Of a DNA stretch of 64,000 bases, positions 1 through 64,000 are shown in pieces (within the stretch, counting starts at the first letter, position 1; each line of letters starts with the position of its first letter). Source of the DNA: Modestobacter versicolor (GTDB lineage Bacteria > Actinomycetota > Actinomycetes > Mycobacteriales > Geodermatophilaceae). The notes below the pieces were generated by a model. That model was given only the letters and a program-made list of their open reading frames with translations, was not told where the DNA came from and ran no database searches. Position numbers and translations under genes: made by a program. Where the stretch lies: the NCBI RefSeq assembly GCF_014195485.1, contig NZ_JACIBU010000001.1:1860001-1924000 (forward strand). Direction: 5' to 3'.

Positions 1-236
1 AGCCAGCGGAAGTGCCAGGAGACGTCCCAGGAGGAGCCGACCATCTTCAGCGCGAAGGCGAGCAGCCACGCCGAGTAGATCCAGCGCAGCTCCTGCTGGG
101 TGGTCGGCCGCCCGGGCTCGCCGGGGGTCAGGTACGCCCGGCTGAACCAGCGGGTGAGGGCGACGGGGTGGCGGAGACCCGCCCGCAACGACGACGGCGC
201 CCCGGTGGGAGGGGCGAGGGGCGTGCTGGTGGACAC
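1..236 (-). CDS. Putative membrane protein, N-terminal part (cut by window edge)
   Basis: Reading the minus strand from a GTG at 236 gives 78 open codons to the window edge. The first 45 residues are Ser/Thr/Pro-rich and basic. They are followed by an aromatic and hydrophobic stretch (WIYSAWLLAFALKMVGSSWD) that looks like the start of a first membrane segment. I do not recognise the family. The frame is supported by strong third-position GC and by the change from a hydrophilic N-terminus to a hydrophobic core. The 131 bp up to orn hold its promoter and that of the divergent orn gene; I see no clear hexamers there. Confidence 0.55.
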   Translation of the reverse strand, partial: MSTSTPLAPPTGAPSSLRAGLRHPVALTRWFSRAYLTPGEPGRPTTQQELRWIYSAWLLAFALKMVGSSWDVSWHFRW

Positions 237-367
237 GAGTGCGGCTCCGCGGGGTGGGTGCAGGAACCCGGAGCGTAGGCGCGCGGAGCCGCGCACCGGC
301 CCCGGGCCGGGCGGATTGGGGCGGGTGTGGCCGGTGATCCGGGGACGCGGTGCGTAGGGTCGCGCTC

Positions 368-1048
368 GTGGCGGACAGTGCGACCAACAACCTGGTCTGG
401 ATCGACTGCGAGATGACCGGGCTGGACCTGGTCAGCGACAAGCTCATCGAGGTCGCGGTCGTGGTCACCGACTCCCAGCTCAACGTGCTGCACCCCGGGC
501 TCGACGTGATCATCCACGCCGAGGACTCCGACCTGGCCGGGATGGCCGAGGTGGTCACCGAGATGCACGCCCGCTCCGGGCTCACCGAGGAGGTGCGGGC
601 GTCCACGGTCACCCTCGAGGAGGCCTCCGCCCAGGTGCTGGCCTACGTGAAGCGGTTCGTGCCGGAGCGCCGCACCGCCCCGCTGTGCGGCAACTCGATC
701 GGCACCGACCGCGGCTTCCTGGCCCGGGACATGCCCGAGCTCGACGACCACCTGCACTACCGGATGATCGACGTCTCCTCGATCAAGGAGCTGGCCCGCC
801 GCTGGTTCCCGCGGGTCTACTTCGCCCAGCCGCCCAAGGGCCTGGCGCACCGCGCGCTCGCCGACATCCTGGAGTCGATCCGGGAGCTGGCCTACTACCG
901 GCAGACGCTGTTCGTGCCGGAGCCCGGACCGGACAGCACCCAGGCCCAGGCCGCGTCCGCGGACGTGGTGGCCGCCTTCGCGCCCGTGCTGGCGGCCGGT
1001 CTCGCCCCTTCGGACGACCTCGACAGCGAGGCCCCCGCAGCCGGCTGA
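368..1048 (+). CDS. orn: Oligoribonuclease (3'-5' exoribonuclease, DEDD family)
   Basis: Degrades di- to penta-ribonucleotides, including pGpG from c-di-GMP breakdown, to mononucleotides in the cytoplasm. The 226-residue product shows the DEDDh signature: [10 protein letters not shown] (Asp13, Glu15), an Asp in [10 protein letters not shown], and HRALADI near the C-terminus carrying the last His and Asp. The GTG at 368 is chosen because an AGGG lies 8 bases before it and homologues begin only a few residues before the WIDCEMTG motif; an in-frame GTG at 350 would add six residues. tRNA-His follows directly, an order also known in mycobacteria. The pGpG link is notable because c-di-GMP enzymes occur elsewhere in this window. 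Confidence 0.95.
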
Positions 1049-1110
1049 ACGGCTCCGGTATCGTTGGCGCGTCCACCGGGCCGGCTCTCGCCAGCCGCCC
1101 GGTGTGCATG

Positions 1111-1183
1111 GTGGGTGTAGCTCAGCTGGTAGAGCGCCAGGTTGTGATCCTGGATGTCGCGGGTTCAAGTCCCGTCACTCACC
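1111..1183 (+). tRNA. tRNA-His (anticodon GTG)
   Basis: A full cloverleaf can be drawn. The acceptor GTGGGTG (1111-1117) pairs with CACTCAC (1176-1182). The anticodon stem CAGG/CCTG encloses a loop with GTG, and the T arm holds GGTTCAAGT. A G at 1110 lies opposite the discriminator C at 1183, giving the extra G-1:C73 pair that marks histidine tRNAs. CCA is not encoded. Confidence 0.97.
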
Positions 1184-1188
1184 CCGAC

Positions 1189-1222
1189 GGAGGGCCTGGT
1201 CAGGGAACTGACCAGGCCCTCC
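1189..1222 (+). terminator. Intrinsic terminator after tRNA-His
   Basis: A perfect 15-bp stem (1189-1203 with 1208-1222) closed by a GGAA tetraloop, six bases after the tRNA. There is no T-run after it, which is usual for actinobacterial hairpin terminators. Confidence 0.85.
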
Positions 1223-1248
1223 TGCTGTCCCGGGGCAGAGCGCCCCGG

Positions 1249-1390
1249 TCAGCGACGCGGCTGGAGGACCTCGCCGGTCGCGACCAGGTGGTCGGCGACG
1301 TCGCGCAGCTCCACGTTCGCGGCCTGGGAGGCCGGGGCCGGTACTGGAACGCCTGGTCAGCGGTCAGCTCGGCCGCTCCACGAGGACGCT
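1249..1390 (-). pseudogene. Relic of the 3' end of an ANTAR regulator gene
   Basis: The minus strand from about 1332 to the stop at 1249-1251 encodes a clear ANTAR C-terminus: ASQAANVELRDV followed by ADHLVATGEVLQPRR. The same region of the intact gene at 3912-4649 reads ASMAANRKLRDV then AEHLVATGELL. Just upstream, in two other frames, lie ELTADQAFQ (1344-1370) and VLVERP (about 1371-1387), which are the preceding ANTAR helices. So at least two frameshifts and a small deletion have broken the gene, and no GAF domain is recognisable before it. I see nothing codable in 1391-1626. It is probably a decayed paralogue of the GAF-ANTAR genes 2.5 kb away. Confidence 0.75.
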
Positions 1391-1626
1391 CAGCGCACGA
1401 CCCCGCAGAGCGGGGACCCGACCTGCGGGGGGCGGCGACCCCACCGGCCAGGGCTCGACCGATGGAGCCTGACCGCCAGGGCTGGTTCGTCAACCCTCGG
1501 CTGGCTGGGTCCGACCGTACGCGCCCCGGCCACGACGGGCCCCCGTCTCAGCGGGTGACCGGCTGCTGCACCGGCCCGCCAGACAGCCGCCGTGTGCGGC
1601 ACCGGCGGCCCGGGCACAGGCCGGGC

Positions 1627-2169
1627 GTGCCGTTCGACTCCCTCGCCCTCACCGTCCGCCGGGCGTCCGACCAGCTGTGGGAGGTGGTCGAGCCGCTGGT
1701 CTACCGGGGCCGCCGGGACACCTTCGTCGTGCCGGCCGGTTTCCGCACCGACTTCGCCTCGGTGCCCCGGCTGGTCGTCTGGCTGATCCCCCGCTTCGGC
1801 CGCTACACGCCGGCCGCGGTGCTGCACGACTGGCTGGTCACCACCGGGCTGCAGACCCGGGTGGTCTCCTCCCGCGACGCCGACGGCCTGTTCCGGCGGG
1901 TGCTCCGCGAGCTGGGCGTGCCCCCGGTCCGGCGCTGGCTGATGTGGTGCGGCGTCCGCTGGGGCGCGCTGGCCAACCCGCTGCGCCGGTCCGGCTGGTG
2001 GGTCGACGCGCCGCGGCTGCTCCTGCTGTCGGTGCTGCTCGCCCCGCTCGTCGTCCCACCCGGGGTGGTGGTCGCCGCCGCGCTCGGCCTCTACACCGTG
2101 GTGGAGTCCGCCGTCGCCGCTCTCCTGCCGGGCGTCGGGCGCCGGGCCGACCGCGGGATGCGGCTGTAG
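1627..2169 (+). CDS. DUF1353 family protein
   Basis: A 180-residue protein with the DUF1353 pattern: VPAGFRTDFASVPR, then PAAVLHDWL and DADGLFRRVLRELGV. This family is found in phages and in bacterial chromosomes; its function is unknown. The last third is hydrophobic (APRLLLLSVLLAPLVV onward), so the protein may be membrane-attached. The GTG at 1627 is chosen because the family homology begins soon after it; the frame stays open upstream, but that sequence is low-complexity and overlaps the ANTAR relic. No neighbouring phage genes are present. A 13-bp terminator stem separates it from the convergent transpeptidase gene. Confidence 0.75.
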   Translation: MPFDSLALTVRRASDQLWEVVEPLVYRGRRDTFVVPAGFRTDFASVPRLVVWLIPRFGRYTPAAVLHDWLVTTGLQTRVVSSRDADGLFRRVLRELGVPPVRRWLMWCGVRWGALANPLRRSGWWVDAPRLLLLSVLLAPLVVPPGVVVAAALGLYTVVESAVAALLPGVGRRADRGMRL

Positions 2170-2176
2170 ACGCGGA

Positions 2177-2209
2177 GAGGCCGCGACCCCCGGTGCGGGT
2201 CGCGGCCTC
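2177..2209. terminator. Bidirectional terminator between convergent genes
   Basis: A perfect 13-bp GC stem (2177-2189 with 2197-2209) and a 7-base loop, seven bases after the DUF1353 stop and 17 bases beyond the transpeptidase stop. Confidence 0.85.
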
Positions 2210-2226
2210 CCGTGAGGTCCTGCTGG

Positions 2227-3435
2227 TCAGTTGAGCGCGCTGCCGGCCTTCCACTGGTCCCAGGAGATGGCCCAGTCGTAGATGTCGCCGTCCGCGGCCG
2301 ACAGCGTGCCGCCCTGCGAGTTCACGACCTCCACGACGTCCCCGGGCTGGGAGAAGTCGTAGAACCACTGCGCCCGCTCGGTGGAGAGGTTGATGCAGCC
2401 GTGCGAGACGTTGGCCGACCCCTGCGAGCCCACCGACCACGGGGCGGCGTGCACGAACTCGCCGTTGTTGGAGATGCGCGTCGCGTACTGCACGTCGGTG
2501 CGGTAGCCGCCCGGGGCGTCGACCGCCAGGCCGAAGGTCGAGGAGTCCATCGTGATGTCGGCGAACTTCTCCAGCACGACGTGCGCCCCGTTGTGCGTCG
2601 GGTTCGCCGCGCTGCCGGCGCTCATCGGGAAGGTCTGCACGAGCTGGTCGCCGTCGTAGACGGTCAGCGTGTGCGCGGCGGCGTCGGCGACCGACACGTG
2701 CTTCCTGCCCACGGTGAAGGACACGGTGCGGTCCTTCTCGCCCCAGACGCCGTCACCGAAGGAGACGCCGTAGAGGTCGGCGTCCAGGGTGACCTCGATG
2801 CCGGCCGGCCAGTACGTGGAGGGGCGGAAGTGCACCTCGGAGTCGTTCACCCAGTTCCACACGCCGTCGGTGGGGGTGGAGGTGGTCACCAGCAGGTGGC
2901 TCTCCACGGCGGCCTTGTCGGCGACCGCGTCGTCGAAGAACACCCGCAGCGGCATGCCGACGCCGACGGTCGTGCCGTCGAGCGGGCCGATGCTCGGGGT
3001 GGACAGCGCCGTCGGGGTGACCGTGGTGAAGCTCGAGGTGGTCGTCGTCTCGTCGTCGTCGGCGTTGGTCGCGGTGGCGGTGACCTGGTAGCTGGTGCCG
3101 TAGGCCAGCTGGGTCTCCGGCGTCCACACCAGCGTCGACGGGTCGGCGGCCGCCGGGGCGACGCTGCCGGGCACCTCGGTGCCGGCGGTGTCGGCCACCG
3201 TCACGTCACCGAGCTCGCCACCGGTGACGGTGACCTCCAGCGGTGTGGACGGCGAGACGTCGACCGCGCCGTCGGGCATGCTCAGCGCCAGCTGCGCCGG
3301 CGTCGACGACTGCTGCGGTGCCCCGGTGCCGCCCGCGGCGTCGTCGTCGGACGACGACCCGGTGCAGCCCGCCAGCAGCACCAGCGATGCGGCGACGAGC
3401 ACCGCGGCGAGCCGTCTCGCCTGCTGTGTCCCCAC
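2227..3435 (-). CDS. L,D-transpeptidase lipoprotein (YkuD domain, LdtMt2-like)
   Basis: Makes 3-3 peptidoglycan cross-links or attaches proteins to peptidoglycan outside the membrane. The 402-residue product begins with a lipoprotein signal ending LLAGC (Cys about residue 24), followed by a Ser/Asp linker. Two Ig-like domains fill about residues 60-250. The YkuD catalytic domain ends with SHGCINLS, where Cys347 is the nucleophile and His345 its partner. Size and order match mycobacterial LdtMt2. The GTG at 3435 is chosen because it starts the signal peptide directly and has a GGGGGCAGG purine stretch before it. Carbapenems are the class that inhibits this family. Confidence 0.93.
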   Translation of the reverse strand: MGTQQARRLAAVLVAASLVLLAGCTGSSSDDDAAGGTGAPQQSSTPAQLALSMPDGAVDVSPSTPLEVTVTGGELGDVTVADTAGTEVPGSVAPAAADPSTLVWTPETQLAYGTSYQVTATATNADDDETTTTSSFTTVTPTALSTPSIGPLDGTTVGVGMPLRVFFDDAVADKAAVESHLLVTTSTPTDGVWNWVNDSEVHFRPSTYWPAGIEVTLDADLYGVSFGDGVWGEKDRTVSFTVGRKHVSVADAAAHTLTVYDGDQLVQTFPMSAGSAANPTHNGAHVVLEKFADITMDSSTFGLAVDAPGGYRTDVQYATRISNNGEFVHAAPWSVGSQGSANVSHGCINLSTERAQWFYDFSQPGDVVEVVNSQGGTLSAADGDIYDWAISWDQWKAGSALN

Positions 3436-3628
3436 GAAGACCTGCCCCCTGTACCTGTGCGCGCCCGTGCCGGGACCCTCCCGGCGGACACCGCACCGTC
3501 TGCCAGTGTCCACGCTCGTGCTGGCAGTCGGTTGTGAACTGCACCGACCGGGCCGGAGGGCCCCCGGGCAGCGGCGTCGGACTGGCGTGTACAGTTCTCC
3601 ACTGTTGCCCGGCCGCGCCGAGCGACAC

Positions 3629-3704
<76 letters not shown>

Positions 3705-3714
3705 GCACGGACCT

Positions 3715-3742
3715 GCGGCTTCTCCCCTCCGGGAGGGGCCGC
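3715..3742 (+). terminator. Intrinsic terminator after tRNA-Lys
   Basis: GCGGC (3715-3719) pairs with the GCCGC ending at 3742 around an inner CTCCC/GGGAG stem. A T-containing stretch (TTCGTCGTT) follows, ten bases after the CCA end. Confidence 0.75.
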
Positions 3743-3768
3743 TTCGTCGTTCCGTGGCCTGCTGCAAC

Positions 3769-3830
3769 GGGTACCGTCAGCAGCAGGAACGGGCGACCGT
3801 CCCTGCAGCGTGCGTCACACAGCCGGCGCG
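3769..3830 (+). promoter_or_regulatory. Leader motif 1 of the GAF-ANTAR genes
   Basis: Two blocks shared with the other GAF-ANTAR genes: GGGTACCGTC beginning at 3769 and TGCGTCACACAGCCGGCG at 3811-3828. The second block starts 101 bp before the ATG at 3912. The first block resembles the -10 element (GGGTA) of SigB/SigF-type promoters, and a GTTC 16 bases before it could be the -35. The flanks of the second block (GCGTGC and GCGCGC) can pair, leaving GTCACACAGCCG in the loop. Confidence 0.55.
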
Positions 3831-3911
3831 CCCCAGCGTGGAGCCCCTCGCAGTGCCGGGGCTCCGTGTCCGGAGGCGCCCTGGCCTCCGGTGAGCGACC
3901 CGGAGGGGCCG

Positions 3912-4649
3912 ATGACCACCGACGAACGCACCCAGACCATGCCGGCCACCGAGGCCTTCGAGCGGCTCGGCTCGATGTCGCTGTCCGCGGAGTCGCTGGA
4001 GTCGGTGCTGCAGGCCGTCGCCGACCTGACCAAGCAGGTGCTGCCGGGCGACGTCGAGGCATCGGTCAGCGTGCTCGTCGCCGACAAGCCCGCCACCTTC
4101 GTCCACACCGGCCAGCTCGCCCTCGACCTCGACGAGAGCCAGTACGGCCGAGGCCACGGCCCCTGCCTGCAGGCGGCGGCGAGCGGCGAGCTGGTGGAGG
4201 TCGCCGACGCCCGCACCGAGAGCCGCTGGGCGGACTACATGCGGCGGGCCGTCGAGCTCGGGTCGCTGAGCTCGCTGTCGGTGCCGCTGGGCAGCTCCGA
4301 GGTGCTCGCGGCCGGGCTCAACATCTACGCCCGGCAGCCGGGCGCCTTCGACGACGACGCCGTCCGCCGCACGGCCGCCCGGTTCGCCCGCTTCGCCGGG
4401 GCTGCAGCGGCCAACATGCACGCGTACCAGCACGCGCGCGAGATGGCCGACAACCTCCAGGTCGCGCTGCAGTCGCGGGCCACCATCGACCAGGCCAAGG
4501 GCATCCTGGTCGAGCGGCACCGGATCACCCCCGACCAGGCGTTCCACCTCCTCGCCCGGGCGTCGATGGCGGCCAACCGCAAGCTCCGCGACGTCGCCGA
4601 GCACCTGGTCGCGACCGGCGAGCTGCTGGCGTCCCCGCAGCGCCGGTGA
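3912..4649 (+). CDS. GAF and ANTAR domain transcription antitermination regulator
   Basis: A 245-residue sensor-regulator. The N-terminal two thirds are a GAF domain with the typical GHGPCLQAA motif near residue 80. The ANTAR RNA-binding domain spans about residues 175-240 (IDQAKGILVERHRITPDQAF, then LRDVAEHLVATGE). ANTAR proteins bind paired hairpins in mRNA leaders and prevent termination. The ATG at 3912 is preceded by GGAGGGG at a good distance. It is the best intact match to the relic at 1249-1390 and is paralogous to the genes at 5058-5795 and 6150-6878. No kinase partner is adjacent; the signal is probably sensed by the GAF domain. Confidence 0.93.
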   Translation: MTTDERTQTMPATEAFERLGSMSLSAESLESVLQAVADLTKQVLPGDVEASVSVLVADKPATFVHTGQLALDLDESQYGRGHGPCLQAAASGELVEVADARTESRWADYMRRAVELGSLSSLSVPLGSSEVLAAGLNIYARQPGAFDDDAVRRTAARFARFAGAAAANMHAYQHAREMADNLQVALQSRATIDQAKGILVERHRITPDQAFHLLARASMAANRKLRDVAEHLVATGELLASPQRR

Positions 4650-4694
4650 CCCCCCGGCTGGACCCCGCCCGGCGGTCCAGCGCAGGCTGACCGG

Positions 4695-4925
4695 GTGGCG
4701 AACGTGATCGGGCTGCGGATGCGGCGACCGGGTGTGGACGACGACGACGGCGGCGCGCAGGAGAAGCTCGTCGGGCCGCTGCACGCGGTCGAGGGCGACG
4801 CCGGCCGCGCGGCCGCGGCGGCCTCCACCGAGGTGCAGGCGCTCTGCGGCGAGTGGGTGCAGGTGGTCGCGGTCGAGGACGTGCCCGACGACACCGGCCT
4901 GTGCGAGGCCTGCCAGTACGGCTGA
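4695..4925 (+). CDS. Small conserved-looking protein with C-terminal cysteines
   Basis: A 76-residue acidic protein starting at a GTG 46 bases after the GAF-ANTAR stop. It carries three cysteines in two short contexts (LCGEW and GLCEACQYG), which suggests a small metal site or zinc-ribbon-like tail. I do not recognise a family. Codon use matches its neighbours and a strong palindromic terminator follows, so I take it as a real gene, probably cotranscribed with the preceding regulator. Confidence 0.6.
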   Translation: MANVIGLRMRRPGVDDDDGGAQEKLVGPLHAVEGDAGRAAAAASTEVQALCGEWVQVVAVEDVPDDTGLCEACQYG

Positions 4926-4974
4926 CCGCACCGGGGAGGCGGCTCGGTGGCCGGTCGCTCGACCACCGAGCCTG

Positions 4975-5006
4975 GGCCCGTCTGCGTGCCGGCACGCAGA
5001 CGGGCC
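4975..5006. terminator. 32-bp perfect palindrome, bidirectional terminator
   Basis: GGCCCGTCTGCGTGCC followed directly by its exact reverse complement. It lies between the convergent genes ending at 4925 and 5058, so it probably terminates both. It has no unpaired loop bases in the DNA form. Confidence 0.75.
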
Positions 5007-5057
5007 GTGCCCGCCCACTGCCCGCGCCGGCCGGCGTCCAACCGGCGCGGCCGAGGG

Positions 5058-5795
5058 TCAGGCCAGGCCGGCGGCGCCGAGGTCGATGGCACCGGTCGCG
5101 ATCAGCTCCTCGGCGACGTCCCGGACCTTGGTGTTCGTCCGCATCGAGACCGAGGCCAGCGCACGGAACGCCTCGTCGGCGTCCAGTCGGTGGCGCTCCA
5201 TCAGGATGCCCTTGGCCTGGTCGATCAGGGCTCGGGACTCCAGCGCCACCCGCAGGTTGTCGGCCAGGTCGCGAGCGTGCTGGTAGGCGTAGACGTTGGA
5301 CGCCGCGACCGCCGCGTACGGCGCGAACCGGCGCGCCGTCGCCCGGGCGGCGTCGTCGAAGGCGTGCGCCTCGGTCGCGTAGAGGTTGAGAGCGCCCACC
5401 ACCCTGCCCTCGACGGACAGCGGCACCGACAGCGAGCTGCCGTTCCCGCGTTCCGCAGCCACCCGGCAGTAGTCGGCCCAGCGGGTCTCCGTCGAGGTGT
5501 CGGCGATCTCCACCTCCGCACCGCTGGAGGCGGCCGTCAGGCACGGGCCGTACCCCCGGGTGTACTGGCTCTCGTCCAGCTCCAGGGCCAGCTGCGCGGT
5601 GGACGACGGCGTCGACGGGCGGCCGTTCACCACCATCGAGATGGACGCCTCCGGCCCACCCGGCAGCACCTGCTTGGCCAGGTCGACGACGGTCTGCAGC
5701 ACCGACTCCACCGACTGGTCGGCCAGGGAGAGCCGGCCGAGCCGTTCGAGCGCCTCGACGGCCTCACGGGAAGGGAAGGGGTCACTGCTGGACAT
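5058..5795 (-). CDS. GAF and ANTAR domain transcription antitermination regulator
   Basis: A 245-residue paralogue of the 3912 gene, on the opposite strand. GAF domain with GYGPCLTAASSG near residue 85; ANTAR domain at about 175-238 (LIDQAKGILMERHRLDADEAF, then VRDVAEELIATG). The ATG at 5795 has CGGAG 8 bases upstream. It is divergent from the third copy at 6150, sharing a 354-bp intergenic region that holds one leader motif for each gene. The separate but similar leaders suggest joint control, possibly autoregulation. Confidence 0.93.
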   Translation of the reverse strand: MSSSDPFPSREAVEALERLGRLSLADQSVESVLQTVVDLAKQVLPGGPEASISMVVNGRPSTPSSTAQLALELDESQYTRGYGPCLTAASSGAEVEIADTSTETRWADYCRVAAERGNGSSLSVPLSVEGRVVGALNLYATEAHAFDDAARATARRFAPYAAVAASNVYAYQHARDLADNLRVALESRALIDQAKGILMERHRLDADEAFRALASVSMRTNTKVRDVAEELIATGAIDLGAAGLA

Positions 5796-5867
5796 GGCGG
5801 CACTCCGGTCGACTCACCGGGGTGGCGACCTCGGCACGAGCCCCGCGGTGGGGCCCCGCTCGCATGC

Positions 5868-5927
5868 ACGCCGCTGTGTGACGCACGGTGCCGCCGCGCG
5901 CACGCGGCAGTGCTGCGGACGGTACCC
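5868..5927 (-). promoter_or_regulatory. Leader motif 2 of the GAF-ANTAR genes
   Basis: On the minus strand, GGGTACCGTCC (from 5927 down) is followed at exactly the same spacing as in leader 1 (40 bp between GTACCG and TGCGTCACAC) by TGCGTCACACAGCGGCG, starting at 5885. The second block begins about 90 bp before the ATG at 5795. Confidence 0.55.
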
Positions 5928-6016
5928 GCCGGGACTCCCGAGCGGGTTCGTCCGGACCCCGGGCGGCGGTCGCGCCGGAACGACCGCGCGCGACTGGCTA
6001 TGCTGCTGCTGAACTG

Positions 6017-6034
6017 CGCGTCACACAGCCGGCG
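6017..6034 (+). promoter_or_regulatory. Leader motif 3 of the GAF-ANTAR genes
   Basis: CGCGTCACACAGCCGGCG, matching leader 1 in 17 of 18 bases, about 133 bp before the GTG at 6150. The GGGTACC block of the other two leaders is not present at the same distance. Instead GGCTATG is found about 20 bp before it (from 5996), with GGAAC a further 14 bp upstream. Confidence 0.5.
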
Positions 6035-6149
6035 TGCGGCACCGGGGGTCCACCAGCGGTCCCCACAACGGTCGGGTCCTCTCATCGTGCGAGGGCTCCT
6101 CCCCGCCGGCACAAGCGCTGTCCGGTTGCCATCGACGCCGGAGTACGAC

Positions 6150-6878
6150 GTGACCCGCCCCACCGCCCCCGATCCTGACGGCGACGTCGTCCAGCTCGCC
6201 TTCGACGAGCTGGGCCGGATGTCCTTCGCCGAGCACTCGCTCGAGTCGGTGCTGCAGAAGGTCACCGACCTGGCGGCGCGCGTGCTCCCTGGCGAGCCGG
6301 CCACCTCGGTGACGATCGTGGCCGACGGCCGGTCGAGCACCGTGGCCTCGAGCGATCCGCTGGCCCTGGAGCTCGACCTGGTGCAGTACGCCCAGGCCTC
6401 CGGCCCGTGCCTGGAGGCAGCGCTCAGCGGGCGGGTCGTGGAGCTCCTCGACACCGGCGCCGAGGAGCGGTGGGGTCCCTTCCCGCAGCTCGCCGCCCGG
6501 CGCGGTTGCCGCGGTGTGCTGTCCTTCCCCCTGCCGCCCCAGGAGCTGATCACCGGCGGGCTCAACGTCTACGCCCGCACCTCGCGGCCGCTGGACCAGC
6601 GGACCCGGGAGGTGGCGGCCCGGTTCGCCGCCTACGCCGTCGTCCCGGTGTCGAACATGTACCTGTACGAGACGGCGGTCGAGCGCGCCGAGCACCTGCG
6701 CGCCGCGCTGGACTCCCGCGCCGTGATCGACCAGGCCAAGGGCATCCTGATGGAGCGGCACAAGCTCTCCGCCGACCAGGCGTTCTCCGCGCTCGCCACG
6801 CTCTCCATGGAGCGCAACACGAAGGTGCGGGAGATCGCCGAGCAGTTCGTCCGGACCGGGGAGCTGCCGTCGTCCTGA
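6150..6878 (+). CDS. GAF and ANTAR domain transcription antitermination regulator
   Basis: A 242-residue third paralogue. GAF domain with QASGPCLEAALSG near residue 85; ANTAR domain at about 175-238 (VIDQAKGILMERHKLSADQAF, then VREIAEQFVRTGE). The GTG at 6150 has GGAG seven bases before it; a GTG further up (6088) lacks a ribosome site and would add low-complexity sequence. It is the most diverged of the three. The crotonase gene starts 20 bases after its stop and may be cotranscribed. Confidence 0.9.
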   Translation: MTRPTAPDPDGDVVQLAFDELGRMSFAEHSLESVLQKVTDLAARVLPGEPATSVTIVADGRSSTVASSDPLALELDLVQYAQASGPCLEAALSGRVVELLDTGAEERWGPFPQLAARRGCRGVLSFPLPPQELITGGLNVYARTSRPLDQRTREVAARFAAYAVVPVSNMYLYETAVERAEHLRAALDSRAVIDQAKGILMERHKLSADQAFSALATLSMERNTKVREIAEQFVRTGELPSS

Positions 6879-6898
6879 CCGGACGGCAGGATCGGGCC

Positions 6899-7693
6899 AT
6901 GAGCGCACCGCGACGACGCGAGTCGGGCCTGACCACCGAGACCCGGGGGCACGTGCGCGTGCTGACCCTCGACCGTCCCGAGCGCCGCAACGCGCTGTCC
7001 AGCGCGCTGCAGGCCGACCTGGTCGAGGAGCTGCTGGACTGCGCGGCCGACGGCGACGTGCGGGCCGTCGTCCTCACCGGCAACGGCCCGGCGTTCTGCG
7101 CCGGGTTCGACCTCAAGGAGATCCGGGAGCGCGACCAGGCCGGGGAGGCCTTCCGGCCGCCGATGGACCGGCCGGGCCGCAGCCTGTTCGAGGTGCTCGG
7201 CGAGACCTACGTGCCGGTCGTCGCCGCGCTCACCGGGCACGCCGTCGCCGGCGGCTTCGAGCTGGCGCTGGCCTGCGACATCCGGATCGCCGCGCCCGGC
7301 ATCAAGCTGGGCCTGCCCGAGGCGACGATCGGGATGGGCGCCAACTACGGCTCGGTGGTGCTGCCCAAGCGGATCCCGACCGGCATCGCGCTGGAGATGC
7401 TCTTCACCGGCGAGTACGTGACCAGCGAGGACGCCGCCCGGTGGGGGCTGGTCAACCGCGTCGTCCCGGCCGACGACGTGCTGGCCGAGGCGCTCGCGCT
7501 GGCCGACCGGATCGCGGCCAACGCCCCGCTGTCGGTGCGCCGGATGAAGGAGACCGCGCTCAAGGCGCTGGACCTGCCGCTGGCCACCGCGCTGCGGCTC
7601 GACGTCGGGCCCAACCCCTACCTGAGCGAGGACCGCAGGGAGGGCATCGCGGCGTACCTGGAGAAGCGGCCGCCGCGCTGGGCCGGGCGCTGA
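6899..7693 (+). CDS. Enoyl-CoA hydratase/isomerase family protein (crotonase)
   Basis: A 264-residue crotonase-fold enzyme acting on acyl-CoA thioesters. The oxyanion-hole segments are visible: FCAGFDLKE (about residues 66-74) and GHAVAGGFELALACD (about 110-124). The following PEATIGMGANYG carries Glu where hydratases keep a catalytic residue, so hydratase activity is plausible. The substrate cannot be told from sequence. The ATG at 6899 lies 20 bases after the GAF-ANTAR stop; its ribosome site (GGCAGG) is weak. A small helical gene follows 14 bases downstream. Confidence 0.9.
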   Translation: MSAPRRRESGLTTETRGHVRVLTLDRPERRNALSSALQADLVEELLDCAADGDVRAVVLTGNGPAFCAGFDLKEIRERDQAGEAFRPPMDRPGRSLFEVLGETYVPVVAALTGHAVAGGFELALACDIRIAAPGIKLGLPEATIGMGANYGSVVLPKRIPTGIALEMLFTGEYVTSEDAARWGLVNRVVPADDVLAEALALADRIAANAPLSVRRMKETALKALDLPLATALRLDVGPNPYLSEDRREGIAAYLEKRPPRWAGR

Positions 7694-7707
7694 GGGAGAG
7701 TGGAGGG

Positions 7708-8076
7708 GTGACCGCACCGTCCGAGTCCCCCGCCGACACCGGCGCCCGCCGCGCCCGCGAGTACCTGCAGCTGGTCGAGGCCGGCCGCACCGAGGAGGCC
7801 GACGCGCTGCTGGCCGGGTTGTCCGACACCCGCGAGCTGGTGTTCGTCGGCGCCGGGTTCACCGCCCTCGCCCGGCGCACCGGCCGCACCCTGCCCACGG
7901 CCATGCGCGCCCAGGCCAGCACCCGGCAGGTGCTGCTGGGTCAGCTCCGCGACCGCAACCGACGCGACGTCGAGGGGCTGCGCGGCTGGCTGCGCCAGGC
8001 CGCCGAGGAGGTGCTGCTGGTCACCCGGCTCGCCGAGGCGGCCCGGCAGCGGCTGGGCGAGGCCCCGACCCGCTGA
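7708..8076 (+). CDS. Small helical hypothetical protein
   Basis: A 122-residue, Arg/Glu/Leu-rich, probably all-helical protein without signal peptide or membrane segment. I recognise no family. The GTG at 7708 is preceded by a strong GAGAGTGGAGGG purine run, and the gene closely follows the crotonase, so the two are likely one unit. Its last 56 bases overlap the convergent MFS gene. Confidence 0.7.
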   Translation: MTAPSESPADTGARRAREYLQLVEAGRTEEADALLAGLSDTRELVFVGAGFTALARRTGRTLPTAMRAQASTRQVLLGQLRDRNRRDVEGLRGWLRQAAEEVLLVTRLAEAARQRLGEAPTR

Positions 8077-9250
8077 CCCGTTCGCGCCCGGCGCCGACGA
8101 CGACGGCCGTGGGCAGCGCGAGCGCGAGCAGGGCCGCCACCACGACGTAGGTCCACGGCAGCCCCAGCCCGGTCGCGGCCAGCGCCCCGACGCCGGCCGC
8201 GCCGATCGCCGTCCCGCTGTCGAAGCTGGCGTTCCACACGGCGCTGACCGTCGCCGCCGGCCCGGTGCCGGCGCGGCGGAGGGCCAGCACCATGCTCAGG
8301 TTCTGCACCGCCCCGTAGGCGGCGCCGAAGGCCAGCGCACCGGTCAGCACCGCGGCCGCGGCCGGGCCGCCCCGGCCGGTGAGGCCGAGCGCGACCAGCA
8401 GCACCCCGGCGACGCCGGTGGCCAGGGCCGCCGGCAGCAGCAGGCGGGCGCCCACCCGGTCGACGAGGACCCCGGCCCGCCAGCGCGACAGCGCGCTGGT
8501 GAGCCCGAACAGCAGCAGGGCCACCGGCGCGAGCGCCCCGTCGGGTCGCTCGATCGGGAGGAAGGTGAGCAGCCCTCCCCCGGCGAGCGTCACCACCAGC
8601 AGCACCAGCGACGGCGGCAGCGCGGCGCGCACCGCACCCCGCCCGTCCGGGGCCGGGGCGTCGGCACCCGGCCGGAGCACCGACCGGGTCGCGCGCGGCA
8701 CGAACACCAGCGCGGCGACGGGGGCGGTGGCCAGCAGCGCCACCACCCAGAAGTGCCCGGCCAGCGTCAGCGCCGTCCCGGCCGGCACGGTGACCAGGGT
8801 CGGGACGGCGACCGCCAGCCCGTAGATGCCCAGCGACTCACCGCGGCGCTCGGGTGGCACCACCGAGGCCGCGATCGCGCCGCCCAGCACGCACAGCGCG
8901 GCGAACCCGAGGCCGCGGACGGCCGAGATGACGGCCAGCCACCGGACGTCGTCGGCCAGCGCGTACAGCGGGGACGGGGCGCCGAGCGCCACCAGCCCCG
9001 CCGCCAGCACCGGCGCCAGCCCCCACCGGCGCACCAGCAGCGGCACCGCGAGCTGGGCCAGCACCGTGGCGACCAGGAACACCGTGGTGACCGCACCGGC
9101 GGCGGTCAGCCCGGCGCCCAGCCGGGTGGCCTGGGCCGGCAGCGCGGAGATCAGCACCGAGTAGCTGAGGAAGCCCAGCACGTTGAGCGCGAACAGCGAG
9201 CGGACCGCCGGCAGCTGCCACAGGGAGCTGCGCCGGCCCGCCGTCGTCAC
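8021..9250 (-). CDS. MFS family transporter
   Basis: A 409-residue major facilitator with about twelve hydrophobic segments and the loop pattern VRRWGL and LVDRVGAR after segments 2 and 8. It is probably an exporter of small molecules; the substrate is unknown. The GTG at 9250 is chosen because GGGGGAGAGG lies immediately upstream; an in-frame GTG at 9268 would add six residues and place that purine run inside the gene. It is divergent from gluconokinase, 44 bases apart, and its 3' end overlaps the convergent small gene by 56 bases. Confidence 0.88.
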   Translation of the reverse strand: MTTAGRRSSLWQLPAVRSLFALNVLGFLSYSVLISALPAQATRLGAGLTAAGAVTTVFLVATVLAQLAVPLLVRRWGLAPVLAAGLVALGAPSPLYALADDVRWLAVISAVRGLGFAALCVLGGAIAASVVPPERRGESLGIYGLAVAVPTLVTVPAGTALTLAGHFWVVALLATAPVAALVFVPRATRSVLRPGADAPAPDGRGAVRAALPPSLVLLVVTLAGGGLLTFLPIERPDGALAPVALLLFGLTSALSRWRAGVLVDRVGARLLLPAALATGVAGVLLVALGLTGRGGPAAAAVLTGALAFGAAYGAVQNLSMVLALRRAGTGPAATVSAVWNASFDSGTAIGAAGVGALAATGLGLPWTYVVVAALLALALPTAVVVGAGRERVSGSGPRPAAAGPPRRAG

Positions 9251-9294
9251 GACCTCTCCCCCGCTCACCGCGCCGCGACCCCTACGGTCAGCGC

Positions 9295-9837
9295 ATGGAC
9301 ACTCCGCCCAGCATCCCGGCGACCACCACGATCGTCGTCATGGGGGTCTCCGGATCCGGCAAGACGAGCGCTGCCCGCGAGCTCACCCGGCAACTGGGCT
9401 GGGAGTACATCGAGGGCGACGACCTGCACCCGGCGGCCAACGTCGCCAAGATGGCCGCCGGCACCCCGCTGGACGACGACGACCGCTGGCCGTGGCTGCG
9501 GGAGATCGCCGCGGTGATCGGCGAGCACGAGGCGGCCGGCACCGACCTGGTCATCACCTGCTCGGCGCTCAAGCGCAGCTACCGCGACCTGCTGCGCGAC
9601 GGCCACCCGTCGGTCTGGTTCGCCCACGTCGACGTCCCGCGCGAGGTGCTGGCCGAGCGGCTGGCCCAGCGGAAGGGCCACTTCATGCCGCCGTCCCTGC
9701 TGGACAGCCAGCTGGCCACCCTGGAGCGGCTCGGCGAGGACGAGCCCGGCGACGTCATCGCCGGCGACGCCCCGCTCGAGGAGACCGTCGCCAAGGTGCT
9801 CGGCGACCTGCGCGAGGAGCGCCAGCTGCAGAGCTGA
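9295..9837 (+). CDS. gntK: Gluconokinase
   Basis: Phosphorylates D-gluconate to 6-phosphogluconate using ATP, feeding the pentose phosphate pathway. The 180-residue product has the P-loop GVSGSGKT (about residues 17-24), the EGDDLHPAANVAKMAAG substrate region, and the CSALKRSYRD and KGHFMPPSLL motifs typical of GntK. The next enzyme, 6-phosphogluconate dehydrogenase, is encoded at 51491-52930, not nearby. It converges with pruA with a gap of 21 bases and no clear hairpin. Confidence 0.95.
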   Translation: MDTPPSIPATTTIVVMGVSGSGKTSAARELTRQLGWEYIEGDDLHPAANVAKMAAGTPLDDDDRWPWLREIAAVIGEHEAAGTDLVITCSALKRSYRDLLRDGHPSVWFAHVDVPREVLAERLAQRKGHFMPPSLLDSQLATLERLGEDEPGDVIAGDAPLEETVAKVLGDLREERQLQS

Positions 9838-9858
9838 CCGGCCCGCCGCCGGGGTCCG

Positions 9859-11484
<1,626 letters not shown>

Positions 11485-11497
11485 GTGGTGCTCCCGT

Positions 11498-12433
<936 letters not shown>

Positions 12434-12500
12434 GGGGCAACGGTAGGGACGACGGCCGCCTCCCCACCACCGACAGATGTCCGGACTCGCCGCAGCCACC

Positions 12501-12516
12501 TCGTACGATCGTACGA
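12501..12516. promoter_or_regulatory. 16-bp perfect palindrome between pruB and the PucR-type regulator
   Basis: TCGTACGATCGTACGA is its own reverse complement. It sits 18 bp before the regulator's GTG and 68 bp before pruB, where an operator for divergent control would be expected. Confidence 0.6.
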
Positions 12517-12533
12517 ACGGCGGGAGGAGCCCG

Positions 12534-13718
12534 GTGCGCGACGACCTGCAGGACCTGGTGGACGAGGTGTCCGCGGTGCTCGGCGCCCCGGCGACGCTGG
12601 AGGACCGGGACTTCACCCTGCTGGCCTTCTGCGCGCACGACGGCACCGGCCCGGCCACGCCCGGCGCGACGATGGACACCGTCCGCGCCCGCTCCATCCT
12701 GGGCCGCAGCTCCACGCCCGAGGTGCGGGCCTGGTTCGAGAGCCACGGCATCGCCCGCGCGACCGCCCCGGTGCGGGTGCCCGCCGACCCGGTCGCCGGC
12801 ATCCTCACCCGGCTGTGCCTGCCGGTGCGCTCCGGCGACCGGCTGCACGGCTACCTGTGGCTGCTCGACGAGGGCCGCACCGACGTCACCGACCCCACCG
12901 CCCCCGGGCTGGGCGAGGCCGTCGCGCTCGCCGCGGAGGCCGGCCGGCTGCTGGCCGAGGGCCGCCCGGGCACCGACGACCTGTCGTCCGCGCTGCACGC
13001 CGTGCTCACCGGCCCGGCGCCGCAGCGCTCGGTGCGGGCGCTCACCGAGGCGCTGGGCGCCGGCACCCCGGTCACCCTGGTGGCCCTCCTCCCCGCCGCT
13101 CCCGGCCTCCCGGCCGGCTGGGCACCGCCGGGCGCCGGCGCGGTACCGGCGGTGCTCGGCGACGGCGCCGAGGTCGCGGTGCTGCTGCCGCTGCCCGGCG
13201 ACGGCGACCCCCGTCCGGCGGGCGCGCTGAGCGGCGCGGCGCTGGGCGGCCTGCCCGCGGGCAGCACGGCCGGGGTGGCCGCCGCCCGGATCGGCTGCGG
13301 CGACCTGCCCGCCCAGTGGCACGAGGCGCGGACGGCGGCCCGGGTCGCCGCCGTCGACCCGCGGTTCGCCCCGGCGGCGTCCTGGCCGGAGCTGGGCGCG
13401 TGGCGCCAGGTGGCCGCGCTGCCCGGCCCCGACCCGTCGCTGGCCGCGCTGCTGGCCGACCCGGTGCTCACCGCGACCGCGGAGGTCTGGCTGGACTGCG
13501 CCGGCAGCCCGCAGCGCGCGGCGGGCGTGCTCTGCATCCACCGGCAGACGCTGTACTACCGGCTGGGCCGGATCGAGGAGCTCACCGGGCTGGACCTCGC
13601 CGACGGCGCGGACCGGCTGTTCCTGCACCTCGGGGTGCGTGCGGCGCGGCTCACACCTGCGGCCCCGGAGCGTCCGAGCCGTGGCCCGCGGGGTGACCTA
13701 AACTCGGCCGACAGATGA
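12534..13718 (+). CDS. PucR-type helix-turn-helix transcriptional regulator
   Basis: A 394-residue regulator with a C-terminal PucR-type HTH at about residues 320-385 (the helices include AAGVLCIHRQTLYYRLGRIE). The N-terminal part looks like a ligand-sensing region without a recognisable enzyme motif. It starts at a GTG with GGGAGGAG 5 bases before it. Divergence from pruB-pruA and the palindrome between them suggest it activates proline catabolism, as PucR/CdaR-type regulators beside pru genes do in other actinobacteria; this is inference. Its stop overlaps the heme oxygenase start (ATGA at 13715-13718), so the phytochrome genes may be partly cotranscribed with it. Confidence 0.87.
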   Translation: MRDDLQDLVDEVSAVLGAPATLEDRDFTLLAFCAHDGTGPATPGATMDTVRARSILGRSSTPEVRAWFESHGIARATAPVRVPADPVAGILTRLCLPVRSGDRLHGYLWLLDEGRTDVTDPTAPGLGEAVALAAEAGRLLAEGRPGTDDLSSALHAVLTGPAPQRSVRALTEALGAGTPVTLVALLPAAPGLPAGWAPPGAGAVPAVLGDGAEVAVLLPLPGDGDPRPAGALSGAALGGLPAGSTAGVAAARIGCGDLPAQWHEARTAARVAAVDPRFAPAASWPELGAWRQVAALPGPDPSLAALLADPVLTATAEVWLDCAGSPQRAAGVLCIHRQTLYYRLGRIEELTGLDLADGADRLFLHLGVRAARLTPAAPERPSRGPRGDLNSADR

Positions 13719-14413
13719 CTTCTGCAAGTAAGGCTCCCTCCCCGCTCCGGGCCGGTGCCGTGGACGACGGGAACCGGGTGGCCGACGACGCGGACGTCCT
13801 GCGCCGGCTGCGCACCGGGACCGCCACCGAGCACCAGGCGGTCGAGGACGCACTCGACCTGCTCTCCCCCGACCTCACCCGCGCCCGGCTCGTCGACGTG
13901 CTCACCCGGATGCACGGCTTCTGGCTCGCCGCGGAGGCCGGCCTGGACGCGTGGGCGCTGGCCGAGCCCGCCGACGCCGAGCGGGCCGGCTGGCCGCGCC
14001 GCCGCCGCAGCCCGCTGTTCGCCGCCGACCTGGCGGCACTGGGGGCCCCGGCCGGTGCGACCCCGCGCCCCGAGCTGCCCGCCGTGCCGGACACCGATGC
14101 CGCGCTGGGCCGGCTGTACGTGCTGGAGGGCTCGTCGCTGGGCGGGGTCTTCATCGACCGGCACCTGGCGACCCTCCCCCAGCTGGCCGCCGCCGAGCGG
14201 GTGACCGCGTTCTCCCCCTACGGTGAGCAGACCGGGGCGATGTGGCACGCGTTCCGCACGGCGACCCGCGCCCGGGTCGCCGGAGGCGGGGACGCCGGAC
14301 GCCTGGTCGCCTCGGCGCAGCAGACCTTCGGTGCGCTCGCCCGCTGGTGCGGCGCGCCCCTCCCCGTCGAACAGCGGCGGAACTCCCCTGAGCAGAACGG
14401 GGTCCCCGCATGA
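13715..14413 (+). CDS. bphO: Biliverdin-producing heme oxygenase of the bacteriophytochrome type
   Basis: Opens heme to biliverdin IX-alpha, the chromophore of the phytochrome encoded next. The 232-residue product has the proximal heme-ligand region LRTGTATEHQAVED (His40) and the distal helix YVLEGSSLGG around residue 135. The N-terminal 25 residues are an unstructured extension. The ATG overlaps the PucR stop, and the stop overlaps the phytochrome ATG, so all three are translationally coupled. Membership of the phytochrome-linked subgroup, rather than the HmuO iron-acquisition type, is inferred from context and from the YVLEGSSLGG sequence. Confidence 0.87.
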   Translation: MTSASKAPSPLRAGAVDDGNRVADDADVLRRLRTGTATEHQAVEDALDLLSPDLTRARLVDVLTRMHGFWLAAEAGLDAWALAEPADAERAGWPRRRRSPLFAADLAALGAPAGATPRPELPAVPDTDAALGRLYVLEGSSLGGVFIDRHLATLPQLAAAERVTAFSPYGEQTGAMWHAFRTATRARVAGGGDAGRLVASAQQTFGALARWCGAPLPVEQRRNSPEQNGVPA

Positions 14414-16791
14414 CGGACCAGCTGCAGAGCGGCCCGTGGCTCGCCCCGGGTGAGGTCGTCGACCTCACCAACTGCGAGCGCGAGCCGATCCACGTCCCGG
14501 GGAGCATCCAGCCCCGCGGCGTGCTGCTCGCGCTCAGCGAGCCCGACATGGTGGTGCGCCAGGTGTCGCGGAACCTCGCCGACGTGGTCGGCGTGGCCTG
14601 GGACGACGCGCTGGGCCGCCCGCTGGCCGAGGTCGTCGGCATGGTGCCGGCCCAGGCCATCGCCCGCTCGGCACGGGCCTTCGGCGACCTGCGGGAGCGG
14701 AACCCGGTCGAGCTGACGCTGGACTGCGACGGCACGCCCTGCCCGGTCGACGCGATCCTGCACCGGGCCGTGCACTCGGCCGAGGAGGCCTTCCGCCCGC
14801 TGGCCGAGCCCGGCCCGCCGGTGAGCGGTCAGGTGTCGGCGGGCTCGGTGAGCACGCTGGTGGTCGAGCTGGAGCCGGCCTACGGCCCGCGGCCGTTCTC
14901 CTTCCCCAACACCTACCAGGCGGTGCGCGGGACGATCGGCGAGCTCAACCGGGCCACCAGCCTGCAGCAGCTCTACGACATCACCGCCGAGGCCGTCCGC
15001 ACCCTCACCGGCTTCGACCGGGTGATGGTCTACCGCTACGACGCCGACTACAACGGCGAGGTGGTGGCCGAGGCGAAGCTGCCCGAGCTCAACTCCTTCC
15101 TCGGGCTGCACTACCCCGCCTCCGACATCCCGGCGCAGGCCCGGGCGCTGTACGAGAAGAACTGGATCCGGCTGATCTCGGACGTGACCTACACGCCGTC
15201 CCCGCTGGAGCCCGTCGACCTGCCCGCCACCGGCCGGCCGCTGGACCTCACCTACTCGACGCTGCGCAGCGTCTCGCCGATCCACTGCGAGTACCTGCAG
15301 AACATGGGCGTGCGGGCGTCCATGTCGATCTCACTGCTGCGCGACGACAAGCTGTGGGGGCTCATCGCCTGCCACCACTACTCCGGCTCGCACGCGCCGC
15401 CGTACGCGACCCGCGCGGCCGCGGAGTTCCTCGGGTCGACGCTGTCCCTGCGGCTGGTCGACCGGGCTGAGGACGAGGAGCACCGCCGGGCGCTGCAGGT
15501 GCGCTCGACGATGGCCTGGCTGACCGCGGCCGCCCTGGACGAGGACCGCCCGCTGGCCGAGACCCTGCTGGGCCGGCCGGGTCTGCTCGACGTGGTCCCC
15601 GCCGACTCGGTGGTGGTGGCCCTGCAGGGCGCCACCGGCACCGCCGGGGTCCCGCTGCCCGCCGAGGTCGTGCACGCGATCGCCGGCTGGGCCGCGGGCC
15701 AGGGCTCCGACGTCGTCCACACCGACCGGCTGCCGCTGGCCGCCCCGCAGCTGGACGTGCCGGCCGACCTGGCCTGCGGCGTCCTCGCGCTGCCGCTGCC
15801 CGATGGCCAGTACGTGGTCTGGACCCGGCGGGAGACGGTGCACTCGGTCGACTGGGGCGGCGACCCGCACAACAAGGCCATCGCCGAGCGCGAGGGCGAC
15901 ACCGTGCGGCTCTCCCCCCGCAAGTCCTTCGACCGGTGGCGCGAGACGGTGCGCAACCGGTCCGAGGACTGGTCCCCGGCGCAGCTCTCCGAGGTCGGCG
16001 ACCTGCGCACCAACCTGCTCGAGGCGCTCTACGCCCGGTCGCGCAGGGTCGCCCAGGCGGCGCTGACCCTGCAGCGCAGCCTGCTGTCCGAGCCGCCGGA
16101 CCCCGACCACCTGGAGTTCGCCGTCCGGTACGTGCCGGCGGCGCGCGAGGCCCAGGTCGGCGGCGACTGGTACGACGTCTTCCAGCAGCCCGACGGCGCG
16201 ACCGCGCTGGTGATCGGCGACGTCGTCGGCCACGACACCGAGGCCGCGGCGTGCATGGGGCAGCTGCGCGGCCTGCTGCGCGGCATCAGCTACGACAGCG
16301 CCGACAGCCCGGCCGGCGTGCTGACCCGGCTGGACCGGGCGATGGACGGCCTGCAGCTGAAGACCCTGGCGTCGCTGGTCGTCGCCCGGCTCGAGCAGAC
16401 GCCGGATGAGTTCGAGCAGGGCGTCACCCGGCTGCGCTGGTCGAACGCCGGGCACCCGCCGCCGGTGCTGCTGCTCCCCGACGGCTCGACCCGGGTGCTG
16501 ACCGCCGACCCCGCGGAGATGCTGGTCGGCGTGCACGTCGACGCCACCCGCCGGGACCACGTGGTCACGCTGCCCCGCGGCTCGACGCTGCTCTTCTACA
16601 CCGACGGCCTGGTCGAGCGCCGGGACCAGGTGTTCGACGTCGGCATCGACCGGCTGGCGGCCGAGCTCTCCACGCTGGCCGGCCTGCCGATGACCGAGCT
16701 GGCCGACCAGCTGCTGGACCGGCTGCTGCCCGAGCGGGCCGAGGACGACGTCGCGCTGATCGCCGTCCGGCTCAACCGCCAGGACCGCTGA
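14410..16791 (+). CDS. bphP: Bacteriophytochrome with SpoIIE/PP2C phosphatase output
   Basis: A red/far-red light sensor of 793 residues. The N-terminal PAS domain carries the biliverdin-binding cysteine (Cys22) in NCEREPIHVPGSIQPRG. The GAF domain has the signature YPASDIP (about residues 235-241). The PHY domain has a complete tongue with WGGDP and PRKSF (about 503-507). The output is a PP2C phosphatase of the SpoIIE/RsbU type (about 580-790) with VGGDWYDV, GDVVGHDTEAA, SNAGHPPPVLL, FYTDGLVERRD and EDDVALIAV, so the metal-binding aspartates are present. Most bacteriophytochromes end in histidine kinases. Here light would control dephosphorylation of an anti-sigma-factor antagonist, linking light to sigma-factor release. 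It is coupled to bphO by an ATGA overlap. Confidence 0.95.
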   Translation: MTDQLQSGPWLAPGEVVDLTNCEREPIHVPGSIQPRGVLLALSEPDMVVRQVSRNLADVVGVAWDDALGRPLAEVVGMVPAQAIARSARAFGDLRERNPVELTLDCDGTPCPVDAILHRAVHSAEEAFRPLAEPGPPVSGQVSAGSVSTLVVELEPAYGPRPFSFPNTYQAVRGTIGELNRATSLQQLYDITAEAVRTLTGFDRVMVYRYDADYNGEVVAEAKLPELNSFLGLHYPASDIPAQARALYEKNWIRLISDVTYTPSPLEPVDLPATGRPLDLTYSTLRSVSPIHCEYLQNMGVRASMSISLLRDDKLWGLIACHHYSGSHAPPYATRAAAEFLGSTLSLRLVDRAEDEEHRRALQVRSTMAWLTAAALDEDRPLAETLLGRPGLLDVVPADSVVVALQGATGTAGVPLPAEVVHAIAGWAAGQGSDVVHTDRLPLAAPQLDVPADLACGVLALPLPDGQYVVWTRRETVHSVDWGGDPHNKAIAEREGDTVRLSPRKSFDRWRETVRNRSEDWSPAQLSEVGDLRTNLLEALYARSRRVAQAALTLQRSLLSEPPDPDHLEFAVRYVPAAREAQVGGDWYDVFQQPDGATALVIGDVVGHDTEAAACMGQLRGLLRGISYDSADSPAGVLTRLDRAMDGLQLKTLASLVVARLEQTPDEFEQGVTRLRWSNAGHPPPVLLLPDGSTRVLTADPAEMLVGVHVDATRRDHVVTLPRGSTLLFYTDGLVERRDQVFDVGIDRLAAELSTLAGLPMTELADQLLDRLLPERAEDDVALIAVRLNRQDR

Positions 16792-16802
16792 CCCGCCGCC
16801 TG

Positions 16803-17060
16803 TCAGCGGTCGGTGAACTCGGCGTCCAGCCCGTCGTCGTTGCCACCACCGCTGCCGGGCAGCGGGGCGTCGTCGTCGACCGCGGTGGCGACCTCGGGCG
16901 AGTCCTCCACGGCCGGCTGGGCAGTGCCCTCGGCCGGCTTATCCAGCTCCTCGAGCAGCGTGCGCTCGTCCTCGGCCAGCGGGCCGGTGCTGCGCTCGCC
17001 GGGGCTGCCCTCGTCGTTGCCGGTGGCCATCGCGGTGTCGGGGAGCTCGGGGTTGCTCAT
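16803..17060 (-). CDS. Small acidic, probably disordered protein
   Basis: An 85-residue protein rich in Asp, Glu, Gly, Pro and Ser, with one short helical stretch (AEDERTLLEELDK). No signal peptide, no cysteines, no known family. The start ATG at 17060 has an AGG about 11 bases upstream. It ends 12 bases from the convergent bphP stop. I treat it as real because it stays open with a proper start and typical codon use, but function is unknown. Confidence 0.55.
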   Translation of the reverse strand: MSNPELPDTAMATGNDEGSPGERSTGPLAEDERTLLEELDKPAEGTAQPAVEDSPEVATAVDDDAPLPGSGGGNDDGLDAEFTDR

Positions 17061-17108
17061 GCTGTGTGTCCTACCTGCCGGGCGGACGCGGTAACCGTCC
17101 GCGCCCGG

Positions 17109-17726
17109 TCAGCCGGTGGTCACCAGGTCGGCGAAGACGACGGTGTTGTCCAGGTAGCTGCGCGCGGCGGGGTCGAAGTCGCCGCCGCAGGTGATCACGC
17201 GCAGCCCGGCGTGCTCGAGGTCGGCGTAGACCGCAGCGGTGGGGAAGGCGTCCTTCGGGTACTGCCCGACCTCGACGACCCGGAACAGCGCGGTGCTGCC
17301 GTCCTCGCGCTGCACGGTGATCTCGTCCCCGACGGCCACGTCGCGCAGCGCGGAGAAGACGCCGGGCGACCCGGCCCAGTCGACGTGACCGGCGATGACG
17401 GCCGGCCCGCGCTCGCCCGGGGTCGGCGCGCCGGTGAACCAGCCCGCCGGGAAGCCGGTCGGGGGGACCTCGAGGGTGCCGTCGCCCTGCAGGCCCAGGT
17501 CCATCAGCTCGGAGTCGACACCGATCGAGGGGATCTGCACGCGCACCGGCCGGGACGCCGCGAGCACGGCGGGCAGGACGGCGACCGGGGCGCTGGTGGC
17601 CGTCGCGGACGTCGTCGCCGGGGCCGGCGCGGGCGCCGCGGCCGACTCCGTGGCGCAGCCGGACAGGCCCAGCGTGAGGGCGACGAGCAGCGCCCCGAGC
17701 CCGGCCCGTCCCCGCGGGGTCAGCAC
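17109..17726 (-). CDS. Class F sortase, lipoprotein-like
   Basis: A cell-surface transpeptidase of 205 residues. After an N-terminal hydrophobic segment ending LSGC (possible lipobox, Cys24) and an Ala/Thr/Pro linker, the sortase core shows the catalytic His114 (VIAGHVDWAG), Cys180 (VITCGGDFD) and Arg189 (RSYLDN). Class F enzymes are typical of actinobacteria. The GTG at 17726 lies inside the last codons of the upstream ice-binding-like gene, so the two are translationally coupled and the neighbour is the likely substrate. A lipid-anchored sortase would be unusual; the segment may instead be an uncleaved anchor. Confidence 0.85.
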   Translation of the reverse strand: MLTPRGRAGLGALLVALTLGLSGCATESAAAPAPAPATTSATATSAPVAVLPAVLAASRPVRVQIPSIGVDSELMDLGLQGDGTLEVPPTGFPAGWFTGAPTPGERGPAVIAGHVDWAGSPGVFSALRDVAVGDEITVQREDGSTALFRVVEVGQYPKDAFPTAAVYADLEHAGLRVITCGGDFDPAARSYLDNTVVFADLVTTG

Positions 17727-18691
17727 CGGGGCGACTCCACCAGGTCGGCGGCGGTGCTGCCGTCACCGGTGTCGACGGAGCCGACCGGCACGCGGCCGAC
17801 CTGGCCGTACCGAGGTGCGTTCGGTGTCGTGCCGGTGGGTGTGGCCGTCGCCGGCGCGGTGGCGGTCGGCGTGCCGTCGGGCGTGCCGGTCGGTCCGGCG
17901 GTGGGGCCGGCGGTGGTGGGCGGCGCGACGACGGGCGTGACGAGCCCCGTCTGGCAGCCGGACCGGATGACCGTGTCGCTGATCAGCGTGACCGCGTCCT
18001 GGGCGAGCAGCCGGCCGTCGATGGTCGCGCCCGCGTCGACGGAGATGCTCGTCGTGGCCAGGATCGTGCCCCGGAACGTCGACCCCGCGCCGAGCGACGC
18101 CGAGCTGCCGATCTCCCAGAAGACGTTGCAGGCCTGGGCACCGCCGGTGAGGCTGATCGTGCTGGCCGAGGCGGTGGTGAGCCCGGCGGTGGCCCGGAAG
18201 ACGAACACCGAGTCGTAGCTCCCGCCGCCGTCCAGCAGCAGCGGGCCGGTGAGCGCGAGGTCCGAGCCGGAGGTGTAGATGCCGGGGCCGAGCGGGCCGG
18301 AGAGCGCCAGGTTGGCCGGGCCGACGTCGGTCGCCGGGGTCTGCCCCCGGGCGTTGGTGATCGCCGCGGTCAGGCCGGCCAGGCCGGCGCCGACGTCGTT
18401 CCGGTCGATGCCCGAGGTGTGCACGATCGAGTTCGCCCCGGTCGGGCCGGTGCCGGTGCTGGTGCTGCCGCCGACGTCGCCGGCGACCGTGGAGATCCCG
18501 GTGTTGGTGACGGTGGTGCCCAGGACGCCGTAGACGTCGGCGCCGGCGAGCGGGACGGTGGTGGCGGCCTGCGCGGTGCCGGTGAGCCCGGCGAGGACCC
18601 CGAGGGCGGTGATCGCCACCAGGCTGGTCGAGGCGAGGCCGACGCGGCGGCCACGGGCCGTGGCGAGGGAGGTGGGGCGGACCGACGTCAC
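17720..18691 (-). CDS. Secreted DUF3494 ice-binding-like protein, putative sortase partner
   Basis: A 323-residue exported protein: signal peptide ending about AQA at residue 42, a DUF3494 beta-helix (about residues 45-245) with repeated short Gly/Thr/Ser turns such as ADVYGVLGTTVTNTG, then a Pro/Thr stalk. It ends in GRVPVGSVDTGDGSTAADL and a short polar tail. DUF3494 proteins include ice-binding adhesins; others serve unknown surface roles. No LPXTG motif or membrane anchor follows the stalk, although a class F sortase gene starts 7 bases before its end. The GTG at 18691 has AGGAG 8 bases upstream. The 166 bp up to the preceding gene contain the promoter region and nothing else recognised. 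Confidence 0.85.
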   Translation of the reverse strand: MTSVRPTSLATARGRRVGLASTSLVAITALGVLAGLTGTAQAATTVPLAGADVYGVLGTTVTNTGISTVAGDVGGSTSTGTGPTGANSIVHTSGIDRNDVGAGLAGLTAAITNARGQTPATDVGPANLALSGPLGPGIYTSGSDLALTGPLLLDGGGSYDSVFVFRATAGLTTASASTISLTGGAQACNVFWEIGSSASLGAGSTFRGTILATTSISVDAGATIDGRLLAQDAVTLISDTVIRSGCQTGLVTPVVAPPTTAGPTAGPTGTPDGTPTATAPATATPTGTTPNAPRYGQVGRVPVGSVDTGDGSTAADLVESPRC

Positions 18692-18857
18692 GTCGGCGCT
18701 CCTGTCTCCGGCGACGAGTACCGCCGGGATCGTGGTGCGCTGAAGACGTCGCCGGCGTGGCTGCCGGAGCTCGAGGTGCCCTCGGTCAGCAGATTACCCG
18801 GGCGTAGTGGCGTGATGACGCTTTGTAGTCCCTACGAGTGACGAGCCGCGCGGCCGA

Positions 18858-19922
18858 TCACGTGGCGTTCTGCCAGGCCGGCTGCGGCGTGGCGATCGTC
18901 CGCAGCAGCTCCCGTGCTGCATGCGGGCCGGCCCGGTTGGCCCCGATCGTGCTCGCCGAGGGTCCGTAGCCGACCAGGTGCAGCCGCGGCTCGGCGACCA
19001 CCCGGGTGCCGTCCATCGCGATCCCGCCGCCCGGGCCGCGCAGGTGCAGCGGGGCCAGGTGGTCCATCGCGGCGCGGAACCCGGTCGCCCACAGCACGAC
19101 GTCGGCCCGCACGAACCGGCCGGGGTCGCCGTCCCAGGCGACGCCGTCGGCGGTGAGCCGGTCGAACACCGGCAACCGGTCGAGCACCCCGCGGGCACGC
19201 GCCGCGAGCACCGCCTCGGTCTCCACCAGCCCGGTGACGCTCACGACGCTGCCCGGTGGCAGCCCGGCGCGCACCCGCTCGTCGACGAGCGCGACCGCGG
19301 CCCGTCCGGCCTCTTCGCCGAACCCCTCGGCCCGCCAGACCGGCTCCCGCCGGGTGACCCAGGTGGTGCTGGTGACCTCGCTGATCTCGATCAGCTGCTG
19401 CACCGCCGACGTCCCGCCGCCGACGACGACCACGTGCTGACCGTGGAACTCCTCAGCACCCCGGTACTGCGAGGCGTGCAGCTGGCGGCCGGCGAAGAGC
19501 TCGCGGCCGGGGTAGGCGGGCCAGAACGGCCGGGTCCAGGTGCCGGTGGCGTTCAGGACGCCGCGCGCCGTCCACTCCCCCTCGCTGGTGTCCAGCACGA
19601 AGCCGTCGCCGGTGGCGTGCACCGCGCGGACGGCGACCGGGCGATGCACCGGGAGCGCGTACCGCCGCTCGTAGTCGGCGAAGTAGCCGGCGACCACCTC
19701 GCTGGCCGGGCTGGCGGGGTCGGCGTCGGGCAGCACCGAGCCGGGCAGCGGGTGGATGCGGTGCGCCTTGTCCAGCCGCAGCGAGGGCCAGCGGTGCTGC
19801 CAGGCGCCGCCGGGGCCCGCGTCGCCGTCCAGGACGACGAAGTCCGCGCCGGCCCGGCGCAGCGCGTACGCCGCCGAGAGCCCGGCCTGCCCCGCCCCGA
19901 TGACCACCACGTCTGCGTGCAC
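18858..19922 (-). CDS. FAD/NAD(P)-dependent oxidoreductase (CzcO/flavin monooxygenase-like)
   Basis: A 354-residue flavoprotein with an N-terminal FAD-binding GAGQAG motif (about residues 9-14), the GGAWQHRWPSLRLD stretch of flavin monooxygenase-like proteins, and a second dinucleotide-binding motif VVGGGTSA (about 168-175) for NAD(P)H. The substrate is unknown; proteins of this type are often annotated as putative flavoprotein CzcO. It starts with GTG at 19922, 46 bases after the methyltransferase stop on the same strand, so it may be the last gene of the MTHFR-like/methyltransferase unit. Confidence 0.88.
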   Translation of the reverse strand: MHADVVVIGAGQAGLSAAYALRRAGADFVVLDGDAGPGGAWQHRWPSLRLDKAHRIHPLPGSVLPDADPASPASEVVAGYFADYERRYALPVHRPVAVRAVHATGDGFVLDTSEGEWTARGVLNATGTWTRPFWPAYPGRELFAGRQLHASQYRGAEEFHGQHVVVVGGGTSAVQQLIEISEVTSTTWVTRREPVWRAEGFGEEAGRAAVALVDERVRAGLPPGSVVSVTGLVETEAVLAARARGVLDRLPVFDRLTADGVAWDGDPGRFVRADVVLWATGFRAAMDHLAPLHLRGPGGGIAMDGTRVVAEPRLHLVGYGPSASTIGANRAGPHAARELLRTIATPQPAWQNAT

Positions 19923-19968
19923 GCGCGGTCCAACACCGCCGGCCGGGCACTCGATACCGGGTGCCCCC

Positions 19969-20733
19969 CTAGGTGGTGACGGCCGAGACCATCCTCGGCC
20001 GCAGGGCGCCGGAGCCGATCAGCCGCCCGACCCGGCGCGCGTTCTCCTGCGCCTGCCGCCACTCCGGGTCGCCGCCGTGCCGGCGCTCCACCTCCGCGTC
20101 GACGGCGTCGGCCCGCTGCTGCCACTCCGCCGGGCTGTCGGACAGGTCGGCGTCGGCGGTGCCGGTGACGGTGAACCCGGCACCGGCCAGCAGCTGCTCG
20201 ACCTCCGCGGACGACGGGAAGCTGTTGCCGTCGGGCAGCGGGGGCGGCAGCGGCTCGTCGGCGACGAAGACCAGCAGACCCAGCCGGCCGCCGTCGGCCA
20301 GCACCCGGCGCAGCTCGGCCAGCAGCGCGGCCTTCTCCTCGGTGGTGCACAGCACGCCCAGGCACCACGCCACGTCGAACGAGTCGTCGGCGAACGGCAG
20401 CGCCTGGGAGAGCGCCACCACCGCGGGCAGCCCGAACAGGGCCCGGCTGGCGTGCACGGCCGGCGCCATCGGCTCGGCGCACACCGGCCGCACGCCCCGC
20501 TCGGCGGCCAGCCACCCGGCGGGCCCGCCGACGCCGGCGCCGGAGTCGAGCACCCGCTCACCCGGGCGGACCGCGAGGGCGTCGGCCAGCCAGCGCAGCG
20601 CACCCTCGCTGCCGCTCCCCCGGCAGCCGGCCGGGACGGCGTGCTCGGGCCCGAGCGCGCGCACCGCCTCCTCGGTCCACCCGGCGACCGTGCCGAACTC
20701 GGACTCCATGGCCTCGCTGGCGAGCTCGCTCAT
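19969..20733 (-). CDS. SAM-dependent methyltransferase
   Basis: A 254-residue class I methyltransferase. Motif I reads VLDSGAGVGGPAG (about residues 62-74), motif II AEPMA, and motif IV FDVAWCLGVLC. The first residue of the usual VLDVGCG is altered but the glycines remain. The substrate is unknown. Its ATG overlaps the stop of the MTHFR-like gene (20730-20733), so the two proteins are made from one message, suggesting a shared methyl-transfer task. Confidence 0.85.
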   Translation of the reverse strand: MSELASEAMESEFGTVAGWTEEAVRALGPEHAVPAGCRGSGSEGALRWLADALAVRPGERVLDSGAGVGGPAGWLAAERGVRPVCAEPMAPAVHASRALFGLPAVVALSQALPFADDSFDVAWCLGVLCTTEEKAALLAELRRVLADGGRLGLLVFVADEPLPPPLPDGNSFPSSAEVEQLLAGAGFTVTGTADADLSDSPAEWQQRADAVDAEVERRHGGDPEWRQAQENARRVGRLIGSGALRPRMVSAVTT

Positions 20734-21761
20734 CTGCCCTCTTCCCGGATCCTCGTGGCCACCTCGGCCTTGACCGCCGCGGCCGTCGCCTCGCCGTGCG
20801 CCGACGCGAGCCCGGACAGGTTGACCCCCACCACCCCGGGGACGGCGAGCAGCGCCCGGGCCTCCGCGACCGCCGCGGCGATGCCGGCCACCACCGTGTC
20901 AGGTGCGGTGAGCACGCGCTCGACCACGGCGGCGTCCAGGTGCAGGCCGGGGAACCGCTGCAGCACCCGGGCCGAGCGCTCGTCGGTGTAGACGGCGACC
21001 GACGCGATGAACGGCAGCGTCGCACCGGCTGCCCTCGCGGCGGCGGTGAACGTCGCCAGCTGGGCGGGGCCGGCGACGTGGTTGAGCACGCAGAGCTGGG
21101 CACCCGCCCGCTGCTTCTCCGCGACCCGCGCCGGGCGCAGCGGCACCGGCGGCGCGTCGGGCGACTCGGCCACCGCGGCGGACAGCCCGGCCGCGGTGGC
21201 CAGCGCCGCGAGCCGGGTGCCGTCGAGGTCGAACACCGAGGACACCTCCGGCCGGGCTCCCGGCCGCCGCCCGTCGCCGGTCACGCAGAGCACGCCGTCG
21301 ACACCGACGGCGGCCAGCCCGCCGAGCTCCTGCTCCAGCACCAGCCGGTTGCGGTCGCGGCAGGCCAGCGTCGTCCACGGCCGCCCGCCGGCGGCGAGCA
21401 CCTCCTGGGCCATCAGCGTGGGCGGGAGGTCCGGTCGGCCCTGGTGCTCGCCGACCAGCAGGGCGTCGCTGACCGGGGCGAGCACGCCCACCACCGACCG
21501 CACCGAGGCCCGGTCGAACGGGGCCACGGTCAGGTCGGCGAGCACCACCGGCCCCCGCTGCGCGCGGTCGAGCAGCCCGTCCGGCCGCGGGGCGGGCGGG
21601 GTGGCGGGCCGCGCCGGCCAGCGCGGCAGCGGTGGCGCCAGGAAGACGCACGGGTGCTCGGCGAGCTCGCACCCCCCGTCGTCGCGGACCCCCCCGCACG
21701 GGCCGAAGACCATCCGCTTGGGGCAGCCGTCCCGGCGGGGCGGCAGCAGCGCGGCGGTCAC
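20730..21761 (-). CDS. MTHFR-like protein with N-terminal four-cysteine domain
   Basis: A 343-residue protein. Residues about 12-40 read GCPKRMVFGPCGGVRDDG, then CELAEHPCVF; the cysteines match the MetV-type cysteine motif known from the C-terminal domain of other methylenetetrahydrofolate reductases. The rest is a TIM barrel like MTHFR (ALLVGEHQGRPD, VTGDGRRPG, LPFIASVAVY). It would use methylene-tetrahydrofolate, but the electron donor is unclear because no MetF-type flavin features can be confirmed by eye. The GTG at 21761 is the first start in frame before the cysteines; there is no clear ribosome site. Coupled to a methyltransferase. Confidence 0.8.
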   Translation of the reverse strand: MTAALLPPRRDGCPKRMVFGPCGGVRDDGGCELAEHPCVFLAPPLPRWPARPATPPAPRPDGLLDRAQRGPVVLADLTVAPFDRASVRSVVGVLAPVSDALLVGEHQGRPDLPPTLMAQEVLAAGGRPWTTLACRDRNRLVLEQELGGLAAVGVDGVLCVTGDGRRPGARPEVSSVFDLDGTRLAALATAAGLSAAVAESPDAPPVPLRPARVAEKQRAGAQLCVLNHVAGPAQLATFTAAARAAGATLPFIASVAVYTDERSARVLQRFPGLHLDAAVVERVLTAPDTVVAGIAAAVAEARALLAVPGVVGVNLSGLASAHGEATAAAVKAEVATRIREEGR

Positions 21762-21871
21762 CCCCGTGTCGCTGACCGCTGCGGGGGTCCGCGAAACGCC
21801 CGGCGGCGCGCCGTCCGGGTGTGACCTGGGTGCCGGATGGTTCCCGATCGGGGATGCCGGGCACAGGGCTG

Positions 21872-21890
21872 GTGTCGAAGCATCCGACAC
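21872..21890. promoter_or_regulatory. Inverted repeat before the MEDS/anti-sigma gene
   Basis: GTGTCG (21872-21877) and CGACAC (21885-21890) separated by 7 bases, 15 bp before the start at 21906. It could be an operator or a small leader hairpin. Confidence 0.4.
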
Positions 21891-21905
21891 AGGGACGGGG
21901 GGTCC

Positions 21906-22853
21906 GTGGTGCAGCCGAGCCAGGACCAGCAGATCTACCGGCACGTCGGCCACGTGATGAGCACCGGGGAGGACGTCGCCACGACCGTGGCGCCCTTCCT
22001 CAGCGGCGCGCTGTCCACCGGGGAGCCGGTGGTGATCGCCTGCCCGGAGCCGGTCGCCGCCGCACTGGCCGGGGCGCTGGGTGGCAACGCGGGCGTCCAG
22101 GTGGTGTCCCCCGAACCGCTCGACCGGCGGCCACCGGACGCGATCGCCGCCCTCACCGCGCTCATCGACCGGGAGCTGCCCGGCGACGGACGTCGGCTGC
22201 ACCTGGTCACCGGCCCCGGCCGGCAGGCCGACTGGTCGACCTGGACGCAGACCGAGGCGCTGCTCAACCACGTGCTGGCCGAGCGGCCGGTCGACCACCT
22301 GTGCCTGATGGTGCCGGCGGGCGAGGACGGCGGGTCGCTCGCCCGGGCCACCCACCCGTGGCTGCTCACCCGAGACGGCGCGGTCCGCAACGCCGACTAC
22401 CGGCCGCCGGCCGAGCTGCTGCGCGAGGTGCAGCGCGCCCAGCCGCCGGACCCGCTGGAGTCCACCGAGCCGGCGCTGGCGATGGCCGACCTCGACGACA
22501 TGCGGGTGCTGCGCCGGGCGCTCAACCAGGTCCTGGCCGAGAGCGCGCTCTCGGCGGACGCCGCGCAGGACTTCGTGCTGGCCATCGACGAGGTCACCGC
22601 CAACGCCGCCGAGCACGGCGTCCCGCCGGTCGACGTGACCCTGTGGTGCTCACCCGAGCGGCTGCTGTGCGCGGTCACCGACCGCGGCACCGCCTTCGAC
22701 GACCCGCTGGTGGGCTACGGGCCGGCGCACGGCGACATGGCCGTCGGCGGGATGGGGCTGTGGCTGGCCCGCCGCTCGGTCGACAGCCTGACCACCGGCC
22801 CGGCCGACGAGTCCGGCGACGGCTGCACCGTGCGGCTCGTCGTCAACGCCTGA
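21906..22853 (+). CDS. MEDS domain sensor with HATPase (RsbW-like anti-sigma kinase)
   Basis: A 315-residue protein. The N-terminal 180 residues resemble the MEDS (methanogen/methylotroph DcmR) sensory domain: HVGHVMSTGEDVATTVAPFL and a nucleoside-triphosphatase-like fold without a P-loop. The C-terminus is a GHKL ATPase domain with DFVLAIDEVTANAAEHG (N box), AVTDRGTAFD (G1 box) and GGMGLWLARRSVD (G2 box), as in RsbW/SpoIIAB anti-sigma kinases. It probably phosphorylates an anti-sigma antagonist, the reaction opposed by the PP2C output of the bphP gene 5 kb upstream. GTG codons at 21906 and 21909 both follow a GGGGGG run. Confidence 0.85.
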   Translation: MVQPSQDQQIYRHVGHVMSTGEDVATTVAPFLSGALSTGEPVVIACPEPVAAALAGALGGNAGVQVVSPEPLDRRPPDAIAALTALIDRELPGDGRRLHLVTGPGRQADWSTWTQTEALLNHVLAERPVDHLCLMVPAGEDGGSLARATHPWLLTRDGAVRNADYRPPAELLREVQRAQPPDPLESTEPALAMADLDDMRVLRRALNQVLAESALSADAAQDFVLAIDEVTANAAEHGVPPVDVTLWCSPERLLCAVTDRGTAFDDPLVGYGPAHGDMAVGGMGLWLARRSVDSLTTGPADESGDGCTVRLVVNA

Positions 22854-22910
22854 CGGCCTTGCTGCAGGGGCCCGCCGCGAGCCTGCGAGGGGCGGGGGGC
22901 AGCAAGGTCC
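22854..22910 (-). repeat. Intergenic hairpin repeat, copy 1
   Basis: Outer arms CCTTGCTGC (22857-22865) and GCAGCAAGG (22899-22907) pair perfectly around the conserved core CCCGCCGCGAGC..GCGAG. It ends four bases from the idi stop (22915) and, on the other side, directly follows the convergent MEDS gene stop. It probably acts as a terminator. Confidence 0.8.
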
Positions 22911-22914
22911 TCGA

Positions 22915-23466
22915 TCAGGTCACCAGGCCGGCGGCCTCGATGAGGCGGGCCTGCTCGCGGCACCAGGGTGACCACTCGTCGTACTGGGTGGTCTCCTGCC
23001 GGGCCCGGAAAGCCGCCCACTCCAGCAGCTCCCACTCCCCGACCTCGGTCGGGTCGGGGGCCGGCGTGCCGGTGAACCGCCCCAGGTAGACCGGGCAGAC
23101 CTCGTTCTCCACCACGCCGCGGAACTCGGCGCGGTAGCGGTAGGACGGCAGCGCCGGCCGCAGGTCGGCGACCCCGAGGCCGAGCTCGTAGCCGGCCCGG
23201 CGGGCGATCGCGTCCGGGTCGGGCTCGCCGGGGCCGGGGTGCCCGCACACCGTGTTGGTCCACATGCCGGGGAAGGTCGCCTTGTCCTCCGCGCGCCGGG
23301 TGACCAGCAGCCGGCCGTCGTCGTCGAACAGGTAGGCGGAGAAGGCCCGGTGCAGCGGCGTCTCGCCGTGGTGCACCAGCGGCTTGGGCATCGCGCCGAT
23401 CGCCGTCCCGTCCTCGTCGACCAGGACGATCAGCTCTGCTGCCGGGGATGCCACCACGGGTGCCAT
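22915..23466 (-). CDS. idi: Isopentenyl-diphosphate delta-isomerase, type I
   Basis: Interconverts isopentenyl and dimethylallyl diphosphate for isoprenoid synthesis (carotenoids, menaquinone). The 183-residue Nudix-fold enzyme has the catalytic cysteine motif WTNTVCGHP, the glutamate-bearing ENEVCPVYLG, the metal-binding HRAFSAYLF region and the C-terminal WSPW. The ATG at 23466 gives the standard family length; longer in-frame openings upstream would add 32 unrelated residues. It is divergent from the GGDEF-EAL gene. Confidence 0.95.
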   Translation of the reverse strand: MAPVVASPAAELIVLVDEDGTAIGAMPKPLVHHGETPLHRAFSAYLFDDDGRLLVTRRAEDKATFPGMWTNTVCGHPGPGEPDPDAIARRAGYELGLGVADLRPALPSYRYRAEFRGVVENEVCPVYLGRFTGTPAPDPTEVGEWELLEWAAFRARQETTQYDEWSPWCREQARLIEAAGLVT

Positions 23467-23610
23467 CGTCCCCGACGCCGCAGCGACGTGCACCGACACC
23501 CCAGGACCAAGATCGACTCGGACGGGTGAGAGGCCGTCGTCACGGAGAGCGACTGTCCGCACACTGACGAGGACCCCAGGACGGGGACGAGGACAGGAGC
23601 ACGGGCACGG

Positions 23611-26211
23611 ATGACCAGCTCTCCCACGGTGACCGCAGCACCGGTCACCTCAGCGACCCCGGCCGGGGCGACGGCGGCGACCGCTGCGCCGTCCCTGCCC
23701 GAGGGAGTCCTGCAGGTCGCGCTGACCGCCGAGCTGACCCGGCCGGAGAGCCAGGTGCTCCTCGCCGAGCTGGCGCAGCCGGCGCGGCTGGTGCCGCCCA
23801 CCGCGACGATGGCCTCGCTGGACGCCGTCTTCCGCCGGGACGCCGGCCTGCGCTGGGTGGTGCTCGACGTCCCCGGGCAGCCGGTGCTGGTCAGCCGCTC
23901 CTGGTTCGAGCTGGCGATGACCGGCCGGCTCGGCTACGGCCGGCTGCTGATGCAGCGGCGCACCGTCGTCGACGCCGCACCGCCGGAGGCCCTGGTCTTC
24001 CCGGCGGACTGCCCGGTGGGCCGCGCGGCCGCCGCGGTGATCCACCGGCGCAGCGGCGGCGACGACCTCCTCGACGCGGTCCTGGTGGCCGGGCCCGACG
24101 GCCGGCTCTCGGTGGCCCCGGTGACCGCCGTCTTCGAGCAGCTCGCCCAGCAGTACGCCTACCAGGCGCTGCACGACCCGCTGACCGGCCTGCCCAACCG
24201 GCTCTTCCTCGTCGAGCGGCTCCGCCAGGCCGAGCGCGGCCCCGGCCCCGCCGTGCTGTTCGTGATCGACCTCGACCGGTTCAAGGACGTCAACGACCAC
24301 CTCGGCCACACCGCCGGCGACCAGGTGCTCGTCGAGTTCGCGCAGCGGCTGCGCGCCGTGGCCCGCAGCGGCGACCTCGTCGTCCGGCTGACCGGCGACG
24401 AGTTCGCGGTGCTCACCGAGGCGCCGCTCACCGGCGCGCAGAGCACCGCGCTCGCCGAGCGGATGGTGCTGACCGCCGCCGCGCCCTTCGTCGTCGCCGA
24501 CGAGGAGGACGGCGCCGAGCAGCTGGTCAGCCTGGGCGCGAGCGTCGGGGTGGCCGGCTCGGCCGGCGGGCCGTCGACCTCGCCCGACGCGCTGCTGCAC
24601 CAGGCGGACCTCGCGGTGGCCCGGGCCAAGTCGCTCGGCCGCGGCCGGGTCGCCCACTTCGGCGTCGAGCTGCTGGAGGACGTCGAGACCACCGACGCCG
24701 TCCGCGCCCGGCACCGGATGGAACGGCGGCTGCGCCGGGCGATCGAGACCGAGGACCTGCAGCTGCACTACCAGCCCGTCGTCGCGCTGCCCTCCGGTCA
24801 GGTGACCGGCGTGGAGGCGCTCGCTCGCTGGGACGACGCGGAGCTCGGCCGGGTGGCCCCCGACGTGTTCATCCCGCTCGCCGAGCGCACCGGCCTGGTC
24901 GTCGACCTGGGCCGCTGGGTGCTGCATACGGCGTGCCGGGAGGCGGCCGGCTGGCCGATCGGCCCCTCGGGCGTGGCGCCCACCGTCGCGGTCAACGTGT
25001 CGCCGGTGCAGCTGGCCCAGCGCGGGTTCATCGACGACGTCACCCGGGCGCTGAGCGACAGCGGCCTGGCCGCCGACCGGCTGTGCCTGGAGATCACCGA
25101 GACCGCGGCGATCACCGACCTCACCGCCACGGCCGCCCGCCTGTCGCAGGTGCGCGACCTGGGCGTGCGGCTCGCGCTGGACGACTTCGGCGCCGGCCAC
25201 TCGGCGCTGAGCCTGCTGCGCGGCCTGCCGGTGCACCTGGTGAAGATCGACCGCTCGTTCATCGAGCGGGTGGCCAGCGACACCGCCGACGGCGTGCTCG
25301 TGCGGCTGGTCATCGAGGCGGCGCACAGCCTGGGCCGGCGGGTGTGCGCCGAGGGCGTGGAGACCGCCGAGCAGGCGCAGCAGCTGATCGCGATGGGCTG
25401 CGACTCCGCCCAGGGCTGGCTGTTCGGCCGGCCCGAGGAGGCCTCGCCGCGGCTGACCGGGCTGCTCACCTCCCGCGCGGTCGCCGAGCCGCTGGCCGGC
25501 GCGGACGGCGGACCGGTGCTGCCGCTCGGCGGGAACGACGAGCTGCTGCTGGTGACCACCCCGGACCGGGTCATCACCTACGCCTCGGCCAGCAGCGGCG
25601 CGATGCTCGGCTGGCTGCCCCAGGAGCTGGTCGGCGTCTCCGTCGGGCGCTTCCTGCACCCCGACGACCTGGCCCGGATGACCGCCGACCCGGCGCTCGC
25701 GGCCCGCTACGCGCAGGGCCAGGGGGTGCACCGCGCGGTGCACCGCGACGGCAGCGTCCGGTGGCTGGAGAGCGACACCCGCCAGCTCACCGACGCCGAC
25801 GGCACCGTGCGGGAGGTGCTGTCGGTCTCCCGCGACGTCACTGCCACGGTCGAGGCCCGCCGGGCGCTGGCCGACAGCGAGGCGATGTTCCGGCACGCCT
25901 TCGACGACGCACCGATCGGCATGACGCTCACCCGGATGGACGGCCGGCTGCTGCGGGTCAACAAGGCCTTCGCCGCGCTGCTGGGCACCACCACCGACGC
26001 GCTGGCCGACCGGCGGGTGCTCGACCTCACCCCGGCCGGGGACCGGGCGGCGGTCGGCGGGCTGTTCACCGAGTTCATCGGCCTGACCGAGCTGTCGACC
26101 CGGTTCCTGCACGCCGACGGCTCCGAGGTGCCGGTGCTGGTGCGGGTGTCGGTCGTCCGGGACGCCGCGGGTGAGCCGACGTCGGTGTTCGCGCACGTCC
26201 TCCCCGAGTGA
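23611..26211 (+). CDS. GGDEF-EAL-PAS-PAS cyclic-di-GMP signalling protein
   Basis: An 866-residue cytoplasmic protein. N-terminal region (1-175) resembles a degenerate paired sensory module without a signal peptide. The GGDEF domain (about 185-345) has DLDRFKDVNDHLGH and a TGDEF signature (Thr261-Phe265), with an RSGD inhibitory site (252-255) five residues before it. The EAL domain (about 360-610) keeps EAL (402-404), DDFGAGHS (from Asp524), KIDRSF and EGVET, so phosphodiesterase activity is likely. Two PAS domains with PAC-like tails follow (about 640-755 and 760-866). PAS domains usually precede GGDEF-EAL; here they are C-terminal. TGDEF variants can remain active as cyclases, but this is uncertain. 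Confidence 0.93.
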   Translation: MTSSPTVTAAPVTSATPAGATAATAAPSLPEGVLQVALTAELTRPESQVLLAELAQPARLVPPTATMASLDAVFRRDAGLRWVVLDVPGQPVLVSRSWFELAMTGRLGYGRLLMQRRTVVDAAPPEALVFPADCPVGRAAAAVIHRRSGGDDLLDAVLVAGPDGRLSVAPVTAVFEQLAQQYAYQALHDPLTGLPNRLFLVERLRQAERGPGPAVLFVIDLDRFKDVNDHLGHTAGDQVLVEFAQRLRAVARSGDLVVRLTGDEFAVLTEAPLTGAQSTALAERMVLTAAAPFVVADEEDGAEQLVSLGASVGVAGSAGGPSTSPDALLHQADLAVARAKSLGRGRVAHFGVELLEDVETTDAVRARHRMERRLRRAIETEDLQLHYQPVVALPSGQVTGVEALARWDDAELGRVAPDVFIPLAERTGLVVDLGRWVLHTACREAAGWPIGPSGVAPTVAVNVSPVQLAQRGFIDDVTRALSDSGLAADRLCLEITETAAITDLTATAARLSQVRDLGVRLALDDFGAGHSALSLLRGLPVHLVKIDRSFIERVASDTADGVLVRLVIEAAHSLGRRVCAEGVETAEQAQQLIAMGCDSAQGWLFGRPEEASPRLTGLLTSRAVAEPLAGADGGPVLPLGGNDELLLVTTPDRVITYASASSGAMLGWLPQELVGVSVGRFLHPDDLARMTADPALAARYAQGQGVHRAVHRDGSVRWLESDTRQLTDADGTVREVLSVSRDVTATVEARRALADSEAMFRHAFDDAPIGMTLTRMDGRLLRVNKAFAALLGTTTDALADRRVLDLTPAGDRAAVGGLFTEFIGLTELSTRFLHADGSEVPVLVRVSVVRDAAGEPTSVFAHVLPE

Positions 26212-26240
26212 GCCCCGCCCTCCCCGAGTGAGCCCCGCCC
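26201..26240. repeat. 20-bp perfect tandem duplication across a stop codon
   Basis: TCCCCGAGTGAGCCCCGCCC occurs twice in direct succession (26201-26220, 26221-26240). The first copy contains the last codons and TGA stop of the GGDEF-EAL gene; the second lies in the spacer before the hydrolase gene. Confidence 0.95.
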
Positions 26241-26260
26241 GGAACGGGCAGAGTCGTCGC

Positions 26261-27094
26261 ATGGACAGCTTCTCGCGCGGCGACCTGGTGTTCGACGTCC
26301 GTGACTCCGGCCCGGCCGACGGCGACCCCGTCGTCCTGCTGCACGGCTTCCCGCAGGACAGCTCGGCCTTCGACCGGCTGAGCCCGGTGCTGCACTCGGC
26401 CGGGCTGCGCACCCTCGCCCCCGACCAGCGCGGCTACTCCCCCGGCGCCCGCCCGACCGGGCGGTCGGCGTACGCGCTGCGGGAGGTGGTCGACGACGTC
26501 CTGGCCCTGCTGGACGCCGCCGGGCTGCGGTCCGCGCACGTCGTCGGGCACGACTGGGGAGGCATCGCCGCCTGGGCGCTGGCTGCCTGGCACCCGTGGC
26601 GGGTGCGCACGCTCACCGCGCTGTCGGTGCCGCACCCGGCGGCGATGAGCCACGCGCTCGCGCACAGCGACCAGGCGCTGCGGTCGTCCTACATCGCGCT
26701 CTTCCAGCTGCCCGCGGTGCCCGAGGGCGTGCTGCTGGCCGGCCACGGCACGGTGCTGCGGCGGATGCTCCGCCAGGGCGGGCTGCCGGCCGAGCTGGTC
26801 GAGGAGTACGTCGACCGGATGCGGCAGCCGGGCGCGCTGACCGCGGCGCTCAACTGGTACCGCGCGCTGCCGGTGGGCGCCCGCACGCCGATCGGGAAGG
26901 TGCGGGTGCCGACGCTGCACGTGTGGGGCGCCGGTGACGCGTTCCTCGGCCGGGCGGCCACCGAGGCGACCGCCGAGTTCGTCGCCGCGCCGTACGCGCT
27001 CGAGGTGCTCGAGGACGTCAACCACTGGATCCCCGAGCTCGCCGCCGAGCGCACCGGGGAGCTGATCACCGCGCACGTGCGCACCCACTCCTGA
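26261..27094 (+). CDS. Alpha/beta hydrolase (epoxide hydrolase/dehalogenase-like)
   Basis: A 277-residue alpha/beta hydrolase with the HGFPQ oxyanion motif (about residue 28) and the nucleophile elbow GHDWGG (Asp, about residue 93). That Asp, rather than Ser, is typical of epoxide hydrolases and haloalkane dehalogenases. The likely acid is in WGAGDAFLG and the histidine in DVNHWIPE. The substrate cannot be predicted. The ATG at 26261 lies 50 bases after the preceding stop, with only a weak ribosome site. Confidence 0.88.
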   Translation: MDSFSRGDLVFDVRDSGPADGDPVVLLHGFPQDSSAFDRLSPVLHSAGLRTLAPDQRGYSPGARPTGRSAYALREVVDDVLALLDAAGLRSAHVVGHDWGGIAAWALAAWHPWRVRTLTALSVPHPAAMSHALAHSDQALRSSYIALFQLPAVPEGVLLAGHGTVLRRMLRQGGLPAELVEEYVDRMRQPGALTAALNWYRALPVGARTPIGKVRVPTLHVWGAGDAFLGRAATEATAEFVAAPYALEVLEDVNHWIPELAAERTGELITAHVRTHS

Positions 27095-27123
27095 TCGTCG
27101 GTGGTCGGTCGTACGGTCTGCGC

Positions 27124-28212
27124 GTGGCCCCGCTGCAGCTGACCCGCGCCGACGTCCTCGCGTCCCGGGTGCGCGCCCACCAGCTGGACCGCACCGCGGG
27201 CACCCTCGCCGACACCGCCGTCCTCGACCTCGGCGTGCAGGACACCGGCGCCGACGCCGGCCGCTGGGCGCTCGCCGTCCGCGGTCTGGACGACGTCGCA
27301 CCCGACGACCTCGCCCTCGTCTGGACGCTGCGCGGCGCACCGCACCTCTACCGCCGGGCCGACCTCCCCGGCGTGGCCGCGGCGACCGCACCGTTCTCCG
27401 ACGCCGACGCGGCCAAGCGCATCTTCGACGGGGCCAAGCCGCTCAAGGCCGCGGGCATCCCGATCCTGACGGCGCTGGACACCGTCGCGGCGCACATGCG
27501 GGAGGTCGTCACCGCCCCGACAGCCAAGGGCGAGATGTCGCGGCAGCTCACGGAGCGAGTGGATCCGCCGTACCTGCGCGACTGCCGAGCCTGCAAGGCC
27601 GTGCACGTGTACGAGCAGTCCTTCCGGCTCGCCGCCCTGCGCGCCGGCCTGGAGCTGCAGCCGGACACCTCTCCGCCGGTGCTGCAGCCGATCCCCGGGT
27701 TCGCGCCCGCCGACGCGGTGCCCGAGCACCTGGACGTCGTCCGGGGCTACCTGCGGCTGCACGGCCCGGCCACCCCGCAGCAGGTCGCCGCCTACCTCGA
27801 CGCCCCGGTGAAGGAAGTGCAGGCGCACTGGCCCGAGGACGCGGTCGAGGTGCAGGTGGACGGCGAGCGGCGGTGGGCCCTGGCCGGTGACGTCGAGCGG
27901 CTGACCGCCGGCCCGGTGCGCACCACCCGGCTGCTCGGCCCCTTCGACCCCTACCTGCAGACCCGCGACCGGTCGCTGCTGCTGCCCGACGAGACCCGGG
28001 CCAAGGACGTCTGGCGCATCCTCGGCCGGCCCGGCGGCGTGCTCGTCGACGGCGAGATCGCCGGCACCTGGCGGCCGCGCAAGGCCGGCACGCGGCTGGG
28101 CGTGCAGGTGGAGCTGTGGCGCGACGTCCCCCGCCCGGCGCTGGAGGCCGAGGCCGAGCGGCTGGCCGCCGTCCGCGGCACCGAGCTCGCGGGTGTGGAG
28201 GTCAGCGGTTGA
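27124..28212 (+). CDS. Winged-helix DNA-binding domain protein (HTH_42/AlkZ-like)
   Basis: A 362-residue protein of the HTH_42 family, related to the AlkZ DNA glycosylases. Family features are the N-terminal LTRADVLASRVRAHQLDR and the central winged-helix stretch LRLHGPATPQQVAAYLDA (about residues 215-232), and the C-terminal GTWRPRKAG. In AlkZ the catalytic motif is Q-x-Q; here the matching place reads GVQDTG, so the second Gln is absent and glycosylase activity should not be assumed. It begins with a GTG 29 bases after the hydrolase stop. Confidence 0.8.
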   Translation: MAPLQLTRADVLASRVRAHQLDRTAGTLADTAVLDLGVQDTGADAGRWALAVRGLDDVAPDDLALVWTLRGAPHLYRRADLPGVAAATAPFSDADAAKRIFDGAKPLKAAGIPILTALDTVAAHMREVVTAPTAKGEMSRQLTERVDPPYLRDCRACKAVHVYEQSFRLAALRAGLELQPDTSPPVLQPIPGFAPADAVPEHLDVVRGYLRLHGPATPQQVAAYLDAPVKEVQAHWPEDAVEVQVDGERRWALAGDVERLTAGPVRTTRLLGPFDPYLQTRDRSLLLPDETRAKDVWRILGRPGGVLVDGEIAGTWRPRKAGTRLGVQVELWRDVPRPALEAEAERLAAVRGTELAGVEVSG

Positions 28213-28242
28213 GCGGTGCCCGGTACCGGGTAGCCGCTGTGC

Positions 28243-29322
28243 ATGGCTGAGCTCACCAGCGGACTCCTCCCGGGCATGACCGTGGCTGTCACGGGTGCCA
28301 GCGGCAACGTCGGCACGGCGCTGCTGCGCCGGCTCGCCGAGACCGGGGTGGGTGAGGTGCGCGGCCTGGCCCGGCGCCGGCCACCGGAGACCGAGCCGTA
28401 CGCCGGGGTCCGCTGGTTCTCCGCCGACCTCGGCACCCCGGACAGCGAGCCGGTGCTCGCCGAGTTCCTCGACGGCGCCGACGTCGTCGTCCACCTGGCC
28501 TGGGCGCTGATCCCCGACCGGCAGCCCGACCTGCTGCACGCGGTGAACATCGAGGGCACCCGCCGGGTGCTCGCCGCCGCCGGAACGGCCGGGGTGCCGC
28601 ACGTGGTGCACATGTCCTCGATCGGCACCTACGCCGCCGGCCCCCAGGAGCACCCGGTCCGCGAGGACTGGCCGACCACCGGCATCCCGAGCTCGCAGTA
28701 CAGCCGGCAGAAGTCCGAGTGCGAGCAGATGGTGCGCGACTTCGACGCCGCGCACCCGCAGACGACCGTCTCGGTGACCCGCCCGACGCTGGTATTGCAG
28801 CCCGACGCGGCCAGCGAGATCGGCCGCTACTTCCTCGGCCCGGTGCTGTTCCCGGTCGCCCGGGCGTTCCCCGGCTCGGTGGCCAAGCTCCTGCCCCTGC
28901 CGCTGCCCAGCTCGTTGCACCTGGGGTTCGTGCACGCCGACGACGTCGCCGACGCGATCGCCCGGATCATCGACCGGCAGGCGCCCGGCCCGTTCAACCT
29001 GGTGGCCCCGCCCAACTTCGACGCCGACGGGATCGCCGCCGCGCTGGGCGTCCGGCGGGTGCCGGTGCCCGCGGTGGTGCTGCGCACCGGCATGCAGGCG
29101 GCCTTCCTCGCCCACGTGCTGCAGATCGAGCCGGGCTGGCTGGACCTGGGCATCGGCGTGCCGCAGCTGGACACCACCCGGGCCCGCACGCAGCTGGGCT
29201 GGGTCGCCCGGCACCGCGGCGGCGACCTGCTGCGGGAGTTCGTGGCCGCGCTGAGCAAGGGCGAGGGGCACACCGGCGCGCTGCTGCACCCCGGCACCGG
29301 CCCGGAGCACACCCCGGCCTGA
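28243..29322 (+). CDS. NAD-dependent epimerase/dehydratase family protein (extended SDR)
   Basis: A 359-residue extended short-chain dehydrogenase. The cofactor motif VTGASGNVG is at about residues 15-23, VVHLAW at about 85, and the catalytic Ser/Tyr/Lys set appears as SSIGTYAAG and YSRQK. The substrate is unknown; nucleotide-sugar or lipid substrates are typical. It follows the HTH_42 gene by 30 bases on the same strand. The C-terminal 60 residues include QLDTTRARTQLGW, the usual end of this family. Confidence 0.88.
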   Translation: MAELTSGLLPGMTVAVTGASGNVGTALLRRLAETGVGEVRGLARRRPPETEPYAGVRWFSADLGTPDSEPVLAEFLDGADVVVHLAWALIPDRQPDLLHAVNIEGTRRVLAAAGTAGVPHVVHMSSIGTYAAGPQEHPVREDWPTTGIPSSQYSRQKSECEQMVRDFDAAHPQTTVSVTRPTLVLQPDAASEIGRYFLGPVLFPVARAFPGSVAKLLPLPLPSSLHLGFVHADDVADAIARIIDRQAPGPFNLVAPPNFDADGIAAALGVRRVPVPAVVLRTGMQAAFLAHVLQIEPGWLDLGIGVPQLDTTRARTQLGWVARHRGGDLLREFVAALSKGEGHTGALLHPGTGPEHTPA

Positions 29323-29337
29323 CGGCGGCTCCCCGCC

Positions 29338-30501
29338 TCAGCTCCTGGGCATGCCCGCCGCCCGGAGCAGCGCCCCGCCGATGATCACCTTCTGCACCTC
29401 GCTCGTGCCCTCGTACAGCCGGTACAGCCGGGCGTCGCGGTAGAAGCGCTCGACCGGCGTCGTCCGCAGGTACCCCAGGCCACCGTGCACCTGCACCGCG
29501 CGGTCGGTGGCCCGGGCGACCATCTCGCTGCAGAACAGCTTGGCCGACGACGGCCCGACCGAGGTGTCCTCGCCGGAGTCGTACCGGGCGGCGACGTCGA
29601 GGACCATGCTGCGCGCGGCCAGCAGCTCGGCGTGGCTCTCCGCGAGCATCGCCTGGACCAGCTGGAACCGGCCGATCGGGGCGCCGCCCTGCTGGGCCGT
29701 GGCGGCGTAGGCGACCGACTCGTCGAGCACCCGCTGGGCCATCCCGACGCACAGCGCTGCGATGTGCAGCCGGCCGCGGGAGAGCACGGTGAGCGCCTTG
29801 GCGTAGCCGCGCCCCTCCTCGCCGACCAGCGCGGAGGCGGGGACCCGGACGTCGTCGAAGAACACCTCGGCGGTCCAGGCGCCGGACTGCCCCATCTTCC
29901 GGTCGTGCGGCCCGACGGTGACGCCGGGCGTCCTCGCGGGGACGACGAAGCTGGAGATGCCGCGGCCGCCCTTCTCCGCCGGGTCGCTGCGGGCGAACAC
30001 CACGAAGAGGTCGGCGATCGGCGCGTTGGTGATGTAGCGCTTCCCGCCGTTGACGACCCAGCCGTCGCCGTCGCGGCGGGCGCTGGTGCGCAGCCCGGCG
30101 GGGTCGGAGCCGGCCTCGGCCTCGGTCAGCGCGAACGAGCCGATGAGCTCGCCGGCGGCCAGCCCCGGCAGGTACGCCTGCTGCTGCTCCTCGCTGCCGA
30201 AGCGGGCGATGACCTGGCCGGCGATGCCGTTGTTGGTGCCGAACAGCGAGCGGAAGGCCGGGGTCGTGTAGCCGAACTCGAAGGCCAGCTGCACGTCCTC
30301 GCTCATCGAGACGCCGAGGCCGCCGTGTTCCTCGGGCAGCGCGTAGCCGAACAGCCCCATCTCGGCGGCAGCGGCGCGCAGCTCGTCGGGGACCCGGTCG
30401 GTGAGGTCGATCTCCTCCTCGCGCGGGACGACGACCTCACGGACGAGCCGGCGGACGGCGTCCCTGACCTGGGCGAAGACATCAGCGTCCATGCCCGACA
30501 T
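29338..30501 (-). CDS. Acyl-CoA dehydrogenase
   Basis: A 387-residue FAD flavoenzyme introducing the alpha-beta double bond in acyl-CoA. Signatures: ALTEAEAGSDPAGL (substrate and FAD binding, about 125-138), GKRYITNAP, and the C-terminal VQVHGGLGYLRTTPVERFYRDAR followed by YEGTSEVQ; the latter Glu region is where many family members keep the catalytic base. The ATG at 30501 is chosen with GGGGG six bases upstream; another ATG three codons later is possible. Separated from the convergent epimerase gene by 15 bases, and from the aldo/keto reductase gene on its own strand by repeat copy 2. Confidence 0.92.
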   Translation of the reverse strand: MSGMDADVFAQVRDAVRRLVREVVVPREEEIDLTDRVPDELRAAAAEMGLFGYALPEEHGGLGVSMSEDVQLAFEFGYTTPAFRSLFGTNNGIAGQVIARFGSEEQQQAYLPGLAAGELIGSFALTEAEAGSDPAGLRTSARRDGDGWVVNGGKRYITNAPIADLFVVFARSDPAEKGGRGISSFVVPARTPGVTVGPHDRKMGQSGAWTAEVFFDDVRVPASALVGEEGRGYAKALTVLSRGRLHIAALCVGMAQRVLDESVAYAATAQQGGAPIGRFQLVQAMLAESHAELLAARSMVLDVAARYDSGEDTSVGPSSAKLFCSEMVARATDRAVQVHGGLGYLRTTPVERFYRDARLYRLYEGTSEVQKVIIGGALLRAAGMPRS

Positions 30502-30540
30502 GCTGGACCCCCGGTCGCAACGATCGCGACCGGGGGTCCA

Positions 30541-30606
30541 CGGCCCTTCGACCCTCGTGCAGGGGCCCGCCGCGAGCTCGCGAGCGGCGGGGGGCACGAG
30601 GGTCCT
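30541..30606 (-). repeat. Intergenic hairpin repeat, copy 2
   Basis: Outer arms CCCTCGTGC (30552-30560) and GCACGAGGG (30594-30602) pair perfectly; the arm sequence differs from copy 1 but pairing is kept. The core is CCCGCCGCGAGC..GCGAG. It ends three bases from the aldo/keto reductase stop at 30610. Confidence 0.8.
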
Positions 30607-30609
30607 TCG

Positions 30610-31464
30610 TCAGGCGAGGGCGTCGAGCTTCGCCACGTCGTCGGCGGAGAGCGTCAGCTGCGCGGCGCCCATGTTCTCGGTGAGGTGCTCGACCGACTTG
30701 GTGCCCGGGATGGGCAGGAGCACCGGCGACTTCTGCAGCAGCCAGGCCAACGCGACCTGGGACGGCGTCGCGTCGAGCTCCTTCGCCACGGCCGCGACCG
30801 GGCTGTCGGGCTTGGCCAGGTCACCGGTGGCGATCGGGAACCACGGGATGAAGGCGATGCCCTCGGCCTCGGCGTAGTCGAGCACGTCCTGGCTCTGCCG
30901 GTTGGTCAGGTTGTAGAGGTTCTGCACGCTGGCGATCTCGGTGATCTCGCGGGCGGCCTCGAGCTCCTCGACGGAGACCTCGGAGACACCGATGTGCCGG
31001 ACCTTGCCCTGCTCCTTGAGCGTGGCGAAGGCACCGAGCTGGTCGGCCAGCGGCACCTGCGGGTCGATGCGGTGCAGCTGGATGAGGTCGATGCGGTCGA
31101 CCTTCAGGTTCCGCAGCGAGAGCTCGACCTGCTGGGTGAGGTACTCGGGCCGGCCGCAGACCGGCCACTCGCCCGGGCCGGTGCGCAGCAGGCCGGCCTT
31201 GGTGCCGATGACCAGGCTCTCCGGGTACGGGTGCAGCGCGTCGGCGATGATCTGCTCGCTGACCTGCGGGCCGTAGGAGTCGGCGGTGTCGATGAAGTCG
31301 ACACCCTGCTCGACGGCGGCCTTGACGACGGCGAGCGCACCCGCGCGGTCGGCCGGCTGGTCCCAGACGCCGGGGCCGGTGAGCTGCATGGCGCCGTAGC
31401 CGAGGCGGTGGACGGTGAGGTCGCCGCCCAGGTCGAAGGTGGTCGAGACGGTGGCGGTGGTCAT
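30610..31464 (-). CDS. Aldo/keto reductase
   Basis: A 284-residue NADPH-dependent oxidoreductase of the AKR fold. Tetrad residues are seen in FIDTADSYG (Asp and Tyr), IGTKAG (Lys) and LIQLHRID (His). The C-terminal IPGTKSVEHLTENMGA is the NADP-binding end. The substrate is unknown. The ATG at 31464 has GAGGAG a few bases upstream. It is divergent from an MFS transporter; the 167-bp gap contains a TTGTGCACAA palindrome. Confidence 0.92.
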   Translation of the reverse strand: MTTATVSTTFDLGGDLTVHRLGYGAMQLTGPGVWDQPADRAGALAVVKAAVEQGVDFIDTADSYGPQVSEQIIADALHPYPESLVIGTKAGLLRTGPGEWPVCGRPEYLTQQVELSLRNLKVDRIDLIQLHRIDPQVPLADQLGAFATLKEQGKVRHIGVSEVSVEELEAAREITEIASVQNLYNLTNRQSQDVLDYAEAEGIAFIPWFPIATGDLAKPDSPVAAVAKELDATPSQVALAWLLQKSPVLLPIPGTKSVEHLTENMGAAQLTLSADDVAKLDALA

Positions 31465-31518
31465 GGAGCTCCTCGGGGAAGTCGGACGGCGGACGGCGCT
31501 GCGCCCACCCTGTTCCTG

Positions 31519-31528
31519 TTGTGCACAA
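31519..31528. promoter_or_regulatory. Short palindrome between divergent AKR and MFS genes
   Basis: TTGTGCACAA, a perfect 10-bp palindrome about mid-way in an otherwise GC-rich divergent spacer. It could be an operator; there is no regulator gene adjacent. Confidence 0.35.
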
Positions 31529-31631
31529 GCGAGCCGCCCGGCCGCGGCTTCCCGGGTGCCGGTGATGTGAGCGGCCGCACAGCTGCTCCCCCGCCGCCGG
31601 GCGGGCTCTCGGCCAGGAGGATGGTGGACCG

Positions 31632-32897
31632 GTGCAACGAGGACGGCGGGCGGGTGCGGCGGCGCTGCCGGTGCTCCTGCTCGCGGGCGTCCTGCTGGTC
31701 GCGCTGAACATGCGCGGGCCACTGGTCGCGATCGCCCCGGTCACCGACGACCTGCGCCGCGACCTCGCCGTCGGGGCCGGCACGATCGGCCTGCTGACCA
31801 GCATCCCGGTGCTCTGCTTCGGCCTCGCCGCCCCGCTGGCCTCGCTGCTGATCGCCCGCACCGGCGTCCACCGGGCCGTGCTGGTCTCGATGGCCGGGGT
31901 GCTGGCCGGCACGCTGCTGCGGTCGCTGGGCTCCCCCGCCGCCGCGATCGCCGGCACGGTGGTCATCGGGCTGGCCATCACGGTGGCGAACGTCGTCGTC
32001 CCGGTGGTGATCGGGCGAGACTTCCCCGGCGCCACGAACGTCGTCACCGCCGCCTACACCGCGGCGCTCAACCTCGGCTCCACGCTGACCTCCGCCCTGA
32101 CCGCGCCGCTGGCCGAGCTGGTCGGCTGGCAGGCCGCGCTCGCCGCCTGGGGGCTGCTGGTCGCGGTCGCCGCCGCCGTCTGGACCACCGCGCTGCGCCG
32201 GCAGGTCGCCCGGACCGCCGCCGCCGAGGCAGCCGGCACCGCTCCCCCGCCCCCGCCGCCGGCCGGGCCGACGCGCTCGGTGTGGCGCCGGCCGGTCGCC
32301 TGGGGCCTGACGCTGGCCTTCGCCGGTCAGGCGTTCAGCTACTACGGGGCGACGGCGTGGCTGCCGACGCTGCTCGCCGACGAGAACGGCATGACCAAGG
32401 CCGCGGCCGGGGTCAGCTCCTCGCTGTTCCAGGTGCTCGCCGTCGTCGGCGCCTTCGCCGTGCCGGCGCTGGTGGCCTGGTGGAAGCGGCCGTCGCTGGT
32501 GCTGCTGGCGGTCACCGCGCTGTGGGTGACGCTGCCGGTCGGGCTGCTGGTCGCCCCGTCGCTGTGGGCGCTGTGGTGCTGCCTGGCCGGCATCGCGCAG
32601 GGCGGCGGCCTCACCGTCGTGTTCATCGCCATCGTGCGGCGCTCGGCCGACCTGACCGAGAACCGCCGGCTCTCGGCGATGGTGCAGGGTGGCGGTTACG
32701 TCGTCGCCGCCACCGGACCGCTGGTGCTGGGGGCGGTGCACGACGCGACCGGCGGTTGGAGCGTCCCGCTGCTGGTCATCCTCGGGGCCGTGGGGGTCAT
32801 GGCCGTCGCGGGCACGGCCTCGGCCGGCGGCCGCACGGACGACGAGATCGAGGCGGGGCCGGTGCCGGTGCCCGCAGGAGAGGAACGACGTGGGTGA
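31632..32897 (+). CDS. MFS transporter, CynX/NimT family
   Basis: A 421-residue major facilitator with twelve predicted segments. The N-terminal LNMRGPLVAIAPVTDDLRRD and the loop ADLTENRRLSAMVQGGGY match the CynX/NimT cyanate/nitroimidazole exporter group. The substrate is not predictable. GTG start at 31632; GGAGG lies somewhat far upstream (about 12 bases). The next gene overlaps its end by 8 bases, so the two are one unit. Confidence 0.88.
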   Translation: MQRGRRAGAAALPVLLLAGVLLVALNMRGPLVAIAPVTDDLRRDLAVGAGTIGLLTSIPVLCFGLAAPLASLLIARTGVHRAVLVSMAGVLAGTLLRSLGSPAAAIAGTVVIGLAITVANVVVPVVIGRDFPGATNVVTAAYTAALNLGSTLTSALTAPLAELVGWQAALAAWGLLVAVAAAVWTTALRRQVARTAAAEAAGTAPPPPPPAGPTRSVWRRPVAWGLTLAFAGQAFSYYGATAWLPTLLADENGMTKAAAGVSSSLFQVLAVVGAFAVPALVAWWKRPSLVLLAVTALWVTLPVGLLVAPSLWALWCCLAGIAQGGGLTVVFIAIVRRSADLTENRRLSAMVQGGGYVVAATGPLVLGAVHDATGGWSVPLLVILGAVGVMAVAGTASAGGRTDDEIEAGPVPVPAGEERRG

Positions 32898-33489
32898 GCT
32901 GGTGGTCGTCCGGCACGGGCAGACCGAGTGGAGCACGAGCGGGCAGCACACCGGGCTGACCGACCTGCCGCTGCTGCCCGGCGGGGAGGACGACGCCCGC
33001 CGGCTGCGCCCGGTGCTCGCGGCCCGGCAGATCACGCACGCCTTCGTCAGCCCGCTGACCCGGGCACGGCGCACCGCCGAGCTCGCCGGGCTCTTCGACG
33101 GCGGCATCGAGACCGCCGTCGAGCCCGACCTGGTCGAGGTCGACTACGGCCGCTGGGAGGGCCGCACGACCCCGGAGATCCGGGCGCAGCTGGGGCACTC
33201 CTGGTCGCTGTGGAGCGACGGCACCGAGCCCGGCGACACCCCGGGTGAGTCGCTGGCGCAGGTCGCCGAGCGGGTCGACCGGGTGCTGGAGAGGGCCCGC
33301 CCGCTGCTCGCCGACGGCGACGTGGCCCTCGTCGCGCACGGCCACGTGCTGCGCATCCTCACCGCCCGCTGGCTGGGCTTCGGCCCGGAGCAGGGCGCGC
33401 TCTTCCCGCTGGCCACCGGCCGCTACGGCGTCCTCGGCCACGAGCACGACTGGCCGGCGCTGACCGGCTGGAACGTCGGCTGCCCCTAG
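32890..33489 (+). CDS. Histidine phosphatase superfamily protein
   Basis: A 199-residue phosphoglycerate-mutase-like phosphatase. The RHGQTEW motif (about residues 8-14) holds the phosphorylated histidine; SPLTRARRTAEL, EVDYGRWEG and VAHGHVLR supply the other active-site residues. GTG at 32890 with AGGAGAGGA upstream. It overlaps the MFS gene by 8 bases. The substrate is unknown; family members act on sugar phosphates or cobalamin intermediates. Confidence 0.92.
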   Translation: MGELVVVRHGQTEWSTSGQHTGLTDLPLLPGGEDDARRLRPVLAARQITHAFVSPLTRARRTAELAGLFDGGIETAVEPDLVEVDYGRWEGRTTPEIRAQLGHSWSLWSDGTEPGDTPGESLAQVAERVDRVLERARPLLADGDVALVAHGHVLRILTARWLGFGPEQGALFPLATGRYGVLGHEHDWPALTGWNVGCP

Positions 33490-33509
33490 ACCCTGGTGAC
33501 GTGCTGGAA

Positions 33510-33568
33510 CGGCCCCGCTGCAGGGTCCCGCCGCGAGCGTGCGAGTGGCGGGGGGCAGCGGGGTCCTT
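33510..33568 (-). repeat. Intergenic hairpin repeat, copy 3
   Basis: Outer arms CCCCGCTGC (33513-33521) and GCAGCGGGG (33555-33563) pair perfectly. It abuts the stop of the EAL gene (33569) and lies about 20 bases after the convergent histidine phosphatase stop. Confidence 0.8.
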
Positions 33569-34648
33569 CTAAGCGAGGACGAGCTCCGGCTCGGACTCCG
33601 GCTCCGGGCGCACCGGCCGGCCGAACAGCCAGCCCTGCCCGAGGTCGGCGCCGACCGAGCGGGCCTGCGCGGCCATCTGCTCGTTCTCGATGCCCTCGGC
33701 GACGACCTGCCCGCCCTGCAGGTGGGTGAGCTCGCACAGCGCGCGGGCGATCGCGTTCGGGCCGGGCTCGTGCAGCCGGGCGACCAGCGTCTTGCTCAGC
33801 TTGAGCACGTCCGGCCGGACGACGGAGACCAGCGCGAGGCTCGACCAGCCGACGTGGACGTCGTCCAGCGCGACCCGCCAGCCCAGCGACCGGTGGTGCT
33901 CGAGCACCGACAGCAGGTGCTCCCGGTCGGTGACCGCGTGCGAGGCGACGACCTCGAAGACGAGCTGGCGCGGGTCGATGCCGCTGTCGTGCACCGCGCG
34001 CTCGGTGGTGGCCAGGCAGACCGAGGGCCGGGAGATGGCCGCCGGGTTGGAGTTCACGTAGAGGTCGGCGCCGCCGAGCCACGGGGCGGCACCGGCGATG
34101 GCGGCCTCCCGGGCCAGCCGGTCGAGCCGGCGCAGCCAGCCGGCCCGCTCGGCCAGGAAGAACAGGTCGCCGCCGCCGACCTCGCGGCCGTCGACCCGGC
34201 CGCGCAGCAGCGCCTCGTGGCCGACCATCCCGCCGGTCGCCAGCGACATGATCGGCTGGTACACCGGCCACAGCACGGCGTCGGTGAGCAGCGACATCTC
34301 CACGGTCACGCCGCGGCGGGCGAGCTCCACGGCGAGCGAGGGGGCGGTCAGCAGCCGGGTGGCGAGGGCGACGCCGTCGGTCGGCGGGTCGGTGGTGACC
34401 CGCACGGCCTCGGTCTCGGCGGCGGTCAGCTCCCGGGCCAGCCGCTGCAGCAGCCGGTCGATGCGCCGGCCGCCCTCGTCGTCGACGATGTCCAGCAGAC
34501 CGGGGGCCGTGCCGATCCGCAGGCCCATCGCCCCGGCCACCCGCGAGATGCTCGGGAGCACGTGGCTGAGCTGGCTGGCCAGCAGCAGCCGGCGGGCACG
34601 CTGCGGGGTGTCCCACGAGGGACGCACGACGTCGACGGGACCGGTCAC
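33569..34648 (-). CDS. EAL domain cyclic-di-GMP phosphodiesterase-like protein
   Basis: A 359-residue protein with a roughly 120-residue N-terminal helical region and an EAL domain. The motif lines deviate from consensus (LDDVHVGWSSL for DDFGTGYSS, LYVNSNPA), but the residues needed for metal and catalysis are all visible: Glu in HEALLRG, Asn in VNSNP, Glu in VFEVV, both Asp in LDDV, Lys in LKLSK, Glu in AEGIEN and Gln in GQGWLFG. So activity is plausible. The GTG at 34648 is chosen; the frame stays open to a TTG at 34714. Divergent from a TetR regulator with an inverted repeat between them. Confidence 0.87.
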   Translation of the reverse strand: MTGPVDVVRPSWDTPQRARRLLLASQLSHVLPSISRVAGAMGLRIGTAPGLLDIVDDEGGRRIDRLLQRLARELTAAETEAVRVTTDPPTDGVALATRLLTAPSLAVELARRGVTVEMSLLTDAVLWPVYQPIMSLATGGMVGHEALLRGRVDGREVGGGDLFFLAERAGWLRRLDRLAREAAIAGAAPWLGGADLYVNSNPAAISRPSVCLATTERAVHDSGIDPRQLVFEVVASHAVTDREHLLSVLEHHRSLGWRVALDDVHVGWSSLALVSVVRPDVLKLSKTLVARLHEPGPNAIARALCELTHLQGGQVVAEGIENEQMAAQARSVGADLGQGWLFGRPVRPEPESEPELVLA

Positions 34649-34716
34649 GTCCGCAGGATGACTGACCGCAGTGGCTCGCTCACGCAGGCGCGCGGGACAC
34701 CGGGGCGTGCACAAAC

Positions 34717-34738
34717 AACTGGGTCATCTGTCCCAGTT
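34717..34738. promoter_or_regulatory. Inverted repeat, likely TetR operator
   Basis: AACTGGG (34717-34723) and CCCAGTT (34732-34738) with an 8-bp spacer, in the 151-bp divergent region between the EAL gene and the TetR gene. Position and size suit a TetR-family operator controlling both. Confidence 0.6.
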
Positions 34739-34787
34739 CGTGGCCTCCACCACGTGGAAGCGCGCGCACATCGATGATCAACTCGAC

Positions 34788-34793
34788 TACAGT
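34788..34793 (+). promoter_or_regulatory. Possible -10 hexamer of a leaderless TetR transcript
   Basis: TACAGT seven bases before the GTG at 34800 in an unusually AT-rich stretch. Transcription would begin at or next to the start codon, which has no Shine-Dalgarno sequence. The -35 region (CGCACA at 34765) is poor. Confidence 0.4.
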
Positions 34794-34799
34794 TCAGGT

Positions 34800-35420
34800 G
34801 TGCCTAACCTGCCACCAGTCGACGGCGCACGACCCGGCCGAGGTGGCCGGCCCCGGGACCCGTCCCGCGACGGCGCGATCCGGGCGGCGATCCTCCAGGT
34901 GCTGGCCGAGTCCGGCTACGCCGGGCTGACCATGGACGCCGTGGCCTCGGCCGCCGGGGTGGGCAAGGCGACGATCTACCGCCGCTGGCGCACCAAGTCC
35001 GACCTGGTCGCCGACGCGGTCGCCGAGCTGAGCTCGATGTCGATCGACGCCCCGGACACCGGCTCGCTGGAGGGCGACCTGCGGGTGCTGCTGCACTGGC
35101 TGGTCGGCGCGGTCAACGGCCCGCTCGGCGCGGCCACGCTGTCGCTGCTGTCGGCCCTGCCGCACGAGCCGGGGCTCCGCGAGGCGTTCCGCAGCGGCCC
35201 GATGGACGTCTGGGGCGCGACGTTCCGCACCGTCTGGGAGCGCGCCGAGGCCCGCGGCGAGGTGCACCAGCCGATGGCCGGGACGGCGGTCGGCTCCACC
35301 GCCAGCGCGCCGATCCTGCAGCGCTGGCTGTTCAGCGGCGAGCCGGTGTCGGAGGAGTTCGCCGACGAGGTCCTCGCCGACGTCGTCCTGCCGCTCATCT
35401 CGGTGCGCAACGCCGCCTGA
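34800..35420 (+). CDS. TetR/AcrR family transcriptional regulator
   Basis: A 206-residue regulator. The N-terminal HTH (about residues 25-70) reads MDAVASAAGVGKATIYRRW followed by TKSDLVADA. The C-terminal domain resembles the TetR_C group of BM3R1/Rv0302-type proteins. The GTG at 34800 gives a normal N-terminus; longer versions add low-complexity sequence. It is divergent from the EAL gene across an inverted repeat, so it may repress that gene and itself, tying c-di-GMP breakdown to a small-molecule signal. It converges on copA with 12 bases between stops. Confidence 0.9.
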   Translation: MPNLPPVDGARPGRGGRPRDPSRDGAIRAAILQVLAESGYAGLTMDAVASAAGVGKATIYRRWRTKSDLVADAVAELSSMSIDAPDTGSLEGDLRVLLHWLVGAVNGPLGAATLSLLSALPHEPGLREAFRSGPMDVWGATFRTVWERAEARGEVHQPMAGTAVGSTASAPILQRWLFSGEPVSEEFADEVLADVVLPLISVRNAA

Positions 35421-35432
35421 GGGCCCCGCTCC

Positions 35433-37682
35433 TCAGGCCGGCTGGGCCGCCGAGCGGAAGCGGCGCAGCCGCAGGCTGTTGGTGACCACCAGCACCGAGG
35501 ACGCCGCCATCGCCAGCCCGGCGAGCACCGGGTTGAGGAAGCCGAGCGCCGCCAGCGGCACCAGGGCGACGTTGTAGGCGAACGCCCAGAACAGGTTGCC
35601 CTTGATCACCGCGAGGGTGCGCCGGGACAGCCGGACGGCGTCGACGGCGGCGTCCAGGTCGGCCCGGACCAGGGTCAGGTCGCTGGCCTCGATCGCCACG
35701 TCGGTGCCCGAGCCCATCGCCAGCCCCAGGTCGGCCTGGGCCAGCGCCGGTGCGTCGTTCACGCCGTCGCCGACCATGGCGACCACCCGGCCGCGCGCCT
35801 GCAGGTCGCGGACGACGTCGACCTTGCCCGCGGGCAGCACCCCGGCCACCACCTCGCCGCGGTCGGGGTCGAGGCCGACGGCGCGGGCCACCGCAGCCGC
35901 CGCTCCCGCGTTGTCGCCGGTGACCAGCACCGGGGAGAGCCCGAGCGCGCGCAGCCGGCCGATGGCGGCGGCGCTGCTCGGCTTCACGGTGTCGGAGACG
36001 ACGAGCACGCCGCGCACCTCGCCGTCCCAGGCGACCTGCACCGCGGTGCGGCCGGCCGCCTCGGCAGCCTCGACGACCGCGGCCAGCTCGGCGGGCAGCG
36101 GGGGCAGCTCGCCGCGGCAGCCGATGACCAGGTCGAGCCCGTCGACCCGACCGCTGACGCCCATCCCGGGCTGGCTGCTGAAGCCCTCCACCGGGGCGAG
36201 CGGGGTGCCGGCGGCGGCGACGACCGCCCGGGCGATCGGGTGCTCGGACCCGGCCTCGACGGCGGCGGCGAGCCGCAGCGTGTCCGGGTGACCGGCGACC
36301 TGCACCAGGCTCATCTGGCCGGTGGTGACCGTGCCGGTCTTGTCCAGCAGCACGGTGTCGACCCGGCGGGTGCTCTCCAGCACCTCGGGGCCCTTGATCA
36401 GCACGCCGAGCTGGGCGCCGCGGCCGGTGCCGACCAGCAGCGCCGTCGGCGTGGCCAGCCCCAGCGCGCACGGGCAGGCGATGACCAGCACGGCGACCGC
36501 GGCGGTGAAGGCCGCCGTCACGTCGCCGGTGGTGAGCAGCCACCCGGCCAGCGTCAGCAGCGCGATGACCAGGACGACCGGGACGAACACGGCCGAGACG
36601 CGGTCGGCCAGCCGCTGCACCTGGGCCTTGCCGCTCTGCGCCTGGGTGACCAGCCGGCCGAGCTGGGCGAGCGTCGTGGCGTCACCGACCCGGGTCGCCT
36701 CGACCACCAGCCGGCCGCCGACGTTGACCGTCGCGCCGGTGACCCGGTCGCCCTCGGCGACCTCCACCGGGACGCTCTCGCCGGTGAGCATGGAGAGGTC
36801 GACCGCGGAGGTGCCGCTGACCACGACGCCGTCGGTGGCCACCTTCTCCCCCGGCCGGACGACGAACCGGTCGCCCACCGCGAGCCGGTTGATCGGCACG
36901 CGCACCTCGACCCCGTCGCGCAGCACCGCGGCGTCCCGGGCGCCCAGCTCGAGCAGGGCGGCCAGCGCCGACCCGGAGCGGCGCTTGGCGCGGGCCTCGG
37001 CGTACCGGCCGGCGAGCAGGAAGACAGTCACCGCGGAGGCGACCTCGAGGTAGACCTCGTGCGTGCCGGCACCCCGCTCGGGGACCAGGTCGAAGGTCAT
37101 CCGCATCCCGGTCATGCCGGCGTCGCCGAGGAACAGCGCCCACAGCGACCAGAGGTAGGCGGCGGAGATGCCGATCGACACCAAGGTGTCCATGGTGCTC
37201 GCGCCGTGCCGGGCGTTGACCACGGCGGCCCGGTGGAACGGCCAGGCGCCCCACACCGCGACCGGGCTGGCCAGGGTGAGCGCGAGCCACTGCCAGTTGT
37301 CGAACTGCAGCGCGGGCACCATCGACAGCACGAGCACCGGCAGCGCCAGCGCGGCGCTGACCAGCAGCCGCTGCCGCAGCGCGGCCTCCGGATCGTCGGC
37401 GACGGCCTCGGTCTCGTCCTCCACCGGCGGGGCCGGCAGGGCCGCGGAGTAGCCCGCGGCGGCGACAGTCGCCAGCAGCCGGTCGGTGTCGACCAGCTCC
37501 GGGTCGAAGCGGACCGTCGCCGCCTCGGTCGCGTAGTTGACGCTGGCCTGCACGCCGTCGAGCTTGTTGAGCTTGCGCTCGATGCGGTTGGCGCAGCTGG
37601 CGCAGGTCATCCCGGTGATGTCGAGGCGGACCTCGTCCGGGAGCTGCGCCGCCGGACGGGCCGCTTCGGGCCCGGCGGTCAC
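35433..37682 (-). CDS. copA: Copper-exporting P1B-type ATPase
   Basis: A 749-residue pump moving Cu(I) out of the cytoplasm. One N-terminal heavy-metal domain with MTCASC (about residues 25-30); membrane segments; the A-domain TGES motif; the CPC metal site in [18 protein letters not shown]; the phosphorylation site DKTGT; SEHPIAR in the N-domain; and [11 protein letters not shown]. The last membrane pair carries [10 protein letters not shown] and [15 protein letters not shown], which are typical of copper types. The GTG at 37682 overlaps the copZ stop (GTGA). Last gene of csoR-copZ-copA. Confidence 0.97.
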
Positions 37683-37885
37683 GCCGGCTGCGCGGTGTAG
37701 CTGCCGGCCTCGGCGACCGCGGCCTGCACCTGCTCGGCGGTCACGTCACCGACGACGTGCAGCCGGCCGCTGGCCAGGTCGACGTCGACCTCGGTGACGC
37801 CGGCCAGCTCGGTGACCTCCTCGGTGACGGAGGCGACGCAGTGCTGGCAGGTCATGCCGGTGACGGTGAAGTCCAGGGTCTGCAC
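37679..37885 (-). CDS. copZ: Copper chaperone
   Basis: A 68-residue HMA-domain chaperone delivering Cu(I) to CopA. Metal site MTCQHC (residues 11-16) and the ferredoxin-like pattern [17 protein letters not shown]. It begins with GTG at 37885, 26 bases after csoR, with GAGGAG upstream, and its stop overlaps the copA start. Confidence 0.95.
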
Positions 37886-37911
37886 GGGAGAGCTCCTCGG
37901 TGGTGGGGGGG

Positions 37912-38205
37912 TCAGGACCGGACGAGCCGGGCGATGGCGGCCGAGGCCTCGGCGATCTTGGCCTCGGCGGCGGCGCCGTCGTCCTCGGCACTGCTGGCGA
38001 CCGCGTCCCGGACGCAGTGGCCCAGGTGGTCGTCGAGCAGCCCGAGGGCGACCGCCTGCAGGGCCTTGGTCGCGGCGGAGACCTGGGTGAGGACGTCGAT
38101 GCAGTACGTGTCGTCCTCGACCATCCGCGCGATGCCCCGGACCTGCCCCTCGACCCGCTTGAGTCGCGCGAGGACCTGGTCCTTGTTGCCGGCGTAGCCC
38201 GTCAT
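37912..38205 (-). CDS. csoR: Copper-sensing repressor CsoR
   Basis: A 97-residue all-helical repressor released from DNA by Cu(I). The N-terminal KDQVLARLKRVEGQVRGIARM and the C-H-C copper ligands (Cys in TYCIDVL, His and Cys in LGHCV) are visible. The ATG at 38205 (MTGYAGNKDQ) matches family N-termini; another ATG at 38217 would add four residues and begin within the operator. A CsoR-type operator lies 12 bp upstream. First gene of the copper operon; its promoter sits at the end of the DUF427 gene. Confidence 0.95.
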   Translation of the reverse strand: MTGYAGNKDQVLARLKRVEGQVRGIARMVEDDTYCIDVLTQVSAATKALQAVALGLLDDHLGHCVRDAVASSAEDDGAAAEAKIAEASAAIARLVRS

Positions 38206-38216
38206 GCCGTTCACCA

Positions 38217-38231
38217 TACCCCTGGGGGGTA
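38217..38231. promoter_or_regulatory. CsoR operator
   Basis: TACCCC-TGG-GGGGTA, a perfect 6-3-6 inverted repeat of the type bound by CsoR, 12 bp before the csoR ATG at 38205. It explains copper induction of the whole operon. Confidence 0.8.
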
Positions 38232-38236
38232 CGGGT

Positions 38237-38734
38237 TCACCACCCGCGGGTACCGGCCTCGCCCTTGAACGGGCCGACCACCTCAGCGGTGATCCAGCCG
38301 CCGTAGAAGTCGCCGGCCTGGGCGCGCACCGGCTCACCGTCGACCGTCGCGCGGTCCACCCGGCTCGGGTAGAACGCGAGCGCGCCGCGCAGGTGCTCGT
38401 AGCCGGCGGTCGGCTGCTCGTAGGACCAGGCGACCGAGGAGTGCCGCACCCCGTCCACGACGGCGTCCCAGTAGGTCGCCGTCCCCTTGAACTCGCACCA
38501 CGAGGAGCCGACGGCCCGCTCGAGGACGCCGGGCGCCACGTCCTCGCGTGGGACGTAGAAGACCGGCGGGTGGCTGGTCTCGCAGACCCGCACGGCGCGG
38601 TCGGTGCTGGCGATGACCTGGCCGCCGAGGGAGACCTCGACCCGGCGTCCGGTCACCTGGGCGGACGGCGGGCGGGGGTAGTCCCAGACGGACTCCTGAC
38701 CGGGGCCGACCGGGTCGGGCTTCGGGTGGCGCAC
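38237..38734 (-). CDS. DUF427 domain protein
   Basis: A 165-residue protein with two DUF427-type repeats: PGQESVWDYPRPP at the N-terminus, then CETSHPPVFYVPREDV and CEFKGTATYWD. Function unknown; the fold is a small beta barrel found widely in actinobacteria. The GTG at 38734 is chosen because family members start just before KPDPVGPGQESVWDYPRP; a GTG five codons upstream (38749) is possible. It precedes the csoR operator on the same strand. Confidence 0.87.
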   Translation of the reverse strand: MRHPKPDPVGPGQESVWDYPRPPSAQVTGRRVEVSLGGQVIASTDRAVRVCETSHPPVFYVPREDVAPGVLERAVGSSWCEFKGTATYWDAVVDGVRHSSVAWSYEQPTAGYEHLRGALAFYPSRVDRATVDGEPVRAQAGDFYGGWITAEVVGPFKGEAGTRGW

Positions 38735-38819
38735 GACCCGAGTGTGCACCTCGGATGTCGTGCGCCGGTCGGGGCGGCGCGGCTGGCTACCGTCGGCCCG
38801 TGGGCGACTCTCCTACCCG

Positions 38820-39056
38820 GTGCTGAACGAGGACTACGCCACCCGCATCGCCCGGGACTGGAACGTGCCGGCCAGCGGGATCGGGCACGTCACCCGGTTC
38901 CGCGTCCGCCGTGCGTTCCTGGACCGCTACGCCGTCCAGCAGGCCGGCGGTGCGACGATCCTGGAGTACTGGATCCCGGCCGAGGACCTGCCGGCGTTCG
39001 ACGACGCCATCGTGGGTGAGATCGAGCTGGTGTCCACCTTCACCCCGACCGCGTGA
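38820..39056 (+). CDS. ADP-ribosylation/crystallin J1-annotated protein, apparently 5'-truncated
   Basis: The frame encodes SYPVLNEDYATRIARDWN and then SGIGHVTRFRVRRAFLDRY, AGGATILEYWIP and AIVGEIELVSTF. This matches the C-terminal two thirds of small proteins often named ADP-ribosylation/crystallin J1. The expected N-terminal 30-35 residues are not found in any frame upstream; the region is instead the start of the divergent DUF427 gene. The GTG at 38820 is the nearest start (the homologous SY just before it would be lost) and lacks a ribosome site. So this is either a shortened gene or a pseudogene fragment. Confidence 0.6.
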   Translation: MLNEDYATRIARDWNVPASGIGHVTRFRVRRAFLDRYAVQQAGGATILEYWIPAEDLPAFDDAIVGEIELVSTFTPTA

Positions 39057-39083
39057 ACGGCGCCGGACGGGCCGCCCATCGCG

Positions 39084-39377
39084 TCAGCGGCGGGGCCGCA
39101 CGCCCACGGGCACCGGGACGGTCACCACGCGCCTGCGGTCCCGCGCGTGGCGGACGCCCTGCACGACCCGGCGGGTGACGACGAAGGTGACCAGCAGCCC
39201 GACGCCGCCGGCGATCGCCATCCCGGGCGGGCTCTGCAGGAACGCCTGCGCCTTGGCCTTGCCCTGGTCCTTGAGGCGCTGTGGGCTGGTTCGGAACGCC
39301 AGCTCGTCCAGGGTCGCCGCCAGCGACTCGCGGGCGGCGTCGATCTCCTGCTGGATCTGCTCGGGGCTGCGCGGCAC
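39084..39377 (-). CDS. DUF3618 membrane protein
   Basis: A 97-residue protein with the DUF3618 pattern: N-terminal RSPEQIQQEIDAARESLAAT, a coiled helical stretch, one membrane segment (MAIAGGVGLLVTFVV) and a basic tail (about 20 Arg/His-rich residues). Actinobacterial homologues often occur near cell-envelope stress genes; function unknown. GTG at 39377; no strong ribosome site. It is downstream of the TetR gene on the same strand, 71 bases away. Confidence 0.85.
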   Translation of the reverse strand: MPRSPEQIQQEIDAARESLAATLDELAFRTSPQRLKDQGKAKAQAFLQSPPGMAIAGGVGLLVTFVVTRRVVQGVRHARDRRRVVTVPVPVGVRPRR

Positions 39378-39448
39378 GGCGACAGCCTGCCAGATCTTGT
39401 GCCGCCCGGCCTGGTCAGCCCGCGCAGCTCCACCCGTCCGGGTGCCGG

Positions 39449-40039
39449 TCAGGACGGCGGGAGGCCGATCACCCCGGTCACCAGCGCGTCCAGCACGGTG
39501 GTCGCGGCCTTGAGGTCCGGGGCCCGGGAGACCATCACGTCGGAGTACAGGAAGGACTCTCCCAGCCGCACGACGCCGAACGCCAGCAGTGGCAGCGGCA
39601 CCTGCGGGGTGAGCCCGTGCTCGTCGACGTCCCGCTGGAAGAGCTCGGTGTAGGCCTCCACCAGCCGGGGCTGCACCCGGCCGCGGGGGTCGGTGGCGAT
39701 CCGCAGGGTGCTCGTCGGCTCCTCCGCGACCAGCCGGCGCAGCGCGGCGGACTCGCTGACTGTGTGCCGGAAGTCCTCGGTGACCGCGAGGCACCGCAGC
39801 CGGCCGGACGTCTCGGCACCCGCCGGCCGGGCGTCGTACGCCTCCGCCGCCGTGCGCAGCGTCCGCTCGGCCAGCGCCCACAGCGCCTCGCCGAGGATCG
39901 CGTCGCGGTTGCCGACCCGGCGGAAGAGGGTGACCCGGGAGATGCCGAGCTCGGCGGCGAGCGTGCTGGTGTCCAGCCGCTCCTCCCGCAGGAGGGTCCT
40001 GGCCGCGGCGCGGACGACCTCCTCGGGGGGCGCGATCAC
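39449..40039 (-). CDS. TetR family regulator (QsdR-like)
   Basis: A 196-residue regulator. The HTH (about residues 20-55) reads LDTSTLAAELGISRVTLFRRVGNRDAILG. The C-terminal domain (LVEAYTELFQRDVDEHG, FGVVRLGESFLYSDVM) resembles the QsdR type. The GTG at 40039 is the most likely start, based on the HTH position; no ribosome site is visible. It lies downstream of the PET-hydrolase-like gene on the same strand (97-bp gap). Confidence 0.85.
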   Translation of the reverse strand: MIAPPEEVVRAAARTLLREERLDTSTLAAELGISRVTLFRRVGNRDAILGEALWALAERTLRTAAEAYDARPAGAETSGRLRCLAVTEDFRHTVSESAALRRLVAEEPTSTLRIATDPRGRVQPRLVEAYTELFQRDVDEHGLTPQVPLPLLAFGVVRLGESFLYSDVMVSRAPDLKAATTVLDALVTGVIGLPPS

Positions 40040-40136
40040 GGCGCGAGCGTAGGGGCGCCGGGCGCGCCGGCTCCACGACACGACGGCGGGCGGCCGCCGT
40101 GTTGCCACGGCGACCGCCCTCACCGGTGACGTGCGG

Positions 40137-41012
40137 TCACACCGGGCAGGTGGACCGGTAGTCCGAGACCGCGCCGGTCAGGGTGACCGACGGCCCCGGG
40201 CAGAGGAACTGGCTGTACCGGGTGTCGGTGTCCACCCAGCGCTTGAGCCACGCGATGGAGGTGCTCGCGATGGTGGTGTTCGGGCTGTTGGGCGCGAAGT
40301 GGCTGGCGCCGTTCAGCTCGAGGTAGGCCCGCTCCTGGGCGTTGGTCAGCGAGTTGTAGAACGGGATGGAGTGGCTGCTGACCGGGGCCACCGAGTCCGA
40401 CTCCGCACCGATCACCAGGGTCGGCGTGGTGACCTCCGGCCAGGTCTTGTCGGTGTTCCAGCCGGTCAGCGGGATGGCGGCGTCCAGCGACGGCCGGTCC
40501 TTGGCCGCCTCGAGGGTGCCCCCGCCGCCCATCGAGTGGCCCATGACCGCCAGCCGGTCGGCGTCGACCCGGGCGCGCACCGGGCTGGAGGTGGTCAGGT
40601 AGTCCAGCGCGGCCAGCAGCTGGTCACCGCGCGAGGCCGGCTGGTCGTAGCGCGAGTTGGTGTCGAAGGTGATGACGACGAAGCCCTGCGAGGCGATCCG
40701 CGGGCCCAGCCAGGCGATGCTGGACTGGGTGGCGGTGTAGCCGGGCGAGATGGCCACCCCGCCGAACGTGCCGGCCGTGGTCGTCGTCGGGTAGTAGATC
40801 GTCGCCGCGCCGAACCCCGGCGTGGAGAAGCTGGACACGGTCGTGGACGAGGTCGCGAACGGCCCTTGTGCTGCGGAGATGCTGGCCTGGGTGGGGGCGG
40901 GACCCCGCCACCAGGACTCGTCGGCGCTGGCGGTGCCGGGCAGGGCGACCAGGGTCGCCAGTGCCAGGACGAACGCTGCGAGCACGCTCGTCAGGAGACG
41001 TCGGATGGGCAC
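40137..41012 (-). CDS. Secreted cutinase/PET-hydrolase-like polyesterase
   Basis: A 291-residue exported alpha/beta hydrolase (signal peptide ending TASA about residue 30). The sequence follows Thermobifida cutinases closely: [43 protein letters not shown], the nucleophile elbow GHSMGGGG (Ser160), Asp206 in GAESDSVAP and His238 in NGASHFAPN. Tyr92 and Met161 form the oxyanion hole; Trp185 matches the aromatic clamp. Cys271 and Cys289 give the usual C-terminal disulfide (FLCPGP, STCPV). These enzymes cleave cutin, and some act on PET. The GTG at 41012 has AGAGG seven bases upstream. A TTGACC/ACGTAA-type promoter precedes it. Confidence 0.93.
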
Positions 41013-41128
41013 GGTTGTCCTCTCGGGGGCGACCGTGGGGACGCGACCGCACCACGGCACGGGGGTGAGGAGACCGCAACGGCGTCGGTGTCCGGACGAG
41101 GTCTGCGTCACGTCGCTGCGTGGCCGAA

Positions 41129-41157
41129 ACGTAACGACGCGTGTCCGGCCGGGTCAA
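41129..41157 (-). promoter_or_regulatory. Promoter of the polyesterase gene
   Basis: On the minus strand TTGACC (41157-41152), a 17-bp spacer and TTACGT (41134-41129). About 117 bp before the GTG. Just upstream lies an AT-rich stretch with TTTCGAGAAA (41160-41170 region), which may be a regulator site. Confidence 0.5.
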
Positions 41158-41215
41158 CGCTTTCGAGAAACAATCTTGGTCTTTGTTCCAGGGCATTCAC
41201 TGCCCCGCCACCCAG

Positions 41216-41272
41216 CCCCGAACAGGGCCATCTTCGGGGCGTCTGTCACCCCGGAGATGGCCATGTTCGGGG
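41216..41272. repeat. Long imperfect inverted repeat
   Basis: Two 24-base arms (41216-41239 and 41249-41272) with 22 of 24 positions complementary plus one G-T pair, and a 9-base loop. It is bounded by the promoter region of the polyesterase gene on one side and tRNA-Leu (41302) on the other. It may be a terminator-like hairpin or a REP-type element. Confidence 0.85.
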
Positions 41273-41301
41273 TGGGGGGTGCTCCTAGACTCCGGGGCCA
41301 C

Positions 41302-41382
41302 GCGGGAGTGGTGTAACGGCAGCCACGCCAGACTTAGGATCTGGTGCCTTCGGGCGTAGGGGTTCGACTCCCCTCTCCCGCA
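41302..41382 (+). tRNA. tRNA-Leu (anticodon TAG)
   Basis: The acceptor GCGGGAG (41302-41308) pairs with CTCCCGC (41375-41381). The anticodon stem CCAGA/TCTGG encloses CTTAGGA, giving TAG. A long variable arm (TGCCTTCGGGCG) marks a class II tRNA, and the T arm is GGGGTTCGACTCCCC. CCA is not encoded. Confidence 0.96.
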
Positions 41383-41392
41383 CGTGGGCCGG

Positions 41393-41956
41393 TCAGGGCC
41401 CGGGCGGACCCGCGGTGGACCAGGTGCGGTGCGGGCGCCCGAGCAGCCAGTCGCCGTCGAGGGACACCCCGGTCACCCGCCGGGCAAGCTCGACCGTGGC
41501 GGCGCTCTGGCTGGCGTCCTCCTCGCCGAAGGGCAGGCCCGCCTCTTCGGGCAGCGGCTCGCCGGTCGGCTCCCAGTCCTGGATGAACGGGTCCAGCGAC
41601 CGGACGAGCTCGCCGCGACGGGCGAGTGAGAACTGGTACCTCGCGTTGACGTTCCAGAACACCGAGACCGCCACCCCGCCCGCGGACAGCGCGACGAGGA
41701 CCTCCTCGAAGGTGGTCAGGTAGCCGTTGGGCTCGATGACGACCACCCAGCCGTCGAGCTCCTCCAGCTGCACCGGGAAGAGGTCCGTGTCGTCGTCCAG
41801 CACGTCCCACGCGTCGTCGAAGAGCACGGTCCGCTCGGTCGACCAGTCGACGCGCAGCACCTCGCCGACCTGGCGCAGGTCCAGCCCGTGCACCAGCGCG
41901 ACCGCCGCGGCGTCCACCTGCTCGGCCCAGCCGTGCGTCCCCACGCTCTCCGCCAC
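41393..41956 (-). CDS. DUF6461-like protein
   Basis: A protein of about 187 residues with VHGLDLRQVGEVLRVDW, GWVVVIEPNGYLTTFEEVL, WNVNARYQFSLARRGELV and FGEEDASQSAATVELARRVTGV, the layout of the DUF6461 family (function unknown). Start is uncertain: the ATG at 42043 would overlap the start codon of the divergent methyltransferase, so the in-frame GTG at 41956 is preferred. It ends 10 bases from the convergent tRNA-Leu. Confidence 0.75.
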   Translation of the reverse strand: MAESVGTHGWAEQVDAAAVALVHGLDLRQVGEVLRVDWSTERTVLFDDAWDVLDDDTDLFPVQLEELDGWVVVIEPNGYLTTFEEVLVALSAGGVAVSVFWNVNARYQFSLARRGELVRSLDPFIQDWEPTGEPLPEEAGLPFGEEDASQSAATVELARRVTGVSLDGDWLLGRPHRTWSTAGPPGP

Positions 41957-42041
41957 GGCGCACAGGGTGCTGGCCGGCGCACTCCCCGGCAAGGGGTCGG
42001 GCCTTGCGACCCGCGCACCGACCGGAGGACCCTGCTCGCGC

Positions 42042-42653
42042 ATGGGCGTCTACAGCCGGCACCTGCGGCCCCGGCTCCACGACCGCCAGCTCGGGACGGC
42101 GGCGTTCGGGCTGGTGCGCGACCGGGTCTGCGCCGGGCTCACCGGCGACGTGCTCGAGATCGGGTTCGGCTCCGGCCACAACCTGCCGCACCTGCCACCG
42201 GAGGTCACCGGGGTCTGGGCGGTCGAGCCCTCGGCCACCGCGGTGCAGCTGTCCCGCGCCCGCCGGGACGCCTCCCCCGTGCCCGTCGTGCTCGCCGGGG
42301 ACGACGCGCAGTCCCTCCCCTTCCCCGACGACCGCTTCGACTCCGCGCTGTGCACCTGGGTGCTCTGCGGCGTCCCGGACGCCGGCCGCGCGCTGGCCGA
42401 GGTGGCCCGCGTGCTCAGACCGGGCGCCGCGCTGCACCTGGTCGAGCACGGCCTGTCCCCCGACCCCGCCGTGCAGCGGTGGCAGCGCCGGGGCAACCGG
42501 GTCAACCGGGTGCTCGCCGGCTGCCGCCTGGACACCGACGTCGCCCGGCTGCTGGCCGCCTCGCCGCTGACGGTCGCGGAGCTGCGCACCCGCTACGAGG
42601 AGGGCGTGCCGCGGCCGGCCGGGTACCTCTACGAGGGGCGCGCGACCGCCTGA
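42042..42653 (+). CDS. Class I SAM-dependent methyltransferase (UbiE/Methyltransf_11 type)
   Basis: A 203-residue methyltransferase. Motif I is VLEIGFGSGHN (about residues 36-46), motif II AVEPS, post-motif SLPFPDDRFDSALCTWVLC, and then LRPGAALHLVEHG. Substrate unknown; relatives include ubiquinone/menaquinone-type and phospholipid methyltransferases. The ATG at 42042 has GGAGG 14 bases upstream and shares its bases with a possible divergent ATG at 42043 on the other strand. Confidence 0.88.
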   Translation: MGVYSRHLRPRLHDRQLGTAAFGLVRDRVCAGLTGDVLEIGFGSGHNLPHLPPEVTGVWAVEPSATAVQLSRARRDASPVPVVLAGDDAQSLPFPDDRFDSALCTWVLCGVPDAGRALAEVARVLRPGAALHLVEHGLSPDPAVQRWQRRGNRVNRVLAGCRLDTDVARLLAASPLTVAELRTRYEEGVPRPAGYLYEGRATA

Positions 42654-42663
42654 CGGCGCGGGC

Positions 42664-43617
42664 TCACCCGAGGACGACGCGCAGGTCCAGCTCGGTCGAG
42701 GGCACGTCCGGGTCGTCGTCGTCCACCACGGCCAGCAGCCGCACCTCGTCCCCGCGAACGTCGACCAGGCCCAGCCCCTCGACCTTGTGCACCCGGCCAC
42801 CCACCTCGGGCAGCGGCGCCACCGCCACCACGTCGTCGCCGTCGACCAGCGCGAGCGCGGTGGCCACCACCGGGCCGTCGTCGATCGCGTTGGGGCTGTC
42901 CTCGGCGGCCGCGCTGAGCAGCAGCCGGCCGTCGGGCAGGGCCACCGCGTCGGTCACCGCGAGCCCCACCCCCTCGACCTCGCCCAGCTCGTAGGTCAGC
43001 GGCCGACCCACCGGGACGTCGGCGGCGGGTGCCCGGCCCAGCACGGCGTCGACCAGGGCCGCCAGCGGCACCTCGACGCTCCCCGACGCGAGGCCGGCGG
43101 CGAGGTTGCCGCGGTGGAACCAGCGCACCGTGGCCTGGTGCCGGCTCGCGCCCTCCAGGTTGAGCTGGTCCAGCGGGACGTGCAGCGCCTCGGCCACCCG
43201 CGCGTAGACCGGGGCGAGGTCCGCGGCGTGCACCACCGGCCGCCCGTCGTCCAGGCGGACCAGGACCCCGCGCATCCGCCGTGCCGTCGACCCGGAGCCG
43301 AGCAGCAGGACGGCGGGCGCCCCGTCGACCTCGGCCGGGCAGGCCACCTCGAGGTCGGGCTTGAGGTGCTTCGTGCCGGCCGCCTCGCTGAACCGGTCGT
43401 GGCCCTCGACGGCGGGCAGCACCCGCACCGGCACCGTCGACCCGGGCCGGCGCCAGGCGGCGATCGTGGAGTCGTCCTGGGCGACGAGCCAGCCGTCGCC
43501 CAGCGGCGCGATCGCCGACGCCGCGGTCACCGGCGTCCCGTCGTCGAAGGACAGCTGCCGGACGGCGTCCACGAAGACCTGCACGACGCTGCAGTGCCCG
43601 GCGGGGAGGCCGGTCAC
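42664..43617 (-). CDS. DUF6929-like beta-propeller protein
   Basis: A 317-residue protein of repeated short beta units: WLVAQDDSTIAAW, KPDLEVACPAEVDG, VLLLGSGSTARRMRGVLV, LNLEGASRH, VTDAVALPDGRLLLSAAAE, HKVEGLGLV. The latter phrases match proteins of the DUF6929 type, which resemble six-bladed propellers; function unknown. No signal peptide is evident. The GTG at 43617 lies four bases after the stop of the preceding small gene on the same strand, so the two are probably cotranscribed. Confidence 0.7.
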   Translation of the reverse strand: MTGLPAGHCSVVQVFVDAVRQLSFDDGTPVTAASAIAPLGDGWLVAQDDSTIAAWRRPGSTVPVRVLPAVEGHDRFSEAAGTKHLKPDLEVACPAEVDGAPAVLLLGSGSTARRMRGVLVRLDDGRPVVHAADLAPVYARVAEALHVPLDQLNLEGASRHQATVRWFHRGNLAAGLASGSVEVPLAALVDAVLGRAPAADVPVGRPLTYELGEVEGVGLAVTDAVALPDGRLLLSAAAEDSPNAIDDGPVVATALALVDGDDVVAVAPLPEVGGRVHKVEGLGLVDVRGDEVRLLAVVDDDDPDVPSTELDLRVVLG

Positions 43618-43621
43618 GCGT

Positions 43622-43870
43622 TCAGCCGAGCGCCTCCATGACCTCGGCGCGGAACATCGCCAGGAACCCGTCGCGGGTGACGCCCCGCCGCTCGGCCTCC
43701 CGCTGGCAGAGCATCGCGATCACCAGCGAGGACTGCCGCACCACGTCGGCCCGGGTGTCCTCGTCCAGCCCGGCCAGCACCCGGGTCCACGCCGCCCAGT
43801 CGCCGTCGCCGGCGGCCTCGGCCATCTCCAGCACCAGCCCGAACCGGCGCATCGCCTCCAGGTCGGCCAT
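43622..43870 (-). CDS. Small helical hypothetical protein
   Basis: An 82-residue helical protein (MADLEAMRRFGLVLEMAEAA onward) with one cysteine and no membrane segment. The ATG at 43870 has GGAGG six bases upstream, and the next gene starts four bases after its stop. Family not recognised. Confidence 0.7.
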   Translation of the reverse strand: MADLEAMRRFGLVLEMAEAAGDGDWAAWTRVLAGLDEDTRADVVRQSSLVIAMLCQREAERRGVTRDGFLAMFRAEVMEALG

Positions 43871-43920
43871 CGCGCACCTCCGCTCCCCGGTCGCGGGGTG
43901 CGACCGCCCTGAGTGTGACC

Positions 43921-43960
43921 AGCGCTGCGCCCGGCCGGGTCAGGGGCCGGGCGCAGCGCT
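43921..43960 (-). terminator. Terminator after the SipW-type secreted protein gene
   Basis: A perfect 16-bp stem (43921-43936 with 43945-43960) and an 8-base loop, four bases past the stop at 43965 on the minus strand. Confidence 0.88.
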
Positions 43961-43964
43961 GCGG

Positions 43965-44573
43965 TCAGCGGCTGGTGCCGGCGCGCTGGGTGGCGGTGAA
44001 GGTCAGGGCGAGCTCGCTGGACTTCTCCTTGAAGGCATCGCCGGCGGCCGCCGGCAGCGACACCGTCACGGCCAGGTGGTCGGTCGCCTTGGCGGTGAGG
44101 CTCGCCGGGTTGCTCAGGTCGGCGGTGCGCACGACCGGGCCGGCCGCCAGCACGGTGCGGACGTCGCCGGCGCAGCTGCCCGCGGTCCACGCCACCGAGC
44201 AGGAGCGCACGGTCATCTGCAGGCCGTTCACGGTGTCGGTGTCCAGCACGCTGGAGACGGTCGCGGCGGTGGTGAGGCTGACCGAGGCCAGGCCTGCGTC
44301 GCCGTCGTTGACCAGGTCGAGCTCCTGGGTCACCGAGGCGCCGGGCACGACCCCGTCGAAGGCCAGCGGGACGGTCGCGGTGCCGTCGGCGGCGGACAGC
44401 GCGATGGAGACGATCCCGGACTGGACCGAGACCGGGGCCGGGGTGGTGCTGTCGGTGAAGCCACCGAAGGTGCCGATCCCGGCGACCGCGGCCGCCGTGC
44501 CGACGACCCCGATGGAGCCGAGCACCCGGGCGATGGTCACCCGCCGGGCGGACGTGCCGTTGCTGCCGTTCAC
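43965..44573 (-). CDS. SipW-type secreted protein (camelysin/TasA-like)
   Basis: A 202-residue exported protein. The N-terminus RRVTIARVLGSIGVVGTAAA and GIGTFGGFTDST is a SipW-type signal sequence; mature beta-sandwich region with EKSSELALTFTA near the end, as in TasA/camelysin family proteins, which form matrix fibres. Two cysteines (RSCSVAW, GSCAGD) may pair. The GTG at 44573 has GAGGAGTCTC upstream. A 13-bp hairpin sits just before the ribosome site. It is divergent from the MshEN-glycosyltransferase; no dedicated signal peptidase gene is in view. Confidence 0.8.
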   Translation of the reverse strand: MNGSNGTSARRVTIARVLGSIGVVGTAAAVAGIGTFGGFTDSTTPAPVSVQSGIVSIALSAADGTATVPLAFDGVVPGASVTQELDLVNDGDAGLASVSLTTAATVSSVLDTDTVNGLQMTVRSCSVAWTAGSCAGDVRTVLAAGPVVRTADLSNPASLTAKATDHLAVTVSLPAAAGDAFKEKSSELALTFTATQRAGTSR

Positions 44574-44584
44574 GAGACTCCTCA

Positions 44585-44627
44585 GGTCGGTCCTGCCAGG
44601 AGGTGGTCCTCCCCGGCAGGACCGACC
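44585..44627 (-). promoter_or_regulatory. Leader hairpin before the SipW-type gene
   Basis: A perfect 13-bp stem (44585-44597 with 44615-44627) with an inner GGAGG/CCTCC pair (44599-44603, 44609-44613) and a TGGT loop. Read on the minus strand it ends 11 bases before the start codon and just before GAGGAG. It could affect translation or be a terminator for upstream transcription. A smaller stem (44723-44740) lies further upstream. Confidence 0.6.
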
Positions 44628-44791
44628 CTGCGCCGCCAACCGCAGGACCCCCGCCAGGGACCCGCAAGGGATCCGCAAGATCCGGCTCCGGCCGCCGACC
44701 TGCCCCCGATCGGGCGGCGCTGGTCACCCGGGCGGGTGACACGCACCCCCGGCGGCCACAGGAGGGAGCCGGTCCTGCCGACCAACTCCCG

Positions 44792-46936
44792 GTGACAGTC
44801 TTCGCGCACAGCGGCGCCGTCCCCGGCCCGGCGCCCCGCCGCGGCACCGGCCGGCACGCCGCGCCCGACCGCCTCGGCGACGTGCTCGTCGAGCAGGGCG
44901 CGCTGACGCAGGAGCAGCTCGACGAGGCGCTCGGGCAGCACCAGCGGGTCGGCGCGCCGCTGGGTGCCGTCGTCCTGGCCCGGGGCTGGGTCACCCGCCG
45001 GCAGCTCTACGTCGCCCTCGCCGAGGTGTGGGGCGCCGACCTGGCGTTCGTCGACCCGGTCGAGGTCGACGAGGAGCTGGCCCGCCGCTTCCCCGCCGCG
45101 ATGCTGGCCCGCGAGACCTGGGTGCCGCTGCGCGTCGAGGAGGACGGCGACGGCCTGCCGCAGGTCGTCGTCGCCACCGCCGGCCGCCCGTCGGCGCACA
45201 TCGCCGAGGAGGTCGTCCGGCGCACCGGCGTGCCGCGGGTGCGCCAGGTGGTCACCACCGACTGGGACGTCCAGCGCGCGCTGCGCACCGTGTGGCGCGA
45301 CGAGCTGGTGCACGACGCCGTCCAGTCGCTGGCCGAGCGCCGCCCGGACGAGTCGGCGTCCACCGTCTTCATCTGGCCCCAGGTCGCCGCCGCGGTCGCG
45401 CTGCTGGCCGCCACCGTCGCCGGCCTGTTCCTCGACGCCTCGCTGACCCTGGTCGTGCTGGTGGCGACGGTGAACGTCGCCGTCGCCCTCGCGGTCGGCA
45501 CCAAGGCGCTGATCAGCACCGTCGGCACCGCGTGGGAGACCGTCGAGCAGGTCACCGCCGAGGAGGTCGCCGCGCTCGAGGACACCGACCTGCCCGTCTA
45601 CACGATCCTCGTCCCGGTCTACAAGGAGGCCGGCATCGTCGGCCTGCTGATGCGCAACCTGGCCGACCTCGACTACCCGCGGGAGAAGCTGGAGATCCTC
45701 CTCCTGCTGGAGGAGGACGACCCGGAGACGCTGACCGCCGCGCTGGCCGCCGCGCCGCCGGACCTGGTGCGCATAGTCGTCGTCCCGCACTCGCTGCCCA
45801 AGACCAAGCCCCGCGCGTGCAACGTCGGGCTGACCTTCGCCCGCGGCGAGTACGTCGTCATCTACGACGCCGAGGACCGCCCGGACGCCGACCAGCTGAA
45901 GAAGGCGATCGTCGCGTTCCGCAAGGGCGGCGACGACCTGGTCTGCGTGCAGGCGGCGCTGAACTACTTCAACGCCCGGGAGAACCTGCTCACCCGGATG
46001 TTCACCCTGGAGTACTCCTCCTGGTTCGACTACACCCTGGCCGGCCTGGACAAGCTGCGGCTGCCGATCCCGCTCGGCGGCACCAGCAACCACTTCCGCA
46101 CCGACATGCTGCGCGACCTGGGTGGCTGGGACCCCTACAACGTCACCGAGGACGCCGACCTGGGCATCCGGGCGTCGGCCCAGGGGCACCGCGTCGCCGT
46201 CGTGAACTCCACGACGTACGAAGAGGCCAACATGGCCGTCGGCAACTGGATCCGGCAGCGCAGCCGCTGGATCAAGGGCTACATGCAGACGGTGCTGGTG
46301 CACACCCGCCACCCGTGGCGGCTGCTGCGCAGCGTCGGCCCCCGGCAGACGGCCGGCTTCGCCCTGCTCATCGGCGGCACCCCGCTGATGTTCCTGGCGA
46401 CGCCGTGGCTCTACGCGATGCTCGTCGTCCAGCTGGTCTGGCCCGGCGCCCTCGTGCCGCTGCTGCCCGGCTGGCTGGTCGACGTCAGCACGGCCAACCT
46501 GCTGCTCGGCAACGGCGTGATCATCTACCTGTCGCTGCTGGCCGGCTTCAAACGCCGCACCTACGGGCTGGTGCCCTTCGCCCTGCTCTCCCCCGCCTAC
46601 TGGCTGCTGCACTCGATCGCCTCGTACAAGGCGCTCTGGCAGCTGGTGGTCAACCCCTTCTACTGGGAGAAGACGGACCACGGGCTGTCCAGCCACGTGC
46701 AGGTCGAGGAGGTGGCGAGCCTCAGCGAGCCGGCCGACGTCGCGCCGGCGCCCACCCAGGCGCCGGTCGCTCGCCCGGCCCGGCCCGCCTCGGACGTCGT
46801 CCGGCTGATGGACCCGGCCGCCGTGCCGGTGCCGCCGCCGACCCGGCCGGTCGCGCCGCCCCAGGACGACGCACCGCGGGACCTGGTCGAGGACCTGCTC
46901 GACGCACCGCCCGCTGACCAGGAGGACCGGCCGTGA
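44792..46936 (+). CDS. MshEN (c-di-GMP-binding) domain fused to family 2 membrane glycosyltransferase
   Basis: A 714-residue protein. Residues 27-49 (RLGDVLVEQGALTQEQL, then DEALGQ) fit the MshEN consensus motif for c-di-GMP almost completely; a second copy follows (PLGAVVLARGWVTRRQL, then YVALAE) with Pro for Arg and Glu for the final Gln. Two membrane segments lead to a processive GT2 domain with YDAEDRPD (from Tyr358), the TEDADLG acceptor motif and RQRSRW (488-493), then four or five membrane segments. The C-terminal 80 residues are Pro-rich and disordered. E. coli NfrB has the same two domains in reverse order. The GTG at 44792 is uncertain (GGAGGG lies 25 bases upstream). The next gene overlaps by 4 bases. 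Confidence 0.88.
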   Translation: MTVFAHSGAVPGPAPRRGTGRHAAPDRLGDVLVEQGALTQEQLDEALGQHQRVGAPLGAVVLARGWVTRRQLYVALAEVWGADLAFVDPVEVDEELARRFPAAMLARETWVPLRVEEDGDGLPQVVVATAGRPSAHIAEEVVRRTGVPRVRQVVTTDWDVQRALRTVWRDELVHDAVQSLAERRPDESASTVFIWPQVAAAVALLAATVAGLFLDASLTLVVLVATVNVAVALAVGTKALISTVGTAWETVEQVTAEEVAALEDTDLPVYTILVPVYKEAGIVGLLMRNLADLDYPREKLEILLLLEEDDPETLTAALAAAPPDLVRIVVVPHSLPKTKPRACNVGLTFARGEYVVIYDAEDRPDADQLKKAIVAFRKGGDDLVCVQAALNYFNARENLLTRMFTLEYSSWFDYTLAGLDKLRLPIPLGGTSNHFRTDMLRDLGGWDPYNVTEDADLGIRASAQGHRVAVVNSTTYEEANMAVGNWIRQRSRWIKGYMQTVLVHTRHPWRLLRSVGPRQTAGFALLIGGTPLMFLATPWLYAMLVVQLVWPGALVPLLPGWLVDVSTANLLLGNGVIIYLSLLAGFKRRTYGLVPFALLSPAYWLLHSIASYKALWQLVVNPFYWEKTDHGLSSHVQVEEVASLSEPADVAPAPTQAPVARPARPASDVVRLMDPAAVPVPPPTRPVAPPQDDAPRDLVEDLLDAPPADQEDRP

Positions 46937-47562
46937 CCGCTGCCAACCCGCTGTCGGAGCTCCGGACCGGCGCCTCACCCGCGGAGGCGGAGAGCTTCGC
47001 CGAGTCGCGCGTGCGGCTGGCCACGTCCGGCGTCACGCCGCCGCGGCTGCCGATGCGCCGGGTGCTGGTGCTGGCGGCGACCGTGCTCGCCGTCGAGACC
47101 GCCGTCCTGCTCGTCACCGACCGGTCGCTGCACGAGGTGCTGCTGCCCGGCTACCTGATCCTGATGGTCGCCTTCGGCCTGGTGTTCTGCCTGGGCGCGG
47201 TCACCGTCGCCGGCTTCGCCGCCGGTGCCGCCGCCGCCGGGCTGGTGCTGCTGGTGCCCGGCGCGCTGCTCCCGCTGCTCGGCGGGGCCGTGCTGCTCGC
47301 GCTGGGCTGCGGGTTCGCCCCCGGGTGGGCCCGGGTCGAGGCGTGGCAGGCCGCGCACTCCCGCCCGCTGACGGCGGAGGAGGAGGCGGCGGTCGGCCAG
47401 CGCGCGCTGGACGGCGGCCGGAGCCGGGGCTGGAGCCGCGGCGTCCGGCTGCGCAACTACTGGCGCACCGACCGGGTGCTCGCCGCGTTCCTGGTGCTGT
47501 CGTTCCACCCGCTGATGGCGGCGTTCTCGCTGTGGTTCATCGACTGGAGCGGCGGCCGCTGA
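46933..47562 (+). CDS. Membrane protein coupled to the glycosyltransferase
   Basis: A 209-residue protein with three or four hydrophobic segments (MRRVLVLAATVLAVETAVLL, YLILMVAFGLVFCLG, AGLVLLVPGALLPLLGG, and a C-terminal one ending FSLWFIDWSGG). Family not recognised. The GTG at 46933 overlaps the glycosyltransferase stop (GTGA), so it is probably a partner subunit of the polysaccharide machinery. It ends four bases from the convergent rdgB stop. Confidence 0.75.
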   Translation: MTAANPLSELRTGASPAEAESFAESRVRLATSGVTPPRLPMRRVLVLAATVLAVETAVLLVTDRSLHEVLLPGYLILMVAFGLVFCLGAVTVAGFAAGAAAAGLVLLVPGALLPLLGGAVLLALGCGFAPGWARVEAWQAAHSRPLTAEEEAAVGQRALDGGRSRGWSRGVRLRNYWRTDRVLAAFLVLSFHPLMAAFSLWFIDWSGGR

Positions 47563-47566
47563 GCGG

Positions 47567-48175
47567 TCAGCGCCCGGCCAGCGCCTCGCCGATCACCGGG
47601 AGCAGCGCGGCGAACGCCTGCCCGCGGTGGCTGATCGCGTCCTTCTCCGCCGGCGCGAGCTCGGCCGAGGTGCGGTCCAGCCCGGTGGGCACGAACACCG
47701 GGTCGTAGCCGAAGCCGTTGGTCCCCCGCCCCTCGCGGATCACCGTCCCCCGCCACTCCGCGCGCAGCACGTGCTCGGCGCCGTCGGGCAGCACGAGCGC
47801 GGCGGCGCAGACGAAGGCGGCCCCGCGCCGCTCGTCGGGGACGTCGGCGATCTGGGCGAGCAGCAGCGCGGTGTTGGCGGCGTCCTCGCCGTGCCGGCCC
47901 GACCAGCGCGCCGACAGGATGCCCGGCATGCCGTTGAGCGCGTCGACGGTGATCCCCGAGTCGTCGGCGACCGCGGGCAGCCCGGTGTACCGCACCGCCT
48001 CCCGCGCCTTGAGCAGCGCGTTCTCCTCGAACGTCGCCCCGGTCTCCGGCGCCTCCGGGTACTCGGCGACGTCGCGCAGGCCGAGGACCTCGACCCCGGG
48101 TACGGCGGTGGCCAGCAGCCGCTGCAGCTCGGCGAGCTTGCCGGCGTTGCGGGTGGCCAGCAGCAGCTGCGTCAT
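47567..48175 (-). CDS. rdgB: Non-canonical purine NTP pyrophosphatase (RdgB/HAM1)
   Basis: Removes dITP, ITP and XTP from the nucleotide pool. The 202-residue product has [13 protein letters not shown] (N-terminal substrate loop), [16 protein letters not shown] (metal-binding glutamates), [12 protein letters not shown] and the C-terminal FGYDPVF, SHRGQAF. The ATG at 48175 overlaps the rph stop (ATGA). rph-rdgB is a common actinobacterial pair, Rv1340-Rv1341 in M. tuberculosis. Confidence 0.97.
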
Positions 48176-48894
48176 GCCGACAGCGCCTGCTGCTGCAGCG
48201 CGGTGAGCTCGGCGCACCCGGCGACGGCGAGGTCGAGCAGCTGGTCGAGGGTGGCCCGGTCGAACACGGCGCCCTCGGCGGTGCCCTGCACCTCGACGAA
48301 GCCGCCGGCCCCGGTGCACACGACGTTCATGTCGGTGCCGGCCTTCACGTCCTCCTCGTAGGCGAGGTCCAGCCGGGGCTCGCCGTCGATGACGCCCACG
48401 CTCACCGCGGCCACCGAGTTCGGCAGCGGGTCGGCCTTCGCCAGCGTGCCGCGCTCGCCCAGCCAGGAGACGGCGTCGGCGAGGGCGACGTAGGCGCCGG
48501 TGATCGCCGCGGTGCGGGTGCCGCCGTCGGCCTGGAGGACGTCGCAGTCGATGGCGATGCTGTTCTCCCCCAGCGCGGCGAGGTCGATGCTCGCGCGCAG
48601 CGACCGGCCGATGAGCCGGCTGATCTCGTGGGTGCGGCCGCCGATCTTGCCCTTGACCGACTCGCGGTCGTTGCGGGTGTGGGTGGCCCGCGGCAGCATC
48701 GAGTACTCGGCGGTGACCCAGCCCAGGCCCGAGCCGCGGCGCCAGCGGGGCACGCCCTCGGTGACGCTGGCGGCGCACAGCACCCGGGTGCGGCCGAACT
48801 CCACGAGCACCGAGCCCTCGGCGTGGTCGAGCCAGTTGCGGGTGATGGTCACCGGGCGGAGCTGGTCGGCCGCGCGGCCGTCGGGGCGGGTCAC
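48172..48894 (-). CDS. rph: Ribonuclease PH
   Basis: Phosphorolytic 3' trimming of tRNA precursors. The 240-residue product starts [16 protein letters not shown] and has the family motifs [39 protein letters not shown] and [18 protein letters not shown]. The GTG at 48894 gives the exact family N-terminus; no Shine-Dalgarno sequence is visible. Its neighbour upstream is a MarR gene, not the MBL hydrolase expected from mycobacterial order, which lies 5 kb away. Confidence 0.97.
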
Positions 48895-48905
48895 GGGGAG
48901 CGAGA

Positions 48906-49421
48906 CTAGCTCTGCCCCGCCGACGGGCCCGCCGGCGGCCGGGCCGGGTCGTCGACGTCCTGGCCGGCGAGCCAGCCGGGGGTGTCCAGGCGCACCGGTG
49001 CCCCACCGACCAGCTCGGTCAGCTGCGCCTCGAGCCGGGTGAGCTGGTCGGCACCGATCTGCGCCCCCCACCGGTCGCGCAGCTCGTCGAAGACGGCCTC
49101 GGCCTCGCGCAGCATGGCGAAACCCTGCTCGGTCACGTGCAGCTGCTTGCGCCGGGCGTCCGCGGGGTCGGCGCCCCGGCCCACGTAGCCGCGTTCGGTC
49201 AGCACGGCGATCGTCTTGGCCGCGGCCTGCTTGGAGACCGACATGCGCCGGCCCAGCTCCGACGCGCTGTCCGCGCCTGCGGCGATGGCCCGGATCGCGA
49301 AGTCGTGCACGGGCCGCACGTCCTCGTACCCGCGGCGGGCCAGCTCGGCCTGCGCGGCGTCCACCAGCGAGCGGAAGCCGCCCAGCAGGAGGAGCGCCAG
49401 GTCGGCACCGGAGCGGGACAC
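48906..49421 (-). CDS. MarR family transcriptional regulator
   Basis: A 171-residue winged-helix regulator. The recognition region reads [23 protein letters not shown] and the wing [19 protein letters not shown]. The C-terminal 25 residues are Pro-rich. The GTG at 49421 gives a normal N-terminus ([19 protein letters not shown]). It is divergent from an alpha/beta hydrolase; two copies of a 15-bp inverted repeat in the 84-bp gap are its likely binding sites, so it probably represses the hydrolase and itself. Confidence 0.92.
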
Positions 49422-49442
49422 CCGGCGATGGTAGCCAGCCGG

Positions 49443-49490
49443 TGGACGACGACAACCAGGTTGTCTACAGTGATGGACAACCTGATTGTC
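49443..49490 (+). promoter_or_regulatory. Promoter with two MarR operators
   Basis: Operator 1 is GACAACC-A-GGTTGTC (49451-49465, perfect 7-1-7). Operator 2 is GACAACC-T-GATTGTC (49476-49490, one mismatch), 25 bp apart centre to centre. A -35 like TGGACG (49443-49448), a 17-bp spacer and a -10 TACAGT (49466-49471) fit around them: operator 1 fills the spacer and operator 2 covers the transcription start. Confidence 0.75.
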
Positions 49491-49505
49491 GATCGAGGAG
49501 CCGTC

Positions 49506-50393
49506 ATGACCACCGCACCTGCGCCCGCGTCCCTGCCCGGTGTCACCCACCACCACGTCGAGGTCAACGGCACCCGGCTGCACCACGTCCAGGCCGGGAC
49601 GACCGGGTCGCCCGTGCTGCTGGTGCACGGGTTCCCCGAGACGTGGTGGACCTTCCACCGGCTCATCCCGCTGCTGGCCGCCCGGCACCGCGTGCACGCC
49701 GTCGACCTGCGGGGCTTCGGCGACTCCGCCACCGGTCCCGATGCGGCCGACAGCGCCACCGCGGCCGAGGACCTGCACCAGCTCGTCGAGCGGTTGGGGA
49801 TCGGACCGGTGCACCTCGTGGGTCAGGACATCAGCGGGGCCACCGTGTTCCGGCTGGCCAGCACCCACCCGCAGGACGTGCGCAGCCTGACCGCGATCGA
49901 GATGGGGCTGCCCGGGTTCGGCCTGGAGGCGCTGGCCGACGTCACCTCGGGCGGCAGCTGGCACATCGGCGCCCTCGCCGCGCCGGGTGTGCCGGAGCTG
50001 CTGCTGACCGGTCGGGAGCGGGAGTTCCTGGACCGGTTCGCCTTCGCGGCGCTGAGCGCGACGCCGGGCGCGGTCACCGGTGCCGACCTCGACGAGTTCA
50101 CCCGCACGTACGCGCGGCCCGGCGGCTTCCGCGGCGCCAGCGGCCTCTACCGGTCGATGCTCCGGGAGGGTGCCGAGCTCGTCGCCCTGGCCGCCGCGCA
50201 CCCGGTGTCCGTCCCGGTGCTCGCCGTCGGCGCCGGCGGCGGCGACTTCACCGCCGCGACGATGTCGCGGGCGGTCGCCGGGGAGGTCCGCCCGGTCACC
50301 CTCGACGGGGTCGGTCACTACGCGGCCCTCGAGGCGCCGCACCAGCTGGCGGCCGCGCTCCTGGACTTCCTGGGGGACGTCGACCGGGCCTGA
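49506..50393 (+). CDS. Alpha/beta hydrolase under MarR control
   Basis: A 295-residue hydrolase. [13 protein letters not shown] carries the oxyanion residues, and the nucleophile elbow is GQDISG (Asp about residue 108), as in epoxide hydrolases and fluoroacetate-type dehalogenases. The histidine is probably in [12 protein letters not shown]. Substrate unknown; the MarR neighbour suggests induction by a small aromatic or electrophilic compound. ATG at 49506 with GAGGAG five bases upstream. Confidence 0.9.
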
Positions 50394-50453
50394 CCGGGGC
50401 ACCCCGGCCCGGTCGCCCTGCGGGGCCGGGCCGGCCGGTGCCATCGTGGACCC

Positions 50454-50858
50454 ATGCGCTCAGAGCTCCGTGCCGTCCGGACCGGGGGCGTGCCCTCGAT
50501 CGTCGACCTCACCGACGAGTGCGCGGAGTTCGTCCGCGGCGAGGGCGACGGCCTGCTCCAGGTCTTCGTGCCGCACGCGACCGCCGGGATCGCGATCATC
50601 GAGACCGGGGCCGGCAGCGACGACGACCTGCTCGCCCAGCTCGACGTGCTCCTCCCCCGCGACGACCGCTGGCGGCACCGGCACGGCGCCGCCGGTCACG
50701 GCCGCGACCACGTGCTGCCGGCCTTCGTGCCGCCGCACGCCTCCGTGCCCGTGCTCGAGGGCCGGCTGACGCTGGGCACCTGGCAGCGCATCTGCTTCGT
50801 GGACACCAACATCGACAACCCGTCGCGGCACGTGCGGTTCAGCTTCCTGGCCGGGTGA
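50454..50858 (+). CDS. YjbQ/UPF0047 family protein
   Basis: A 134-residue protein with the UPF0047 signature: VPHATAGIAIIETGAGSDDD, HRHGAAGHGRDHVLPAF, SVPVLEGRLTLGTWQRICFVD and a final RHVRFSFLAG. E. coli YjbQ has a weak thiamine-phosphate synthase activity; the true role is uncertain. ATG at 50454, 61 bases after the hydrolase stop. Confidence 0.93.
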   Translation: MRSELRAVRTGGVPSIVDLTDECAEFVRGEGDGLLQVFVPHATAGIAIIETGAGSDDDLLAQLDVLLPRDDRWRHRHGAAGHGRDHVLPAFVPPHASVPVLEGRLTLGTWQRICFVDTNIDNPSRHVRFSFLAG

Positions 50859-50901
50859 CCGGGTTGGGCCTGCGCGGCCCCGGTGCGGGAGGATGCGCAC
50901 C

Positions 50902-51387
50902 ATGACCGAGACCGACGTCGCTCCCGTCCGCCTCGCCCCCGGTGACCCCGCCCCGGCGTTCACCCTCCCCGACGCCGACGGCAGCGAGGTGTCGCTGACG
51001 GACTACCGGGGCCGACGGGTCATCGTCTACTGCTACCCCGCCGCGCTGACGCCCGGCTGCACCACCCAGGCGGTCGACTTCACCGCCGCCGCGGGCGACC
51101 TGGCCGAGGCCGGGCTGGACATCGTGGGCATCTCCCCCGACGCCCCGGAGAAGCTGCACCGCTTCCGGGAGCAGGAGGAGCTCGCCATCACGCTGCTGGC
51201 CGACCCGGACAAGCAGGTGCTGATGGCCTACGGCGCCTACGGCCCCAAGAAGCTGTACGGCAAGGAGGTCGTCGGGGTCATCCGGTCGACCTTCGTGATC
51301 GACGCCGAGGGCAAGATCGAGAAGGCCGCGTACAACGTGAAGGCCACCGGGCACGTCGCCAAGCTGCGACGCGACCTCGGGCTGTAG
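50902..51387 (+). CDS. bcp: Peroxiredoxin, BCP/PrxQ type
   Basis: Thiol peroxidase of 161 residues reducing organic and hydrogen peroxides. AFTLPDADGSEVSLTDYRGRR opens the thioredoxin fold; the peroxidatic cysteine is in ALTPGCTTQAVDF. The usual resolving Cys five residues later is absent (Ala/Val there), so it may be a one-Cys BCP. The ATG at 50902 is preferred because GGGAGG lies nine bases before it; an ATG at 50893 is too close to that site. A hairpin starts at the stop codon. Confidence 0.93.
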   Translation: MTETDVAPVRLAPGDPAPAFTLPDADGSEVSLTDYRGRRVIVYCYPAALTPGCTTQAVDFTAAAGDLAEAGLDIVGISPDAPEKLHRFREQEELAITLLADPDKQVLMAYGAYGPKKLYGKEVVGVIRSTFVIDAEGKIEKAAYNVKATGHVAKLRRDLGL

Positions 51388-51435
51388 CGGCTCCCCTCCC
51401 CCCGGCTCGCAGCCGGTCCCGGCGGAGGAGCCGCT
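51386..51435 (+). terminator. Terminator after bcp; possible diverged sixth copy of the hairpin repeat
   Basis: AGCGGCTCC (51386-51394, overlapping the stop codon) pairs with GGAGCCGCT (51427-51435). An inner GGCT/AGCC stem is present. The layout (stop codon, 9-bp arm, CCTCC-rich stretch, GGCTCGC core, second arm) resembles the five-copy repeat read in gene sense. Confidence 0.7.
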
Positions 51436-51490
51436 GCCAGGGACCGGCAGGACCTGGCAGTGCCCGCCCCGATCCGGCAGGGTCACGCCC

Positions 51491-52930
51491 ATGAGCGATC
51501 AGATCGGCGTCACCGGACTGGCAGTCATGGGCGCGAACCTCGCCCGCAACCTGGCCCGGCACGGCCACCAGGTGGTGCTGCACAACCGCAGCCGCGGGCG
51601 CACCGACGCCCTCGTCGAGCAGCACGGCAGCGAGGGCGACTTCGTGCCGACCGGCTCGGTCGAGGAGTTCGTCGGCGCGCTCCAGCGTCCCCGCAAGATC
51701 ATCATCATGGTGCAGGCCGGCGCCGCGACCGACGCCGTCATCGACGAGATCGCCCCCCTCCTCGAGGAGGGCGACGTGCTGATGGACGGCGGCAACGCCC
51801 GGTTCTCCGACACCATCCGGCGCACCGACGCGCTCACCGCCCAGGGGCTGCACTTCGTCGGCACCGGGATCAGCGGTGGCGAGGAGGGCGCGCTCAACGG
51901 GCCGAGCATCATGCCCGGCGGCTCGAAGGAGGCCTACGCGCTCGTCGGACCGCTGCTGGAGTCGATCGCCGCCGTCGTCGACGGGGAGCCGTGCTGCACC
52001 CACGTCGGGGCCAGCGGCGCCGGGCACTTCGTGAAGATGGTGCACAACGGCATCGAGTATGCCGACATGCAGCTGATCGCCGAGGCCTACGACCTGCTGC
52101 GCCAGGGGCTCGGCCTCACCCCCGCCGAGATCGGCGACGTCTTCGCCGGCTGGAACGAGGGCGACCTCGACAGCTACCTCATCGAGATCACCGCCCAGGT
52201 GCTGCGGCACACCGACGCCGAGACCGGGAAGCCCTTCGTCGACGTCGTGGTGGACGAGGCGGAGCAGAAGGGCACCGGCCGCTGGACCGTGCAGTCGGCG
52301 CTGGACCTGGGGGTGCCGGTCAGCGGCATCGCCGAGGCGGTCTTCGCCCGGGCGCTGTCCGGCCACCGCGAGCAGCGCAGCGCGGCGCAGGCAGTGCTGC
52401 CGGGGCCGGGGCGGGAGTGGGACGAGCAGGTCGAGGACAGGGACGCGTTCATCGAGTCGGTCCGCCAGGCGCTGTACGCGTCGAAGGTGGTCGCCTACGC
52501 CCAGGGGTTCGACCAGATCACCCAGGGCGCCGACCAGTACGGCTGGGACATCGACCGGGCGGCGCTGGCCCGGATCTGGCGGGGCGGCTGCATCATCCGC
52601 GCCAAGTTCCTGGACCGGATCGCCCAGGTGTTCACCGACGAGCCCGACGTCACCACGCTGCTGACCAACGACTACTTCCGCGGCGCGGTGAGCGAGGGCC
52701 AGGAGGGCTGGCGCCAGGTCGTCGCCGGGGCCGCCCGGCACGGTGTGCCGGTGCCCGGCTTCGCCAGCGCGCTCGCCTACTACGACGGGCTGCGGGCCGA
52801 CCGGCTGCCGGCCGCGCTCATCCAGGGGCTGCGCGACCTCTTCGGCGCGCACACCTACCGCCGCACCGACAAGGACGGCTCGTTCCACACCATGTGGGGC
52901 GAGGACGGCCGCGAGGTGCAGACCGCCTGA
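51491..52930 (+). CDS. gnd: 6-phosphogluconate dehydrogenase (decarboxylating)
   Basis: Produces ribulose 5-phosphate, CO2 and NADPH in the pentose phosphate pathway. The 479-residue product has the cofactor motif GLAVMGANLARN (about residues 9-20), HNRSRGRTD, DGGNARFSDT, the substrate motif GTGISGGEEGALNGPSIMPG, and the catalytic lysine in GHFVKMVHNGIEY. The C-terminal Gly/Thr tail TDKDGSFHTMW matches the long dimeric type. ATG at 51491. Gluconokinase (9295-9837) supplies its substrate but is 42 kb away. Confidence 0.98.
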   Translation: MSDQIGVTGLAVMGANLARNLARHGHQVVLHNRSRGRTDALVEQHGSEGDFVPTGSVEEFVGALQRPRKIIIMVQAGAATDAVIDEIAPLLEEGDVLMDGGNARFSDTIRRTDALTAQGLHFVGTGISGGEEGALNGPSIMPGGSKEAYALVGPLLESIAAVVDGEPCCTHVGASGAGHFVKMVHNGIEYADMQLIAEAYDLLRQGLGLTPAEIGDVFAGWNEGDLDSYLIEITAQVLRHTDAETGKPFVDVVVDEAEQKGTGRWTVQSALDLGVPVSGIAEAVFARALSGHREQRSAAQAVLPGPGREWDEQVEDRDAFIESVRQALYASKVVAYAQGFDQITQGADQYGWDIDRAALARIWRGGCIIRAKFLDRIAQVFTDEPDVTTLLTNDYFRGAVSEGQEGWRQVVAGAARHGVPVPGFASALAYYDGLRADRLPAALIQGLRDLFGAHTYRRTDKDGSFHTMWGEDGREVQTA

Positions 52931-52963
52931 GGCCGCACTCCCCGCGGCCGACCGCGCCGTCGG

Positions 52964-52999
52964 GCTGCCGCCTTCGCGCTCGAGGGCGAGGGCGGCAGC
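52964..52999. terminator. Terminator between gnd and the LigD-type polymerase gene
   Basis: A 14-bp stem (52964-52977 with 52986-52999, one G-T pair) and an 8-base loop between convergent genes, 34 bases after the gnd stop. Confidence 0.85.
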
Positions 53000-53029
53000 A
53001 CGGGCGCGAGGTCGGCGGGTGTCCAGCGG

Positions 53030-54013
53030 TCAGGCCCCGTCCTCCGCGGTCTTCGCCCGTGCCCGGCGCTTGCCCTCGTGCATGGCCTGCACCCGGGCGA
53101 TCGGGATGGTGTGGCCCTCCGCGACCAGGTCGGCCGGCAGCTCCTGCGGCTCGGGCAGCGCCGCCGCCCACGGGTCGCCGTCGGCGAACCGACCGGCCGC
53201 GGTGCGCACCGTGACGTCCCCCGGCCGCACGCCGTCCAGCTCCGCCCAGTCGACCGGCGCCGAGACCGGCAGTCCGGGCCGCACCCGGGGGCTGTAGGCG
53301 GCGGCGATCGTGCCCCGGCCGGACCGGGTGGAGTCGACGAACACCCGCATCCCCCGCTCGGCGACCACGTACGCGGTGGTGGCCACCTCGGGGTCCAGCT
53401 GCTCGGTGCGCGCGGCCAGCGCCCGGGTGGCGGCTGCGACGTCCTCGGCCGACGAGCCGTGCACCGGGACGACGACGTGCAGCCCGCTCGACCCGCTGGT
53501 CTTCACCGCCGCGGTCAGGCCGGCGTCGGCCAGCGCCCGGCGGCACAGCAGCGCGGTGCGCACCACCAGCTCGAAGTCGGCGCCGTCCGGCGGGTCGAGG
53601 TCCAGCACCAGCCCGGTCGGTTCCTCCTCCCCCACCCGGCTGAAGGGCACGTGGAACTCGACCGCGCGCTGGTTGGCCAGCCACAGCAGCGTGCGCCGGT
53701 CGTCGACCAGCACCTGGTGCACCTCGCGCCGGGCGCGGTCGGACCAGGTCGGCACGGTGCGCACCCAGTCCGGCGCCCCCTTGGGCACGTCGCGCTGGAT
53801 GAACGGCTCGGCGCCGGGCCGGACTCGTTTCACGGTCAGCGGCCGCTCGGCCAGCAGCGGCACCAGCCGGTCGGCGAAGGCGTCGAGGTGGTCGACCAGG
53901 TCGCGCTTGGTCACCTCGAGCCCGTCGCCCAGCGGTGAGTCCAGGCTGCTCAGCCGGACGCCGTCCCGTTCCTCGTACTCGGTGGCCACCGCGTCACCGT
54001 GCCTGCTCGGCAC
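53030..54013 (-). CDS. LigD-type polymerase domain protein (non-homologous end joining)
   Basis: A 327-residue archaeo-eukaryotic primase-type polymerase, matching the polymerase domain of mycobacterial LigD but encoded alone. Visible are VTKRDLVDHLDAFADRLVP, RPLTVKRVRPG, FIQRDVPKGAPDWV, the metal site LDLDPPDG, and KTSGSSGLHVVVPV with the catalytic His. It fills gaps with ribonucleotides at Ku-bound breaks. No ku or ligase gene is in the window. The GTG at 54013 has AGGAGG about eleven bases upstream; a GTG at 53989 is an alternative. Fits an organism that survives desiccation or radiation. Confidence 0.93.
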   Translation of the reverse strand: MPSRHGDAVATEYEERDGVRLSSLDSPLGDGLEVTKRDLVDHLDAFADRLVPLLAERPLTVKRVRPGAEPFIQRDVPKGAPDWVRTVPTWSDRARREVHQVLVDDRRTLLWLANQRAVEFHVPFSRVGEEEPTGLVLDLDPPDGADFELVVRTALLCRRALADAGLTAAVKTSGSSGLHVVVPVHGSSAEDVAAATRALAARTEQLDPEVATTAYVVAERGMRVFVDSTRSGRGTIAAAYSPRVRPGLPVSAPVDWAELDGVRPGDVTVRTAAGRFADGDPWAAALPEPQELPADLVAEGHTIPIARVQAMHEGKRRARAKTAEDGA

Positions 54014-54029
54014 CCGGGCGGCAACCTCC

Positions 54030-54770
54030 TCACACCTCGTGGACCGCCGCGTGCCGGGCGAGCTCGCTGGCCGGGAACACGCTGCGGGCGGCGGCCAGCT
54101 GCGCGTCGGCGTCCACCCAGGACGGCACGTGCGTGATCAGCAGCCGCCCGACCCCGGCGGCGGCCGCGTGCTCCCCGGCCTGCCGGCCGGTCAGGTGGAG
54201 CCCCGGCGGCAGGTCCGGGCCCTCGGCGTAGGCAGCCTCGGCGAGCAGCACGTCGGCCCCGCGGGCGAGCTCGACGACCGCCGGGCTCGGGCCGGTGTCA
54301 CCGGTGTAGACCAGCGACCGGCCGCCGGCGGTCAGCCGCACGGCGTAGCACTCCACCGGGTGGGCGGTGCGGGCCGTGGTGACCTGGAAGGGGCCGAGCG
54401 TCCAGCTGCCCGGACCGATCGGGGTCACGTCGAAGACGTCGTCGATCGGCCCGCCGTCGGGGTCGTAGGCGGCCGCCAGCCGCCGGTCGGCGCCGACCGG
54501 GGCGTACAGCGGCACGGTGCGGCCGTCGGAGCGGCCGGAGTAGCGGTGCCAGACGACGAACGGGGCGGCGTCCAGGCAGTGGTCGGCGTGCAGGTGGCTG
54601 AGGTAGACCGCGTCGACCTCGCCCGGGTCGACCAGCGCTTGCAGCGCCCCGAACGAGCCGTTGCCCAGGTCGAGGAGGAGGGAGAACTCGTCGTGCTGCA
54701 CCAGGTAGCAGGAGGCGGGCGACAGCGGCCCGGGCGCGCTCCCCGAGCAGCCCACGATCGTCAGCTTCAC
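54030..54770 (-). CDS. MBL-fold metallohydrolase (Rv1339-like)
   Basis: A 246-residue metallo-beta-lactamase-fold hydrolase. Zinc motif [14 protein letters not shown] (about residues 58-71), [21 protein letters not shown] and ITHVPSW. M. tuberculosis Rv1339 in the same place next to murI degrades cyclic AMP; relatives act on RNA or cyclic nucleotides. The GTG at 54770 overlaps the murI stop (GTGA), so the two are coupled. Confidence 0.9.
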
Positions 54771-55576
54771 GCCGCGGCCCCGGTGCGGGAGACGGCGTCG
54801 ACCTCGGGCCCGAGGAAGCGGCGGCCGAGCCGGGCGAACGGCTCCGGGTCGCCGGTCGCCAGGAAGGCGTGCACCGGCGGCGGCCCCTCCGGGTCGCGCA
54901 GCAGGTCGGTGCGGGTGAGCACGCGGTACACGTCCTTGGCCGTCTCCTCCGCGCTGGACACCAGGGTCACCTCGTCGCCCAGGACCAGCGACAGCACGCC
55001 GGTGAGCAGCGGGTAGTGCGTGCAGCCCAGGACGACGGTGTCGACGTCGGCGGCCAGCAGCGGGTCCAGGTAGGACTGGGCGAGCCCGACGAGCTGCCGG
55101 CCGCTGGTGATCCCGCGCTCGACGAAGTCGACGAAGCTGGGGCAGGCGGCGCTGGTGACGGTGAGCTGCGGGGCCGCGGCGAAGGCGTCCTCGTAGGCGC
55201 CGCTGGTGATGGTGGCCTGGGTGCCGATGACGCCGACCCGGCCGTTGCGGGTGGCCGCGGTGGCGCGGCGGACGGCGGGCAGCACCACCTCGACCACCGG
55301 GACGTCGTAGCGCTCGCGGGCGTCGCCCAGGCAGGCCGCGCTGGCCGAGTTGCAGGCGATGACCAGCATCTTCACGCCGGCGGCGACCAGGTCGTCCATC
55401 ACCGCGAGCGAGTGCCGGCGGACCTCGGCGATCGGCTTGGGACCGTACGGGCTGTGCGCGGTGTCGCCGACGTAGCGGATCGACTCCGTGGGCAGCTGGT
55501 CGAGGACGGCGCGGGCCACGGTGAGCCCGCCGACGCCGGAGTCGAAGATCCCGATGGGGGCGTCGGCTGTCGTCAT
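54767..55576 (-). CDS. murI: Glutamate racemase
   Basis: Provides D-glutamate for peptidoglycan. The 269-residue product has [17 protein letters not shown] (N-terminal catalytic Asp), [21 protein letters not shown] with the first catalytic cysteine and LGCTHYPLL with the second. The ATG at 55576 fits family N-termini; longer in-frame versions add an unrelated 29 residues. The rest of its operon is the MBL hydrolase; upstream lies the HAD gene. Confidence 0.97.
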
Positions 55577-55589
55577 GGCGCGGGCCAGG

Positions 55590-56249
55590 CTAGCTGCCGG
55601 TGCCGACAGCCCGCAGCAGGGCCGCGGCCGGCAGCAGCAGGCCCTCGCCGGTCCAGCGGGCACCGGTGAGGTCGCGCACCACCACGTCGGCCGTCGTCCG
55701 CAGGGCGTCGGGTCCGATGCCGACCACCCGGCAGCCGGCCGCCTGGCCGGAGGCGATCCCGCTGACGCTGTCCTCGAGCACCAGCAGGTCGGCCGGCGGG
55801 ATGCCCAGCCGCGCCGCGCCGGTGAGGTAGGGCTGCGGGTCGGGCTTGCCGGCCGTGACGTCCTCGGCGGTGACCAGCACGTCCGGGAGGTCGACGCCGG
55901 CCCCGCGGAGCCGGGCGGTCGCCAGCTCGCGGACCCCGGAGGTGACCACGGCCCACGGCACGCCGGTCAGCTGCGGCACGAGGTCGAGCACCCCGGGGAC
56001 GGGCGCCGTGGCGTCGGCGTCCTCGAGCTCGTGGCGGGTGACGGTCGCGGTGGCCTCGTCGACCTGCTCCGGCCCGACGAACAGCGCGACGGTGTCCGCG
56101 GCCCGGCGGCCCGGCACGGCGGCGAGCACCTCCGCCGGGTCCAGCCCCTGGTCGACCGCCCACCGGCTCCAGGAGGAGACGACGCTCTTCTCGGAGTCGA
56201 CGAGCACGCCGTCGTTGTCGAACAGCAGCCCGCGAGCCGGGATGGTGAC
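55590..56249 (-). CDS. HAD family phosphatase without a canonical start codon
   Basis: About 219 residues with the HAD motifs: [11 protein letters not shown] (motif I, an N in place of the usual D or G), [10 protein letters not shown] (motif II), KPDPQPYL (motif III) and [15 protein letters not shown] (motif IV). Probably a sugar- or glycolate-type phosphatase. Related proteins would begin [11 protein letters not shown]; here the codon at the Met position (56249-56247) is GTC, and no ATG, GTG or TTG is in frame between there and motif I. Repeat copy 4 ends 10 bases upstream. So either a non-standard start is used or the gene has lost its start. Confidence 0.75.
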
Positions 56250-56258
56250 GTCACTGGA

Positions 56259-56317
56259 ACGGCCCTGCTGCAGGGACCCGCCGCGAGCCTGCGAGTGGTG
56301 GGGGGCAGTGGGGTCCT
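56259..56317 (-). repeat. Intergenic hairpin repeat, copy 4
   Basis: Outer arms CCCTGCTGC (56263-56271) and GCAGTGGGG (56305-56313) pair with two G-T pairs. The core CCCGCCGCGAGC..GCGAG is kept. It ends three bases from the cysM stop at 56321 and lies just before the HAD gene. Confidence 0.8.
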
Positions 56318-56320
56318 TGA

Positions 56321-57593
<1,273 letters not shown>

Positions 57594-57713
57594 TGCGGGG
57601 GGACTCCTCGTGACGGGGTGACGTGCGGGACCGCGCGCGGGCACGCGGGAGGTGCGACTGCTGATCGGAACGCCACGTGCCGACGGGCTGTTCCGTCGAC
57701 CGCTGTGACGTCC

Positions 57714-57771
57714 GGCCCTCCTGCAGGGGCCCGCCGCGAGCTCGCGAGCGGTGGAGGGCAGGAGGGTGCTT
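57714..57771 (-). repeat. Intergenic hairpin repeat, copy 5
   Basis: Outer arms CCCTCCTGC (57716-57724) and GCAGGAGGG (57758-57766) pair perfectly and differ in sequence from the other copies. It ends two bases from the mec stop at 57774, between mec and cysO. Confidence 0.8.
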
Positions 57772-57773
57772 CG

Positions 57774-58247
57774 TCAGTCGTAGACGACGGTGGTCGGCGA
57801 GTGGCCGAACAGGTAGGACTCGACGACGTCGACGTCCTCCTCGGTCACCTGGCCGTCGACGATCCGGAAGCTCCGGAACTCGACCTCGTCACCGGCCAGG
57901 CCGGTCTGCGCGCCGTGCTCGCGGGTCGACACCAGCACGTAGTGGGCGTCGGGCTCGGAGGCGTAGCTGATGTCGGTGCGCGAGGGACGGGCCTCGGTCG
58001 CGGTGTGCGAGTGGTAGACGACCACCGGCACCTCGTCGCGGGCGTCCATGTCCCGGTACAGCTTCAGCAGGTCGGCGCTGTCGAACTCGTAGAACGTGGG
58101 CGACCGTGCCGCGTTGAGCATCGGGATGAAGCGCTCGGGGCGGTCGCTGCCCTCGGGACCGGCGACGACGCCACAGGCCTCGTCCGGGTGGTCTTCCCGG
58201 GCGTGGGCCACGATGGCGTCGTAGGTCGCGCGGTCGATGCGCAGCAC
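57774..58247 (-). CDS. mec: CysO-cysteine peptidase (JAMM/M67 metallopeptidase)
   Basis: A zinc peptidase of 157 residues freeing cysteine from CysO-Cys. JAMM residues: Glu23 (HPDEACG) and YHSHTATEARPSRTDI with the His-x-His, Ser and Asp. The family name Mec comes from mycobacteria, where mec-cysO-cysM are adjacent. GTG start at 58247. Because this organism's CysO ends in Cys already, this enzyme would also be needed to mature newly made CysO. Repeat copy 5 separates it from cysO. Confidence 0.94.
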   Translation of the reverse strand: MLRIDRATYDAIVAHAREDHPDEACGVVAGPEGSDRPERFIPMLNAARSPTFYEFDSADLLKLYRDMDARDEVPVVVYHSHTATEARPSRTDISYASEPDAHYVLVSTREHGAQTGLAGDEVEFRSFRIVDGQVTEEDVDVVESYLFGHSPTTVVYD

Positions 58248-58370
58248 GGGCCCAGTCTAGGCGCCGCCGCGGACACTGCTCCACGCTGGGGCCGTAGCAC
58301 GCTCCCGAGGGGTGACCCGACGGGGAACGGGCTGTGTCGATCGGGTGTCGGACCGATAACGTCGTCGCCC

Positions 58371-58727
58371 GTGGTGATCGAGGTGCTCATGATCGTCGGG
58401 GTGGCCGTGCTGCCGCTGCCGGCGCTGGCCCTCGGGTGCCGGCGGCTGCTGCGCCGCACCGGCCGGTCCAGCACCGACGACCGCACCGACCGGTTCGAGT
58501 TCGCGCTCGTCGTCACCGGCCGGGTCATCGGCCTGCTGCTGCTGTTCGCGCTGTCCGGGATCACCCTGCTGGCCTGCATCGGCGGCCTGGTCAAGGACCT
58601 GCGGGTGCCCAGCCTGGTCTACGTGTTCTTCGTCGCCGACCTGCTGGTGGCCAGCCTGGTGGTGCTCACCGTCGGCCGGCGCGACCCGCGGCCAGCGCGT
58701 CGACGAGCGACCCCTGCACGGCGGTGA
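58371..58727 (+). CDS. Small membrane protein
   Basis: A 118-residue protein with three hydrophobic segments (VVIEVLMIVGVAVLPLPALAL, VVTGRVIGLLLLFALSGITLL, and VYVFFVADLLVASLVVLTV). Family not recognised. It is divergent from mec and overlaps the convergent DUF2017 gene by 62 bases at its 3' end. GTG at 58371; a second GTG follows directly. No ribosome site seen. Confidence 0.65.
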   Translation: MVIEVLMIVGVAVLPLPALALGCRRLLRRTGRSSTDDRTDRFEFALVVTGRVIGLLLLFALSGITLLACIGGLVKDLRVPSLVYVFFVADLLVASLVVLTVGRRDPRPARRRATPARR

Positions 58728-59163
58728 GCCAGTAGTAGACGGCCAGCTGCGACCCCTCCTCGTCGGCGGGGTCGTCCGGCGGCTCGGTGTCGGCGGTGAC
58801 CCCCAGCCGGGTGCCCAGCGCCAGCCGCAGGTCGTTGGTGGTGCGCAGCCAGGCGCGGGCCTGGTCGTCGTCCAGCCGCACCTCACCGCCCTCGGGCGGC
58901 AGCGTCGCCCGCACCATCGCCAGGTCGTCGGCCTTGCCGCTGCGCAGCCCCGCCTCGGTCAGGTCGCGGTAGTCCGCCGCGATCTCCGGGTCGGCGGTGT
59001 TGCCCGGTGGCAGCAGCCGCTCGAGCACCGGGTCGCCGCCGGAGTCGTCCGGGTCGGCGGACAGCAGCTGCTCCAGCTGGTCTAGCAGCAGCCCGACGAT
59101 GCCGGCCTCGGCGTCGACCAGCCGCGCGACCAGCTCGTCACCCCTGCGTCGGAAGGGCCTCAT
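58666..59163 (-). CDS. DUF2017 family protein
   Basis: A 165-residue protein of the DUF2017 family (Rv1332-like): RPFRRRGDELVARLVDAEAGIV, LDDDQARAWLRTTNDLRLALGTRLGV and YYWLTAVQGSLVDAL. Often encoded beside clpS, as here, but its role is not known. ATG at 59163, 31 bases after clpS. Confidence 0.92.
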   Translation of the reverse strand: MRPFRRRGDELVARLVDAEAGIVGLLLDQLEQLLSADPDDSGGDPVLERLLPPGNTADPEIAADYRDLTEAGLRSGKADDLAMVRATLPPEGGEVRLDDDQARAWLRTTNDLRLALGTRLGVTADTEPPDDPADEEGSQLAVYYWLTAVQGSLVDALAAGRAGRR

Positions 59164-59194
59164 CGAACCTCCCCGCCGGCTGTCGCCCGCTCGC

Positions 59195-59491
59195 TCACGT
59201 GTCCTTCTGGTAGGTCGCCCAGAGCCCGTAGGCGTGCAACCGGTTCGTGTCGTGCTCCATCCGCTCCCGCGGGCCCGAGCTGACGATCGCCTTGCCCTCG
59301 TGGTGCACCTGCAGCATCAGCTCCGTGGCGGTGGGCTCGTCGTAGCCGAAGAGCTCCTGGAGCACGAAGGTCACGTAGGTCATCAGGTTGACCGGGTCGT
59401 CCCAGACGATGGTCACCCAGGGGCGGTCGAGGTCGGACTCCTCCCCCGTCGTCGTCTCGGGCGTCCACGCGGGCGCCTGCGGTCCGGCCAC
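59195..59491 (-). CDS. clpS: ATP-dependent Clp protease adaptor ClpS
   Basis: Delivers N-degron substrates to ClpAP/ClpCP. The 98-residue product has [20 protein letters not shown] (substrate-binding pocket, WDDPVN in place of the usual NDDY/FTPM), [19 protein letters not shown] and a C-terminal LHAYGLWAT. Begins with GTG at 59491. clpS-DUF2017 and divergent pncB reproduce Rv1330c-Rv1332. Confidence 0.95.
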
Positions 59492-59553
59492 GGGAGCACT
59501 GTAGGACGACCATCGCGGGCGCCCCAGGGGGTGGGCACCTATCGTGCTGGTCC

Positions 59554-60846
59554 ATGCCGCCGAGCCCGCTCAGCCCCGCGCTGCTCACCGACCGCTACGA
59601 GCTCACGATGCTGGCCGCCGCCCTGGCCGACGGCACGGCCGACCGCGACTGCGTGTTCGAGGTCTTCGCCCGCCGGCTGCCGCACGGCCGGCGCTACGGC
59701 GTGCTCGCCGGCACCGGCCGGTTCCTCGACGCGCTGGCCGACTTCCGGTTCGGCGACGCCGAGCTCGAGGCGGTGCGCGCCCAGGGCGTCGACGACCCGC
59801 GGCTGCTGGACCACCTGGCCGGGTTCCGCTTCACCGGCGACGTCGACGGCTACGCCGAGGGCGACTTCTACTTCCCGGGCTCCCCCGTGCTGACCGTGCG
59901 GGCGCCGTTCGGCCAGGCCGTGCTGCTGGAGACCCTCGCCCTGTCGATCCTCAACCACGACAGCGCGATCGCCGCCGCCGGCGCCCGGATGATCGGTGCC
60001 GCCTGCGGGCGGCCCTGCATCGAGATGGGGTCGCGGCGCACCCACGAGGAGGCCGCCGTCGCCAGCGCCCGGGCCGCGGCGCTGGTCGGCTTCGCCGCGA
60101 CGTCGAACCTCGCCGCCGGCGCGCGCTACGGCATCCCCACCACCGGCACCAGCGCGCACGCCTTCACGCTGCTGCACGACGACGAGGCCGCCGCCTTCCG
60201 CGCCCAGCTGGACACCCTCGGCGTCGGCACCACGCTGCTGGTCGACACCTACGACACCGAGCAGGGCATCCGGACGGCGGTCGAGGTCGCCGGGCCCGAG
60301 CTCGGCGCGGTCCGGCTGGACTCCGGGGACCTGGCCATCCAGGCCACCCGGGCCCGGGAGCTGCTGGACTCGCTGGGCGCCACGAAGACCCGGGTCATCG
60401 TCACCAGCGACCTCGACGAGTACGCCATCGCCGCGCTCGCCGCCGCCCCGGTCGACGGCTACGGCGTGGGCACCTCGCTGGTCACCGGCTCGGGTTCCCC
60501 CACCGTGGGCATGGTCTACAAGCTGGTCGAGCGCGACGGCGTCCCGGTGGCGAAGAACTCCGAGGGCAAGCGGTCGGTCGGCGGCCGCAAGCACGCCGTC
60601 CGCCGGCACGACGCCGACGGGACGGCGACGGCGGAGGTGGTCAGCGCCTCGCCGGTGACCGCCGAGCCGCACGACCGCGAGCTGGTCGTGCCGCTGGTCC
60701 GCGGCGGCGAGCTGGTGGAGCGCCGGACCCCCGCCGAGGCGCTGACCGCGGCGCGGGAGCTGCACGAGCGGGTGCGCGGCACGCTGCCGCAGGAGGCGTG
60801 GTCGCTGTCCCGCGGCGAGCCGGTGCTGGAGACGCTCGACCGCTGA
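59554..60846 (+). CDS. pncB: Nicotinate phosphoribosyltransferase
   Basis: Makes nicotinate mononucleotide in NAD salvage. The 430-residue product has [15 protein letters not shown] at the N-terminus, [51 protein letters not shown] with the catalytic loop and HAFTLLHDD, and AVRLDSGDL. It starts at ATG 59554. Followed 17 bases later by pncA, so salvage of nicotinamide is a two-gene unit here. Confidence 0.97.
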
Positions 60847-60863
60847 GCGGGCAGGATGGGGAC

Positions 60864-61433
60864 ATGACGCGCGCACTGGTGATCGTCGACGTCCAGAACG
60901 ACTTCTGCGAGGGCGGCAGCCTCGCCGTGGCCGGCGGCACGGCCGTCGCGCGGGCGATCAGCGCGCACGTCCCGACCGCCGGGTACGCGCACGTCGTCGC
61001 CACCCGCGACCACCACGTCGACCCCGGCGGGCACTTCGCCGCCGAGCCGGACTTCCTGGAGACCTGGCCCGCGCACTGCGTCGTCGGCACCTCCGGCGTG
61101 GAGCTGCACGCCGACCTGGACCGCCGGCCGATCGAGGCGGTCTTCGACAAGGGCGAGTACGAGGCGGCCTACTCCGGCTTCGAGGGCAGCTTCGACGGCC
61201 AGGGCCTCGCCGACTGGCTGCGGGCGCACGACGTCGACGAGCTGGACGTCGTGGGGATCGCCACCGACCACTGCGTCCGGGCCACCGCGCTGGACGCCGT
61301 CGGCGCGGGCTTCGCCACCCGGGTGCTGCTGCACCTCACCGCCGGGGTCTCGCAGGCCTCCACGGACGCCGCGCTGGACCAGCTGCGCACCGCCGGCGTC
61401 GAGCTGGAGGGCGCGGTGCACCAGGCCGGCTGA
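60864..61433 (+). CDS. pncA: Nicotinamidase/pyrazinamidase
   Basis: Hydrolyses nicotinamide to nicotinate; the same activity converts pyrazinamide to its active acid in mycobacteria. The 189-residue product has the triad Asp8 (VDVQNDF), a lysine in FDKGEY and the cysteine in ATDHCVRAT; RDHHVDPGGHF holds the metal. The ATG at 60864 has AGG about eight bases upstream. Partner of pncB. Confidence 0.97.
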   Translation: MTRALVIVDVQNDFCEGGSLAVAGGTAVARAISAHVPTAGYAHVVATRDHHVDPGGHFAAEPDFLETWPAHCVVGTSGVELHADLDRRPIEAVFDKGEYEAAYSGFEGSFDGQGLADWLRAHDVDELDVVGIATDHCVRATALDAVGAGFATRVLLHLTAGVSQASTDAALDQLRTAGVELEGAVHQAG

Positions 61434-61444
61434 CCGGCCCGACC

Positions 61445-62692
61445 TCAGGTGGCGTCGAGGACCTCGTCGCGGGTGAAGCCCAGCACCTGCAGGACGGCGT
61501 CCAGGTAGGGCTGGTTGAGCGCGGCGTGCGCCTGCTCGCGGACGAACGGCTTGGCGTTGAAGGCGATGCCCAGGCCGGCCGCGTTCAGCATGTCCAGGTC
61601 GTTGGCGCCGTCGCCCACCGCGACGGTCTGCTCCAGCGGGATGCCGTGCTCGCCGGCGAAGCGGGCGAGCGCCCGCGCCTTGCCCGCCCGGTCGACGACC
61701 TCGCCCACCAGCCCGCCGGTGAGCTTGCCGTCGGCCACCTCGAGGGTGTTCGCGGCGGCGAAGTCCAGGCCCAGCTCCGCGGCCAGCGGGTCGGTGATCT
61801 GGCTGAACCCGCCGCTGACGATCCCGCAGCGGAAGCCGAGCCGCTGCAGCGTCCGGATCAGGGTGCGCGCCCCCGGGGTGAGCACCAGGTGCTCGCGGAC
61901 CTCGTCGAGCACGCCGACCGGCAGTCCGGCGAGCACCGCCACCCGGGCGCGCAGCGACTGCTCGAAGTCCAGTTCGCCGTTCATCGCCGCGGCGGTGATC
62001 CGGGCGACCTCGGCGGCCCGGCCGGCCCGGGCGGCGAGCTCGTCGATGACCTCACCGCGGACCAGCGTCGAGTCGACGTCGAGCACGATGAGCCGCTTGC
62101 TGCGCCGGGCCAGCCCGGTCTGCTCGACGGCGACGTCGGTGCCGGTCTCCGCCGCGACGGTGGCCAGCGCCGTGCGCAGCTCGGTCGACCCGGCACCGGA
62201 GACGGTGAGCTCGAAGCTGGTGACCGGGTAGTCCGACAGCCGGCGGATCGCCTCGATGTTGCCGCCGACACCGGCGATCGCCCGGGCGGCGCCGGCCACG
62301 GCGGCCGGGGGCACGGGGCGACCGAGCACGGTCACGTGGTGCCGGGCGGTCCGCTCCCGCTCGGTCACCGCCCCGCTGGTCGGCTCGACGGTGACCTGCA
62401 TGCCGAGGCGCGCCCCCACGTCGGCGGCGACCGGGGCCAGCCGGTCGGCCAGCGTCCCGGTGGGCGTCGCCTCGTGCACCACCACGCCGAGCACGAGCTG
62501 GCCGTGCACCACGACCTGCTCGACGTCGACGACCTCGACCGGTCCGGTGGCCGCGGACTCCAGCGCGGCGAACAGCGTCGCGCTGACCCCGGTCCGGTCG
62601 GGCCCGCTGACGGTGATCAGGGCGCCGCCGGACGACGGCGGCAGCCCGCCGGGGCTCGGGTCGATCGGCGCGGGGGCGGCGGCGTCGGTCAC
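61445..62692 (-). CDS. serB: Phosphoserine phosphatase with two ACT domains
   Basis: Last step of serine synthesis. The 415-residue product starts with two ACT-like regulatory domains (about residues 22-190; LITVSGPDRTGVSATLFAALE opens the first), followed by the HAD phosphatase: LDVDSTLVRGEVIDELA, IVSGGFSQITDPLA and VAVGDGANDLDML. Mtb SerB2 has the same arrangement and is regulated by serine. The GTG at 62692 is the first in-frame start at the right place. It lies 11 bases past the convergent pncA stop. Confidence 0.95.
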   Translation of the reverse strand: MTDAAAPAPIDPSPGGLPPSSGGALITVSGPDRTGVSATLFAALESAATGPVEVVDVEQVVVHGQLVLGVVVHEATPTGTLADRLAPVAADVGARLGMQVTVEPTSGAVTERERTARHHVTVLGRPVPPAAVAGAARAIAGVGGNIEAIRRLSDYPVTSFELTVSGAGSTELRTALATVAAETGTDVAVEQTGLARRSKRLIVLDVDSTLVRGEVIDELAARAGRAAEVARITAAAMNGELDFEQSLRARVAVLAGLPVGVLDEVREHLVLTPGARTLIRTLQRLGFRCGIVSGGFSQITDPLAAELGLDFAAANTLEVADGKLTGGLVGEVVDRAGKARALARFAGEHGIPLEQTVAVGDGANDLDMLNAAGLGIAFNAKPFVREQAHAALNQPYLDAVLQVLGFTRDEVLDAT

Positions 62693-62758
62693 CCGGCCAT
62701 GGTGCCGGACCCGCTCCGCCGGGCGGTCACAGGCCCTGCCGACCCCCGGACGCGCGGA

Positions 62759-62787
62759 CGCCCCGCCAGCCGGTGGCTGACGGGGCG
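62759..62787 (-). terminator. Terminator after ctaD
   Basis: A 13-bp stem (62759-62771 with 62775-62787, one mismatch) and a 3-base loop, about 18 bases past the ctaD stop at 62806. Confidence 0.7.
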
Positions 62788-62805
62788 CCGTGCGAGGTGC
62801 TGCTG

Positions 62806-64000
62806 CTAGGTCGGGTCGGGGTCGTTCGCCCCGGCCCGGCTGCCGCCGGTGAGGCCGGCCTCGGGGGCGTACGGCTCGTGCCGCTTGCCCGCGTGCGCCT
62901 CGACCTGGAGCCGGTCCTTCAGGTGCGGGTAGTGCAGCTCGAACGCCGGGCGCTCGGACCGGATCCGCGGGATCTCGACGAAGTTGTGCCGCGGCGGCGG
63001 GGACGACGTCGCCCACTCCAGCGAGTTGCCGTGACCCCAGGGGTCGTCGCGCAGCGCCAGCCGGCCGTGCTTCCACGACTTGACCACGTTGTAGACGAAG
63101 GGGATCACCGAGGCGCCGAGGATGAACGACCCGATCGTGGAGATCGTGTGCATCGTCGTGAACTCGTCGGTGGGCAGGTAGTCGGCGTACCGGCGCGGCA
63201 TGCCCTCGTTGCCCAGCCAGTGCTGGATGAGGAACGTGGCGTGGAAGCCGATGAAGGTCAGCCAGAAGTGCAGCTTGCCGATCTTCTCGTCCATCATCCG
63301 GCCGCACATCTTCGGGAACCAGAAGTAGAGGCCGGCGTAGGCGGCGAACACGACGGTGCCGAAGACCACGTAGTGGAAGTGCGCCACGACGAAGTAGCTG
63401 TCGTTGACGTGCCAGTCCAGCGGCGGGCTGGCCAGCAGGACGCCGGTCAGGCCACCGAGGAGGAAGGTGATCAGGAAGCCGATCGAGAACAGCATCGGGG
63501 TCTCGAACGTCAGCTGGCCGCGCCACATCGTGCCGATCCAGTTGAAGAACTTGATCCCGGTGGGCACCGCGATCAGGTACGTCAGGAAGGCGAAGAACGG
63601 CAGCAGCACCGCGCCGGTGGCGAACATGTGGTGCGCCCACACCGCCAGCGACAGGGCGGTGATCGCGATCAGCGCGAAGACCATGCCCTTGTAGCCGAAC
63701 AGCGGCTTGCGGCTGAAGACCGGGATGACCTCGCTGATGATGCCGAAGAACGGCAGCGCGATGATGTAGACCTCGGGGTGCCCGAAGAACCAGAAGAGGT
63801 GCTGCCACAGCATCGGCCCGCCGTTCTCGGCGGTGTAGACCTGCGCCCCGAGGTGCCGGTCGGCCAGCAGCGCCATCAGCGCCGCGGTCAGGATCGGGAA
63901 GGCGAGCAGGATCAGGACGCTGGTGACGAGCGACGCCCAGGTGAAGATCGACATCCGGAACATCGTCAGCCCCGGTGCGCGCAGGCAGACGATCGTGGCG
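62806..64000 (-). CDS. ctaD: Cytochrome c oxidase subunit I, C-terminal part (cut by window edge)
   Basis: Catalytic subunit of the aa3 oxidase. The open frame runs to the edge with [16 protein letters not shown]. Seen are [10 protein letters not shown] (CuB His and Tyr cross-link), [22 protein letters not shown], the two-histidine HFHYVV (heme ligands) and the K-channel lysine region. The C-terminal 90 residues are a hydrophilic extension ending NDPDPT. About 398 codons are within the window, and the N-terminal third is outside. A hairpin terminator follows. Confidence 0.97.

What the first reader, a model, noticed from the sequence alone, without database searches (positions are those of the whole stretch)
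3811..6034. Three GAF-ANTAR genes share a leader motif that could be their own RNA target
TGCGTCACACAGC plus CGGCG lies 90-135 bp before all three genes (3811, 5885 on the minus strand, 6017). In two of them GGGTACCGTC lies exactly 40 bp upstream of the motif. Flanking bases can form a short stem around a GTCACACAGC(C)G loop, and the stem bases differ between copies. ANTAR proteins act on leader RNAs, so the motif may be an antitermination target for auto- or cross-regulation. Alternatively it is a DNA operator or a promoter of a stress sigma factor (GGGTA resembles the SigB/SigF -10).
Basis: partly seen in the sequence, partly recalled or inferred. Interest (0 to 1): 0.68.

Follow-up and report, generated by a model that had tools for sequence, protein, structure and literature searches.

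The report
Structured mRNA leaders on ANTAR genes
The shared motif is the first stem-loop of two related, previously unlisted folded leaders on the messenger RNAs of a family of RNA-binding sensor proteins (GAF-ANTAR), which end in a hairpin that can hide the ribosome-binding site, so these sensors may control their own and each other's production.

Summary
The motif precedes all three GAF-ANTAR genes, and the flanking stem was correctly seen. It is part of a much larger structured leader RNA. Genes A and B carry one leader class (promoter -10, hairpin P0, motif hairpin P1, hairpin P2, then a segment that can pair with the Shine-Dalgarno, SD, region). Gene C carries a second class with the same P1. 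Both classes show compensatory base changes beyond a tree-aware null (0 of 400 and 0 of 300 simulations). Many P1 pairs are G-U wobbles, which a DNA operator would not keep. A -10 hexamer (TANNNT) upstream in about 80-90% of leaders places the motif inside the RNA. A covariance model finds the first class 98 times in 52 of 115 genomes of the family; 87 hits lie directly before GAF-ANTAR genes, and none turned up outside the family in a sample of the class. Rfam has no match. The canonical ANTAR-target signature (dual A1/G4 hexaloops) was tested and is absent, and there is no U-tract terminator. The best reading is translational control, default off by SD sequestration (computed), with ANTAR proteins as the likely but unproven ligand. 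The SigB/SigF promoter reading is not supported.

The parts
3772..3777 (+). predicted -10 hexamer TACCGT of gene A (no -35 assigned)
   Evidence: TANNNT present 36-44 nt before the motif in 38 of 48 leaders of this class, 2.9% in shuffles
3780..3809 (+). P0 hairpin of leader A
   Evidence: folded z -3.9; mean z over 48 leaders -1.42
3810..3831 (+). P1 motif hairpin of leader A: GUGCGUC [ACACAGCC] GGCGCGC
   Evidence: all 7 pairs can form (sequence); helix covariation
3840..3865 (+). P2 hairpin of leader A
   Evidence: GGAGCCCC/GGGGCUCC read from sequence; covariation of P2 across the family
3870..3891 (+). P3 (SD-freeing) CCGGAGG/CCUCCGG of leader A
   Evidence: sequence; perfect 7 bp here where most relatives have CCGAGG/CCCCGG; one covarying P3 pair
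3888..3906 (+). P4 (SD-sequestering) hairpin CCGG...CCGGAGG of leader A; shares CCGG with P3
   Evidence: thermodynamic model, P4 probability 0.81 for leader A
3912..4649 (+). gene A, GAF-ANTAR protein, 245 aa
   Evidence: Pfam GAF_2 and ANTAR
5919..5924 (-). predicted -10 hexamer TACCGT of gene B
5890..5910 (-). P0 hairpin of leader B
   Evidence: fold (z not significant for this copy)
5866..5886 (-). P1 motif hairpin of leader B: GUGCGUC [ACACAGC] GGCGUGC
   Evidence: 7 pairs; R1 match 83.4 bits, E 9e-12
5838..5856 (-). P2 hairpin of leader B: GGGCCCC [ACCGC] GGGGCUC
5816..5834 (-). P3 of leader B: CCGAGG/CCCCGG (A.C mismatch)
   Evidence: sequence conservation in A1/A2
5802..5820 (-). P4 of leader B: CCGGU/ACCGG-AG covering the SD
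   Evidence: P4 probability 0.96
5058..5795 (-). gene B, GAF-ANTAR protein, 245 aa
5999..6004 (+). predicted -10 hexamer TATGCT of gene C
   Evidence: TANNNT 14-24 nt before the motif in 38 of 43 leaders of this class, 2.4% in shuffles
6015..6038 (+). P1 motif hairpin of leader C (local form): UGCGCGUC [ACACAGCC] GGCGUGCG
6028..6110 (+). alternative long-range helix of leader C: GCCGGCG 6028-6034 with CGCCGGC 6104-6110, closing a domain with two hairpins
   Evidence: near-invariant complementarity, energetically close to local P1
6121..6143 (+). SD-covering hairpin of leader C: UCCGGU/GCCGGA
6009..6144 (+). whole leader C as matched by model R2, 78 bits
6150..6878 (+). gene C, GAF-ANTAR protein, 242 aa

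Best explanation
The motif is the conserved P1 hairpin (loop ASACAGC or ACACAGCC) near the 5' end of a structured mRNA leader. The leader exists in two classes, one on A/B-type and one on C-type GAF-ANTAR genes, and it controls translation initiation. Shown here: the RNA structure is conserved by compensatory change, the leader lies downstream of a conserved -10 hexamer, and the A/B class sits almost only in front of GAF-ANTAR genes. Computed but not measured: the fold that covers the SD (P4) is the more stable one, so the default is off. Inferred: factor binding at P0-P1-P2 (in class C, stabilising local P1 against the long-range GCCGGCG/CGCCGGC helix) shifts pairing so that the upstream decoy (CCGAGG in class A/B) takes the CCCCGGU strand away from the SD. 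Inferred and least certain: the factor is the ANTAR domain of the encoded protein or a paralogue, which gives auto- and cross-regulation.
For: Covariation: A2, 13 of 19 pairs with double changes, 0/500 shuffles reach the covariation score; tree-aware null 1.77 against 0.48 +/- 0.14, 0/400; class C 2.96 against 0.66 +/- 0.17, 0/300. P1 pairs in 93.7% of cells in the structure-blind MAFFT alignment, and G-U wobbles dominate two of its pairs, which argues for RNA over a DNA dyad. P0 and P2 hairpins fold better than dinucleotide shuffles (mean z -1.4 and -1.7 over 48). -10 hexamer in 38/48 and 38/43 leaders. The motif keeps its place in P1 while its distance to the -10 differs by about 20 nt between classes. 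SD-sequestering P4 has mean probability 0.73 and is about 4.9 kcal/mol better than P3 over 40 leaders. Specificity: R1 finds 3 confident sites in the own genome, all before GAF-ANTAR genes; family-wide 87 of 98 before GAF-ANTAR ORFs. The proteins are only 45-58% identical, so a conserved non-coding leader implies selection.
Against: No binding, expression or probing data. P3 and P4 are nearly invariant, so covariation cannot prove either of them or the switch; the P3/P4 and local/long-range energies are not finely balanced in every sequence. No canonical ANTAR hexaloop. Paralogues may share leaders by descent. A2 and A4 were aligned to their models, which favours the structure for P2 and the long class-C hairpin (less so for P1).
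Confidence: 0.6

Rival explanations
1. The leader is a riboswitch-like or other cis element sensing a small molecule, temperature or another trans factor (not ANTAR), tuning GAF-ANTAR sensor levels.
For: A conserved loop and multi-helix core with an SD hairpin is also riboswitch-like anatomy; no canonical ANTAR hexaloops; no Rfam family matches.
Against: Association is almost exclusive with genes for RNA-binding proteins rather than with one metabolic pathway; core helices are short and variable apart from P1 and the SD region.
Confidence: 0.25
2. The motif is a DNA operator or promoter element (stress sigma factor or a repressor) and the stem is incidental.
For: The 12-mer also occurs as a perfect DNA inverted repeat at a TIR-domain gene in the same genome.
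Against: Wobble pairs and compensatory changes; variable distance to the -10 with fixed position in P1; GGGTA not conserved.
Confidence: 0.06
3. Shared leader by recent duplication of gene plus promoter, without regulatory function.
For: A, B and C are paralogues in one cluster; leaders persist before broken or deleted GAF-ANTAR genes.
Against: Proteins 45-58% identical while leader pairs are maintained by compensatory change across four genera.
Confidence: 0.05

Closest known systems
ANTAR-target RNAs (EutV type; actinobacterial set of Mehta and Ramesh 2021, PMC8164766)
   Same: Structured 5' leader or RBS-overlapping RNA in organisms with ANTAR proteins; mutually exclusive pairings; translation control by RBS occlusion is reported for mycobacterial members (PMC8164766).
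   Different: No dual (and no enriched single) A1/G4 hexaloop; motif loop is 7-8 nt ASACAGC(C); located on the ANTAR genes themselves rather than mainly on metabolic genes; no terminator.
SD-sequestering cis-regulatory leaders (translational riboswitches, ribosomal protein leaders)
   Same: 5' aptamer-like domain plus an expression platform in which an anti-SD strand can pair with the SD or with an upstream decoy.
   Different: Ligand unknown; no Rfam family matches; seen only in four genera of one actinobacterial family in the genomes searched.

Membership tests
canonical ANTAR-target RNA | two stem-loops with hexanucleotide loops, A at position 1 and G at position 4, linker 2-25 nt | tested here: not met
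   0 of 48 and 0 of 43 leaders with stems of at least 4 bp; 1 and 0 with 3 bp, not above shuffles; definition from PMC8164766
canonical ANTAR-target RNA | single A1/G4 hexaloop (minimal motif proposed in PMC8934654) | tested here: not met
   with stems of at least 4 bp not enriched: 7 of 48 against 7.8 in shuffles, 3 of 43 against 5.5; with 3 bp 24 of 48 against 17.1 +/- 3.8 in class A/B; definition
canonical ANTAR-target RNA | alternative pairing with an intrinsic terminator (antitermination) | tested here: not met
   no TTTT run between motif and start codon in 91 leaders
canonical ANTAR-target RNA | lies in the mRNA leader or overlaps the RBS in cis to the regulated gene | tested here: met
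   (transcription start predicted, not mapped)
canonical ANTAR-target RNA | bound by an ANTAR protein | not testable with these tools
   needs binding assays
known Rfam family | reaches a family's gathering score | tested here: not met
   only unrelated sub-threshold matches and the neighbouring tRNA
SigB/SigF-type promoter | conserved GGGTA -10 element | tested here: not met
   7 of 48 and 1 of 43 leaders
translational (SD-sequestering) regulatory leader | conserved structure that includes the SD and a competing upstream pairing | tested here: inconclusive
   structure conserved, SD pairing predicted, but P3/P4 nearly invariant, so no covariation proof

The most novel reading that the evidence does not exclude
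A closed riboregulatory network: a family of paralogous GAF-ANTAR sensors, each carrying the same P1 heptaloop/octaloop on its own mRNA, bind their own and their siblings' leaders through a non-hexaloop RNA element, so that sensor levels are set by RNA-level auto- and cross-regulation. It would be a new class of ANTAR recognition site.
Probability: 0.35. Interest if true: 0.8.

Novelty: new variant of a known kind. Interest (0 to 1): 0.62.

Why it matters
In the published actinobacterial survey (PMC8164766) some species (under 30%) have ANTAR proteins but no predicted target RNA, and genomes often carry many ANTAR paralogues (15 matches in this genome). A conserved structured RNA attached to the ANTAR genes themselves is a concrete candidate for a missed, non-hexaloop recognition site and for feedback wiring of a large sensor family, and it can be tested directly with short RNAs and the encoded proteins.

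Tried and rejected
Rejected: SigB/SigF promoter (GGGTA not conserved); DNA operator (wobble pairs, covariation); intrinsic-terminator antitermination (no U-tract); canonical hexaloop target; Rfam families. Hits of R2 outside the family (G532, G180) have no GAF-ANTAR gene downstream and are taken as false positives. RNAalifold on the unanchored alignments recovered only P1 and P3 in class A/B and P1 and a short SD-side helix in class C; MAFFT misregistered P2 between clades, which the model-based realignment corrected. A long-range GCGUCA/UGACGC pairing with the region before the SD was considered for class C but was seen only in the window's genus. No paper describing these leaders was found.

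Full report
What was claimed and what is there. The 12-mer GCGTCACACAGC sits before each of three GAF-ANTAR genes: A (3912-4649 +), B (5058-5795 -) and C (6150-6878 +). The whole genome (4.59 Mb) has six exact copies and none of the reversed control: these three, an inverted pair at a TIR-domain gene, and one more. A count alone would not be convincing: across 115 genomes of the family the 12-mer is only modestly above its control. But 24 of the 50 family matches whose surroundings I read lie just before a GAF-ANTAR gene, with long conserved flanks.

Two leader classes. To avoid selecting on the motif, I searched the family with protein C, fetched the upstream regions of the listed GAF-ANTAR matches as 98 stretches, and aligned those with a recognisable motif. 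A/B-class leaders read: TANNNT, P0 hairpin, P1 = GUGCGUC[ASACAGC]GGCGUGC, P2 hairpin, then (G/A)CCGAGG...CCCCGGU...ACCGGAGG and a start codon. C-class leaders read: TATGCT, P1 with loop ACACAGCC, P2, a long hairpin with a CCUGGAAC-type loop, CGCCGGC, and UCCGGUG...CGGAG before the start. Some divergent leaders keep the rest but have a degenerate motif.

It is an RNA structure. In the structure-blind MAFFT alignment A1 (39 leaders), P1 pairs form in 93.7% of cells and its outer pairs vary as UG/CG/UA, GU/GC/AU and GC/GU/AU/UA. After model-based realignment (A2, 64 rows), 13 of 19 pairs show changes on both sides and no shuffle of 500 reaches the covariation score. A null that evolves each column independently on the tree gives 0.48 +/- 0.14 against an observed 1.77 (0 of 400); P2 carries most of the signal, and the three outer P1 pairs have individual P values of 0.03-0.08. 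For the C class, 2.96 against 0.66 +/- 0.17 (0 of 300), from P2 and the long hairpin (shuffle control). The near-invariant helices (P3, P4, the C-class long-range helix and its SD helix) cannot be tested this way, apart from one P3 pair. P0 and P2 also fold better than dinucleotide shuffles in single sequences (mean z -1.42 and -1.69 over 48). Two P1 pairs are mostly G-U, which breaks the symmetry a DNA-binding dimer would use.

It is in the transcript. A TANNNT hexamer lies 36-44 nt before the motif in 38 of 48 A/B-class leaders and 14-24 nt before it in 38 of 43 C-class leaders, against 2-3% in shuffles. The -10 to motif distance differs by about 20 nt between classes, while the motif's place in P1 is constant. 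GGGTA is not conserved, so the stress-sigma idea fails. Transcription starts remain predicted, not mapped.

Who carries it. Model R1 (A/B class) finds three confident sites in this genome: A, B and a third GAF-ANTAR paralogue at 456028-456131. In the family it finds 98 sites in 52 of 115 genomes, four of 12 genera. By matching these to the ANTAR matches and by fetching the other 38, I count 87 directly before a GAF-ANTAR ORF, 4 before broken remnants of such genes, 5 before a short unnamed protein family and 2 unclear. In 395 genomes drawn from the class only family members matched, with the caveat that stricter filters were used. R2 (C class) finds one strong site per genome in most of the genus, before C orthologues; its two weak hits outside the family have no GAF-ANTAR gene downstream. 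In one genome (G088) the C gene body is deleted but the leader remains.

How it most likely works. None of 91 leaders has a TTTT run before the start codon, so intrinsic termination is unlikely. The SD (ACCGGAGG) can pair with CCCCGGU (P4), and the same strand can pair with the upstream (A)CCGAGG (P3). In 40 leaders P4 is favoured by about 4.9 kcal/mol and has mean probability 0.73 (for the two window leaders the script picked the wrong P3 strand, so only their P4 values are used): default off. In gene A the decoy is a perfect CCGGAGG/CCUCCGG, and in a few relatives P3 also changes compensatorily. In class C the 3' half of the motif can pair locally (P1) or with CGCCGGC about 75 nt downstream; the two folds are similar in energy on average (-0.8 +/- 6.0 kcal/mol). 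I therefore propose translational control in which occupancy of the 5' hairpins redirects the SD pairing. These steps are inferred.

Is it an ANTAR target? As a mechanism, plausible: an RNA leader found almost only on genes for RNA-binding proteins suggests feedback. As membership, no: the defining dual A1/G4 hexaloop (PMC8164766) is absent, and even the single hexaloop proposed as the minimal motif (PMC8934654) is not enriched with stems of 4 bp or more. I put direct ANTAR binding at about 0.4-0.5. No Rfam family matches and I found no paper on these leaders (the library holds open-licence papers only).

Limits. Genome names are withheld, so the family is unnamed here. Models were built from the leaders they count, and alignments fitted to a model lean towards its structure. 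All energies are from a nearest-neighbour model at 37 C.

Noticed in passing
L001 1501-1543 (G000:C1:1642818-1642860): Perfect inverted repeat GCTGTGTGACGCGCCA...TGGCGCGTCACACAGC at the start of a TIR-domain ORF (by my reading of the translation); another copy of the 12-mer lies 12 kb away (L003).
   Followed up: partly
L247, L248, L250, L251, L252 (genus g9): The same 12-mer in a hairpin GCCCGC[GUCACACA]GCGGGC between a TACCGT-like -10 and the start of an MFS transporter gene (oxalate/formate-antiporter-like by my reading), conserved in five genomes.
   Followed up: no
L253, L255 (genus g11): The 12-mer with conserved flanks immediately before an amidohydrolase gene resembling 8-oxoguanine/guanine deaminases (my reading).
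   Followed up: no
L198, L214, L215, L216, L229: A short protein family (..RRRQMDAARVRADLTTQALWFRYVALTGTGDLIDLDGYLQGL..) sits under the A/B-class leader; no Pfam match and no meaningful NCBIfam match. A GAF-type gene follows in L198.
   Followed up: partly
L075-, L078+, L081-, L084-, L088-, L101+; and L149-L151: Two further conserved leader classes on other GAF-ANTAR genes: one with GTGGGCACACG and a CCGGAGGC SD (g2/g3), one in g11.
   Followed up: no
L204, L207, L222, L224, L268: GAF-ANTAR genes that are broken or internally deleted but keep an intact leader.
   Followed up: partly
window 4697-4925: Small ORF between A and B encoding a protein ending in CEACQYG (CxxC).
   Followed up: no
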